Assembly: GCF_910596095.1 (NCBI RefSeq)
Contig: NC_056546.1
Span: 12,983,925 to 13,047,924 of the forward strand
Source of the DNA: Thunnus maccoyii
Lineage: Eukaryota > Chordata > Actinopteri > Scombriformes > Scombridae
Direction: 5' to 3'
Length of the DNA stretch: 64,000 nt
Part shown: positions 1 through 64,000 of the stretch, one piece after another
Layout: every line of letters starts with the position of its first letter
Position numbering within the stretch: the first letter of the stretch is position 1
Notes under the pieces: generated by a model
The model's input: the letters and a program-made list of their open reading frames with translations, nothing else
Databases searched by the model: none
What the model was told of the DNA's origin: nothing
Translations under genes and position numbers: made by a program

Positions 1-640
1 TTATGAGGAGAGCGACTGCAGCCTGCGTTTAGTTCCTTCATGGGATTTGCTAACTGTTTTGGAGGCACACTCAGGGTTGCCTTTCAATCCCTTGGAGTGT
101 GCTGACTTAAAGTTGTTCTTTCTCAAAACTATCCTGTTGCTGGCACTGACATCAGCCAAATGTTGTGCCCTAACCCTGCTTTTGTGCCTAAGGTTAGCGA
201 GTCTTCTTAAAGCTGCCCCACATGTGAGCTGCTTGCCTTTCACCCACCACCTTTTGCAGAGGAGAGTGAGAGGCGCCTTAATTCACTCTTCCCCGTAAGA
301 GCCTTACGTATCTATTTCGACAGGACTAAGGGATTTAGGAAGAGTAACCAACTTTTTGTATCTTGGGCCCCCTCTAACATAGGGAAGGCTCTGACTGGCC
401 AGTGCCTGTCACACTGTGTGGTGGAGGCTATAATTCTGGCTTATGAGAGTCATGGACTGCAGCCCCTAAGAGCCAGCAGGCTCATTCCACCAGGGCTATG
501 GCCACTTCATGGGCCCTGTTCAGGGGCATTTCTCTAGGTAACATCTGTGCCGCTGCTAGTGGGGCATCCACACACACATTTATTCGGTTTTACCGCCTCG
601 AGATGATTGGTCTGTCTCCCTACAGACGTGGTGGTATTGG
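1..640 (+). mobile_element. DIRS-like tyrosine-recombinase retrotransposon relic (3' part)
   Basis: The plus strand encodes, in broken frames, the C-terminal half of a DIRS/Ngaro-type tyrosine recombinase. About 95-170 reads LKLFFLKTILLLALTSAK, the conserved early helix of this family. About 300-478 reads ALRIYFDRTKGFRKSNQLFV and then a stretch ending VEAIILAYESHG. After a one-base frame change near 478, positions 480-595 read HSTRAMATSWALFRGIS followed by FIRFYRL, which holds the HxxR-type catalytic arginine region and the segment before the active tyrosine. Several stops and the frame change show that it is dead. The 5' part lies outside the window. No split direct repeats or inverted termini were recognised. 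The family assignment rests on remembered teleost DIRS recombinases. Confidence 0.75.
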
Positions 641-2645
641 AGCTTCCATGATTAGTCACGCCAGAAGGCGCTTCCCATAGTGAGATACCTCGCTCGGTTT
701 TCAGAGGAGCGGGGTTACCCTGGTAACCAAAAGTTTCATGGACATCTGCCAGATTTCCCTGTTTGGACTTGTGCCAGTACTTATGCAAGCAAAGAGCCTG
801 TTAGATGCATGGGAAGTATGGTATGTAGACAGTTTTAACTGGGACTAGGGACAAGGATGAACTAAAAAAAAAACTAAAAATTAAGTTTGGGTTCTCTTAT
901 CAGCCTGACTGTCTAAGATTTAGGACCCTTAACACATGTCACCTTACCTCTCCAAACCCATATTTCTTCCATCAAATATCGATGACTGTTTTTAGCAGCA
1001 ACACAAATTACTATCTAATGATACCATCAAATATCCTGTTTCATATGATGTAAATGCTAGAGAGCAAGCAGGACTATGAGGCCAAATACTCCACAAGCAG
1101 GTCAAAGTCCACACGGGATCCATGGCACTTGTGGTTGACTACTGCTAACAAAACAGCTCCTAATAAACCAAGGACCTGACGCTCCACTACAGGGCTGCCC
1201 AGCCAGAACCCCAGGGGCCCTGTCTAAGACTAGCGGCTCCACTCTGCCACACAGCATCTGCAAGCTTGTAAAACAAGCTGTTAAACTTTATCTGCATCAT
1301 AACCATTGTGATAATACAGCACAGATGCCAGAATTTCAAAAATAGATTTCCCTGAGGGCTTTTTTTTTGGAGGGGTATATAAGCCAACTCTTTGTTCTTA
1401 TGTGTTGAGATAATCTCCATGCTGCCATGAAGAAAGAATGTGATAATTTATAAAAAAAAAAAACCCTCAGACTCAACATAATCAGTTAATAAAATGAGCT
1501 GATGCACCTTTCACAGCTATTAGAAGTAGCACTCAGACAATGTGCCCGCATACTGAAAGTGTACATACTGCACTCCAGATTGAAACATCCTATTAGCCCG
1601 CACATTCACAGAGCCATTAGCATTTAAATATGCAGGAGCTGTGCTCCTTTCAAAATGCCATTTTTACTCTGCTGCAAGGAGAGTTCTCCAGTTGTCATAA
1701 ACAACTTTTTTTTTTTTTTTTTTTATTCAAGGACCTTTTCAAATGTCAGGGCCAATCAAACACAACACGACAGGTCTCTGGGTGAAAAAAAAAAACAGCT
1801 CAGAGGGCAGAGAAGAAAAGCGGACTTATCATGCATATTCATGTGGTTGGAAGGTTCAGTGTCTGCTGTCTCTGAGAATTGTGAGCAGTGGCAAAACAGT
1901 TTGTGTGCTAAGAGACAGCTGAAAAAAAAGTAAGCCTTTAACTCTTTTCTCCCTCTCACCATGTCCAAATGTCAATGTCACAGACCCACAATGGCCAAAG
2001 CTCTGTGTGCCCACGAGTGATTCCCAAAACACCAACTCCAACTCTTTTTCCCTCTTTTTCTCCTCGTCAGCAGAATCAGGCAGAAAAGTTTTCTCTGTGA
2101 AGTGGTGCTCAGCAGAATGGCAAACAACAGAGCCATCCCTCCACTGGCCAGGGCCCACTTCAGCATTTTAGACATCTCTTTCAGTTTACAGCTTCCCTAA
2201 CATCAGCAGGATGGATCCTCCTGACACAAGTCTATGTCAGCTGGACTGGAATAGGGGCTCTGCCGAGACACAATGGGAACCTTCCTCCTCCTCCTCGTGC
2301 CACCTCCCTCCTGAGACGCTGAGACAGGAGAGAGCGGGTAGGAAGGAAGGAAAAAAAAAAAGAAAAGAAAAAAAAGAGGAAATAAAACACAATACATGTG
2401 CCTGCACTTTCAGCCTGTGGGCATGTATGTGTATAATCCTCTTCAGGAAACTTTGCCAGCTTGGACAGAGAAAGCTGCACGGCCACACTGGTATCTTTCT
2501 CTCTATCTGTTTCTGTCTGTCTTTCTCCCTTCACTTCCTGCCTCTCTTCATTAGTCTCTGTCTCTTCTCTCTGGTTGCAGCAAGGCACACTCATCCAGGA
2601 GGACATTATTAGCTGTCAGCATTAACAACCAGCGTAGCAGCAAAA

Positions 2646-2680
2646 GCAGCAGCAGCAGCAGCAGCAGCGGCGGCGGCAGA
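2646..2680 (+). repeat. CAG/CGG trinucleotide microsatellite
   Basis: About eight CAG units run directly into CGG units, followed by CAGACC. It is not inside any supported exon. GC-rich triplet runs of this type are length-variable. Confidence 0.85.
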
Positions 2681-2983
2681 CCTGGTTTCATAACAATGCT
2701 CACAGAAAGCCTCTTCTCTGCCCCAGCGAGAGGAGCAGGCAGTCAGGACGGCCTGCTGCGTGCAGATGGTGCTTTGTCTCTGCTAGTTCCTGCAAAAGTG
2801 ACACGCAGACACGGATGCAAGCACACATGTACATGCACACATAGTTGGAAGACGGTGCCACTATTCATTCCTAATCCTCTGTGGTTTGCATGAAAGTTAA
2901 TGGCAGGTGTCTAAAGCCCTGGCTATGCCAAGCGAAGGAGGGGAGGTGGGAGGGAAAAAAGTGTGTGTGTTTGCCAGCAGGAA

Positions 2984-3006
2984 ACACACACACACACACA
3001 CACACT
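2984..3006 (+). repeat. CA dinucleotide microsatellite
   Basis: A run of about eleven CA units, preceded 20 bases upstream by a short GTGTGTGTGT tract that could pair with it. Confidence 0.85.
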
Positions 3007-3448
3007 TCTCCACGTGGAAAAGACAGTGCATTACATTCCTATTATATCTTCATCTCCAAACTATGCCCCTACATCCATCCTCATCCTCCCCCTCCCTACT
3101 CCATCCGTCCCTGGCATAATGTCGATGCATGCAGTTGAGAGCAATTAGGACTTCTTTAGAGGAAAATGGCCGGTCATTAAGGAGGAGCAGGGACTCCACA
3201 GTGTGATGGTTTACGCCAGGTGGGAGGCTATTAGACAGCCAAGTGGTGTGAGCAAACTCCCATCGTCATAAATACAAGGAACAGTAAACATCCTCCACTG
3301 TCGCCCCCACTGCCGCCAAGAGCATTCCTCCAATCATAATGAGGTAATAATTTAAAGAAATTCTCATTTATGAATCCACAACATACTAAACTCACACTCA
3401 GTATGCTGTAGGCTACAGTCATTAACATTACTAGTCTTTTTCACATGA

Positions 3449-3630
3449 GACATTTTGACTTATAGTAAGAAAAGCACAGGTGTTACTAATAACATTAACC
3501 ATGGCTCCGTTTCATTCAAGTGTCCCAGTAAGACAGTGGCAGTGAGCCAACATGCACAAAACCTGAAACTGAAGAAATAAATTGTATTATTTACACCTGT
3601 GCTTTTCCTACTGTGACATGTCAAAATGTC
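3449..3630. mobile_element. MITE-like element, family A copy 1
   Basis: A 182-bp element with imperfect terminal inverted repeats of about 35 bp. The left end starts GACATTTTGAC and runs to AAAAGCACAGGTG; the right end is its reverse complement and reads CACCTGTGCTTTTCC to GTCAAAATGTC. The interior includes GTTACTAATAACATTAA and CAAGTGTCCCAGTAAG. A diverged second copy lies at 60140-60352. No coding capacity, so it is non-autonomous. Superfamily not assigned because no clean target duplication was identified. Confidence 0.7.
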
Positions 3631-3703
3631 TTCTGTGTAAAAGGCCGATTCTAATTAAGTATGTACAAATAGCACAGTTTTTTTGGTACGTTTTCAGCTA
3701 AGA

Positions 3704-4030
3704 GAATTAGTCCTTTGATTAATTAGTCGATCAACAGAATTTTGGTAATCAACTGAACATTTGAAACATTTGCTGGTTTCAGCTTCTCAAATGTTTGCCA
3801 CTTTTTACTTTTCACTCTTACTGTTTTGTATCATTTTAAATCAAATTCTTTTTGGTTTTGGACTGTCAGACGGACAAAACAAGCTATTTGACGGCGCCAA
3901 CTTGTGCTCTTGAAACTTCTGATTGTCATTTTTAACTATTTTCTGTCATCTTTTCACTTAAAAGAGCGATTAAATAGAAAAATACTGTATGAATGATATA
4001 ATCAATAACAAAAATAATTAGTATTCGCAT
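3704..4030. mobile_element. dispersed element, family B copy 1 (ATTAATCGAT-type)
   Basis: The left part holds TTAATTAGTCGATC and CATTTGCTGGTTTCAGCTTC, the middle GGACTGTCAGACGGACAAAA, and the right end AATAACAAAAATAATTAGT. This matches the layout of a very common teleost non-coding repeat whose ends carry AATCGATTAATCG-like inverted motifs. A second copy, interrupted by unrelated sequence, lies at 60366-61112. It follows the family A element directly, as it does in the other copy. Confidence 0.6.
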
Positions 4031-4584
4031 CCTTTAAATGACATGTCACAAAAAAAAAATGTACGTTTTAACTCAAAGAGAAAAATCTTTCAAGAAATTT
4101 AGATCAAAGTTTGATCTTAATTTTCTACTCAAGCAGCAAGACACTTACATTGAAACACTCAAGCAGGACAACGTTGCTGCAATCGTGAATGAAATGATGT
4201 TAATGAAAATACCTGCAACAGTTGATCAGTTTTTCACTTTGAGATTTGATTTTTTTCAAATTTGGCAACAAGATGTGGGTTTAATTCTGTAGTGTTATGT
4301 TTGATTGTCTCAATCAAAAAAAACCTTTAAAAACAGCTTTCAAACACAACAGTGGACTATAATTCACATGTTTACTAGCCACTGTAAAATGATAATTAAA
4401 TGCATTATTTTGGATCGGCAAACTTTACACAAAAAAAACAAACTTGGATGCCAATGTGGCAGGAGCAAGCTACAGCTGTGAGAGTATGAAAAATGACTTA
4501 AGCTGCACTTAAGAGCAAACCACTGAGGATGAACCTATTTCTCCATACTGTTTATATCATATCCACGGTTGACAAGAGTGCATG

Positions 4585-4587
<3 letters not shown>

Positions 4588-4619
<32 letters not shown>

Positions 4620-4622
4620 GCG
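4588..4622 (+). repeat. CA/CG dinucleotide microsatellite
   Basis: About fifteen CA units that end in CGCGCG; alternating purine-pyrimidine, with Z-DNA potential. Confidence 0.85.
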
Positions 4623-6599
4623 AAGAGAATAAGATCATCCAGTATGTTTTAAGCACACATGCCTTGTCAGTGAAGAGAATCAAACACCTGCTGCTGTCTG
4701 CTGCAGTCCACTTCCACCCCCTCCACCCCCTCCAAAACTATCCCTCACAATCACAAACAAAAATGAGCGACTCAGAAGCAACTGAGACACATCAGAGCAC
4801 GTTATAACGAGCCAGAAACAGGTGCTGAAAATTTGTAGAGTGTGCCAATTACACTAAACACACAGTGCATTTTAAAATGTATGTTCTTTTGAGACCAAAC
4901 CGGTACCAGGCAGCATGAGAAACAACACAACAGTTGCTCAAAGAATGATAGATGTACAACTGTTGCCTAATCGTTGTAATGCGTCTGAAGCACACAAGTT
5001 CTCAATTTGCAAAGTGCACTACTTCACAGCGAAATCTTCAACATCAAAGCCTTAATCCAATCTGAGAAAAAAGTTTTAAGATCTGTGTAACTTGAAACAA
5101 AGAACAATGTTTTCAAGGAAAAAAAAAAAAAAAAACCTTCATGAAACTATGAAACTTTTAAAAGCTAAACTGGCTAATTGGCTATAGTTGAATAAATGAT
5201 TTTTTTTCTTCAGAAAACCCTCAAATGAAAGACAAACAAAGAAATCCTCCATAAAATATTAATTGCAGCCACATCAATATACCTGTGGTACGAATCCTCT
5301 TTGCTCTGTGATTTTGCAAACCAGTATGACTGAGTGACATTAGGCTGTACGTTTTCGGCCCCTTGCAGATGGCACAGTGTAATTTCACACCCATTACCTC
5401 TTCTCCACAATGCATAGCACAATCACATGACAGTAAAATCCTCTCAAACCAACTCCTATGGGAACTTTTAAGAGCCGTTAGTGGCCTAGCCATTATGGGA
5501 ATTCTCAGTAGAGTTCACAAGAGCAGCGTCCAAATTGCTGTGTTAAATGGAGTATTAGGCTCTGAGAATATGATTAACCAATTGTAATTGCTTTGCTTCG
5601 GTGACTTCAAAACAGGCAGTCATTGCGTGATTCAGATTTTTTTTCTGTTGCTGTGTGCTTCCAGCTATTCCTCTTTATGAAGCAATCGTCATCAACGACA
5701 ACAACAACAACAACAAAAAAAGATGGACACGTCAAGATAGCAAGAAAGTATTTTAGATCAATTCTTAGAGAGAGCACAGATTGTGTGTTCAAAGACAACC
5801 AAGTGCCAAATGAGCGGGTGGTGAGCGGAGTGAGAGACAGCACCTGTGCTTTCAAAACACCATCATCTCTTCTTGCATCGGTGCACTTGCTTCCCCAGCT
5901 TGCCTCTCTGCTATCCAGCGTGTTATAACACAGCAGAAACACACAAACGCGCCCCTGCACAAGCATGTTGTACAGAAGATCAGCCATGTACAACAGAGCT
6001 CTCTACAAGCACAAATCATGTTCGCAATCACAGCGCACTGACTCCACTGTTCACCAGGGAATATCTGTTGAGGCAAATAAGACTCCTGATTTCCAATACA
6101 AACACACGCGCGGGCACACACACGCGCGTGCGTGCGCGCATCAACACTGATAGCTACCATCAAGCACAAGACGTGCGCAGGATATCATAAATATTAAAGC
6201 GTTGGTTTTGCATTTTCTTGGCATTTTCCCTTTTCCAGTGATAAATCAAAAGGCCTGATAGGAGCTGCCATGTACATTGTGAAGCTGCTTGTGATGTGTT
6301 TGCCTTGGGAGGCCAGCTTTCATATCTGAACACATACGGGCCACAAAGATGTGAGAAGAAGTTCAACCTCCAGCGGAGTTGAAGACGGCAGATGAGGAGG
6401 GGAGGGATAGGGAGAGGAGAGCAGGAAGGTTGATGTCACATGTGGGACTGAGGGAGACTGTTGAGGGAGGGGGGGCGGGGGGGAGGTAGTGGCGGTGGTG
6501 AGAAATCGCTAACCCAACCGTGACAAACTAAGAACATTGACTAATATCTTTTAGGGGTAAAACAGCCCTCATGAGATGATCAGATGTTCTAATAGACGT
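4623..6599. other. non-coding stretch, no gene recognised
   Basis: Mixed unique and low-complexity DNA. It includes an A-rich tract near 5119-5135, CAA triplets near 5698-5715 and a purine-rich, G-rich stretch at 6395-6500. The open frames of 60-128 codons are short, overlap on both strands and resemble no protein family known to me. Confidence 0.45.
6101..6140 (+). repeat. alternating CA/CG tract (Z-DNA-prone)
   Basis: ACACACGCGCG, then CACACACACGCGCG, then TGCGTGCGCGC. Almost perfect purine-pyrimidine alternation over 40 bp. Confidence 0.75.
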
Positions 6600-7330
6600 T
6601 TCAAATGCAAACATTAGCCTCTTGAAGGGTGCGGGCCACAGCCTGCATATCATTAACAAAGGCCTTTACTCTGCGGGCAAGCTCCACACTAAGTTCCCCT
6701 GCCTGTTGTGACAATGCCCACGGGGGAGAGCAGATGTCCGTTGCCAGCAGCACATCTGCATATAGCCTCAATCCCCACCCCTTCACTGGCCAGACAATGG
6801 AGCCGCCCTCCTCCTCCTCCTCCTTCTCCACTTGAATCTTTCTTCCACTGGAGCCTCCAAATGCAGTAAAAAAAAAAAAAAAAAAAGAGAAGAAGAAGAA
6901 GAGGGAGAGTGGAGAGAGTTGCCTTTTGAAAAGCAGTGCCCACTCTGCCTGTAAAAACTGAAATGGAAGGATTAATCTCTTTTTTTTTTTAATGTGTAGG
7001 TCCTCATATGGATGCCTGATTGGCTCACTAATTAAGCACTCATTAATTAGTTGGCTACTGACAAGTGAAGTTCCAGCTAGATTTGTTTAGTTACATACAC
7101 GCCTGCAAGAAATGTGGCACAAAAACACACTTGTACCAAACTTTTGATCAAACTCTTCTAGTGCATGTTGGCATTCTTCTTCTTCTATGATTTAAAATGT
7201 TAAAAGAAACCAATAAATATTTAAGAAAAAAACACTCAGCATTAATTGAGCTTAATTGGATCTTCAGTATGTTCACTATTACACATTACAGCCTAATTGC
7301 CCAACTAATTAGGGTCTTAATAAAGCCTAT
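6600..7330. promoter_or_regulatory. candidate conserved non-coding block(s)
   Basis: Repeat-poor sequence with clustered homeodomain-type cores: CACTAATTAAGCACTCATTA at 7026-7045, TTAATTAG next to it, ATTAATTGAGCTTAATTGG near 7240-7258, and CTAATTGCCCAACTAATTAG near 7293-7312. This density of TAATT sites in clean sequence is typical of developmental enhancers, but no alignment was possible. It sits just upstream of a CpG-richer patch at 7.4-7.9 kb. Confidence 0.3.
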
Positions 7331-7359
7331 CCCCACATCATATTATGTAGTGGAGTATC

Positions 7360-7900
7360 GGCTAATGTCTTCCTCACACTACACTACTCCCACCCTCCCT
7401 TGTCCCTCCTTGCTGATGGCGCAGGGACACATGGACAGCGATGCGAGTATAGCTTTCAAAACTACACCCCGGTGGAGCACACACTGAAATATTTTACACC
7501 ACCTTTGCAATAATCTTGAATCCTACCTCGACTGGATGTTTACTGAGAGTTCAAGCGTCGGCTTTGGGGGCTCCAGAAATAGCATCGCAGGCTACGCATT
7601 TCAAATTCGCTTGTTATCTCGGATTTAGATAATGATCCACCTTTAGATGACACAAAAACTTAATCCTGAACGCAACGGGACAATCTCCGGCGCTGTGAAA
7701 CGGTGCCCGGTGTCGGTTTTTAACGGGGGAAGTAGCCTCGGCTCTCGGTGTGCCTCGGTTTTCCTGCTGTTTACTTATACGCTTCATAAACACTCCTATT
7801 CTTTTCCTCCTGCCAGAACTGAGAGGTGTGTATCAGTTTGCTTTTCCTTTTTTTTTTTCTCTCTCGCTTTTTGAGTGAGGCGGAGCCTTTGCCCACTTCT
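7360..7900. promoter_or_regulatory. CpG-richer patch, possible promoter/first exon
   Basis: Relative to its AT-rich surroundings this stretch holds many CpGs (around 7440-7460, 7530-7590 and 7670-7760). It also contains TTATCTCGGATTTAGATAA and a pyrimidine tract. Strand and transcript cannot be read from sequence alone. By synteny with human, the gene beyond TEX36 would be CTBP2, so an alternative upstream promoter of that gene is one possibility. This is inference only. Confidence 0.22.
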
Positions 7901-7906
7901 CCCTCG

Positions 7907-7950
7907 CACGCACACACACACACACTCACACACACAGACACACACAGCAC
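7907..7950 (+). repeat. CA microsatellite (interrupted)
   Basis: CA units broken by CTCACA and CAGACA interruptions, flanking the CpG-richer patch. Confidence 0.8.
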
Positions 7951-8934
7951 ATAGAAAATGAGAGACACTTCTAGCCGTTGATGGAGTTGGGACAGTTGTT
8001 ATGGCGATCTGTGTTTAGATTTGACCGTTTTTTTTTTACCCTGTATTTGAAGTCTAGGTCAATCCGGCGCAATTATATGTTTTAAAAATACTATTGTGCT
8101 GGGTTAAAAAAAGGATGGGTTAAAAAAAACATCTTAATACAATACTCCCATGTGTAAACTGAAAGTTAATTAGTATTATAAGCTATGTGTAAATCCATAT
8201 AAGTTTGTGTAAACCTCTTCCTTAGTTCTTATCTAGTTTCAAACTAGTGATTTACTGAATGGAGTTTCACCTTTACAACTTGTGGACTGTTTTAGGGGCC
8301 AAATACTAGCCATACTCGGTTTAACTGCCTGCTTTGATGTATTAATTTTGTTTTTATTTATATATTGTATGCATACATGAAGAAATATGTGCTCCAGTAT
8401 CAATAGTATTCAAGCATGAAAATGTCTGATTAGCTAACATTATGCTAGGTGGTCATTTGGCTAACGTAATTAGCGTAATGTTTTGTAATTTGAGGTGTAT
8501 TGTGGTATTTTTCTGGACTGTTCATTTAAAAACAAAATGTATAAAAGCATTTTGAAGTATCATGTCAAATGTTTCCACCTTATTTCTTCTTTTTTTCTCT
8601 TCAATCTAAAGGGGTCATATTAGCAAGCTAGCGTTAGTTTTATCAGTTGATTTGGATAGACAGTTACACTTGGCAGTTACTAGGAATAAATATTAAGCAA
8701 CAACTAATCTCTGTGTAAGAGATATTTTGTATCATGCAAACCATTTTAATTTAGAAATGCGTAAATCTCCACGTAGTAAAAACATACATTACAGCAAACA
8801 TGAACTTACAAACAGCCGACCTGCGACCATCTCCAGTGGGAATTTCTACATTTGAAACTTACCCACTATGGGTAATTTAAAAACTGATTTCAGTAATTTT
8901 AGACTGAATATATTTAAATTTTACTACCTTTACC
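7951..8934. other. AT-rich non-coding stretch
   Basis: No convincing coding frame and no recognisable repeat. Base composition is plainly AT-rich. Confidence 0.45.
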
Positions 8935-9304
8935 CAGGGTCCAAAATTAACACCTGCCAAGCGCCAAATGCGGGTAGATTTTCCGTTTGGCAAGTAAATC
9001 TCGGAAGGCTATCCGCCACACTGGCGGGTAAATGTTTGTACCAAAATAGTCATGTAATAATACAGTGTAGACACACGCACCATACGTGTGAGTCAAATTC
9101 TCGGCCTGAATTATTGTTTCAGTCCACCCCTGATAGCTATTATGTGGAGACATTTACAAGGAGTAAGCCAACCTTTAAAAGGAAAGTGCACCAACGAAAA
9201 GGAAGACGAAGCATATTTTGGCCGGTAAAAATATGCTGGGGTGGTTGATTTTTTCACCTACCAGTCCCCTTGGCAGGTGAGTCAAAAAGTTAATTTCGGC
9301 ACTC
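8935..9304. mobile_element. hAT-like non-autonomous DNA element
   Basis: About 370 bp. The left end reads CAGGGTCCAAAATTAACACC then TGCCAAGCGCC. The right end, reverse-complemented, reads GGGAGTGCCGAAATTAAC followed after a short gap by CACCTGCCAAGG, so the termini are imperfect inverted repeats. CAGGG at the tip is typical of hAT elements. The flanks read CCTTTACC on the left and CCTTTACA on the right, an 8-bp near-duplication that fits hAT target sites. The interior holds repeated GCGGGTA motifs. A related fragment starting CAGGGTCTGACATTAACACC lies at about 30322 in EDRF1 intron 8. Confidence 0.6.
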
Positions 9305-11559
9305 CCTTTACAAATAAATAAATAAATGGTTACAGGAATGATTTATATTTCCCATTCCCAACCAGATTTTCTGGCAGTGCGGGGAGGACTTTGTAACAGT
9401 ACTTAGAACTTCATGTAGGGAAATAAGACTGAAAATATAATTGAATAATTAATTGAATAAATATGATGGGGAACAGACTTTCTTTTTGCTGCCTCCATAC
9501 TTTGCTGTGGGGGATAGGGAGGGCTAAAGTTCTGGCTGCGGCCCTGGCTGTAATTATTACTAATGTTATCCCTTCCTAATACTTCTAAACTACAACTACG
9601 GCTACAAAATCCACAGACTCCGAGAAAAAAAAAAGTGTAATAAAATTTAGATGGCTGTGCTTTGGGATAGAGATAGATATTTCATAGTTCAGCTGCATGT
9701 TCACTTAAATCTTCCTCTGCATGCCACTGGTGCAGATAGCAGCCACTGCAGCTGTGCCTTGATGTCATGCTTAAAACATGCAATCTAGTGTATATTATCC
9801 ATTTTTTTTCGGTTCCAGTCTCAGCAGTAGAGTGGTTGCGGTCCCTCCATTCATTCACACAGTGGCGTCGGCCATATAACAGCACAGATGGCGGAGAGCA
9901 TCTTTGGATTTCCTGGTCACTTCAGTCTCTACATACTTTTTTCAGCACTTCCAGCAAATCTGAGTCTTTGAATGGAGCTTCCCAGAAAGACCAGAATTAG
10001 GAATTAATAGAAAATCACTGCAAGAAATAGATGAATCATTTACATAACATCTTTTCTGTGTCTTGCTGTAGCCTCAGTATCCTGTGTGTGTGTGGTCCCA
10101 GGCCTGGGGGGCTCTTGGCCCTGTCCTGAGAGCATCTTTCCCTGTGGTCATTTTGTCTCCAGCAAAATGTAACTACTGGGCATGAACCCAAACACTCCAA
10201 AGACCAACACCAGCCAACAGGGGACACCAACAGAAGCATATGTTTGCAATGGCAGGAGAGAAGATGGATGACTGGAAGAGGAAGAGACAGAGGAGACTAT
10301 TTGAATCACGGCTGTGAGCTTGTGTTTGTCTAAAATTGATTTAGATGAAGGCATCACTTTTTCGCAAATAAATTACAAAGGCCCTTTAAATATTACCAAA
10401 CCAATATGTCAGAATCTAACGATGAATGACCAAGTTAATGATGTAGTACAGTAAGTGCATTATTTAATGATATAAAGTGACATGTATAATGAAGTATGTA
10501 ATGTACATATGCTGAAATTCATTAGCCGTATGTGGCAGAATTATCTATTATTCCTCTCTTGTTGTCGTTTTGAATATGAAAGTTGTTTCAAAATCTGCTT
10601 TATTGTTGTAGATTTAATCTTACAAAAGGCTGTGTTTGCTAATTATACGCTTACCTTCTGGGTCGCTTAGTAAAGCACCTTACTGTGGAAACAAATATGC
10701 ACAGGCTTTATTTGTCTCCGCTGTTTGTCATTGGTATCTTTTTTTGCTTTGAAATGTGCAATCATGTAATATGTTCCATGTTTTTATTATACTCTAAAGC
10801 CATTTGCATAAGAATCTGGTTCTGCTAAATCAATACAGCCCTGTAGATTATTAAAACATTCACCACATTATGGTCTGATATTATGATTTGCTTTTGTTTA
10901 TACAGTAGTTGTTAGAGGATGACAGTCGACACACACACACACACCTCTAATCTGTTCACTGTACAGTGGGTATTTGAGAGGATCAGTAGTGTGCTACTGC
11001 ATATTTCTGCAGAGACATTATTTCTTCCCTCAATTCCTCCTGGCAGAGATCTGAGTGTTTGACCTTTTTAAAATGCAAAGCGATTCTTCTACTCCAGAGA
11101 GTGAACAGGAGGCTCATGATTGTGCTACTAAATTTGAGGGACTTAATGCAGTAACTCACAGAGAGAGAGAGCTGTTCTGCACCTGCTGAAGTCTTGACTT
11201 GGTTACGGGGATACAATAACACCTCCAAGGGTTATGTTAATCTTTAAAGACGGGTTATTCTTATGCTGCACCACTCTTTACCTCATTTGAATGAATATTT
11301 CACAGCAACCTTGAATCAGTCTCTCATGCTTAAATCATCTTATTGCATAGTGTTTCCTTTTTGCTTGTTCCTGCATGTGTACTATTATATGTACTGTAAC
11401 ACTTAGGTCTATTTCTTTACATCAAAATAAACTGCCATTCACACATCAATCCATCCATCTTTATACCATTATATAATCTGTCACATTCAAAATAATCTAG
11501 TATAAATAACAACCAAGCTACCTCTGCAAGGACCTCATTTATGATTTTAAATTAACATT

Positions 11560-12030
11560 TCACATAATTTCACATCTTTCCTCCTTCTTGAGAAAGGAAA
11601 GTGCAGCTAATTTAACTCCAACGTCACCACGGAGCACTTATGATTAGCAGCAGCTAAGAGGTGGATATCATGTTAAATTGAGAATTTAACAACTTATGAC
11701 ACACTCTACATATGGGATATTGTAATGAGCAGCTCATGGGGGTGTAATTTACATTTGATAATAATGTCAGATTCTCAAAGAATGTGCCATTGTTCTGTTT
11801 GTACCTCCTCCACTGTAAGTGCACCTACAGCAGCGCCAGTCTTTGCCTTTGTGAAAGCCTGCACTCACATCTAATTATGTTCCACCACATTAAGACCTCT
11901 GACACATTGGTAGCAGCCTTAAAAAGACACTGGGATACCTTCATTTCCTTGTATTCATGCCTCCAATATAATGCAAATGAGGCAGATTTACCCCCTTTGC
12001 TGGAGAATAAGTGAGAAAACAGTTAATTAG
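11560..12030. promoter_or_regulatory. candidate conserved non-coding block
   Basis: Repeat-free, evenly complex DNA. It has GCAGCTAATTTAACTCC near 11602, two TTAAATTG/AATTTAAC motifs, an octamer-like ATGCAAATGAGG near 11972 and AGTTAATTAGAC near 12021. The look is that of a vertebrate conserved non-coding element, but there is no direct evidence of conservation. Confidence 0.25.
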
Positions 12031-14289
12031 ACTTGTTGTGAGGTCTCTGGATGTTTTTGCTTCCTCCTACAGCCGTAAATGGAAAACTGAATGTTTAAGT
12101 GAGGTGTTCAAGCAGTTTCCAATGCTGATAACATAAACTGTTGATACCATATGTAACTGATCACTTAACAACAGCAGCTATTCTGTGAGTAGATGAAATA
12201 CCAATCGAAGGAAACAAATTGATTAAGCTAAACAATCTGAGGTGTCACTTCTAATCTGAAAACCGTGTCAAATGAGTAGCTTCGCTCTATTGACATACTT
12301 TTCATCAGATTCCTGAGAGACAATGTAAAGATGATGACACGGAGGATGTGTGGTCCAGCTTCTCATCTGTAAATTGGAATAGATTTATCGATTTTACCTA
12401 TTGAAACTAAAATGCTGTGATGCTGAGGTTATGAAGGAGCAGACTGGATGAAACTAAGAGGTGGCGCTTCTTACTGTAAGTAGTGATGAAATAGTTGGTA
12501 ACATCATACAAATGTGGCAAACCAAAATGGAGCTGCACTGTTTGAGCTAAGAGGTGTGTTTCTCATGGTTTCTCTGAATTTTTTACCTTTACTTTAAATA
12601 TATAATCAAACATAAGATCAGGAAACCAAGCGACTGATTCTGCTTTTTAGCAGGAATTTCACAGACTAGACACAAGATATACATGAAACTAATCATCTTT
12701 TTTACTCTTGTTTAGCACAGTTTGCTACTTGACAGCTTCAACAACTACTGTTACAAACCGACAGTCTGGGATAACACTTTCTTTACACAAACTGTGCATG
12801 ATAAATTCATCCTCCCTTGTATAAACTCTCGGGTGGGATACTTGAACAGACTGCAGCTTGTAGGTCTTTGTTTACAACAAGCCTAATGTAATTATACTCA
12901 CCACCTACACACAAATTAGCATGCAAACTGTGTCGGAGGTTTGAAAAATACATGGAGCGATGTGATTTAGTGCAAGGATAGGTCTGATCTTCTGAGGCAG
13001 TGTTTCTGCAGAGCTGCTCAATGCCACAATGCCAGGCTGGCGGACCTCACAGCTGCAACATGGGGAAGCAGGCCTGGGCAAGATTGCAGCTAACAAGCTC
13101 CAAATTACTCCATACGTACAGTGCAATGACACACAAATACACACCCACAGAGCTTGGAAGCTGAGGTTTAGCAGGGGAGCTCTTATCTCCACTGAACAAA
13201 CTCCTCGAGTGATGGGAATGTTCTCAGGATGTTATCTTGTCCTCTGTGGAAACAAGATAGCCAGCCACCTTTATCACCACCCTCAGACTCTGGAGGGCCC
13301 CAGACCATTACTGGAACAAGGACCACTAGCCTGCCGCAGGGGACACTAACCAACTGCCTGAATAAAGAGACTGTCAGGGAATTGGAAGTGCTGTAACTGG
13401 ACTGTCAGTAGATGGGAAGTAGCCTTGCAGTCAGGTAGTTCAGCCTAGCCTAAAGGGAGTCCACTCTGTGTCTTGAACACTGTTTTGGACTTGCAGTGAT
13501 GTTGTTATTTGGGAAGGATGCTGAATATTTGAACAAGATGAAATGTTAGACATAAGGAGAAGTCATACTGTGAGCCGGGAGAAGAGAGGGGGGGAAAAAA
13601 AATCAAAAGAAATCGGGGCAGCTAGACATTAGTTATGCTATAATTGGCAAAAGAATAAACAGAAATAAAAATCTTTGAGATATGTGACTTAACTGCAGTA
13701 TCGCCATGGCAACTCTCTTTTCAAGTCACATCTTTAATGAATAGGTAATGGACAAAATGCAAAATGCACAACTTCATAACGTCAGGACAGATGCCAAAAC
13801 TGACATGAGAGGAGAAAAAAAAGGTAGATTTTGTTTGACAAAAAGTGATTTTGCTGTTCACTCAATAGAAAATGTCAAAACAGCACAGCAGCCTTTTTGA
13901 AAAGAAAACACACACACAGGCGCGCGCGATGTACCATAGCAACACAAATCTTCCTTCTCGCTGTTATTTTGACTGTCTGGCAAATCCACCTCTTGTTTTC
14001 AAAGCTTTTTTTTTTCCTCTAACAGGTGCAAAACCTCTCAGCTCGACACATCAAAGAGACACATGCACCTGCGAATAAATCACAGCAAATGGTAAAAATC
14101 CAGACTAGGGCCTCCTAACACCAAAGAGGTAGGATTCAAAGTGTCTGATTTAATATTCATGAAGTGCACAGCTTTGGCGGTTGAATGCTTGTTTACTGAG
14201 ATGTGTCTTTTGTCCTTGGGAGAAGGTTTGATATTCCAGCAAGCAACTGTATTATATACCTCTACATGATATAAATAACACACATACAG

Positions 14290-14311
14290 TACACACACAC
14301 ACACACACACA
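14290..14311 (+). repeat. CA microsatellite
   Basis: Eleven consecutive AC units. Confidence 0.85.
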
Positions 14312-15699
14312 AATACAAACTACTGTAATGATTGACACTCTATTTCAGTGCATTCTCCTAAGAGCTCTCACTCCCATGTGAAGCATTAAAAGCCTCACCA
14401 GCATTCTGAAACAGCTAATGAGAGTTTCTGATTATTAAGTTTTGGTGGCTTCTGTGCGGAGGAGTTGTTCAAGTTGTGGCAAGTCCAACGGAAAGTCTGC
14501 AAACTGCACCCACGGGGACAGAAGTGGCAGACAACCAGTCGAGACCAGACAGAACCAACTGTCACACATAAGCACAGGTGTTTTTCCATTAATAAACAAC
14601 TACAACACCACTGCACCTCTTTAAAAGGTGTTTTTAGATTAATTAAGGCATGATCTGACCACCATATGTTTCTGTCTCAGCGACAGGGCGAAGACAGGGT
14701 TAAAATAGACCTTATTTTTTTCAGCTGTGCACCAGTTTTCTTTTTATTTTATCAAAGGTATAGGGATATCAAATCCCTTGCCCTGCAGCTTGGTGTCAGT
14801 CGTGCACCTGCATCCAAGGATCAGTTTTTTGGTAGCAATGTGTGAGATAATCTCAAAGTGAAATCACAAAGGGCAGCGGTTCCAGATGGATGTCTCGCAG
14901 CTTTCTTTCTTGCTATATAAGAACTGCGAGATCGCTACTTCACCTTTTAAAAGTGAAACAAACTCCTGCAAGGTCGGCACTGTATGGGGATCAGCTAATT
15001 ACTATAGCTGAAAGAAAGCTTGTGAGAAAAACCCATTTCCCCGGTGGGTACTTAGAAGAAAGAAAGCAGCTGGTCACTCTGGAGAAAACATCAGCTATTG
15101 GAGAGAGTGGTTGGGGATACTCTTCACTTAAGTGCTTTTCCTCTGAGCAGTGTTCCCCGTCATTCGCTCCCACGCCTCCTCCTCTCTTGTATGGGCGGCA
15201 CACACATATCCATCCCTTTCATCCCCGGGGGTGAAACAAACCCATGCATTATGACTCAAATCAAGCTTAATTTATTTCACATGCTCAAATTTAATGTCTT
15301 CCTGTTGATATGCCTTGAATAAAAATAGCTGAATTCTTTTTCTAATTATTTTCACCCAGATTTTCTTTCACAGAGCATGCACATTACACAGGGGTTTTGG
15401 TTGTTACATTTCTCACACAACTTTGCTGATGAACAACTCAGTGGATCTTCAGGTCAACTGATAACGCATGTAGAGCTGCTGCTCTCTGCTGGCAAAACTG
15501 TGAACTACCAGCAGGCTCCATAGTGATTCTATAGTGGCTCCTGGTGTAAATAAAAAGTACATTTCATGACCATAATTGTGTTAAGATGCTTCAATAACCA
15601 GTTATATTTCTTATATCTTATCATACCACAGAAAAGTTCCATGTAGGAAAAACCTTTGAAAAAAAAAAGAAAGTATACTTAATGTTACTTCCATGTGTA

Positions 15700-17305
15700 C
15701 TCATGATTAACTACGGAAGCTTTTTTTAATGATGTTATCTCAAGATCACGAGTTAGTTATTTTGTTATCTCAAGAAAACAAACTCGATACTGAGATAATC
15801 AACCCGTTTTCGTGAGAAAACAAAAGGTCTGACCTTGACCTTTCCACTGTTTCGTACGGAAGCTGAGAATGGCCGTGCTTACAATTACTTTTTTAATGTC
15901 GTTATCCTGAGATCACAAGTTAATTTATCTCGTTATCTTGAGAAAACAAAAAGCAGATTTCTTGAGATAATGAGATCAATTTATCACAAGATTTATCATA
16001 ACTTTATTCTCATTTGTTCATTCCTGTCTCCTCTCCATGTCTCGCTCAACTATTTTGATTGAGCACAAGAAGGCCTCAAGTGGCTCTTAAAGACATGGGT
16101 TCAAATCTGTCATATGTTGGTTTTTACTCCCTCTCTCCACCCGACTTCCCCTTCTCTCAGTCTAATAGAGTCTAATAAAATGAAAATGCTTGAAAGGTAT
16201 TATTTAGTATTTCTCCTATATGAAACATCCCATCATATTATGACCAGCAGTTAATCAACCTGACATTCGGCCATGACACAGATGCCATTAATAAAGCTGT
16301 GTTTAGCGTTTAGCATCAAATCAAAGTTAACAAACAAATTATAAAGGAGTATTTTTCCTTCCAAAGGTTCATTCAGGAACTCTTTCTTTCAAAAAGGGTT
16401 CTTTAAATAACCATTTGCCTTCATAAGAAACAATAAGAGGAAATAAATAAATAAGAGGAAATTACCTTTTGTTTTCTCGTGATAATGGGTTGATTATCTT
16501 GTTATCTTGAGATAACAAAGCTTGTTTTCTCGAGATAACAAAACAATTAACTTGTGATCTTGAAATAACTGCATTAAAAAAAAAATTGCAAGCATGGCTG
16601 TTCTCAGCTTCTGTAGTCTGGACTCCCAGGCTGAGAGGTCATATTTTCTTGGATGTCCAAAACTGTGCATTCTATATTTTCAAGCCATATACATACATGG
16701 GTATGCTGTGTCTACTTGACAACAGAAGTGAGAATGCCTGAATGAGTCGTCCATTTCATGTGAACAATAATTCAAAACCTCAGGATATTAAATAAATGAA
16801 CATAACCTTAACTTTTCACTGCATAGTGTACTCCATTGGCTGTCATGATGATTCAGTTTACACCACTAATAATTTAGATGCTTTTATCATATTAGCAATA
16901 ATAAACATGATGAAAATATAACAATGCATATTATTTTGTCATGGAGACACACATTAGTCTAAGTTTTTGTTAGTATCAGAGATTCTACTGTGTAGTCTGG
17001 CTATAGACGGTGTAGTTAGTGAGATGTGCCACCGCAGAGTGCATCTCTTCAAATTTCTTCCATGAGTGCTTTTTTGTGACAGCAGTTTTGCAATAACTAT
17101 TACGAGTGCACAATTATAGATGTAGCATTGGTTCAACATAATGGACAATGCGTGGAGGTTTAACATGCATTGATTATCTCATTATCTTGAGATAACAAAG
17201 CTTGTTTTCTTGAGATAATAGAATATTTAACTCGTGATCTTGAGATAATGCATTTAAAAAAATAATTGCGAGCACTGCCATTCTCAGCTTCCATAATTAA
17301 CTTAC
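15700..17305. repeat. cluster of four inverted TTATCTCAAGA-type repeats
   Basis: Four copies of a roughly 130-160 bp unit lie within 1.6 kb. Two (about 15705-15830 and 15850-15990) are in one orientation, reading GATCACGAGTTAG, then TTATCTCAAGAAAACAA, then GAGATAATCAACCCG. Two (about 16470-16620 and 17168-17300) are in the opposite orientation, reading GATTATCTTGTTATCTTGAG, then GATAACAAAGCTTG, then TTAACTTGTGATCTTG. Each unit borders a sequence like GGAAGCTGAGAATGGC or its complement. The unit is internally palindromic. It looks like a MITE family that has inserted repeatedly or been duplicated; no coding capacity. Confidence 0.7.
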
Positions 17306-17419
17306 TAAATGTGCTATCTTCATACCAACACTGTGCTTAATGTACTAATGATGTAGAATAAGTACAACTGACTACACTGAGTGCCTTTGACCATGCTGTT
17401 TTGAGAGACCTACTTAACA

Positions 17420-17957
17420 TACAGTTTTGTGCAAAAGTTATAGGTCCTTTAGATGTTTAGATTCTTATCCATTATACAATACCATCAGGGAGGCGTCTGA
17501 TCAGTCTCAGAATTATTCTGCAGCATGAAAATGACCCCAAACTTACAGCCAGAGTCATAAAGAAGTATTTTCAATGACAAGAAGAACAAGGAGTCCTGCA
17601 ACAGATTATATGGCCCCCGCAGAGCCCTGATCTCAACATCATGGAGTCAGTCTGGGATTACATAAACAGACAGAAGCAACTGATACGCCTTAATCCACAG
17701 AAGAACTGTGGCGACTTCTCCAAGATGCAGGAATAACTGACCTGCCGAGTAACTTGAAAAACTGTGTACAGCTGTACTGAGGAGAACTGGTGCTGTTTTA
17801 AAGGCAAAGTGTGGTCACACCAAATATTAATTTGATTTAAGTTTCTTCTGTTTACTGAACTTTGGATGAAGTTAATTTATAAATAAAAACTATTCATGGC
17901 ATTATTTTTGAAAGCATCCTCACTTTACTTTTAGTGCCTAAAACATTAGCACAGTAA
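17420..17957 (+). mobile_element. Tc1/mariner relic, internally deleted
   Basis: The left end reads ACAGTTTTGTGCAAAAGTTA and the right end GTGCCTAAAACATTAGCACA, which are recognisable degenerate inverted ends of a fish Tc1-like family. Plus-strand frames at 17520-17720 read HENDPKLTARVIKKYF, a stop, then WPPQSPDLNIMESVWDYIN. This is the C-terminal catalytic region of a Tc1 transposase, including the PDLN and D/E-type context. The element is about 540 bp, much shorter than a complete Tc1 element, and holds in-frame stops, so it is inactive. Confidence 0.8.
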
Positions 17958-18338
17958 TGTATATTTTAATAACATACCTGAAAGAGTATTTGAGTAAAGT
18001 TAAATTTAAAGGATGTTCAGATTAATGACAGAAAGGTATGATAAAAACAATCAAATACAACTTAATGTTGTCTCAAAATAGCATGTAGCACATAATCGTA
18101 CACATAGTGCACTTAAACGTAGTCAAGTGTATCTTACATTACATTAAGTGGACTGTTGATAGTCATAAGGTTCCCTAATTTCTTTGTCCAGAATACAATG
18201 TTTAAAATACTCCACAGAGTTCCCAAAACAAGAGAAAATGCTTTGGATTTTTCTAATTAAGTTCTTTATTTGACAGCTGGACCTTCACAAAAGTTCATCT
18301 GACCCTCTCTTTAAGCTATGTTCTCTCAATGACGCCAC

Positions 18339-19312
18339 CTAATGCTTTAACGTAGGAGTATTGGAAGATGCTGGGCAGTTGGTAGCTGCCAGCACTTCCA
18401 GGGTCTCCGAGAGGTGAGAGTCGTGTCGTCCGAACCACATGAACTGCTCCCCTGCCTGTGCCAAAGCTGCCTCTTCAGACTTTCTCTTGTGGTTGCGTGG
18501 GAACCGTCTGGTGTTGGTTGGAACATTAACAGCCTGCTCCACCATGAAGTCAGTCCGGTAGGCCGCGAGGTCCGTCCTGGTGTCTTCAGCACTGCCGTCA
18601 GCTCCATCATGGCAGAGGCAGAAGTGGGAGTTGTGCTGTCTGTAGTCATCAAGACACTTTCTGCGTCCCACACCCTAAGAATTACCAACATGAGAAGATA
18701 CTGTTACAAGGAGTAATGTGGAAGATGTGAACTTTTCAATGTGCTGTCAGACTTGTCTTCATACTCACTTGAGTGAAAACTGTGATATTGTCTTTAAAGG
18801 CACGCTTGTTGTCATGGTCTGAGAATGGATACTCTCTGGACTTCTGTAAAGAAAAACATGGTAGAATTGTATAAAATGAGCAGGTTGTTTCTTTCTTGTG
18901 CTTTGATAGGATGCGATTTAATATTTTAAAAGCTTTCAAAATCATTTGTGACGACTATAATGTGAAAAACAGAAAATGGAAAACTAACAGACATCCCAAG
19001 CTTTACATTATCTACACACACACACACACCTGCTGAGTTTTCCATTTAGGATAGCGCTCAAAGTTTAAAGCCTGAGGCAGTGATGATTTAACCTGAGTCA
19101 GCATGAGCCCAGTGCTTGTACAAGTCTCTCGATTCCTTGTCTCATTTCTTGGTAAATCTGGATGAGCAAACTGAAAAGAAAATTTAAGGAAAACTAATTA
19201 CATGGTCAGCTTTAAATGTAAAGATTTTTATTTGTATGTGATCAAATTAAGAATTTCTTACCCATTTGCAATCATTGCTCATTGAAAAATAACGCTTTCC
19301 TCCTTTAACCAT
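18339..19312 (-). CDS. TEX36: TEX36 (testis-expressed protein 36), 4 exons, complete
   Basis: Minus-strand exons in transcript order: 19312-19262, 19170-19030, 18843-18769, 18674-18339. All junctions are GT-AG, all introns are phase 0, and the joined frame is 603 nt (200 aa). The start MVKGGKRYFS corresponds to the MTKGRRF start of human TEX36. Exon 2 opens FAHPDLPRNET. Exon 3 has REYPFSDHDNKRAF, equivalent to the NQFPFSVHDNRHSL box of the family. Exon 4 has GVGRRKCLDDYRQH and RRFPRNHKRKSEE, matching the GLGRKK...RQH and RRFPRCYKE boxes. Human TEX36 is 186 aa. The gene lies beside EDRF1 in mammals, which supports orthology. Its molecular role is not established; mammalian expression is testis-biased. 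No domain of known fold, signal peptide or membrane segment is visible. Confidence 0.85.
19016..19029 (+). repeat. short CA tract at TEX36 intron 2 donor
   Basis: Seven CA units abut the exon 2 donor, so on the minus strand the intron begins GTGTGTGTG. Length changes here could weaken the splice site. Confidence 0.6.
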
Positions 19313-21275
19313 TTTAAGAAAGTTTGAAATTTTGGTCCAGTGAGTTCTCTGAGTAGTTTCACCAATACACCACACACACAGAGAGAGAAAGAGAGAGAGG
19401 CTAACTTAACAACTAATGCAAACACTGGTGACTATGGTAACATGCTGCAAACAAACAACCTGAAATGTGATCTCAATTTGCCATGGAGACTTAGAACTAG
19501 AATTCTGAGAGTAAAAGAAAAAAAACAACTTTAAATATTTGTGAATTATACTGCAAACCATACAAATAAATCACAAAAAACAAAGTAATCATTTAATATT
19601 AAATTACAACCAATAAATTATCTAAATGTACAATTGTCCTTTTTTTTTGTTCATGTCGAGACTTGTTAACTAAAAAATAAATAAATAAGACAGTTTTTGT
19701 TCAGATCTGAAGCCAAAGTGGCGTTAAATTGATGAGGCTCCCCAGTGTTGTCATGCGTTTGAAAATGACAATGAGCACAGATTTGTTTGCAGTCAGTAAA
19801 GGTGATATCTGATGGATGACACAGTGACAGAGAGGCTACTCAATTAAAAATAAACCACAACAGAACAAATCCCTCAGAGAGCACAAAATTAGCACATAAG
19901 TGACTTTATTTTCCACAACACTTGATATAGAAAAAAAACAACACAATTACATATCTTTATCTGGGACAGAGTACATGCAGGTTTTTCCATTTTAATAAGA
20001 AATGTTCATGATTCAAAAGTTTATTTTAAAACATGTTAAAAAAGTAATCTTTAAAAGGTCCCAGATTAATACATTTTCAGTTTCCTTTACAAAAGACTAC
20101 AGCCTAGGAATTAAAAATGCTTCATGTTATTTTTTTTTGCAAAGAAACAAAGTTAAAAGGTGGAATTAACACATAATCATCACTAATACTGAGCCTTGAC
20201 TGTTTATATGAAATGTACCGACTTTAAAATTCTTTAGTGAGAGGTGTCAGTCAGGACAATGTCCAGATGTGATAAGTTAACTGCAGCGTAATTTGACATT
20301 TCTTGTGTAAAGGATGACTTTAATTAAAGCAGTAAACGTAAATTAGGCACTGTAACAAAATCTAAATTAAACAATATATTTGAAGAATATAGTGAATCTT
20401 TAAATTTTTTAAATTATAAAAAAAACCCAGAGACAAATATGAACAAAAAACAATTTGTCCTAAGAGTCATTCCTTGGTCATTGTTCTGGTGTCACAGGTG
20501 GGCAATTAAGTTTTTAAACTTCAAGCGAGGGGAAATGGACCGAGAGGTAATCGTACTGTGAATTGTCGTCTCTGGGATCCCATAAAGTTATTAGACTTTT
20601 TCCACAGCTGGGACATGATTGTGTTCTGCGTGTCCCTAGTGGATATCTGTTGTACTATTGATCCCTGTGAACAAGTAGGACATGACAACAAAGACGAACT
20701 AAATGTTTTAAGTTACATACAACATATGTACATCTTAAGAGGGTGCCATCTATTCCTTCTATGAAATATTAATTTGAGGTACTTGACAATCAGGTTGAAG
20801 CAGCAATAAATGGCTGCCTCCTCATGTGATTAAATATGTGTTCATAGTCCAGTACCAGTTCCAGTGTATATGGTTTTAGTCTTAAATATTATGTTATAAT
20901 GACCAGACTGAGGGGGTCAAACCTGAAGGCTGAACCTTGGTATACGGTGCACTTGATGATCACTTTGGCGATTGGCTTCAAGATGTCTTCTGGTATTATT
21001 TTCTGTATGCTGAGTTCTTTTATGAAGGCTAAACAGGCCTTGTTGATCATATTATCTCATTATCACATTAAGATGTTTTTGTCTTGATCTCATCAACTAC
21101 ACCTTCTTAATGAAGAAGGCCATGAGGACCGTCTTGATGAAGACCCTTGGTGTCTTGTTGACCTTACTGTCAAGCCTATGAGGATCCATGTTTGCAGCAT
21201 TGAAGTTCAATAATGGTATCAAATGAAGATGCAGCCATTTGTTTGCACCCACAGTACTCCATTATGCTTTAATAC
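19313..21275. other. spacer between TEX36 and the ATG16-like gene, likely holding its 3' UTR
   Basis: No supported exon. The high-coordinate part is probably the 3' UTR of the minus-strand ATG16-like gene. AT-rich with A-runs and AAATAAATAAATAA near 19675-19686. The sub-region 20890-21195 keeps short coding-like frames on the minus strand, listed separately. Confidence 0.4.
20890..21195 (-). pseudogene. unidentified coding-like stretch, possible gene fragment
   Basis: On the minus strand, 21195-21111 reads MDPHRLDSKVNKTPRVFIKT then VLMAFFIKKV before a stop. Nearby, 21055-20899 reads MINKACLAFIKELSIQKIIP, EDILKPIAKVI, then TVYQGSAFRFDPLS. These frames have protein-like composition but are interrupted, and I recognise no family. 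They may be a decayed gene piece within the 3' flank of the ATG16-like gene, or chance. Low confidence. Confidence 0.2.
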
Positions 21276-22757
21276 TTAGAAGACTGGAGACGTTTTTGTT
21301 GTACCACTCAAAGAGCTGGTCTCTATGGGATCATAACCTGGTGCCATCTCCTTGTGGAGGTGCTTCTTCAATTGTTTGGCTAAACGTTGCCACCTGAAAA
21401 AAAGCAGTCATCACTGACAGTTTACAATCTCCAAAATGTGGTGCTTGTGGGTGATTAAAGCAAGTGCTTTTTTGAGCTTTATAGGTGATTCAGAGATCAC
21501 ACGTTCACTTCTCTTACCTTTCCTGAGTGTCATTGTACTTGTTCAGTCTGTCTGCCTCCTCCCTCTTCTCCTCCATCCATCGTTGCAAGAGTTCTTCTTT
21601 CTCTTTCCAAGCTTGTGCTGCTGCTTCTTTTAGTTCTTTCTGCTCCACATGCAGAGCTGCCAGCTCTTTGCATTGACACTCTATGGTGAACTCATATTCG
21701 GAAAGGGTCGCCTTCAGGGTTTTACTCCCTTTAGCCAGAGTAAGTGCCTCTTGGCGGTGACGGGAAACACTGAAACACACGAGAAATTTAATGATTTATC
21801 GTAATTTTGATCACCTTCTGGTGTTACTTCAAACTACTTCATACATTCATCCACCACACACCTTATAGAGTTTGGATTTTAGGTCACAAGTCACTGCTAT
21901 CTAATAGGTAGATACTGTAAACTGTGACCCAACAACACATAGGCCTACAAGCTAATATTTATTTGTGATTCAGGATTATACTCAGTTTTGTTATGAGAGT
22001 TCACTCTGATGGTTACCGTGACTGCCAGTATTGCAGTTCAGCCTCTTTCAAATACAGGACAGTGGTCAAGTCGGAGACAGTCTGAGACAGCTGTGGAGAC
22101 AAACAGTAGAGGATGGATTGATTGAGGATTGCACTAGATCAAAGGTCACTCTTGCACACATACACACCACTATGTCCTAATTAACACAGCAAGAATATTT
22201 TGACAAGAGATACAGTGTTGTTTGAGGTTAAATATTTGTGCTACTGTGTAAACTCTTGTATTGTTTTTTATAACCTGCAATCTCTCCTACAGTATGGTGG
22301 GAGGCTGATACAAGTTATTTTGTGTCTATTACTGAATTTCTCACCTTTTCTGCCAGATGTTCACTTTCTCTTAGCTGGAGTTGAAGGAGGCTTGTGTTTT
22401 TCCCAGCTTCAACTCCACCTCGCTCTAAACTGAAGTAAAAGGCAGTGTATAGTTTTATGATGCAAAAACCAAGCATTGAACACAGCTTTAAATGTGAAGT
22501 GAAATTCTGCTTTTCTGACCTCTTAGTCTGGACATCTTCTAAAATTTGTTTGCGAATTTCAAAACGCTCTTCCAACTGAGACACTGAAAGAAAACAGATT
22601 TGTCAGATGCCCTTGGGGTTAGTCAGAGGAGATGCATCATCGTTGCAAAACAGAAAACATTAATCTTACAGCTTGTGAAGACGCCAGCGTATGGGACTTT
22701 CTCTCTTTGGTCTCTGTTTTGCAGTTGACCGCGCACGTGATTCTTCCAGCTTCCCAT
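21276..22757 (-). CDS. ATG16-like protein lacking WD40 repeats, 6 exons, complete
   Basis: Exons on the minus strand: 22757-22670, 22583-22520, 22429-22345, 22090-22017, 21769-21518, 21393-21276. All junctions are GT-AG, phases are consistent, and the joined frame is 681 nt (226 aa). Residues 4-20 (WKNHVRGQLQNRDQREK) match the ATG5-binding helix of ATG16L1 (WKRHISEQLRRRD). Residues about 40-180 are heptad-rich coiled coil. LLQRWMEEKREEADRLN matches the ATG16L1 segment VTRWMAEKAQEANRLN, used for WIPI2 binding, with acidic residues kept at the two key positions. The protein ends 35 residues later with TKTSPVF, so there is no WD40 propeller; in length and layout it resembles yeast Atg16 more than ATG16L1. 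Predicted role: scaffold of an ATG12-ATG5 ligase complex. The start has A at -3 and G at +4; an in-frame ATG at 22823 would add 22 residues. I know of no human gene at this locus. Confidence 0.8.
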
Positions 22758-22991
22758 TTTAATACGCACAAATTGTCCCAGCTTCACGGTTCCCAAAAAG
22801 TTGATCCTATGTTTTCCAAACACTGTCTTGTTTTTTTTTTGTTTGTTTGTTTTCCTTTGGCGTGGTCGAAGACGGGAGTTGATTGTTAAGGCGTATCAGC
22901 AGGAATTAACTGACCGCAGCAAAGTTTCACAGCTCCTCCCTATTCAGTCAGTCAGCTGCCTGGCATTCCCCTGCAGGAACCCTCCCCTCAT

Positions 22992-23465
22992 ATATAATAT
23001 AATATCATTTAATATAATACAATATACACGGTAGAGAGTAATTTAGTTGCCTATATTTAGTCAAGTAATTAGGTACTTTTAGTATTCTTTTATTTCTTTT
23101 TAGTATTCACTTTTTTGACGAAGTTGATTTGACAGATTAAAATTTCACATGCTGGACATATGGTCACTCATAAACTATTATGATTGTTATATCCAAACAA
23201 TATCCCGTATAGTAGTTATGCTTAGTTAAAATTAATTTCACTTTAACTTCATTAACTTAACTTTAACTGAGCTGCTACAATCTGTTGCAAAAGGCTGCTT
23301 ACAAAGTATGAGTATGTATGAGTAATCCTCTCCAATAATCCAACAATGCATCCAGTAATATATGACACTCTCACAATGAATTTTACTATCTTATGAGTAA
23401 TTTTATTTAGGATAATTTAAGCACTTTTTACTGCTAATTCTTATAAATAAAATTAGTATTAATGC
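22992..23465. repeat. direct repeat unit, copy 1
   Basis: Begins with a short AATAT-type tract (22992-23027). It then carries AATTAGGTACTTTTAGTATT, GTATTCACTTTTTTGACGAA and GAGCTGCTACAATCTGTTGC, and ends near 23465. The same order of motifs recurs about 566 bp downstream in copy 2. The GGTACTTTTA...GAGTATTCACTTTT signature matches a common teleost dispersed element rich in GTACTT words. Confidence 0.65.
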
Positions 23466-23514
23466 AGTCTTTTTACTTGGAGGTATTACTAGTTTGATTT
23501 TTAAAAAATATCTG

Positions 23515-23596
23515 AATATAATATAATATAATATAATATAATATAATATAATATAATATAATATAATATAATATAATATAATATAATATAATATAT
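23515..23596 (+). repeat. AATAT pentanucleotide microsatellite
   Basis: About sixteen uninterrupted AATAT units over 82 bp. It starts copy 2 of the direct repeat; copy 1 starts with a shorter, degenerate version of the same satellite. Confidence 0.95.
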
Positions 23597-24010
23597 GTGG
23601 TGGGGAGTAGTTAAGTACATGCTCATGTACTGTACTAAAGTACAATTAGGTACTTTTACTTTATTTGAGTATTCACTTTTCCACAAAATTGATTTGTCGC
23701 ATAGAAATTTCTTATACAAGACATTTGGTCATCTCATGAATTATTATCAGTTGTTAGATTAAACAACTCAAACAATAGCCCATATATAGTAGCTAAAATT
23801 AAGTTAAGTTAAGTTAAATTAAATTTAACTAAATGAACTATTTTAACTTAACTGAACTGCTACAGTATTAAAATGCTGCTTACAAAGTTATGAGTAATCC
23901 ACTGCAATAAAACATCCAGTACTATATAACACTATTTTATGAGTACTTTTACTTTGGATACTCTGAATTCTTACACATCTGTTCTTTAGTTTTAGTTTAC
24001 TTGCAACAGA
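23597..24010. repeat. direct repeat unit, copy 2
   Basis: Starts GTGGTGGGGAGTAGTTAAGT after the AATAT run. It holds CAATTAGGTACTTTTACTTT, GAGTATTCACTTTTCCACAA and CTGCTACAGTATTAAAATGC in the same order as copy 1. It ends with GAGTACTTTTACTTTGGATA and an AGTATTC motif. Confidence 0.65.
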
Positions 24011-24360
24011 GTATTCTTTTTTCACTCATTGTCGTTCATCATATCATATCATATAATACCACATAAAATAATATCCTATAATCCAAATGAAATAGCTGAG
24101 TTTAACTAAGCACAAACAAAACATATATCAATAGGTATTAGTCACTGAAGGAAAAAGGTTTACCAAGCCCCAGAACAGAATATAAATGGCACAAAACATT
24201 GATATTTTGATGCCATTAGGCTTCAAAATACATTAATAGGTAACATATTAAACTGAACAATTTAAACTATAGTGGACACAAAACAGTTGATACAAACATC
24301 TCAGAAAAAACTACACACACAGAACAGCAGAATGTGCTCAACTTTTCTAGAAAAAAGGAC

Positions 24361-24600
24361 GTGTCTAGATGGTAACCCTAGATTCGCTGAGATCTCGCGA
24401 GATATACACGTGTTGTGCCATCGTTGTACGCGTTATACAAAACAATTATGTTTTATGATGTGACAACGCCGTGGTGAAGGTCTAGTTAGGTTTAGACACA
24501 AAAAACACTTGGTGAGGGTTAGGGAAAGATCATGATTTGGGTTACAATGATCACTCTCGCGAGATCTTTCGCTAATCTAGGGTTACCATCAAGACACAAC
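24361..24600. mobile_element. 240-bp inverted-repeat element with 14-bp flanking direct repeat
   Basis: Left end GTGTCTAGATGGTAACCCTA then GATTCGCTGAGATCTCGCGA. Right end, reverse-complemented, GTTGTGTCTTGATGGTAACC then CTAGATTAGCGAAAGATCTC. The inverted repeat is about 40 bp. The element is flanked exactly by CTAGAAAAAAGGAC at 24347-24360 and 24601-24614, a perfect 14-bp direct repeat. The interior contains GTTAGGTTTAGACACAAAAA, then GGTGAGGGTTAGGGAAAG, a TTAGGG-like pattern. A related interior in opposite orientation lies at 37990-38110. Non-coding. Superfamily uncertain because the duplication is longer than usual for cut-and-paste elements. Confidence 0.8.
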
Positions 24601-24614
24601 CTAGAAAAAAGGAC

Positions 24615-25189
24615 CTGTCAGCTCTGAAAGTACTTCCGGTTCATAATTTTTTTTTCTCAGTAAATCGCTTTAGCTGAAATATTTTTTGTAACTTTTGCCA
24701 ATATTCTATGATATAATGATATATGTGTGTTTGTAAAGGCTGTCGTATACATTTTTTCTAAAATGTGGAATTATTTCGAGCGCCTAAATAAGAAAGAAGA
24801 CGAGCTTTGGACGTTGTTTTACCCTGACAACAGGAAGTTGTTGTTGGCTCACTGCTCGCACTAACGTGTGCCCTGACAACAACAGACAGGCTGACTGCTG
24901 ATCAGGCTTATTTAATTAAACATGTAAGGACTACATGTTATTAAGACTGACAAAGTAACGGCAGCCGCTCATGTGAGTGTCGTTCAACTTTAACCGATAA
25001 CCATGTTGTGTAACTACACTTTTTTGTGTGAAGGAGCTAGCGTGCTAAGCTAGCAAACTAGAGACACTTCTAACTTTATCGGCATAAATTGACGTATCTC
25101 GCTCGCTAACTTGGTGTATATATTGCCAGGTTGTCTAGTCGTTAAGAGGTCACCCATGTCTGCTGGATTGTAACAGTCGTGTGTCCAGT
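24615..25189 (+). promoter_or_regulatory. EDRF1 upstream region / probable promoter and 5' UTR
   Basis: Lies directly upstream of the EDRF1 start. It contains an ETS-type ACTTCCGGT at 24632-24640, several short GC-richer patches (24830-24990) and no obvious TATA box at a plausible place. The transcription start cannot be placed by eye. The region separates EDRF1 from the oppositely oriented ATG16-like gene by 2.4 kb, most of it repeats, so a shared core promoter is unlikely. Confidence 0.35.
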
Positions 25190-28100
25190 ATGAGCGCATC
25201 AGCTGCGGACAGAGAGCCTGGGATCCCCTTGGATAATGCAAAGGAGGAAATCAGTGAGCCCATCTGCACAGGAGAGAGCAGCAAGCATGTAAGTAGACAG
25301 AAGATGGATTGATGGATGGACTTTATTGATCCCAAATTGGGAAATTCTTGTGTTACAGCAGCAGGTTATCCAGACGTTGCACGGGAACTTTCAATATACA
25401 TATCAACACTAGAAGAGAGAAATGTATATCTATAGGAAAAGAAACACAACATACACTATAAATATAAACATAGGACAACATACTACATACATTAGACAAG
25501 TGTGCAAAGTTGTGGAAGTTTTAGACATGCAATGAGGTAGAGTAGGAGTATAAAGATGTGCAAATTCACCATGAGCAAAGTTATTGAAAGAGCAAAACAG
25601 TGGAATTTGGTTGAGACAGAAACTACAAAGCTGTTAAACAGAGGTGAGGTGTTGTGGAGAGTAATTGCTTTGGGCAGGAAAGATTTCCTGTATCTGTCCT
25701 TGTGACAGTGAAGCTGAACTAGGCTGTTACAGAAAGTGCTCCACTGTCTGTCCAGTAGGCGGTGGAGAGGGTGGTCAATATTATCCATAATAGATAACAG
25801 TTTGTTCAGCGTCCTCCTGTCCACCACAACTTTAGAGGTGTCTGGTTTGCAGCCAATTATGGAGCCGGCCTTCTTACTCAGTTTGTCTGTTGGTGTCACC
25901 ATCTCCAATACTGCTCCCCCAGCAGACTACAGTGAAGTACAGTGCATTGGCAACAACAGAGTGGTGGAAGATTTCCAACATCTTGTTGCACGCATTAAAG
26001 GATCTCAGCTTCCTCAGGAAATGGAGTCTGCTCATCCCCTTCCTATATACGGCCTCGATGTTGGTCTTCCAGTTCAGTCTGCTCTCAATGTGGACACCCA
26101 GGTACTTGTAGTCCTCCACCTGGTCACCATCCTCTCCCAGAGTACACAGGGGTTGTATAGACGTCCTCTTCCTTCTGAAGTCGATCACCATCTCCCTGGT
26201 CTCTGTCATGTTCAGGAGCAGAGGGTTTCATCCAGACCATTCCACAAAATCGTCTACCGGTGCTCTGTACTCCTCCTTCCGCCCGTCACTTATACACCCA
26301 ACCATTACAGAGTTGTCAGAGAAGTTCTGCAAGTGGCATGACCTGGAGTTGTATTGAAAGTCTGAGGTCTACAAAGTGAAAAGGAAGGGAGACAGTGCAG
26401 TCCCCTATGGAGCATCTGTACAGAGACAGAGCACTGCCTGGTCAGACAAACCCCAAACTGCAGTCTGCCTGTCAGGTTGTCGGTGATCCAGGAGATGGTG
26501 GACATGTCTACCTTCATCTCTTGCAGCTTCTCTCTCAGTAGCAGTGGCTGGATGGTGTTGAATGCACTGGAGAAATCAAAGAATGTGATTCTCACAGTGC
26601 AACCAGTTCCATCCAGGTGTGAATGAGCTTGCTGCAGCAGGCAGATGATGGCATCATCCACTCTCATATGAGGTTGGTAGGCAAACTGCAGAGGGTTCAG
26701 CGATGATTTCATCTGTGGTCTAAAGTGGGCCAAGACCAGCCTCTCACCTTCACCCGCCTTCATCACATGAGATGTGAGGGCAACTGGTCGATAGTCGCTG
26801 AAGCCAGATGGTGTTGTCTTCTTGGAAACAGGAACCAGGCAGGATGTCCTCCACAGCACTGGTATCTTCTCCTGGTAAAGGCTCAGGTTGAAGAGGTGTC
26901 GCAGAATAGCAGATAGCTAGCTGGCGCAGGTCCTCAGAACCCTGGGGCTGATACCGTCAGGGCCCGCAGCCTTGCCTCTCTGGAGTCTCTCCAGCTGTCT
27001 CCTAACCTGGCCAGGTTTGGGACCAAGGAGCTCATCAAGGAGGATTAAGGGGGGAAGGGTGAAAGCATTGTGGGCATTGTGGAGGTCTGGGTGTGCGGTG
27101 GTTTCGTGGAGGAGACAGCTGAGGGCTGTGAACTTAAGTCTTTTTAATGTCAAAGTCCCTCTTTTTGTAACTATGTTTCCACCACAGCTCAACAGGGAAA
27201 CACTGTCAGAGGAAACACAGGGGGAATTTTATGCTAAAAAGACTGTAAATGTGGCAGATATCCACTTGATATGACTCAGACTGCTCAATGCTGAAGCCTC
27301 ATATAAGCTCCAGATAAACTTTTAAAGAGGACATTGTAGAAAGGGAGCTTTCCATTTCTTTTTTGATTATGAAGCAGGTCTAGGTGCTATATAAATAGCC
27401 TACTGTACTGCGAAAGTATCAAAATGCTCAGTCCACTGAGAAATGCACACAGCCCATATTCAGAAACTGTGCCTTTAAACAAGCTGTTTGGACTTCTGTA
27501 ACGTTGTGATGTTTCAACTATACTCTCAGTGTTTCCCCCACCATTGCTTATGGGACTCCCCGCCCCTCCTGAAAGAAACAAAATATGTTTATTTATGGTA
27601 TTTACCTCATTTATGTGCCCTCGTTTCTTTTCAGCTCAGTGTGAGAGTCTACTGCGTTTTGCTGTTATTTATGGTCTCACTAGTTTCTCTACTCTGCTCT
27701 CTGTGTTTCACCGACCGTTACCTGTGGCTGGCTCGGGCGTGCGTCACATCAAATAGACCATGAAAATGAAAATATTAAACTGGGAAAGGGGCATAGTATG
27801 ACCTCTTTAAATGCATTTTTGTGGATTTTGGCCTCCATCACTTACATTGAAAACACATTTCAAGCGGATCTTTTAATAGCCAGTATGAACAGGAGGAATA
27901 ATAACAGTAGAAAAACCTCTTTCAGTGTCCACATGGGTACCTGACTGTTGTTTTAAGACAGACTTGAAAAATTGGAAACCTATACTTTAAATATGACCCT
28001 CAATCAATACTTCCTGGTTATACTCACTAATTTGGCACTTTGTTTTGTTATTTTGTAGGACTCGGCCTTATGTTCAGGCAACAGTGAAATAAAGAGCCGT

Positions 28101-31100
28101 GCTGTGGTCAAATACTCTGCCGCCCCACCTCCAACCAGCTATGCTTTGCTGCAGGAGAAGACAGACCTGAAGCTGCCTCCTGCCAACTGGCTGAGAGAAA
28201 ACCCCCAGCTGGGCAGTGCTGGCACCACAGTGTTAGGGTCCAGCAGCAAAAGCAAGCCTTTTTCCAGGTACAACAAAGTTTGTAAATTACTGTTACAGCT
28301 ACTGGTTCATATAGCTCTCGTGAAACTGTCAGCAAAATATGTTGATCTCTGTAGGGAAGTTCAGTTTTTTAGTTCTTTAGCCACCCTTCCTGACCCATGG
28401 TGGTGGGCCCAAATTCAAAACATAATGGTCTAAAAGTATCCTTCACATATTGTATAAATTTGATGACATCTAGTATGATATGTATTACCAAAATATAATC
28501 TGCAAAACCATATTTACCAATAATACCAACCAGTGATTGTAATTGAAAGACTGTTGGTCGGGATAAAAAAAGACATATGAAAACATCACCTTGGGCTAAC
28601 TGTTGATATGAACCTGTGGAGTAGTGTTTAAAATTATTTAAACCTGAAGGCATTGTGCTCTCGGCTCTGCTTAATTGCTGGAAACCTGTCGGGCAGATGG
28701 CCTCTGTTGTTGGTTGGAAGAGAATTAATAAAGACTGATTAGTACTTAACTGGTGTAACCGTGTTAGAAACAGTGTGTAATGTCAAACCACAGGCATCCT
28801 GCCTGTTTCATTGATATTACAGAACTACATGTGTCACAGAATTATGTATAATACAGTAACATATGTACATATAAGATGCATTTATATTGGAGTTTTCAGC
28901 AGGTACATCACAGATACTGATTCATCAGCAGAAGTCATTTCTTTGCCAGTGAATATTAGTAAACCAGTTTGACCCTAATCCATGTCATAAAATCAAATAC
29001 TCTTCAGTGATTAAGTGCCTTTTCTTCTTTTTTAGTTTTGGGATGGCCTATGACTTCATTGATTGCATTGGGGATGATGTTGACGTGGTATCAGACTCAG
29101 AGGTTTGTGCATCCGTCGCAAGGCAAACATTTCAACAATCTTTGTTTCTGAAACATGCACAACATTACCACTGTATTCTGTCCCATTCAGAACATCAAGA
29201 AGCTTTTGAAAATTCCTTACAGCAAGTCCCATGTCAGTATGGCCGTTCACCGCGTGGGTCGGACACTGCTTTTAGATGAGCTGGACATTCAGGAGCTCTT
29301 CATGAGATCCTCTCAGGTACAACAGGATTTTTTTGAGATTTTTTCAAACCAAGGACAGTTCTAGATATTCCTTTATGAGGGAACTGTGCTATGATTCAAG
29401 TATGAGGTATAATTGGGTGTATGCTTTCCGCTGTGTGTGTGTTATAGACGGGAGATTGGACTTGGCTAAAAGAGTTTTACCAGCGGCTCATAGATCAGAA
29501 GTGGCAGAGGAAAAAGAAGAGTAAAGAGCACTGGTATCAGAAAGCAATTCTGTCAAAGTTCCTCTACTACAGGTGAGTTCTTGGTAGCACTCAAATGATC
29601 AAAAACACGTTAACTTCATTTTAAGGTGTTTTTCAGTCTTATTCCATTACAACTTCTGTGTTTCCCGCAGTATAAATGGTGATGGGGCTGCAGAGCCTGT
29701 ACCAGACGACCTAAACGAAGGAGAGAAGGAGAATGAGGCAGAGGAGTTCAGCTCTTCATGGCCCACCGCCTTCACCAGCACACCCTCCGACACAGAAGAG
29801 TCAGCTGCTACTAAACAGGTAGCTTAGCTATTAGACAGGACAGGCACACCTGAGAAGGAATTAAGAGGGAATTGTTGCTTTTGTCTCGGCTAGGAATGAA
29901 TCATTTGTGTCATATTCTCAGCTTTTTTTAAATTAAAACACTGATCTTTGTGCAGGATGTGCAGGAAAGTGTTTCTGTGGACAGTCAGTTTGCTTTGGGC
30001 CAGGTGACATCTGTACCCAAAGAGCAAAACCTCCCAACACTCTTCAACGAAGGAGAGAACAGTCAGGTAACATAAACTTTTACCCTGACAAAATGGCCTA
30101 CAGTTGGTAGCTTATGTCTAATGTATATTTAAATACACTGATATACTTTGATGTCACTTTTGTTGACAGGGTTTAAGAAACGACTTTGTGCGAAACATCA
30201 TGTGGACATTTGAGGATATCCACATGTTGGTTGGGTCCAACATGCCTATTTTCGGAGGTGGTCGCTATCCTGCCGTCAGTCTTAGACTCAGGTTGGAATT
30301 TTAAACCATTTTCTCCCATCCAGGGTCTGACATTAACACCCACTAAGTGGAAAATGATGCTGTTGCAATGGCTTGGGCAGATAAGTTTTTATTTTAGTTT
30401 ATCTGACCTCAGGAGGTGGACGGGACAGTTCATTTCGAATTCCGAATTCCACATTGGTTCCACTACATTATTCTTGTTTAATCTAACGTGGAGTTCCCTG
30501 GTTTTCTTTCTTTCTTTGTGTGTTTTTCAGGGACAACAATAAACCAATCAACATCCTGACAGGTATCGACTACTGGCTCGACAATCTGATGTGCAATGTT
30601 CCAGAACTTGTCATGTGCTTTCACGTCAATGGCATTGTTCAGGTAAATTACTGTTTGCTTTTGGCCAGTATTGCATTAAGAATCATGCTCTATTAAATGG
30701 TTGCCTATAAATCTTCTTCATAAACTCATTTTCATCCTTAGTGTGTTCAACATGTAGTGATTTCCTTCATTGCAGAAATACGAGATGATAAAAACAGAGG
30801 ACATTCCTCATCTGGAGAACTCCACTTTCTCCACAAGGGTGGTGAAAGATATCGCACAAAACATCCTTTCCTTCCTCAAGTCCAACTGCACCAAAGAGGG
30901 TCACACCTACTGGCTTTTTAAAGGTGGGAGATGAGTGAGCATGAATTCTTAAAAGTCTCAGACTTCTTAACTTACATTAGCGCCATGTTCGTCATCAAGT
31001 CTTCTCATGTTTGTTTGTTTTTTCTTGAATCCTCAGCTAGTGGAAGTGACTTTGTGAAGCTTTATGATCTCACCACTCTGTGTGAGGAGGCTGAAGAAGA

Positions 31101-34100
31101 GAAATGTCAGAATCCTTTCACACTTCCTGTGGCTGTGCTACTTTATAAGTAGGTATCTGGGAGACAGATGCAGAGGACAGGAGTTAAAGGATTTCTGTAG
31201 TTGGGAAAACTGTGGGAAAGGCATTAAAGTTTATTCCAAGGCTGAAATAAATTTAGAAAAATGTCTTCATATCCAAAAAAGATTTGGACATGTCATTGAA
31301 ATTTTATTTAATATTTTAGAATATGTATTTTTTTTATTTGCTTACAATATTGGTTGTCAGTTTAAGTAAAAATAGTAGAAGGCCTTAAGAGTCAAATTAA
31401 CTATTTAAACATAATTATGTTTTTGAATTAAATAATTATAAAAATAATGAAATGTTAAGAGATTCAGTTGGCCTTTTTCAGCTCTGCCTTTTTTGTATAA
31501 AATATAGTTTGTAAATGAGTTATGGTCAAATCAGACATAATTAGCAATAAAAATGGTGAAAAATTGTAATAACTTCCTGTCCATTTTCTGTTTTGTGATG
31601 CAGAGTGGCCAGCAACTTGATGCTGAAGGCGAGGCAAAACAGAAAGCACTATGGCACGATCAGAACTCTGCTCTTAAACTGTGTCAAACTTCTGGATCAG
31701 GAGAGGCATCCTCAGGTAAGCAGAAACTGCAAAATTTCAGCCGCATTTCAATGTCACACAGTTAGATAGAGATGGGAAAGACTTGGAAAGAGAGGAAGAG
31801 ATGTGCCTTTCAGAGATGTGGACTGGATTCAAACCCACACACACCCTGAAATTTAAAGGACGACCTACCAGAATTCTTCATTGGTAGTGATTCAGTACAT
31901 CAAGGACCCAATTAGTCATCATAGGTCCTGTTAGTTCAGTCTTTGATGTTCACATTGTGCTCAGGCTAAATGTTTGCAAATGTTTCCATATAGGAGTAGT
32001 ATTTATATCCTATATTCAGACAGCGGGGGGATCTGAGAATGCCATAGTTTAGATTTGATTGAATCTGACTCCGGTCCTGATCTCCTCCGTCTCCTGTCTG
32101 TTCAGATCATCGCCTCGGCCGCTTACATGCTGTCAGAGCTGTTCCAGCTCGATGAACCTCTGGAAGAAGATGGAGGGGAGTCGCTCCGGGCCGGTGGCTC
32201 AGAGGACAGCTACAGCGACGAAGACAGGGAGGAAGAGGAGGAGGAGGAGGAGCTGACAGAGGACAGCGATGATAACGGTTCCTACAGTAACTGCTCTACC
32301 CCACAGGATGACAGTAAAGCTGTGGCTGTGATCCGCTCCGTAGGGGAGCTGTCTGTCCCTGAGAAGTACAAATCCACTCACCTGATCAGAGTGAGTGACT
32401 CTGTAAATGTTTTTCCTGCCTTCTCGTCTAGACAGACGGAAGGGGAAAGAGTGGAGTATACAGATAAATATGTTGCGTGTAAACATAAAAAGAAAATCTT
32501 CCCTTTTTTCGTCCCTGCAGCCAAGTTGTGCTTTCCCCATTTCTCAAGACAAGGAGGAAAGATGCAGACACGTACTGAGCTACGTACTAAAGGCGAGTGT
32601 CTGCATGATATTTATGTTTTGTGTACATATAATGCTAATAATGCGATGTCTTCCGATAAATTTGTCATATAAAGTATTAATAAATGGCTGTAATAAACTG
32701 CACAGGGGCTGAAGGCGGTGGATGGCAGCATTAAGAAGGAGAGTGATCTCCCAGCTGCAGATCCTAACACACCCATTCCTCTTAAATATGAGGACAGAAA
32801 TGAAGTCGGCGGCTGCGCCGCTGAGAAAGGCATCTCTCTTCTCCTTGAACGAGGTCAGTCCTCCTTTTATACTGTAGGATGTTTGATATATTGTAATATT
32901 GTGCAGTAAAACATGATGTTTTTCATATCAAATACACAAATTGGTGCCCGGATGACTTCGCTATCAGGTCATTCCTCATCTTATTTACAAACTCTCATTT
33001 GTCTTTCTCAGTTGGGCCTTTGCAGGCAGATCAGAAGCACCCGACACGCTCAGGGATGATACCCGGCTCGTGGCAGCACCGTATGAAGCTGCAGCTCTTC
33101 CTCAAGGCCTCCAAGGCCTACTTCGTCCTGTCTGATGCAGCCACGAACTTGCTGAAGTACGGCCGAGCCTTACGCTACATCAAGTTATCTCTGCAGTGCT
33201 ACGGTAAGGTTATTTACTTCTGCAATACACCAGAAATATTTGGAAATGTAGTTATAGTTGTTGTTTTTCAGTATTTTCATGATTCATTTGTGTAACTGTG
33301 GTTGACATTTGGCTTTATTGTTGTGGGAATTTTTAGTTGTTCCACAAGCCTAAATTTTCATAGTGTTTTATCAGAGTCAGAATCTGTTTACTAGCCAAGC
33401 ATGTAAACATACAAAGAACATCTTGGCATTTGCGCCGACAAACACAATGTAGAAGAATAAATGGCTGTGAATAAACTGTTATTTATTCATGAATCAAATC
33501 AGAATTTATCAGAATGGAACAAACTGTGATTTTATAAAAACATCAAATTGCACCTGAAACTGTTTCAAAACTTCTATTAAACACCAACCTTTGGCCACTT
33601 AAATATTCATTTGAAATGAATGCATAATCAAAAAATCCTAATTCATACTGCTACTAAACCGTTACATCAACATTTTTGTGGTGCAATATAATACCTGAAC
33701 ATTTTGTTTCTTCCTTTGTTTTCTCAGATGCCTATTGTTCAGTCAGCGGCACACTGCACCCGCAGGTGTTGCTGTTTCATAGCCAGTGCCTGTCTTTGTG
33801 TGGGGACATCCAGCTGATGTTGGCCCAGAATGCCAACAACAGAGCAGCTTACCTAGAGGAATACAGCTACCAAACCAAAGAGGACCAAGAGATCCTGCAT
33901 AGCCTGCATAGAGAGAGCAGCTGCCAGGGTCAGTCACTGAGGAGAGACGATGCAGTCATACAAATCTTTGAATATATACTGGCTGACTCTCTTGCCTAAT
34001 GTATTGAAATTAAGGGTTTTGGTAAACACTTAAAGGCCTGATCCATACTTGGTGTATAGTGCTGTTTTATCCATTTAAGTTTCTCCTATAATGTCTTGTA

Positions 34101-36820
34101 TAATTTGAGGTTGTTATGTTCAATTGTTGATCACTTCTGTCCTTTTAATCTCTCTAGCCTTCAACATGGCAACAGACCTGGCTATGGACCCGGAGTACCA
34201 GCTGTTTGTTAGCTGTAAGTGCTATGAGGCGGTGTATGAACTGCTAGTCTCTGAAGCTTTGAAAGATGATTCCTCAGATCAGCTGGCTCAGGTGCTCAAA
34301 AGGCTGGGAAACATCCGCAACGAGATGGGAGTCTTTTATATGAACCAAGCTGCAGCCATGCAGACTGAGAAAGAGGGTATGTTGAATAAATGGACAGTAG
34401 TTTGAACAGTGTGGTGGTACAGAATATAGTTCAATATAGTTATTTTCTTTAACTTATAGATGCAGCCCTCTGAATATGTGCAATCTAACAGATTTATGCA
34501 CTTTATATAATTCGATTTCTGTGCACCTGGATCAGACAAAATAATAAAAAGAGACTTAATAAAATTGTATTACTCCATTTTGCTTATATAATTGTTTTAC
34601 CTGCCTTTCTGTCTTTGTTACTGCTTCCAACTGGCGTTCTCCCTCTACCCCTCTAGTGAAGAAATCAGTGTCCATAGCAGAGCAGGAGATGTGGAAAAAG
34701 AGTTTTGCCTTCTTTGAGAAAGGCATGAAGGACTTTGAAGCCATCAGGGACAACACAAACACAGCGTTGCTGCTGTGTAACACTGGCAGGCTGATGAGAA
34801 TCTGTGCTCAGGCTCACTGCGCCGTCTCTGCCGACCAGAGCAGAGGGGAGTTTTCGCCTGAAGAAGCGCTCTACTATAATAAGGTGCAACTTCACACTGG
34901 ATCAATGCCAAATTATTTGTTTCTTTTGCAGTCTTAATGATCTCTACCTTTTTTATCCTAAATCAAGACCCTTCCCTATCATGCTCTTATTTAATACATT
35001 GTTTTACCCCAGGCCATAGACTACTACCTGCGGGCGATGAAGTCACTGGCAGGCAGAGAGAACCACCCAGCAGTGTGGGACAGTGTAAACTGGGAGTTGT
35101 CCACTACCTATTTCACCCTGGCTACACTTCTGCAGGACTACGCCCCGCTGTCCAGGAAGGCCCAGGAGCAGGTTGGATTGAACACTTTTGTTTCACATAA
35201 AGCTGACCAAATATTCTAAAATTAAGTTTTTACCCATTTTGATAATCTTTGGATTTATTTCCCAGTGACTGGCATTTTTTCATGCCGTGTAGCAACCTTC
35301 ATATCCTGAAAAAGTCCACATATTGAGAAAATCTGAAGATCACCGATGATATGCATACTTCATCCAAAATGCAATCATGGTGAATACATATGGGTGCACT
35401 ATCAGTAGCGCCAGACATCAGCCATCTCCCTGTGTGTTTTTCCCCAGATTGAACGGGAGGTGACTGAGGCTATGATGAAATCCCTGAAGTACTGTGATCT
35501 GCAGACGGAATCAGCTCGCCAGCCCCTCTACCAGTACAGAGCCGCCACCATCCACCACCGCCTGGCCTCTATGTACCACAGCTGCTTTCGCAACCAGGTG
35601 TGGAAACATGTAAAACTACACAATGATTAAAAGAAAATCAATATCTTTATTCTGGATATCTGTTTGTTTTTGGTGTTAATAAATCAGAAACGTCTTAGCT
35701 CACCCTTTAGTCATTGACTTTTTTGTTTGTGTCAAAAGACAAATGTGTTTACTTTCTGTGAGGGAAAAAGAACAAGGAACAGTGGTGATTGGATGTCTGT
35801 ATTTCATGCTTCAGTGCTACAATATACACTGAAGGATGTCTGTGTTTCTGGCTCTAATTGTGTGACAGGTGGGGGATGAACACTTGAGGAAGCAGCATCG
35901 GAGCCTGGCAGAGCTTCACTACAGCAAGGCTGTTTGTTTATTCCTCAGCCTCAAAGATGCACCCTGCGAGCTGCTCCGCACGCTGCTGGAGAGGGTGGCC
36001 TTTGCTGAGTTTACCATGGCTGGTGAGTAGCCATTCAATGTGACGAATGATGTCAGTAAATGTTGGTTTTGTCAGAACAGAGGGATTGAATTGGAGAACA
36101 TTTCCATCCACAGCCTCTAGTAATGTTTCATTCTGTGTTGCCACAGGTCAGAGCAGCAACGCCGCTAAGCTGAAGAGCCTGACTGGAGCTCTAGAGGTCA
36201 TGACGGAGACTCGCTTTGCTTTCCAACTCATTCATAAAGAGCTGCTGGAGGAGCAGATGGAGGTACATTTCAGAGTAGCAGTCAGGACATGTTCTCCCAT
36301 GCTTACTCAGCTTTACAAAGCTTTGTTTCGTTACCTTTTCTTGATCACACACCATAACCTCCACCATCTCTTCCTTTCACCTAATGATCTGTAGCTGAGT
36401 GAAACGGACCTCACTGAATCTGAAGGGTCTCCTGATGTGGCCACTTGTCCCAACTCAGGACTGAACCTCCAGGAGGTGATGAAGTTAATTGGCGTGTTTG
36501 AGCCAAGTTTCTCCTTCCTGCTGCTGCAGCTGATCAAGCTGATGACGACCATGAAACGTAAACCAAGGTGAGCAAGATTCTAAATCCCTTATGGTGCATA
36601 TGCATCTAAAATCCTTTAAACTTTCACAACTCACCAACTCATCTGTTTTCATTATAGCAATAAGGATGAGGAGCTGCTGAAAACCTATAAGAACGTGTAC
36701 TCCAAGCTGCTGCGTGCCGATAAAAACGCACTACTCCTCAGCCGCGTCGAGCTCTACGTGGAGCTTCTGCAGCAGCTGACGCCACAAGCTGGAGGTGACA
36801 ACACCGGTACGCCATCATGA
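25190..36820 (+). CDS. EDRF1: EDRF1 (erythroid differentiation-related factor 1), 25 exons, complete
   Basis: Coding exons: 25190-25288, 28059-28267, 29036-29102, 29191-29316, 29448-29572, 29671-29818, 29956-30066, 30170-30291, 30531-30642, 30776-30923, 31037-31148, 31604-31715, 32106-32390, 32521-32592, 32706-32853, 33012-33203, 33728-33928, 34158-34376, 34657-34883, 35013-35171, 35448-35597, 35869-36022, 36147-36262, 36395-36567, 36658-36820. The frame is intact: 3750 nt, 1249 aa (human about 1238). Identity is clear from KTDLKLPPANWLRE, GMAYDFIDCIGDDVDVVSDS, YWLDNL...VPELVMCFHVNG and the TPR-like second half (SVNWELSTTYFTLATL, AATIHHRLASMYHSC). Exon 13 encodes a very acidic linker (run of about nine Glu). 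The family is a nuclear factor influencing erythroid gene expression; no catalytic motif is seen. All introns are GT-AG except intron 14 (GC-AG). It converges with DHX32. Confidence 0.97.
25303..27130 (-). mobile_element. CR1/L2-like non-LTR retrotransposon fragment in EDRF1 intron 1
   Basis: Antisense to EDRF1. Minus-strand pieces of reverse transcriptase in order: QVRRQLERLQRGKAAGPDGI (about 27000-26940), LWRTSCLVPVSKKTTPSGFS then DYRPVALTSHVMK, VRITFFDFSSAFNTIQPLLL (26600-26540), the active-site region reading NFSDNS (about 26310, normally FSDD), REMVIDFRRKRTSIQP (26195), EDYKYLGVHIESRLNWKTNI, and a C-terminal part near 25800-25640. The 3' end is marked by TTTATTGATCCCAAATTGGG and a GATGGATTGATGGATGG tail at 25303-25345. 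Stops and frameshifts plus the changed catalytic Asp make it inactive. 5'-truncated: no endonuclease part was seen. Confidence 0.85.
27131..27965. mobile_element. dispersed element C, copy 1, split by a TTAA element
   Basis: The flanks 27131-27321 and 27811-27965 together match a contiguous copy at 44901-45232 in DHX32 intron 4. Shared words include GTCTTTTTAATG, AACAGGGAAACACTGTCA against ACAGGAAAACACTCCAT, CTCAGACTGCT, GAAGCCTCATATAAGCTCCA, CCATCACTTACATTG, GCCAGTATGAACAGGAG and CTGTTGTTTTAAGAC. The copy is interrupted by the element at 27322-27810. Confidence 0.75.
27322..27810. mobile_element. TTAA-target non-autonomous DNA element
   Basis: About 489 bp. Left end TTAAAGAGGACATTGTAGAA, right end reverse-complemented TTAAAGAGGTCATACTATGC: inverted tips with TTAA at both ends, as expected for piggyBac- or Kolobok-type insertion. 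Comparison with the uninterrupted element C copy near 45056 gives the empty site (AACTTTGAAATACAG against AACTT-TTAA-ATGCA). No transposase frame is present. Confidence 0.7.
30322..30440. repeat. fragment related to the hAT-like element
   Basis: CAGGGTCTGACATTAACACC followed by CACTAAGTGG in EDRF1 intron 8 resembles the left end of the 8935-9304 element. Only the end part is recognisable. Confidence 0.4.
32593..32705 (+). other. GC-AG intron of EDRF1 (intron 14)
   Basis: Exon 14 must end at AAG (residues VLSYVLK before GLKAVDGS), and the next bases are GCGAGTG, giving a GC donor in an otherwise strong context (AAG/GCGAGT). The acceptor is CACAG at 32701-32705. Frame and family alignment fix both ends. 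No GT donor nearby keeps the frame and the conserved residues. Confidence 0.85.
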
Positions 36821-37590
36821 CATAAACATAAACAAGGAAGACCCTCAAGACTTTGACTCTGCTTTCTTCACCTCCAAACCCATCCTGAGGAAGACTTGGA
36901 ATACTTGACCTAACCGTCTTCTCAAAAAAAATACTCCAAAAGAAAACAAATATTTATAGACACCATTATTAACATGCTCAGGCAACACTGTCCAACTCTG
37001 AATGACAGCTTCAAAGCTAATTTCACCTCCTGCGCCTTTAAAACGAATTCATCTTTTTTCTAACATTTGCATCACAGGTTTTGAATTGTACATTTTTGTG
37101 AAAAGAGTTGTAAATTCAGAAGATATTCTTTAATTTTCTTATCGCTTAAGCAGTGTTTGGTCATGTTTAGAGCTCCTACATGTAGGATTTGTTGACGACT
37201 ATACCAAACATCACCTGGATTGTCTCATGTCTTACAAACAAAAACCTATGCCATAAGAAAAACTTCAGACGCTATAATAACATATAACTTCTACAAACAG
37301 GAGTTTAAAAGGAGAGAAATCATTTAGTCTGTCTAGATGATTTAATTTTAATATAATTGGTGTTTTTGATATTCAGTAATACCAATAATGCTGTGAATAA
37401 AATGGATTGAAGTGCGATTGAAGGCTGACAAGTTGACATAAGCTCAAACACGTCATTTGCTTTTCAAAAACAACTGTGTGCAATAGTTTGGCAACATTCA
37501 ATGCAAACTCCGAGGCTAGTTTGTGCACATTTCTGTGTGTAAATGTGAGTTTGTATCAGCATGGTTTGCTGTGACATGAAAATAAAGTTT
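36821..37590 (+). terminator. EDRF1 3' UTR with poly(A) signals
   Basis: AATAAA occurs at 37396-37401 and again at 37581-37586, both downstream of the stop at 36818-36820. The second is followed by a T-rich stretch. Either could end the mRNA. The UTR is otherwise unique sequence. Confidence 0.55.
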
Positions 37591-37753
37591 TTCTAAATTT
37601 TACGCACTAAATTTATTTCTACAGCGGTTTTTTTTAAATGTAGTGTGACCTTCTTTTCTTTTCTAAGGTGATTTTGGATTAGGATGGCTTGATAGATACT
37701 TGGCAAAAAGATGCAAAAGCAGCAGAAGAGCTCAGTTCGAGAACAGTAACCAG

Positions 37754-37985
37754 ACATTTTTACAGTCATGTTGGGCATTTTACTGCTGTTAAGGTGGACA
37801 TTTTTAACGTCACATCAGCCATTTTACTGCTGTTAAACCGGACATTTTTACCATCACTTCAGGCATTTTACTGCTGTTAAAGTGGACGGTTTTACCATCA
37901 TGTCGGGACATTTTAACCGGACATTTTAATGGCGTTAAACTGGACATTTTTACCGTCACGTCTGGACATTTTTCCTCCATTTTAC
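37754..37985 (+). repeat. 44-bp minisatellite downstream of EDRF1
   Basis: Units start at 37754, 37798, 37842 and about 37885 with ACATTTTTA-like words, followed by TCA, then CATTTTACTGCTGTTAA and GTGG/CCGG. Period 44 bp over about four full units, then partial units (GGACATTTTAACC, GGACATTTTAATGGCG, GGACATTTTTACCGTC). Divergence between units is modest. Confidence 0.8.
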
Positions 37986-37989
37986 TGAT

Positions 37990-38120
37990 CACTTTAACCC
38001 AAACCATGATCTTTTCCTAACCCTAACCAAGTGTTTTTCTTTTGCCTGAGCTGACCCATTTTAACCAAAACCATGATCTAAACCTAACCAACTGCGTTAA
38101 ACGACACACAAAAAGCTTAA
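37990..38120. repeat. TTAGGG-like dispersed repeat, relative of the 24361 element
   Basis: CCAAACCATGATCTTTTCCT, then AACCCTAACCAAGTG and AAACCTAACCAACTGCG. This is the reverse-complement pattern of the interior of the 24361-24600 element (GGGTTAGGGAAAGATCATG). Its ends are not recognisable; it abuts the minisatellite. Confidence 0.55.
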
Positions 38121-38204
38121 ACTGCGTAGACATGACACACGAAATGTTCTTAAAGTGGTATGCGATATATACGCCATCCCATAAGATCATGTCGATCTCC
38201 AAGA

Positions 38205-38995
38205 TGTGGGAAGGAACTAAGTACATTTACTCAGGTACTCTGTTTAAGTAGTATTTTGAAGTACTACTGGAATATTTCCATTTTATGCTACTTTAGAGTT
38301 CTCCACTACTGTACATTTATTTTACCTCTATAGTTAGATTTTACATTAAAAAAAGACATGATAAGCTTTTAAAATTCAATGTATTATAGATTAAAACAGT
38401 GACTCCCATCCGATTTTGCTTGTGACCCTCCTCATCTCAGTTTTCAAATGTCTGAGTTGTTACAGTAGCAGAGCCACCAGATGGTTTCATTCAAATAACT
38501 GTTCAATGCCCCAAAGAGTAAAAGTATCAAATATTTCACAAAAAAGCAAAGACTAGTAAAAAAAAAATCCCCAAAATTAATACAAATTTCTGTAGTAAAA
38601 ATTGTTTTTTTTTCTTACCTCTCCCATTAATCATCTCCCAACCCCTTCAGATTTATCTTGTGATCCACTGGAGGGGGCCCAAACCCTAGGTTGGGAACCA
38701 CTGGACTACACTGTGTATAAAGCAGTTAAAACTAGCTGCATCTCAACCAGCTACAGTAGTAAAATGCTACTCATGGATTGGTACTTTTACAGTATTAACA
38801 ACCTAATAATGTAACACATAGTAATATATCATTCACAGGGACCAAGTACTTACACTTAAAGTGCATTTTGCTTAAAATACTCCTGTACTTTTACTTTTGA
38901 AACTTTTGAATACACAGCTGTTTTCTTATGATTGGGTATTTTTACATTGTGTTGGTACCTATGTAAAGGATCTGAGTACTTCCACCACAGGTTTC
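38205..38995. mobile_element. GTACTT-rich inverted-repeat DNA element
   Basis: Left end GTGGGAAGGAACTAAGTACA followed by TTTACTCAGGTACT. Right end reverse-complemented GTGGTGGAAGTACTCAGATC followed by CTTTACATAGG. These are imperfect terminal inverted repeats of a common teleost non-autonomous element of about 790 bp. The interior holds ATTTCCATTTTATGCTACTT and TTGGTACTTTTAC. The direct repeats at 23-24 kb share the GTACTTTTACTTT words and may be related. Confidence 0.65.
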
Positions 38996-39189
38996 TCTTT
39001 AAGCATCACAAAAGGAGGTAAAAAGACAGATCTAATTACCAATACTGTTACTGTTCCACTCAATAAGAACGAAACATGATCACTGTGATGTTTTGCTAAC
39101 TGATCCCTTTTTAGTTTGAGAGGAGATATTTTAATCAGAGCTTGCACCAGCACCCTGCATGGTAGCTTGTCATCACCGTTGGTGTGTGA

Positions 39190-39275
39190 GTGTGTATAAA
39201 TGGGTGAGTGAGCAGCAGAAACATTATAAAGTGCTTTGGATAAAAGCGCTATTTAAGCAGCCATTTACCATTTAA
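39190..39275. repeat. short dispersed-repeat tail
   Basis: AAAGTGCTTTGGATAAAAGC followed by GCTATTTAAGCAGCCATTTA. This motif is a common end of teleost interspersed repeats. Too short to classify. Confidence 0.4.
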
Positions 39276-39386
39276 AAGACAGTTCAGGGGGAAGAAAAAT
39301 ATTTTAAGTGGGTTTTGCAACACTCTACCCTGTGGGTTCTGGCAGTGGTGCTCCATTCAGTCTGGGTCGCTGAAAAGGGGACACAG

Positions 39387-39548
39387 TGTTTGGTAATGCA
39401 GCATCAGTGAACTGGGTCACCCCACTGTTCCTGAACTGTACACACACACCAGATGGAGCTGCAGGCGGGCCCAAACTGTCTCTGTACCTCATTAATCAGG
39501 CTGGACCCTCGGTGCTGCGGGTGACTGACTGCTGGACAGTGACTGAGG
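39387..39548 (+). other. possible orphan exon, unidentified
   Basis: An open stretch on the plus strand is bounded by ACACAG/ and /GTAAGA. It reads VFGNAASVNWVTPLFLNC, then GGPKLSLYLINQAGPSVLRV and TDCWTVTEG. Composition looks protein-like and slightly GC-rich against AT-rich surroundings, but I recognise no family and no partner exon. It lies 400 bp beyond the DHX32 stop, on the opposite strand, so it may simply be DHX32 3' UTR. Confidence 0.2.
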
Positions 39549-39945
39549 GTAAGACGTGAAAAGGAGGAGCCACAGAATTATTAAAAACTTAAGCAGAGGA
39601 TATATATCTGATTGCAAACCTCACAGGGGTGGGAAACTAAATGAATCTTGGCTATTTCAGATTTGTTGAAAAGGATGATTGGGTACAAATATAACAATGA
39701 GACACAGACACAGCAACTGTAGTTTTTCATTCATATATTAGTTTACTTTGTATAACTATTCAAAGACATACAAAACATGATGTAGTGACAAAAACAAGAT
39801 GAAGGGCACAGATCAAAGGAAACAACTACTGAAAAAACACTTTCAGTTAAGTGATAAATTATACAACTATGCAGACAATGTGTTTCTGTACAATGTAGTG
39901 CAATAACTCCTAATTTCATCACCACCACTGGGAACAGTGGAACAG

Positions 39946-42900
39946 TCACTGTACGACGCAGCGGTCATAAGTCTGATCTTCTTGGGGTTCCTCTTTGGAG
40001 GTCGGAGGTTTCTTCTCTTGGCAGTGAGGCGCTGAGCCGTTCAATATGTTCTGGAGGATGTCTTTGCTCTCACTAGGCGGTAGATTGTAGAAGAAATACT
40101 GTGGTGCCATCTGAATGAACCTAACAGAAGAAGGGAACAATGTTGTTGGTAAAATAATGTGTTACACAGGCTCAACTTGTTCCAAATTTAGGCACTTTTG
40201 TTGGAGACAAGACTGACAGTACATCTGCTCCTCACATTATTTGAAGTGCAATCACTCAGATTCATATATTTCAGGATGTGAAACCTAAGAGAGCATGACA
40301 AAGGCTGCAGAGCTTTCTTTTCCTCCTTTTTAAGCTGCAGCTCCACATTCCCAGGCATCTGTGCAATCCATAATCCCCTCTCTAACCAGCTGATACTAGA
40401 GAAAAGGATTATGATAGCACCCTCCACAACCAACATGACTAGTCTCTGCTGAACTGGGGCTTTACATCTGGTCCACACGGGAAAGGGAATGTGTCTGTCT
40501 GATTACTTTTAAGCCTCTTCAAATGTAAAGATACAAGGGTGGTGCTATAAAAGTCACAAGAGACTGCAGTCTGGTTAACAAAGACTGTATATGGTCAGTT
40601 ATGTGAATCGTACGACTGTAAGATATACAAAAAACGAAATGTTAAGACTGAGACTCACTCCTCTGGTGTTATGTGGGTGATGGTGCGGAGGCAGTTGTCC
40701 TCAGAGAAGGAGTGCTCATGGAACAGCACCCACTCTGGCAGGCGCAGTTTGGGGCTCTTGGCACCGTAACCAGACAGAGGATGGATCTGTGCCACATGCT
40801 TGTGGGTCAAAATGAAGTAGTTCCCTGATCCGTCCACATCCCGCGCCACCTGAGGGAAACCATAGCCAGACACAGTCAGACAGATTTTCTCAAAGGAATT
40901 TGAGTCACTGCCTAAGAATACTTTTTAAACAGGACTTCCAAATGCGAAATGCATCTGTATAATTATACTTTTGATTTTGGCTTGAATGTGTACAATTTTA
41001 AAAAAGCCAAAACATAAGAAGTTGTACTTAAAGTGGCAAAAAATATAAATACTGAAAGGAGTTGAAGCAGTTGAAATGAAAGATGAAATGTTACTAGAAG
41101 TGTAGGTGATGAATTGACCTGGAAGTCCTTATAGCACTGAAGGGGTCAGAGTAAATTGTGTATGAACAGTGTTCATATATTACACCCTTATATATGCACA
41201 ATATATATGTACATATATTGTTTTTCTGTATGGGAAAAATAAAAGATAAAAGCAGTTGAAATGTCAAGTTTGAGATAAAAGTCATTGAAATTTGAAAGTG
41301 GAGAGCTGAAAACAGTTCAAGTGTGAGTACTGTAAACAGTTTCAATGTGAGTTAGTTGTGGAAGCACTGATAGTTAAAAGGTGGATGAAAATGAAGTGTA
41401 AGATCTGAACATAGTCGAACTGTCAGTCGATGAATAAAAATCAGTTAATTTCAGTGTTTTGCATCATCGGTGGTACGGCACGGCTACACAATTATGGCGA
41501 AATAATAATTCTGGTTATTTTGCTGAGTGTGGCTGTGCTGGATTATTAGTCATGAAAAAGCAAAATGATTGTTTCTGCATACATCTAATCACCTACATGA
41601 ATGAACAGAATTACATTAATATTTCATTAAGCCCATATTCTATGATCATTAATTGTGGAAACTAAAATCACAGTATAATTACAAAAGATTAGAGGGCACT
41701 CAACCTTGCTGCATTAGTTCCAGTCAGTGTTTTAATGGCCTTTAGGAGTCTTTTGGAGGAGTGTTGGAGTTTCAAGCTTTCTTCTTGTTCATTGTTGATG
41801 TTGTGAATTATATTGTTTTTGATGAGTGGTATAATAAAGTTTTGTTTTCTGACCTGCATGAAGAAACCTGCCAGCAGGGCTCTCTTAATGTTGATGGTGT
41901 TGGTTCGGGAACCGAAGGCGGGCACCGACACGGGCAGCTCGATCCTCTTCAGAGTGTCGCTCAACTCAGTACGAAGAGCGTCAGCCATCAACAGAGCAGT
42001 GTGGTTTAGGTAGAAATCCTGACACCACTTCTCCACATTACAGTCTAAAGAGGGAGGAAGAGCGAGTCAGAGAGAGGATTACAGAAAGGTAGAATCACTG
42101 ATGAAGACACAGAGCTGTATGTGCCAAAATACAAATGCTATAATATTGCTTTAGTTTTTTTTTTTACTGTCCTTATTCAGTGTTCAACACAGGCACATCA
42201 TTGTTGTCCATGTGCTAAACTAAACTCAAAAAACCTCTAACTGTTAATTAGATTGAGGAATCGATTCCTCCCTTTGATTTCTCTGTACCTGACGAAGGGC
42301 GGCTCAAAACATTGCACTTTTCTACTGTGATTAATCACAAAATTTCAAGGGAGAAGTTAATAGTCAGTCAGTCCTTGAGAGGCAGTAATCATGATTACTG
42401 TCGTTATTGAAATAACTAATAAGATCCTCACATCATCATTTCATCCTGTCACTCTATTGTCTGCTATATTATAAAGACAAACAATCAATACAAACAATTA
42501 AAAACAATAAAAAAAACATATTTTAAAACTTAGAAACACATTTTGAGGAATAGTTTTGAGTTTTTTAGTCATTAAATTATATTTTTTCTTTTTTTTTAGA
42601 TTGTATTATTATTATTATAAATATTATAATTACTATTCTCATTATGATTTGTTGTGGCATTGTTTAAGGCCAGTTCATTTTGCCAACAGTTTGGATGATA
42701 TTTCTCCATTCACTGATCTCCATAGTATCTGTGTGTGTGTATGGATGTGTGTGTGTGCTCTCTAAACTCACATGGGTCCTGCTGGCACTGTTTAAACGCC
42801 TTGTAAATATTGATAAGGGTGAAGTGGTCTCCCTCTGGGTGCTGGAACTTCATGTGGCACTGAGCCGCCTCTGGCTTCAAGTCCACTGAGGGAATCATGA

Positions 42901-43946
42901 GGCAAGTTGGAGCTGTGAGAAAAAAAATCCACAAAAAGAATGTGGATGTTGAGAACTTTGTTTCTATCTTAAATTGTATATTACATTTTCAGTGATCTTC
43001 TAGCTTCACAAAGGCAGACCTTAATAGTTCATTATATAGTACTATGTAACAGTCATTACAGTAAAAGAGGCCGATGTTGATCTGCATTAAGAGACCAGGT
43101 CTCTGCTGTCGCTACTATTAGATGTGCAACATTATGTTTTAGTAACAGTGTGGGTGAATTATTAGATAAATAACTGTAGACATTAATCTACCTACTGTAC
43201 CTGTTAGCATGGCAGCAATGATGACCACCTCGCTGACACAGTCGAACTCGCAGGACGCGAGCAATGTTTTGGCCATTTGGGGCTCCAAGGGGAACTCAGA
43301 CATGATGATGCCCATCTCAGACAGGTTGCCATCATTATCCAGAGCCGCCAGGTAGTCCAGTTCCTCTAGAGCCTGCATCAGGCCTTCAGGATCTGGATTG
43401 GAAAGGTTTTTAGGTTATATACTTTGTTTTTTTTTTTCTATAATTAAACCTTGGTGAAAAAAATGTGAAAACTGGAAACCAAATCAACAGTGAAATGTAT
43501 TTCTAGTGGCTGCTTTTTGACTGTCTAGTGCTTAAACTGTCAATGTACATGATTCATTACATATAAATACACTTTGACTTAAACTGTTAGGGATTACTTT
43601 TCTGTTTTGTATGCTGTCTAAACTCTAATCCGAAATGCTGACCCACTGAGACAATCCCCTACAATATACTGGCACCCTGCTGGGCACGCTCCGAGTAAAA
43701 AGGCAGCAGCAGATTAGGATTTTATAATCCTCACCAACATCTGCCATGCATCACTATGCAAAATGAAAAGTCTTTCATGGTACAAATGAGATTTTCTATT
43801 CTGTCTCTGTCACAAACATGTTTTCGATGAACATCACAGTGAGACAAAGAGATGCGGACACAAAATCCACCTTAGAGGCTCTCTATTATCATCCACACTC
43901 CCACACACCAACACCAGTATTCTCTAATCAACTAATGGGAGACTCA

Positions 43947-43977
<31 letters not shown>

Positions 43978-46900
43978 TGTTAGTGGGGGTGAATAAATCC
44001 GGGGGGAACAAAAGCACACGGAAGCAGGTCAGCTCTAAAAAGGATGCTCGCAGAACAGGAGCTGTCAGTTCAGCTGAGGCACGGCTCGCTGCCCTCCAAT
44101 AAAACAAGTTCCTGTCTGTTGGAACAAAACAAGAGCGGACTGACTGAACCCAAAATTCATGCCATTATCACCACGGACATGTGAATTTTAGAGAGCAGCA
44201 GGGGCTCAGCCGACACACACCATGCCATGAAAATGTTCTCTTTTTTGTCACTTTATGTAAATCTCACCTGGCCTGTCGATGAAGTCACAGTGACCCAGTC
44301 CTGCGATCTCCATCCTCTTCAAAAAGAGCACGGTGGAAGTGGTGTCAGACTCTGCAATGTGCGGGCGTATCTCGACAGGAAGCTGTCTGTCCTCAGGATA
44401 CAGACAGAAACACTTGCCTACAGGAAAGAAAGGTAATTTTAGACAGGACAGCAGCGAGGCATAGGCAGCCGCAGATTTATGTCAAGTTGTTTTTTTTTGT
44501 CAGTTGTTTAACTTCTCACCTGTTGGACCTGCCAGCTGTTTGCGACTCTTGGCTTGGCCTGCACTGATTGGCTGAATGATGACTGAATTTGTCCTGATCC
44601 TGGGGTTGTAAACCTGCAACATCACAGTGCGTTGATCTGGATTATGTATAATGACATTTAATAAAATATTCGCTCAGATCTAAAATAGTGGTGTCCAGAT
44701 TCAAGATTCATTTTCAAAACCACTGAAATTTTAATTTTTAATTACACTGTAACATTAAATTTTATAAAAGTATTATATACAAGACCACACAATTAAAAAC
44801 ACTGCAGTTTTCTGTCTTCTCCTGTGCAAAAATGTATTTAAAAGTTTATTTGAAGCTAATATGAAGCTTCAGACAAATCAAGTCAATAACTTTCAAAGTT
44901 ACTGTCTTTTTAATGCCATATTCCCTCTTCTTGTTACGATCCTTCTGCTGCAACAGTACAGGAAAACACTCCATTGAGACACAAAGACTGTAACTGTGGA
45001 AGATATCAACTTCATTTGTCTAACTCAGACAGCTGAAGCCCCATATTTTCTTCAGATAAACTTTGAAATACAGTTTTTCTCAAAACGAGGACTGTCAATT
45101 TTGTTCCCCATCACTTACATTGCAAATGCATTATGAAGGGATCTTCTAATGGTCAGTATGAACAGGAGAAATGATTATGGCAAGAAAAACCTATTTCAAT
45201 GTTTATTTGGACACCTGACTATTGTTTTAAGACTTATTATGAAACTATACTCTAAACACATTTTTATTGCAAATATGAAAGATGAACTTACATATCTTTT
45301 CTCCAGTCCTGCATCGATGACAAAGCTTATTGAGCTGACAGCCCAGAAGAAGTCTTCATTTGGGCTGGATGTGAGGAATACTCTCCTGGTGCGGCCCGTC
45401 TCCTCCTCCCCCATGGTTGGTAGAGTCCCAGGCTGGCCGGGGTGTACAGCGACAGGCAGGAGCTCTCCCAGATCAGGGGGTAAGCTGTGGCCCTCATGAC
45501 GCAGGATGTCAAGGGCCAGATCTATCTCCTGGAAGGGGGTAAACAGAGAGTCAGAGGAAGACATATTCTCAGACTGCTGAATCCATCCTGTTCTGCTTTT
45601 CTTTTCTTTTTTTTACCTGTGTCGTCACCAGAAACACCACCACGTCCCCTCCCTCTTCAGAGCGGTGGATCTCCAGCACCAGACGGAGCGCGGCACAGAA
45701 ATAGCTGTCACCTGTGCTGCTGTGCACCACCTCCCCTGCGGCCGGGCTCTCCAGGTGGATGAGAGGCACCGTGGACCCGGTAAAGTGGACCAGCTGCTTG
45801 GGGCCGGGATCAACTGCGGTGAGGAGGACCACACGGAGCTCCGGCCTCTGTAGGGCGATGTCCTTCAGCAGACCTTGGAGTACATCAGTAGCCACGGTCC
45901 TCTGGTGGGCCTGGTCCACCACCACCACACCGTAGCGCTCCAGCAAAGGGTCTGACATCATCTCCCTCAAGAGCATGTCATCTGTACAGTACCTGTGGTG
46001 GGTGATAAAATGCCATTAACAGAGAGCAAGTACATGCACAGGGGCACTTGAAACACACTGTATCTTACCAAACTCATAATAAGCTGACATAAATCCTCAG
46101 GTTTCATTGATTGTAAGCCTCTAGGCTCAAAGACTGGAACAGGAAATCCATTCAGCATACTTCAGAATGGCATTTTAATGAAAGGCACTTTGTCTACGCT
46201 TCTGTTTTGCCCCTATTAGTGTAATTTACTCTGATAATTAGTCTGGGGAGTAGATCCTTTCGTACTCGCCGGCTGCCTGTTTATCTTATCTCCCTCTCCT
46301 CAATGTGCTGAGTTCCTTTGTTGCCGAGCTGACTTATGAGGGACTCACATGAGGGAGTGTGACATATGGGCAGACGGGGAGCCGGGCAGCTGTGGCGGTG
46401 AAAAGAGGCCCCTCAAGCCTTTTGTTCACCTCTCTCTTCAGTATAACAGAAGGCGGGGTGATTTAGCGCTGTGAGTGTTCTGACCATGTTTTATTGTTTC
46501 TCGGATACACTTGAGATAGACTCGATATGTTTTTGTTGGTATAAAATGCAGTTTTTCCAGACCTGAGAACTGTGTCATGAGCGCAGCATGTTTCCAGAGG
46601 GATGCTGTATCCGACTTCGTGGCCAATGTTGACATCCATCTCATCAGCCACTCTCAAGGCGAGATCTACAGCCTGCTGCGCATGAATCTGGGTACAAACC
46701 ACCGTACCATGCTGGAACCGTACTGACAGGCAGAATTCGGCGCACCACTCGGGAATCTGTTTCAAAAAGAAGTGTGAGAGAAGTTGTTTACATCACACAT
46801 GCTTCCCCAGTATTGTTAATTTTAAGATGGTTTGATTATGTCCCTGTAACAAAGCTGAATCTGCTGTTGCAATATTTTCCATGGCAATGCAATCACAAGT

Positions 46901-47205
46901 GTCAAATACCCGCCAGTACTCACTTGAGAGCTCCTTCCAGTTTTGGCAGAGCCACTGACAATAACAAACTGTCCTTTGGCCAAAGTGTCCATGAATTCAG
47001 ACTTTGCTTTCCACACTGGCAGATCTTTCCTTTCTTTCAACAGTTTGTAAAATCTGGAGGAATAAGGCAGTCCGTCAAACTGATTAAGCTCCAAAATGTC
47101 ATCGTATTCTTTGTCTCCTTGACTCAACGCGTCTGTGTCTGAACAACAGGGTGATTTCCCATCAAAGAAGTCCTCTCCAGATAAACTGGTAATGTCCTGC
47201 GCCAT
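39946..47205 (-). CDS. DHX32: DHX32 (DEAH-box-like helicase 32), 11 coding exons, complete
   Basis: Exons on the minus strand: 47205-46924, 46756-46563, 45992-45617, 45528-45292, 44613-44520, 44417-44268, 43392-43201, 42912-42772, 42044-41854, 40849-40659, 40120-39946. All junctions are GT-AG; joined frame 2223 nt, 740 aa (human about 743). Identity is fixed by [78 protein letters not shown] and [12 protein letters not shown]. Domain order is RecA1, RecA2, winged-helix/HA2-like and OB-fold-like, as in DHX15/DHX32. Catalytic motifs are degenerate: the P-loop reads GSAKTGRS (Lys to Arg), motif II is DQAH instead of DEAH, and motif VI reads KSRKQLAG where active relatives have QRAGRAGR. ATP hydrolysis is therefore doubtful. 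It converges with EDRF1 and is co-oriented with ADAM12. Confidence 0.97.
43945..43974 (+). repeat. TG microsatellite in DHX32 intron 6
   Basis: About thirteen GT units with one TTTG interruption, between exon 6 (44268) and exon 7 (43392). Confidence 0.85.
44901..45232. mobile_element. dispersed element C, copy 2 (uninterrupted)
   Basis: Lies in DHX32 intron 4 and matches the two flanks of the split copy in EDRF1 intron 1 (27131-27965), in the same orientation on the plus strand. Shared words include GTCTTTTTAATGCC, CTGAAGCCCCATAT, AGATAAACTTT, CCATCACTTACATTG, GGTCAGTATGAACAGGAG and CTATTGTTTTAAGAC. Non-coding, about 330 bp. Confidence 0.7.
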
Positions 47206-49289
47206 CACAAGCGAGCTCCCAGTCTGTCCGGCATAAACTTCATTTACAGATCCACAGGAATGAAGTTTGGAAATCTCTAGCTCCCAGTAAACTGTTGGAC
47301 AGCACACAGACCGCCTCTGCAAGTGAAGCCAAATGAAAGGCTCACCAGGCGGTCAGCCCAGTGTTGTCATGTGGCCACTAATCCCATAGAAGTGCAGTCA
47401 TCAACAGATGACACGCACACACACACACACGCGCGCACACACTGGTGTGAGAACAGAGATAGATGGGCAGAGACACAGAGGGGTCTGGTGTTTATGATGA
47501 GAACTGGCTCGCATGCAAAGGCCACAAGCTGTACACAGTGTAAAATGCATTTATTTATCAACTTTTGTTTAATCTTGTGATTTAGAAACTAATTATCTCA
47601 GTGGTTGACAAACTGAGATAATTTATTTCTACATCTAAGAACCAACAGTTGTTCCAGAAAATAGACCTGCTGTTCTCACACTGCAGCCTCACAGTGTTAC
47701 TTCAGGTACAACAACCTACAGTTTCCAGTTGTAGAATCATATCTAACAAAACAAAACAAAGGAAAACATTTCCCTTTGTAACAATATTTAAAAACAGGGC
47801 CCTGTGAATAAAGGAACATGCCACTTTTACTTTTATTCTTCTTCTTCCACTTTTGTACCTGAAAACCTGTTTACTAATAAACTGGGACTTTTGTGTTTCA
47901 TAAAAAAAAACAGTGAATATAAAATGAGAAGAGGAACCTAAAAGCACTTTTGTAACTTGCTCATTTGGGCCCTCTGTTGACAGCGGGCCCCTCAGCAGTT
48001 GATTAGTTCACCTCCATGCCACTGACTGATCTGTTGACATGCTAAAGTAGACTAATGCTAACTTTATTGTGTCTTGTAAGTCTGCAATTGATTCTTTTAA
48101 TCCCATATCACTTAACTACCAGTGGCTCATAACTGACACTAACTCATTTTACGATTTCTGTTTTATTCACTTTTACATGAAGTACATTTATTCACTAAGT
48201 ACAGCAATTGTTAATAGGACGGCATAATTAACCGTTTCACCTCCCATTCTCAACTTTGTATAAAAGAAATCACTCACTTCAGTTTTATTTATGTTGCCTT
48301 TAAACCACCTACAGCACCTACAACTACCTGCATCACTACAGTATTGAGCTTGCTTGGGAGATGAAAGCATGGAAGTCCAATTAGAGAAGGCTGGAGGTCA
48401 TTCACAGCAAACTAGCGGTTTTTAGATTATTATACACATTGATATGGATTGTATTATTTTCTTTTGGTTCGTGCTCTTGACTTCACTCTTCTTTGCTTTG
48501 TTTCCCATCAGTGGTGTAAGGAAGGGAGATTGATCACTGATCAGGACTCAAGGGCAACTTCACCCTGATGTCTGAGGGAGCACATTAAGGCAAGATAAAG
48601 ATAAAACTGGAGAGTGGGTAGCACTTCAGTGTTTGTAATAACCAGTGTTGTCCAACAGGTGGCAGTGCTGAACAACTGTGATAAACTGAGCAGCTGAGCA
48701 CAAATGTCCCAGTAAGAATGAGATATTATGATTGGTGTGGCAACGTCATACTTGAAAAAATGAAACATATTTCTACTGAGCTGCTTGTTTGACTTATTGC
48801 AGTATGACTCTAGAGCAATTAAAATGGTTAACACATCTGGAGCTGTCATTTTCACACTGAATCAGGGTTCACTAGGTGTCACTTGAAAGAAACAAAAAAG
48901 ATTGTGCAACTAATTTGCCCTCATGAGTGTTGCACATTGTGAACATTTGATATTAACATGTACCAACCAGAGTTGACATAATTCCCCTAGAGACTAATTT
49001 GATAGTTGTTCTTATCGGATTATCATTCAGGTTTGCAGTTTTAAATAAGAATATTTCCAATTCCTTGTCCTTGTTTGTCATAGTGACTTTTTGGTTGCAC
49101 TGTCATGGAGTCGGGTGTGTTTACCAGGCTGAGGATGGAAGCTTTCATCCTTACTAACCAAATTTTTGGTGGAGTTTGACTTTAACATTTACTTGTGGTT
49201 TTCAAAAGTGGTTTTAAAATATGTTTTTAATTAATTCAAAGTGTGAATGAAATCAAAACCACTTGTTGTAAACAGTCGTAAAGGAACTT
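47206..49289. other. spacer between DHX32 start and the ADAM12 3' flank
   Basis: No supported exon. The part next to 47205 presumably holds the DHX32 promoter and 5' UTR; an in-frame upstream ATG exists at 47322 but lacks family support. Open frames at 48541-48855 and 47702-47947 have no recognisable domains. In human, FANK1 lies between DHX32 and ADAM12; no FANK1-like (ankyrin or fibronectin type III) exon was seen here. Confidence 0.45.
47411..47442 (+). repeat. CA/CG microsatellite near DHX32 5' end
   Basis: ACACGCACACACACAC followed by ACGCGCGCACACAC, alternating purine-pyrimidine, about 210 bp upstream of the DHX32 ATG. Confidence 0.8.
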
Positions 49290-50639
49290 TTATTTGGCTT
49301 TGCGATTATATCAATAAAATCTCTTAACCTCAAACATTTGTCTCTGGCCTACAAGTTATAGGTTGAAATTTCAAAATGATTTTGTAATCCCCCGATGTAA
49401 ATGGGGCCTCAAAGCAGTTCTTATATCACTGTGCTCGTAAAAAAAGAACAAAAAGAGAAGCGATATGATAACTGACATACAATATTTACACTTTACAATG
49501 GCTTTTGAACATGTTACAGTTATGCAAATAAACACATTACATTTAGGATTTACAAATGGCATAAACATTTAACGACTAATCGACACAGCACTAACAAATA
49601 TTTTCCAGCGGAGAGCAGTTACTCTGACTGTCCAACACATCTGAACACTTCCAAATCAAGAAAAAGTGTTACTTTCACACTTATGTACACATATGCGACA
49701 CAGAAATGCCTGGCATTACTGATTTCAATCATTCTGCAGATGTGAGGAAAACATGCGCTGTGTTTGGATATACTGCAAAAACAAAATGCATCATCCAAAG
49801 CTTGATTGTGAACACTGACACAGTCAACGACAGGAAAAAAACGAACAAACAAACAAACAAACAAAAAAAACGGCGCTGTAAAATTTGAACAGTTGAATCC
49901 CTCCTTGTACAACAAGTCAACAACAAATAACATCAAGGAAAGTGCCTAACTCAAAGTGCAACGCCAAGCTCCGAATCTCATGAATGATGCAATGAATGCA
50001 TGAATAATCTCAGAGTTCAAGAATAACAGCCATACAAAATCCAAAAGGAATGTTATGAAGGCAAAAAAAAAAGGACGGTACAGATCCGGTAAAACATCTT
50101 GTTGGACACGGTTGAGGAGGAGCTTGGAAAGCTCACGACGCTGAAGTCATCTTGCTTGGCTCAGAAACTCGAGGACCAAGCGAGCGTTAATGTAAAACAT
50201 ACAAACATCAGAGTTAATGTTGAATTATTTGGTGTTGGTGTAATTCTCTGGAACACAATCAGTCTGTCAAATCTGTTCAGTTTCTGCAGCGTCTGCCAGA
50301 ATCAAGAGAAACATGATGAGCATCCAACAAATGCCCCGAGCAGTGTTCAATGTGTGAAAAGTATTAATCGTGTTTGCTCTGTACTGCGAAGGTGAACTTA
50401 TAAGGGAATGAAGGAGCGTGACTGTAAGACTGAAGAATGAGCCGATCGGATTGATCCCGCATTAAAAAAATGTAGTCCGAGGCTTTAATATGAGTTCAAC
50501 TATTTCAGTTTTTAAAATGATGAAACAGTTGTAGCTCCACAACGTGTTTTCTCACTTTCAGAGAAGAAAAGGTTTTATTGATTTTTACTGTATAGCACCG
50601 TGGAGGTGTGAATAGAGAAGATATATCTGGAGTTTAATA

Positions 50640-53335
50640 CATCATAAAAATGTGGGAAATGGGGACTGAGGTGGCCTTGCAGTCAGTTTTCTGCGAGCAT
50701 AGTGAAAGGGGGATGAAGGTCAGGGGTAGCGTTCATGTGCCTACTGCCCCCACGGGATGTAAGGAATATTGTAATATATGTTCACTTTGGGTCATTTGGG
50801 TGGGTGGGGCGGGATTTGGAGGGTTATGTGTGCATGTTTTCTTACTTGTCTTTGTCTTTTGCCTTTTCTTTCCCTTTCTTTCTCTTTTACTACATGTTCA
50901 TTGCACTTGGGATGATATTAAAACGATATAATGCACAGGCCTGAAAGATTATAAAAAATCTCCCTATGGCAAAGATACTGAAAGTGGTTACATGGAATAT
51001 AAATGGTTCTCGTAACCCGGTAAAACATAGGAGATGTCTGGCATATTTAAAAGGGAAAAATGTGGATGTAGCCTTTATACAAGAAACCCATTTCACAGAA
51101 TTAGAAACAATGTGGAAAAGAGACTGGGTAGGAAACATAGTGCATAGTTCTTATTCAAGAAAAAGAAATGGTGTGGTTATTTTATTTAAGAAGCATTTGA
51201 ATATTGATCTTTTGAAACTATGCAAGGATCACCAGGGATGAGTTATTTGTGTCAAAACCATATTATACGCAGTTAAAATGAATCTTTGTAATATCTATCT
51301 ATCTATCTATATCTTTCTAATGTTGAGGATCCTGTTTTTGTACATAAATTACATTTTCAAATATTCAAGCATAGAGGTTAGAAAGACCATCTTCAAATTA
51401 AATGACGGCAAATCCTCGGGGTTAGATGGTTTGCTCATAGAATATTATAAATCTTTCAATGACATACTAGCCCAAAGATTAACAGATGTGGTTATAGAAG
51501 CATTTCAAATAAAAAAGACTACATGAGTCCTTCAGGGAGGCCCTGATAACTCTTATCCCCAAAAAGGATAGAGACTTAATGGATCCTTTTAATTATCATA
51601 TTATCGTATTTCATTGAGTAATGCTGATGGAAAGGTGCTATCAAAGACCCCAGCTGCCAGATTACAGAGAGTTCTTCCAAGTATTACTCATCATGCCCAA
51701 GTGGGCTTTATGAAGAATAGGAGCTCAACCGACAGTATTCGGCTCTTTCTGTATGTTATTTGGCTTAACAGGTCAACATCCTGCCCTGTCGCTGCGCTTT
51801 CTCTGGACGCAGAGAAGGCAGCCAAGCAGGGATGTCCAATGTCATCCCTCTTATTTCTTTTAGCTTTAGAACCATTAGTTATATCTATAAAAATGCAGAG
51901 AGAGGGAGCCAGGAGCATAAGCTTTTTTTATATGCAGATGATATTTTGTTGCTGCTAAGGGACCCTATTTCCTCAATTTCTCCTCTCATGGAAACAGTAC
52001 AGAAGTTCTCTAAGATATCAAGATACAGGGTCAACTGGCATAAATCAGAAGCAATGCCTATATCTGCAAACATTCAGGTGTGCAGGACATCAGTCTTATT
52101 TTTGACCACTCCAGGAAGGTATGGCATATGACACACATAATGATGAAGGGATCTCTCTATACGTAGGGACATGTTTCTGTATGGAATAATCCTGAGAGCT
52201 GTTTGGGAAAGAAGTCTATTTATTGAGAAAAACCAGTAAAAGAGGGAGTGCGTACTTTTGGAGATCTTCACATGGATGAATTATATCTTTCATTTGATGA
52301 GATGTGTGCTCTGTATACTTTGAATTGTAAGGATGTTTGGAGATAAATGCAAATCAAAAGCTGTGTAACCAAAGTGTATACTGTTGAGATGCACAAAGGA
52401 ACAATTGTGATTGAGGAGCTTTTTTCCAGCTTCAGTATTTTATAAAATGTTATGAAAAGTGAATAGTGTTATTTGTGACAGTTTGGGAATCGTATGGCAA
52501 AATGTCTCGAAATGTGAAATAGATAGGGAGACATGGTCTCATATTGTATCAAATAGTAGGGGGAATATAAAGCTAAGGGTAGAGGTAACCTATTTAAGGT
52601 TTTGAACAGAGTTTACAACACACCCATCAAATTACACTGGATGAGGCTGAACCAGGATAAGATGTGCTGGAGGTGTAGAGGAGCATAAGGCTCGCTTCTT
52701 TACACACTGTGGGACTATCCTGTCATACAGCCAGTGAGGGGCAGGGCAATTTAAAATTGTATGCATGAGAATTGTTTCAATGCTCAGATTAGTCCTCAAA
52801 TACTGGACTGAAAGACCTTCTTTAATAAAGAGGTGGGACAGTTTTATTAAACAACTCAAGATACAAGAATAATGAATTGGTATTTGTATTTGTTCCTTTG
52901 TGCATTTTAAATTTGTGCATCCTTGTGTTATATTGGCCATTACGTGTATTTCTTACAATGTACACTGTACGTATAGAGTATACAAGCATAACGTACTGTA
53001 TGTATGAGTGCATGTGCCGTATGTACAGTGTGTATAAGTGTATGTATATGTCAGTTTATGGTTATGCATATGATATGTACATATACTTTCTCTTCTTTTC
53101 CCGGTGCTATTTTTCGGAAGGTAACACAAATATCGCATGTTATATCATCCAAGTGTATATTTATTATTGTTATTGTCAAGGTTGTTAAGTATCATGTTAC
53201 TTTTTCTTGTCACTTTAGCTTTGTATCAAATGATTATTTTTTCCACTTATGTGCGTTATTATGTTTTGTTTGTTACTGTGTATTATGTTGTTGGTTGTTT
53301 AAAAATATATATATATATATATTTAAAAAAAAGTG
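50640..53335 (+). mobile_element. L1/Tx1-like non-LTR retrotransposon, degraded
   Basis: ORF2 starts at 50966 with MAKILKVVTWNINGSRNPVK. This is the start of an AP endonuclease domain, with FIQETHF holding the catalytic Glu, and it remains open to 51241. A stop and an internal deletion follow, with an ATCT tetranucleotide run at 51292-51312. Reverse-transcriptase pieces follow: KTIFKLNDGKSSGLDGLLIE (51397-51456), VGFMKNRSSTDSIRLFLYV (51700-51757), KQGCPMSSLLFLLALEPLV (about 51822-51880) and HKLFLYADDILLLLRDP (about 51916-51966), so the YADD active site is kept. Downstream frames are broken. The 3' end is probably the TTTAAAAATATA/A-rich tail near 53300-53335. Inserted antisense to ADAM12, downstream of its stop. 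Confidence 0.85.
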
Positions 53336-53336
53336 A
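53306..53336 (+). repeat. AT tract and A-rich tail
   Basis: Nine TA units followed by TTTAAAAAAAA, at the likely 3' end of the L1/Tx1-like element. Confidence 0.7.
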
Positions 53337-53860
53337 ATAAGTGAATGTCACTGCTCTGTGGGCCACAAACTAATGCTGTCGACTTGCTGAGTTGTGCTCC
53401 GTTTCCCTTTATCGTCAAAACAAACTTTTTTGCGCGTCAATTATTCAAGCAACTTCACAGGTTATAAAAAACATCATATATTTCAGCATTTTGTTTGAGA
53501 AAAAAGTATAAAAGTCACCAAAGAAAATATGCAAAAGAAATATCCTAAACAACACCATGTTCCTTTTAGTTTCTCCAAACTCTTCCTCAGGGAAAATCAC
53601 TCTTTCTTGGAGTGCTCTGTGCACAATCCCGAAGTTAAATATCGTAGTTAAATAGATAAATAGTTTATTGGTACCTGAGCAAGGACAACAAAGCACCTTT
53701 TAGAGGCGTAGCACTGAGATGTGATGTTAGCCCCCTTTCGCTAGAAACGCTGCAACACTTCCAATTGTCCGAAAGGTCTTACAGGGTCTCAGTAATTAGT
53801 GCAAATCAAGAAAGTCTCCGCTTAGTGGTAGGAGATCTACTCGTCCATGACGTCGAGAGC

Positions 53861-55365
53861 TCAGCAATCCTTGTGAGTCTTTGGTGGTCTGTAGGGCAAC
53901 ACCGGCACAGGTCTGAAATGTAAAAAGAGGCACGAATACATGATGTCATTAAGACAGCAACGATGAAATTTTGATCCTCTATTTGTCTTAAATACAAATT
54001 CACATTATAAGATGCTGTCACATTAACATAAAAGATGCAGCAGTGCAACATTAAATGCACACACAGAGATTAATTCCACATCTTATTAAGAGAAGTGTAA
54101 TATATGAGATATATGAGAGATATGAATGAAAAGTGCCGTCACCTCTTATGCACAGAGAAAATTAAAGTGGTTCAATAATGCAGGAAACTGCAAATGAGCC
54201 AAATGAAGTTGAGCTTTTTCTCACGTCTGATCCCTCGCAGTGTGAGGCGAAGACAGTATATATAGTAATAGTACTCTACACTCTACATATAGCATTTGAG
54301 CAAATAGGAATTTGCTGTGCATGCCTCTCACACACACGATGATCATTAATTAATAACTGTAAGAGAACAGAAACCACTCCTTTTCCTTGCTATCATTACC
54401 TTCCTGCAGTGCCACTGCTCGCTCTCGTGCACTGGGTGCCAATTATCGTGCAAGTGTTAAAGCTTTTTCTGTAAGGTTCTTGTCACATCTAATTAAAGTT
54501 GTAACTAACATTTATATAACAGACACCTACTGTATGTCTGAATGACTTTAGATAGATGGAGCATATGATTCCTGTCACGTTGTACTGACCTGCTGGGTAA
54601 TGGGATGGTGGGTGGAGTGGGGATAGGTATGGGCAGGGGTCCATTTACAGGGATGTGGATCCCCGCTGGTGTTGCACTGTGACCCAGCCGAGTGCTCCTC
54701 CCTAGTGGGTCGGCAGGAAGAGGTTTCTGGGGTGGACTGGGTTTCTCGAAATCCTGAAGAAGAGAAGAGATGCATGAGTATAGTATTAAGTTCATCAGAT
54801 ATGTGTGTATATGTGTACGTATATGTACTAATAAAAAAAAGATTTAGTTCAAGGTTTAGTATCTTGAGGAATTACAGCATTTTTTTTCAAATTAATCAAT
54901 TTTCAAATGCAGATTAGCTTCACTGAAAGCTTTAAAACTGTACTTAGTCTTGAAGCGATGTCGAAATATCCCATTCCTTAGCTGGCATTAATTTGAAAAA
55001 CACCACAAAGCACATTATCCTTATCTTGAGACACAGTGTTTAGAAACCAAATCCATGAAACCTGAATAATATGTGGCATGCGACCTTCTATCTCCCTTTA
55101 AATATGGATTATCTGTAGAGCAGCTATCTGCAGACAAAAGCAGACACGTTTCACTAGAGGGCACTGTGTTATCAGCAGCTTCTCTGAATTCCCACAGTTA
55201 ACATGAGATGAATCCCAAACCTCCTCCTCGTCCACCACCACCTCTGTGGCGGTGCTGTGTGAGTGTGGAAGGTTATCGGAATGAGGTGCCATCATGTGTT
55301 ACTAATCTACAGCGAGGAGGCGAGGCAGTGATAAACATCTGCTACCAGCAGCCAGGCTACCGTCA

Positions 55366-55396
<31 letters not shown>

Positions 55397-58300
55397 GTGC
55401 ACAGTACAACCCCCCATCCGCCCACGCCATGCCACAACACACACACACACACCCACCCCGCCCCACACACACACACACACTCAGAGGAATACACAGTGAT
55501 GGGACAAACTTAAAGTAATATGCACACAGCAAAAAAAAAGAATTCTACATCATGCATGGGAAGGTTTAGAAAATTCATGAATACAGCCAAGATGTGACTG
55601 AGTTTGTCTCATCAACATACAGAGTTATAAACCAGTGAGTGTTCATTGCTGTGTGACCCAGAGGACTCCAGTGCAGCCGAGTTCACGTCAGGAAGACTTT
55701 GCATGAATGTGATTTTTACCTGAGTGACCTAACTAAGAGTGATTATTATGATTATTACTATATTACAGTATGTATGTGCTGTTCCCATGCATGTAGATGC
55801 AGAGAAGGGGTTTCTGGCACAACTTCACCTACATCCAAGGTGCACGGAGAACGGAAAGAGGTCTAAAGAGGTCAAAACTCTAGCAACACTTGTACTATAT
55901 AGAACGACTTTATTGTTTGACCAACGCGTTTTGGCTTGTGGCCTTCATCAGGGTCGTCATTAAACACATTACAAACAACATTTCTGTTCCCATGCATGCG
56001 CTATATGAAAGCACTCCTGTCCACATACTTTTGTGTACTTTTGGTCTGGGGGTGTTTTTCATGTTTTGGGTGTTGGGCACCTTAATTCGAATTTCCAAGA
56101 GGAAACTACCACAGCTACCACAGGCGTTTTCTGCGGCCCAAGGTAGTGGGGTGTGTTTCCACAGCGTGAAAGGAAACACCTCGCACTCCTTATTTGGAAG
56201 ATCCTGCCTCAAAATGTAAAAAATGACACCGACCATAAGCAGCAAGTCTGGACTTCAAACAAGCGCCAATGCAAACCAATAGGTGATGTCACACGTCAAC
56301 ACGTCTATCTTTATATAGTCTATGTTTCAATTAAATGTTAATGCTGCAGCATAGATGATATTTTAGACACGCTTCCAACTTTGCGGCAACAGTTAGGGGA
56401 ATGCCCTTTCCTGTTTCAACATGATAATGCCCCCCTGCACAAAGCCAGGTCCACAGAGAAATGGTTTTCCCAGCTTGGTGCAGAAGAACATGACTGCCCT
56501 GCACAGAGGCTCTGACCTCAACCCCAACTAATACCTTCGAGATGACTTGGAACAATGACCGTGAGCCAGGCATTATCCAACCTCATTGATGCTCTTGTGG
56601 CACAATGAGAGCAAATCCCTGCAGCTAGATACAAGGAGCACCTGCACACTGAATCAGAGCTCCCTTTACTTTTATTTGCGATGTTTTGATCAACTATAGG
56701 TCTTCCTCAGGCAAAAACTCTGCAGCTAGGCTCCAAAGTTTTGTGAAAAAAGAGAAAATGAAACGTTCAAGAATCACATATGGCTGGAATGTTTGGATGT
56801 CCAAATACTTTTGGCCATGTAGTGTATGGGAGCAATGTCTTGCTCCAATTGATTTCCAATGATTTCCAATGTATCACAAGTCACACTTGTATACTGTGCC
56901 ACCTATACTCCACAGTGAATTACAGGTAATCAGTAAGAAGTAACTGAAACAACATCAATTCAAACAATTCATACAAGCAAAAAGATGCCATATAATATTC
57001 ATTAGCTGAGGAGCACTGTAGTTGCTTCTTAACTGAGAACAAAATGTTTTTAAAAACTTAAAATTTGCCAAATTCTCCGCCTGCAACAGCCCAGAGCTAC
57101 TCAGATGAAGTTAAAAACAAGAGATGCCCCACAGAGGTTGAAACGTTATGATGCTTTAATCAGATTGAGCTCCGTTAGCAGCACAGCAGGTTGGATTCTA
57201 CATCACAATCCCATGTGGATATTGTTCTTACTTGTTGAGAGTTTTGGGGTAATAAAACATACACAGTGGGGGATTCCTGTGATCCCATTAGAGGAATCTG
57301 TGTGAAAATTAACTGAAACTAACTGTATTTCACTGACTTCCACACACAGCGCACCACCCACTGTGATCTTAACTTCTGACAAACTCCTACATGTGTAAGT
57401 TATGGCAAGTTTAGTTTAAAAGAAGAGTAATAACTCTTCCTCCAGAAACACAGAAAATCAGGCTCATTTTCCAGGGAGTGTACAAGAGAAAACAAAGATG
57501 TAAACGCATAGATGCATCCACTCAAACGCAAGAATAATCCAGGACCCATGTGCATTCTAATGCCGCTCTTGGCAGAAAACCTCACACTGTAACTGGAGTC
57601 TCGCTGGTGTTCACATGTCTTAATTCAAAATGAAGGATTGCACTGTCCTCTGTGGCTTGAGAAAGATCTATGAGCCTTGGGCTTACAAGCACCTTTCAAA
57701 ACTCACCAGAGGAACTGAAAAATGCGTGGTCGTCTGGCCAAAAACAAAGCTATTTTTCTAAGTTCCTGAAAAGATGACATTTTGGGAGAGGCATGGTTTT
57801 CCCTCAACAGTGTGATGAGACTGCAGTCTGCTTTTGCTGAGAACCTGCACTGGGTTAGAGCTTATTTGCTTCACATTTATTTGACTCTACAGGTATCTGA
57901 TATGTATTTTTCCCTTCAGCCGGCCAAGATAATAACAAGCAGCTTTGTTTGTGAGAATTCTCAGCTCGCACGCTGTTTTCTCTTCACGTATTGCTTCATT
58001 GTAATAAATGCAGAATTGGCTTTATTCCCCTGGAAACACCTCGGCGTTAATAGTGTGCAGTCCACACAAAGGCACAGATAGCCTGTGAAAAAGTCATAAA
58101 AGAAGACATATTGGTATAGACAGCAAGAGAGCCTGTGTCAAGTATTACAATACCCTTGTAATACACTTTCAATTTAAGGATTGATGCCCTGTACGTCCTT
58201 GTTGGCCTGTTATTAAATCTCAACAGAACCTTCTATCCTGTCTCTAACCTACATGTGCCATCTATACTTGCTCCATCTGTTTCATTACAGCGAAATGAGC

Positions 58301-61300
58301 TAGTAGATATTAGCAGGTAGCAGGGTTTCATTGTTTTGGCAGGCTTGTGAGCAGCCTATTTATAAAGCAAACACTGGCCTTTCAAGCTAAAGTGCATCTT
58401 TAGTTGGCGCACATTCATAGCTGTATTGGTGATATGCTGCACTGCTTGATGTGGACACTACAAAACCATCTACAGCTGCTTGTGTTGCTAGTTGTTCCTG
58501 CTGCTCACCTGAGTGATTAACCTTGGGAGATAGAAAAATTTGATCTGCACACGCTTCTCCCTTAAGTCCTTCACGCTCTGGTTTCACATCTGGGATTATG
58601 TTATGCTCTTTATCCAGCAAAGACAAAGCGTCATATCACAAAGCTAATGTCTCCCCCCCCCCCCCTTTTTTTTTTTAAAGCAGCACACATCTGCCAATTT
58701 CCTCATGCACCCCGCTGCGGCTCACACAGACAACAATCCTCACTACGCTGGTACACAATCGAATCAGGATTTGGATCAACTGCCAGAGCAGACAGATGGA
58801 TTTACTATCTCCACTGCATCCAATACTGCTGGTGCAGCAGAATCCGGCGCCTTAATCAGGAGTTGGGTCACAGGGAAGGAGACGGATTGAAATTTGCAGT
58901 CGATATGTGGGCAAGCAGGCTGACCGCAGTGCAGAAATGCAGCGAATTCCTGTATCCAACACTTTGCTATAACCTTTAAAAAGATGATACAGGTGGCTGT
59001 ACAAGTTTTAGACCATTAGCTACAGTTTGCATAAATTGTACACTTCCATAAACCATTTTTAAACAGTACCTGAGTTTTTTAGATTGATTTCCTACCTTTC
59101 ATTCCATGCCATTGGTTTTAGCTTATTACAGTATGAAATTCATAAGACTTTTGCTAGACATAGGTAATCCATCACAGTGAGCACTTCTCCTGCTTTATTA
59201 TCGTTGAAGTTACATTACTACCAAGAGGTAATGCAGAGTGAGCAGGAAATTATTTGAAAACTCTTCTTCATTGCTGTTTTCAAGAATAGTAGGATGTTTG
59301 AGAAATGAATAAAATCACATTATTTTACAATGTTTGCGCTTGTTGTATGTCTCATACTTTGGGTTGGATTTCTTGACAACATACAGTAGTTCATGATTGC
59401 AGTGTTTTTAGCAGCTCACTCAAATCTCAAAGGTCCTTAAATGCACCACTAAAGAAAGTGTTTTCCAAAGAGTTTCTCACAGTGTCATTAACATGCAATG
59501 AGAATGTAACTTGACAAGAACAGTTTCAAGTTTCAAGTCTCTGCAGGTTTATTTTCCTACTTTACTCAGATAAAATGAAATGAATGGTTGCATTGGATAT
59601 AGAAGATCAATGTAGAAACCTAAGGTATGGTTTAGAAAACGGTCAGGAGTAATGTACAGTAAAGTGTGCACAACGTGAATTTACAACATGCAAAACTGTA
59701 AGAATGGTCCATTAAAGCTGTGATCTACAATTTATGACACAGTAAAAGCTACAAATTCGAGTGAAAACAGAATGTGTGGTAAAAAATAAAAGCATTCATT
59801 GACATTTTTGGAAACAAACCTGGTCTATTCTGTATGACGACTGCTGGCGTGGCAGACTGAGGAAAGGTGGCACTCTGGGTGGCGAGACGGCGGTGTGGGC
59901 AGGCAGGACTCTGTGGTGGACTGGAAGAGGGGGCAGGGTGGGCTGGCCCACACTCAGGGACACCGGCATGGGCTGGCTGATGTGCAGGGGCTGGTAGAGG
60001 GGTAGTCTGCGCAGGCTGTGAGAGTGGAAGTTGTGGGGGGGGAGAAGAGGCTCCGCGCTCAGGAGAGATGGCTGGAAAGAGGAGAGAAAATTATTTTCAG
60101 CAGTTCCATCAGTTATGTGTTACAGTACGCCACCACTACTCTTTTTAAAAGCATGGGTGTTACTAATAACATTAACAATAGCTCAATTCAATCCAGTTGA
60201 CCCAGTAAGCCATGTCAGTGTGAAAGTGAGCCAGTATGAACAATACCAGTCCCCTGAAACTGAAACACCAAAATGGAACCAAGCAATCATTAATTTTAAT
60301 CATTTACATCTTTTCCTACTTACTTTTCCTACTGTGACTTGTAAAAATGTGTTATTTTAACAATTCGGTAAGTTTATTGACAAAAATACAAGATGGCCAG
60401 CTATTTTGATGATGTTTAAGACATTTATGAAGCAAAAGTGCCAAATACTCTGGTTCCAGCTTCTCAAGTCTGAGGAATTACTGCTTTTCTCTGTTTTGTA
60501 TGATTGTAAATAGAATAGTTTTTGGTTGTAGACTTCAGATAGTCATATAAAACAAGTTGAACTGGAGGTTTTCATAGATCCACTTGTTTTCTAGTAGAGA
60601 CCTGAGCCAGGACCCCATCAGAATGAACATCGTTCTGCTGTTGTGGGTCTCGGGTTTGTGTGTCAATACGTGTAATGCCTGCGTGGACTCCCTATTCGCT
60701 CTGATCATGTACTGCTTCATAATCATCACAGGCAGGAGAACATTTTGTTTTCTGAGGGTGAACTGTGAAGTACAGAAAAAAAATACATGTATTGCTTTTC
60801 GATTGATGAGTGCTGCTCATTAATTCAGTGCAGGTCTTCTCTGTTTTAGTGTCTTTGGACTGATTTTGATCATGATTTCCTCTGGTCTATTTGAAGCGGG
60901 TTTTACTTCTTACTTACTTACTGGATCAAGATCGGTGTAGGTAAGTTTTTCACTGGTTCAAAATTTTGGATCTGTAAACACCTCTAATTTGAAGATGTCA
61001 TATATATACCACATTATGACAACTTATAGACTAAACAATGAATAGATTAACTGAAAAAATAATCACCAGATTGATCAATAATGAAAATAATCAAAGTAAT
61101 AAGTTGCAGCCATAGTCTTGTGAGATGAATATTGAAAAGCTATAACCATAGTCATATAGTCATAAGGCATAAAAAGTAAAACTCCACTTCAGTCATGAAC
61201 TCTCATTAGTGTGAAATAGTTGATGTCAGAATAAGTCGTAAAACTGGAAAACAACATTATTAGATATGATAATAGAATAATAGAATATATAAGCTATTTT

Positions 61301-63757
61301 CTTCCCCAACTCAAATCAATCTACTCAAAAATCTTTTTTTATCACAAACAAATATTAAAGGGGCTCAAATAACATCATCCTGAGACTCATTTAAATGGTG
61401 CAATCTCTCAATTAAAGTTTCTTTCTCAACAATAGCAACTTAATTAATATTTCTCCGAGGGAGATATAGTGAGGCTGAATCAATTACTCGGCTTGCCGTC
61501 ATCTTGTTTTGTTAACAAGACTGGAAGCATGACGAATCTAAACCGAGGCTTAGTTGCAGGTTAGTGAGGGGATCTAATAGAGTATGATTACAAAAGAAAT
61601 CCGATCAAATGGGCCATGACAGAAATGAGCACACAAACACATGCATACAGTAAACATATAGGTGTATATGAACAAACAGGGGGAACAGTATACATTAGTA
61701 CAGCAAGCTGTTTGATAGATGAAGTAACAGCTAGTGACTCACCTTATAAATGTTGGCTCCGGAGGGTTTGGGTGGAGGCTTGCGCTGTGGTGTGGGTCTG
61801 TACATGGACTGAGTCCTGATGGGGCTGATTGGCCTGTTGGCCTCCACAGATCTATAAACACAGCAACAGTATTTAAAGCCCACTCCTTAACAAACATTTC
61901 AGTTATATTTAGACTAAAAGTTTTGAGCTTTACTGTAGATGAAAAGTATTTTTTATATTTCTCAGATGATCGTGTATTTCCACTCATTGTTTTCCCATTT
62001 GGTTCAAAAATATTACTTATATAAACAAGAACAGAAAAAACTGTATAGGTTGCTACATAATGAAAGTTCTTGAACTTTGAAATAGCAGTTTGACAAAATA
62101 GTCTTAACTTAATGGCCACTAATGTCCAAATTACAGCACTACAAGACAGAGAAAATGCCATCCAAAAATTAGTATCTTTAAGTGTTGTCAACTGTGAGTC
62201 ATTTAATTTGAGTGAGTAAGGAGTTTTTTTTTCTGTAGGCCCATAGTTTCCAAATAATTTAATTTTGTTTATTATTGGAAACGTAATTTTCCATGTTGAA
62301 TTGTATGCTTGCCTGTATTTTTACTTTTTTATTTATAGAGCATAGTACAGAAGACAAAGTTCTGTCTTTGCAATGTAATGTAAGAAGACTTGGTCTTGTC
62401 TATGTTTGACAAATATTTCACCACTGCAACTGTATTCTGGTGTCTTGTGCATCCATGTGGGACGGGCACTTGTATGTGCATGACTGACTAACTAACTAAC
62501 CTGCTGTGCACTGATTAAAAGGCTCTGATTACGCTAGAAATTCATCTGAATTAATTAACTTAAACATTAATTTCAACACAACCTATATTTTCCCTATGAT
62601 TACTACCAAATTACATTCTCCTTTCCAGGAATTTCTTGGACATCGGTGCTTGGGTAACTTTTTTTATTCACATGTGGATCATGAATTCCACCTATAAGAT
62701 AAGCAGCACATTTGGCCGTTAAGAAATCGTTGCGCTCTGGTTATTTCTGAACATATCAAACTCATTAATAGGGAAAGAAAAAACAGTTTTCTACACAAGA
62801 ACAAGGATTTATTTTATTTGCCAAACGTTATGTAGAGCCATACCCAAGAGCACCCAAGCTAAAAAATTGATTAAATGTATTAAAAAATTAATGAACGATG
62901 TTAGAGCCAAATTGTAAGGTATTACTTGAAAATGTTTCAAATGGTTTATAGCATTAAAATAACATAACAATGTTACTTTATCTGATGTTATTTTAGCAAA
63001 TTCCCCAAGTCTAAGCAGCCTCACAACATGTCGTTGTGCCACAATCAAACCCCACTGCTTCTCTGTTTTATTTTGTAGCAAGACACGTCACCTGAGTTTC
63101 TCCAAGGTGCTCTTCTTATTGGTGAAGAAGAGGCGCAGCAGAGTCTTCCTCTTCAGAAAGATGATTACTGTGGCTACCAGAAGGCTGACCAGGGTAAGCA
63201 GGATTGCCACAGTAATGACCACGCTGTCGGCTGATGCCACATATGACAACACGCACATTAATACACAAACACGCACATCTACAGCACAGAACAATGACAG
63301 GACATAACGCAAAGACCGTTACAGCTAGGCCACGGTCAGCAACACAGTTTGAGATTCACATTTCACTGCTCATTTCTGCTTTTCACACTGAGGACTAAAA
63401 TTCATTTTCTTCCTCTTTCGAAACTATAGACTGTGCAGTATAATGTATTGCCAGGTGGTAGGGGAGTTTTGCTGTTCTAGGAAAGTTTTACTTGAGTCCA
63501 AACCACACATCAATCCGGTACTGGCTCTGCAAGAAAGAGATGTACAAGGTGCAGCTGGTGCAGCTTTGTGTTGCTGGTTATTTCTGAGTTACTGCTGTTG
63601 TCTGTCTGTCTAGATGAGTGAGGAGGGAAATTAAACCGTCCACACTACCTGCCAGTCTCATTGGCCCGCTGTCAATGCTTCCTCCAAAGCCTGCTTTCTC
63701 ACAGAACGGAGGCGCCCAGTGTGCTTCACAGTGGCAGTTCTTCTTGTTGTTGCACAC
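53861..63757 (-). CDS. ADAM12: ADAM12, 3' part: EGF, transmembrane and cytoplasmic exons (5' exons beyond window)
   Basis: Minus-strand exons found: 63757-63649, 63230-63092, 61851-61743, 60071-59820, 54753-54590 and 53912-53861, with stop at 53863-53861. All junctions are GT-AG and phases agree. The first encodes the EGF-like end [20 protein letters not shown]. The second gives the membrane segment [20 protein letters not shown] then [17 protein letters not shown], matching human ADAM12 YLKRKTLIRLLFTNKK. The tail is proline-rich with SH3-type motifs: [13 protein letters not shown], an 84-residue exon with [16 protein letters not shown], and [16 protein letters not shown] (human [16 protein letters not shown]). 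It ends [15 protein letters not shown]12 is a membrane-anchored metalloprotease-disintegrin; its tail binds SH3 proteins. The protease and disintegrin exons lie past base 64000. ADAM19 was considered, but the tail and synteny favour ADAM12. Confidence 0.93.
55375..55396 (+). repeat. TA microsatellite
   Basis: Eleven AT units between CA-rich flanks, in the ADAM12 intron. Confidence 0.85.
55436..55480 (+). repeat. compound CA microsatellite
   Basis: Two CA runs separated by CCCACCCCGCCC. Confidence 0.85.
55904..55965 (-). ncRNA. hammerhead-like string 1 in a repeat relic
   Basis: The minus strand reads CTGATGA (55951-55945), then A-GGC-CACAA-GCC as a small hairpin, then AAAACGCG, then TTGGTCAAACAATAAAG. 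CTGATGA, hairpin, GAAA is the order of a hammerhead core. Here the GAAA is AAAA and one extra A follows CTGATGA, so activity is doubtful. GACGAC just upstream can pair with GTCGTT about 50 nt downstream. The string is a known-looking dispersed repeat of fish and amphibians; a link to Penelope-like elements is inference. Confidence 0.3.
56245..56330. repeat. dispersed repeat fragment
   Basis: GTCTGGACTTCAAACAAGCG, then CAATAGGTGATGTCACACG, then ATCTTTATATAGTCTATG. This resembles the end of a common teleost repeat that finishes TATATACAGTCTATG. Classification not possible. Confidence 0.4.
56340..56825 (+). mobile_element. second Tc1/mariner relic, 5'-truncated
   Basis: The plus strand at 56373-56510 reads [20 protein letters not shown] then [20 protein letters not shown]. 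It has the HDNAPLH motif containing a catalytic Asp of Tc1/mariner transposases. Further frames are broken by stops and shifts ([17 protein letters not shown]). The right end GGATGTCCAAATACTTTTGG then CCATGTAGTGTA is a typical terminal repeat. An unrelated piece (about 56630-56745) seems inserted before that end. Confidence 0.75.
56668..56712 (-). ncRNA. hammerhead-like string 2
   Basis: The minus strand reads CTGAGGA, A, GACC-TATAGTT-GATC, AAAAC, ATCGCAAATAAAAG. It has the same order as string 1: CTGANGA-like word, one extra A, a short imperfect hairpin, AAAAC and then AATAAA. Sequence outside the core differs from string 1. Likely a decayed repeat-borne motif; ribozyme function is not shown. 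Confidence 0.25.
58653..58676 (+). repeat. poly-C/poly-T homopolymer pair
   Basis: Thirteen C followed directly by eleven T, then AAAG. An all-pyrimidine strand that is prone to slippage and sequencing error. Confidence 0.85.
60140..60352. mobile_element. MITE-like element, family A copy 2
   Basis: GGTGTTACTAATAACATTAA, then TTGACCCAGTAAGCCATG and GAGCCAGTATGAACAATACC, closing with CTTTTCCTACTGTGACTTGT. These are the same words in the same order as 3449-3630, more diverged at the ends. It sits directly downstream of the 84-residue ADAM12 exon (59820-60071) in genomic order, in the intron. Confidence 0.65.
60366..61112. mobile_element. family B copy 2 with an internal insertion
   Basis: 60366-60565 carries GCCAAATACTCTGGTTCCAG, then CTTCTCAAGTCTGAGG and TTTTGGTTGTAGACTTCAGA. 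61022-61112 carries the other end, AATGAATAGATTAACTGAAA, then TTGATCAATAATGAAAATAA and GTTGCAGCC. The two parts match the family B element of 3704-4030, so about 450 bp (60566-61021) looks inserted. The insert holds an open frame of 79 codons (60584-60823) without recognisable similarity. Confidence 0.55.
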
Positions 63758-64000
63758 CTGCAAATAAGGAAGTTTTGCTATAAATTACATCAAACACTAA
63801 TAATGCTACACTCGCTCTTTTCCTTTCTCCTGCATCAAATAGTATCAAAAGACATTTGTATTCTTCCCAGACATAAATGACATATTGTCCAAACATGATG
63901 AACCGAATTGGTTTACTTTTATAAATAAACCACTCTCATTCAGTTAGTCTTAAGCGCTTTCAATATAAGAGGACACTGGCTGTTCATGTGTGTTGTGTGT
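63758..64000 (-). other. ADAM12 intron at window edge
   Basis: Sequence upstream of the EGF exon acceptor (TTTGCAG/GTGTGC). No further exon is visible before base 64000; the next upstream ADAM12 exon lies outside. Confidence 0.6.

Follow-up and report, generated by a model that had tools for sequence, protein, structure and literature searches.

A locus on C14 of the 782-Mb Thunnus maccoyii genome raises the question of whether this fish carries an ATG16 gene that is distinct from both ATG16L1 and ATG16L2. The window, that is the whole 64-kb stretch of DNA analyzed here (C14:12983925-13047924), had been described in a sequence-only reading as holding an ATG16-like gene without WD40 repeats beside EDRF1. 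Duplicated ATG genes of vertebrates were surveyed in 2026 across 30 chordates and 5 outgroups; that survey treats ATG16 as the pair ATG16L1/ATG16L2 (PMC13020874), and the portion of its text available to us makes no mention of a third ATG16 gene; this survey dropped some short sequences and omits events confined to one species (PMC13020874). Zebrafish atg16l1 is listed in PMC3060341. Our literature search by name and topic gave no paper on a third ATG16 gene, though fish-database annotation may nevertheless exist, and the sole occurrence of the name ATG16L3 that it returned is a chain label in PMC8496732.

The gene consists of six exons on the minus strand, which are joined into 681 nt comprising 226 codons and a stop codon in an intact frame (Table 1). 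Its splice sites were picked by hand; each of the five introns has GT-AG ends, and aaaATGg surrounds the start codon. The gene as observed at this place was confirmed to be real. The coordinates, exon count and frame given by the sequence-only reading were correct and the peptides that it quoted were found in the product, while the stop codon, said to follow RWMEEKREEADRLN after 35 residues, actually follows it after 46 (N180 to F226). When the flanking DNA was scanned for two poly(A) hexamers, the nearest hexamer, ATTAAA, was located 2 nt past the stop codon and the next ones about 950 and 1250 nt off. EDRF1 lies to the right on the plus strand, as identified by Pfam EDRF1_N and TPR_EDRF1 matches, and a gene with a helicase-associated HA2 domain lies farther right, past EDRF1. 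The next gene on the strand of the ATG16-like gene is an HDNR-domain frame at 18339-18674, which we take to be TEX36.

Table 1. Exons of the ATG16-like gene, numbered by position in the window, with their contents and their comparison with other ATG16L genes.
Exon	Position	Strand	Length	Content	Basis or comparison
1	22670..22757	-	88 nt	Start codon, then putative ATG5-binding helix SWKNHVRGQLQNRD (W4, V8, L12, R15)	Following intron equals the first ATG16L1 intron in codon and phase (1)
2	22520..22583	-	64 nt	Second helix / start of linker	Phase 2 as in ATG16L1 exon B; intron displaced by 8 codons in the alignment blind to introns
3	22345..22429	-	85 nt	Putative coiled-coil part begins	Following intron matches that of ATG16L1 in codon and phase (0)
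4	22017..22090	-	74 nt	Coiled coil	Length equals that of the matching exon in ATG16L1 and ATG16L2 of the same genome
5	21518..21769	-	252 nt	Putative coiled coil, with the RAB33B-site segment E160...RWMEEKREEADRLN...N183 at its end	252 nt in ATG16L2 and 70+182 nt in ATG16L1 of the same fish genome
6	21276..21393	-	118 nt	Counterpart of the WIPI2 region, followed by a 20-residue tail (G207 onward) and stop codon TAA	L192 and L196 kept; E226 position is K198

Two further observations were made in this neighborhood. Just 3' of the stop codon, at 20889-21261 on the minus strand, there are coding-looking frames such as ANMDPHRLDSKVNKTPRVFIKTVLMAFFIKKV; two of them were sent to Pfam and had no match, and a whole-genome search with window DNA 19950-21275 and one 54-aa frame found no second copy. 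A reverse-transcriptase fragment (RVT_1, E 2.6e-7) was also located at 26308-26916 on the minus strand, left of the match to the EDRF1 N-terminal domain, and is probably an old retroelement inside an intron.

The product was then assigned to a family. The Pfam ATG16 profile (PF08614), which the sequence-only reading had proposed as a check, matched residues 9-180 at E 3.8e-9; its 37.5 bits exceed the cut-off of 33.7, and six other Pfam families all stayed under their own cut-offs (E >= 0.035). The product matched five PDB sequences (E up to 10). Four of these are ATG16 proteins, ranging from ATG16L1 (E 1.2e-7) to a weak match with the yeast-type Atg16 6rgo (E 0.056), and the remaining one is a designed protein (E 1.3). 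Local alignment to residues 1-250 of human ATG16L1 scored 188, compared with a maximum of 79 for 500 shuffles of the product, and alignment to human ATG16L2, for which a provisional sequence was used, scored 115 against a shuffle maximum of 76. A chance coiled-coil match is ruled out by the PDB ATG16 matches and by the alignment score above the shuffles.

When the genome was scanned with the ATG16 profile, three places were obtained: one on C6 (1.0e-14), the gene in the window (1.9e-5; 33.5 bits from exon 5 on its own, 33.8 once neighboring exons are added) and one on C1 (7.9e-4, under cut-off). The same search on 14 control genomes gave matches in six, none above cut-off. The C1 match falls in a 449-aa open frame (C1:34,779,207-34,779,470), probably an unrelated coiled-coil protein. 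ATG16L1 of the fish was located on C6 at about 33.85-33.87 Mb, where tblastn pieces in 40 kb span 593 of the 607 residues of human ATG16L1, including the WD40 domain. An ATG16L2-like gene lies on C6 at about 34.81-34.82 Mb (about 34.811-34.819) and best matches the provisional human ATG16L2, though within 30 kb the matches to its WD40 exons reach no farther than about residue 491 of that protein, and no convincing exon for the rest was found in the 11 kb beyond (about 34.800-34.811 Mb). This may reflect a propeller that is shortened or strongly diverged, or else a fault in the assembly. Ahead of the ATG5 helix of this fish ATG16L2, at C6 about 34.8186-34.8189 Mb, we also observed a repetitive Gly/Pro/Arg/Ser-rich frame of at least about 80 residues, whose units are GRSPGPGG/GRSPAPGG-like. 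Searching the genome with the 226-aa product gave, among the best candidates scored, seven matches, which are its own six exons and ATG16L1 (E 0.086), with no second copy of the gene. Conversely, none of the 34 genome matches listed for human ATG16L1 (E up to 0.01) lies on C14, so the gene in the window is not among them. The ATG16-family gene beside EDRF1 is borne out as separate from ATG16L1 and ATG16L2.

Functional sites were examined by comparison with ATG16L1. Its ATG5-interacting motif consists of W13, I17, L21, R24 and Q28 (PMC6769624), which pair with W4, V8, L12, R15 and E19 of the product, three of the five being identical; within helix 28-44, F32, I35 and I36 pair with Y23, V26 and F27. 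The family has a parallel dimeric coiled coil; over ATG16L1 positions 105-206, judged from sequence only, heptad a/d positions are hydrophobic at 20 of 29 in the product and 21 of 29 in human ATG16L1, and non-a/d positions at 21 of 73 and 19 of 73, respectively. The product shows the helix and heptad patterns of the putative ATG5-binding helix and coiled coil that had been described. The RAB33B site of ATG16L1 is E186-N206 (PMC7395093, PMC8496732), and we scored it over 186-209 at E186, V191, R193, W194, E197, K198, E201, A202, L205, N206 and N209. By residue identity the putative site of the product is conserved, as 10 of these 11 residues equal those of human ATG16L1 and the only change is V191 to L. 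Fish ATG16L1 keeps 10 of the 11 (E186 is D), the provisional human ATG16L2 keeps 6, and fish ATG16L2 keeps 4, departing at E186, V191, R193, W194, E197, E201 and L205. Human ATG16L2 does not bind RAB33B, and single mutation of K198, A202 or N206 in ATG16L1 abolishes this binding (PMC7395093). The provisional human ATG16L2 retains these three residues among its six; its failure to bind therefore indicates that a partial site is insufficient for binding. W194, E197, E201 and L205 are the residues that distinguish the gene in the window from the provisional human ATG16L2. Among the PI3P residues of ATG16L1, I171 is V and R193 is kept, and the lipid-contact residue K179 is A153.

The segment RWMEEKREEADRLN had been taken for the WIPI2-binding one, but it matches R193-N206 of ATG16L1, which is the RAB33B site (PMC7395093, PMC8496732). 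The WIPI2 site itself is ATG16L1 207-230 (PMC4104028, PMC8455133), of which either E226R or E230R abolishes WIPI2b binding in the human protein (PMC4104028). Here L220 and L224 of ATG16L1 align with L192 and L196 of the product, E226 aligns with K198, and pairing E230 with E203 needs a one-residue insertion; fish ATG16L1 has D226 and E230. Judged by this alignment, the true WIPI2 region of the gene is altered. The acidic FIP200 stretch (ATG16L1 235-241) is missing from the product, whose tail is GYDPIETSSLSGTTKTSPVF. When the C-terminal 60 residues were searched against viral contigs, 36 pattern matches were obtained and none was confirmed. The absence of WD40 repeats had also been noted, and tblastn of the 64-kb window found no WD40 exon at E < 1 (best E 1.2), whereas WD40 queries matched the control locus of ATG16L1 on C6 down to E 2.8e-24. 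Hidden downstream WD40 exons were rejected, as the tblastn search of the window found none and no listed genome match of human ATG16L1 lies on C14; the next gene on this strand is the one with the HDNR domain.

The descent of this gene was examined through its intron structure. The first seven exons of fish ATG16L1 are 106, 94, 106, 74, 70, 182 and 66 nt long and end in phases 1, 2, 0, 2, 0, 2 and 2; the introns of the gene in the window have phases 1, 2, 0, 2 and 2. In an intron-blind alignment of the two, where 61 of 208 aligned residues are identical, four of the five introns match in codon and phase, and the fifth agrees in phase and falls inside a gapped part of the alignment. Exons 4 and 5 are equal in length and place to those of fish ATG16L2. 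The shared introns and exon lengths therefore make the gene a DNA-level third ATG16L paralog, and a retrocopy origin is ruled out by the introns common to it and ATG16L1. By this structure, the gene is an intact old duplicate within the vertebrate ATG16L lineage. Since 252 nt equals the 70+182 nt of fish ATG16L1, a single exon is probably the ancestral state. The codons after E230 of mouse Atg16l1 lie in exon 6 (PMC6526875), a placement that would agree with one undivided coiled-coil exon in mouse. As for fish ATG16L1 itself, its 252-nt coiled-coil exon is split into 70 + 182 nt by an intron (C6:33,857,733-33,860,031) that looks like an intron gain, and the acceptor of the 70-nt exon is an unusual TTTTTTGAG. 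The absence of this intron from the gene in the window and from ATG16L2 fits a split of the gene before the intron arose, or its later loss.

Descent was also examined with an unrooted tree of five sequences over 136 ungapped residues, in which the human ATG16L2 sequence was again the provisional one. The two ATG16L2s group with a support of 98 and the two ATG16L1s with 44, and the branch leading to the gene in the window measures 1.96 substitutions per site. This gene is placed equally well beside both ATG16L1s (a placement that covers a third independent line), beside human ATG16L1 or beside fish ATG16L1, and its identity to fish ATG16L1 is 28% (38 of the 136 residues). The 74- and 252-nt exons, together with the incomplete WD40 match of the C6 gene, might suggest that the gene is the fish ATG16L2 ortholog after WD40 loss. 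This is very improbable, as the separate C6 gene best fits the provisional human ATG16L2 and has WD40 exons, and the RAB33B site of the gene in the window is ATG16L1-like. In the same five-sequence tree, the AU test rejects its placement with ATG16L2 (p 0.047 for human, 0.012 for fish), although the SH test leaves it standing (0.072 and 0.064). This identity was largely refuted by the separate C6 gene, the AU test and the RAB33B-site residues. Improbable too, though less so, is a decaying or unexpressed remnant without function, for which one may cite the poor poly(A) context and the long branch, which could mean relaxed constraint. Against it, the 226-codon frame and the five splice pairs have stayed intact at 28% identity to fish ATG16L1, where an unconstrained frame would carry about nine stops. 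Neutral simulation of ATG16L1 frames, made with point changes only and without indels, left 0 of 2000 open at 31% identity and 0.4% open at 65%. It is only from this intactness that we infer purifying selection on the gene.

We favor, with moderate confidence, a third ATG16L paralog that codes for protein and is cut short in exon 6. Its product may serve as a minimal LC3-ligase subunit at RAB33 membranes and may modulate ATG16L1 or compete with it. The gene would have arisen when an ATG16L gene with introns was duplicated, and the stop in exon 6 would account for the missing linker, FIP200 site and WD40 propeller. The product would be an ATG5-binding dimer that is recruited chiefly by RAB33, with a doubtful input from WIPI2 and none through FIP200 or WD40, and at RAB33 membranes it may perform LC3 lipidation or restrain ATG16L1. 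The contact sites that survive in its residues suggest that the product connects the enzyme that attaches LC3 with RAB33 membranes. More tentatively, and as a conjecture we hold for possible rather than probable, some fish may keep a third ATG16L, overlooked in surveys of duplicated ATG genes, as a WD40-free and FIP200-free ATG12-ATG5 adaptor that is almost RAB33-only, providing either a line from RAB33 to LC3 conjugation or a brake on ATG16L1.

Two other functions have to be weighed against this truncated RAB33-directed paralog; all of these readings, including those on descent and decay, overlap, and the confidences given to them sum to other than one. The sequence-only reading had proposed a form for canonical autophagy only, namely an Atg16 of yeast type or a naturally arisen equivalent of the E230 truncation in mouse. 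Its domain content is indeed that of ATG16L1 1-230, and mice with ATG16L1 stopping after E230 keep canonical autophagy (PMC6526875). However, the lysine at the E226 position and the loss of the FIP200 acidic stretch make such support less safe, K179 is replaced by alanine, and fish ATG16L1 is already there for the canonical job. We regard this function as rather unlikely; a form directed by RAB33, or one that competes with ATG16L1 as the earlier reading also allowed, is the better fit. An inhibitory ATG16, judged from its residues, is doubtful but somewhat more credible: it would bind ATG12-ATG5 or heterodimerize with ATG16L1, park the ligase at RAB33 membranes and dampen autophagy, perhaps in one tissue. 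K198 and the missing FIP200 stretch would suit this role, given the effect of E226R or E230R on human WIPI2b binding (PMC4104028). Against it, the WIPI2-interface leucines L220 and L224 are kept and E203 is alignable with E230, and RAB33B by itself is a high-affinity partner of ATG16L1 in the absence of WIPI2B, though starvation autophagy needs both interactions (PMC8496732).

Compared with known proteins, the gene resembles fish and human ATG16L1 in its putative N-terminal ATG5 helix and coiled coil, its RAB33B-site residues, and its intron positions and phases. In contrast, ATG16L1 possesses the FIP200 site, the linker, the WD40 exons and the WIPI2 site, and in the fish one extra intron. Fish ATG16L2 resembles it in the N-terminal helix and coiled coil, as judged from sequence, and in the two exon lengths, but has WD40 exons, partly matched, and a RAB33B site that differs at the seven residues listed above. 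Yeast Atg16 is similarly short and WD40-free, with the kind of ATG5 helix and dimeric coiled coil predicted for the product, but its PROPPIN site lies within the coiled coil (PMC10688262); unlike yeast Atg16, the gene belongs by its introns to the vertebrate ATG16L genes and would have lost its WD40 part secondarily. The mouse Atg16l1 E230 allele likewise truncates the protein where the coiled coil ends, before the linker and WD40, in exon 6, where E226 and E230 are encoded (PMC6526875), but is engineered and keeps both E226 and E230. The functions of ATG16L1 have been separated in mice through engineered truncation. A natural gene with the ATG5 helix and RAB33B site, an altered WIPI2 site, and neither the FIP200 site nor WD40 would show that evolution has separated them similarly, and it would allow the RAB33B route to be tested apart from the WIPI2 route. 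The gene also bears on the accepted count of two ATG16 genes in vertebrates.
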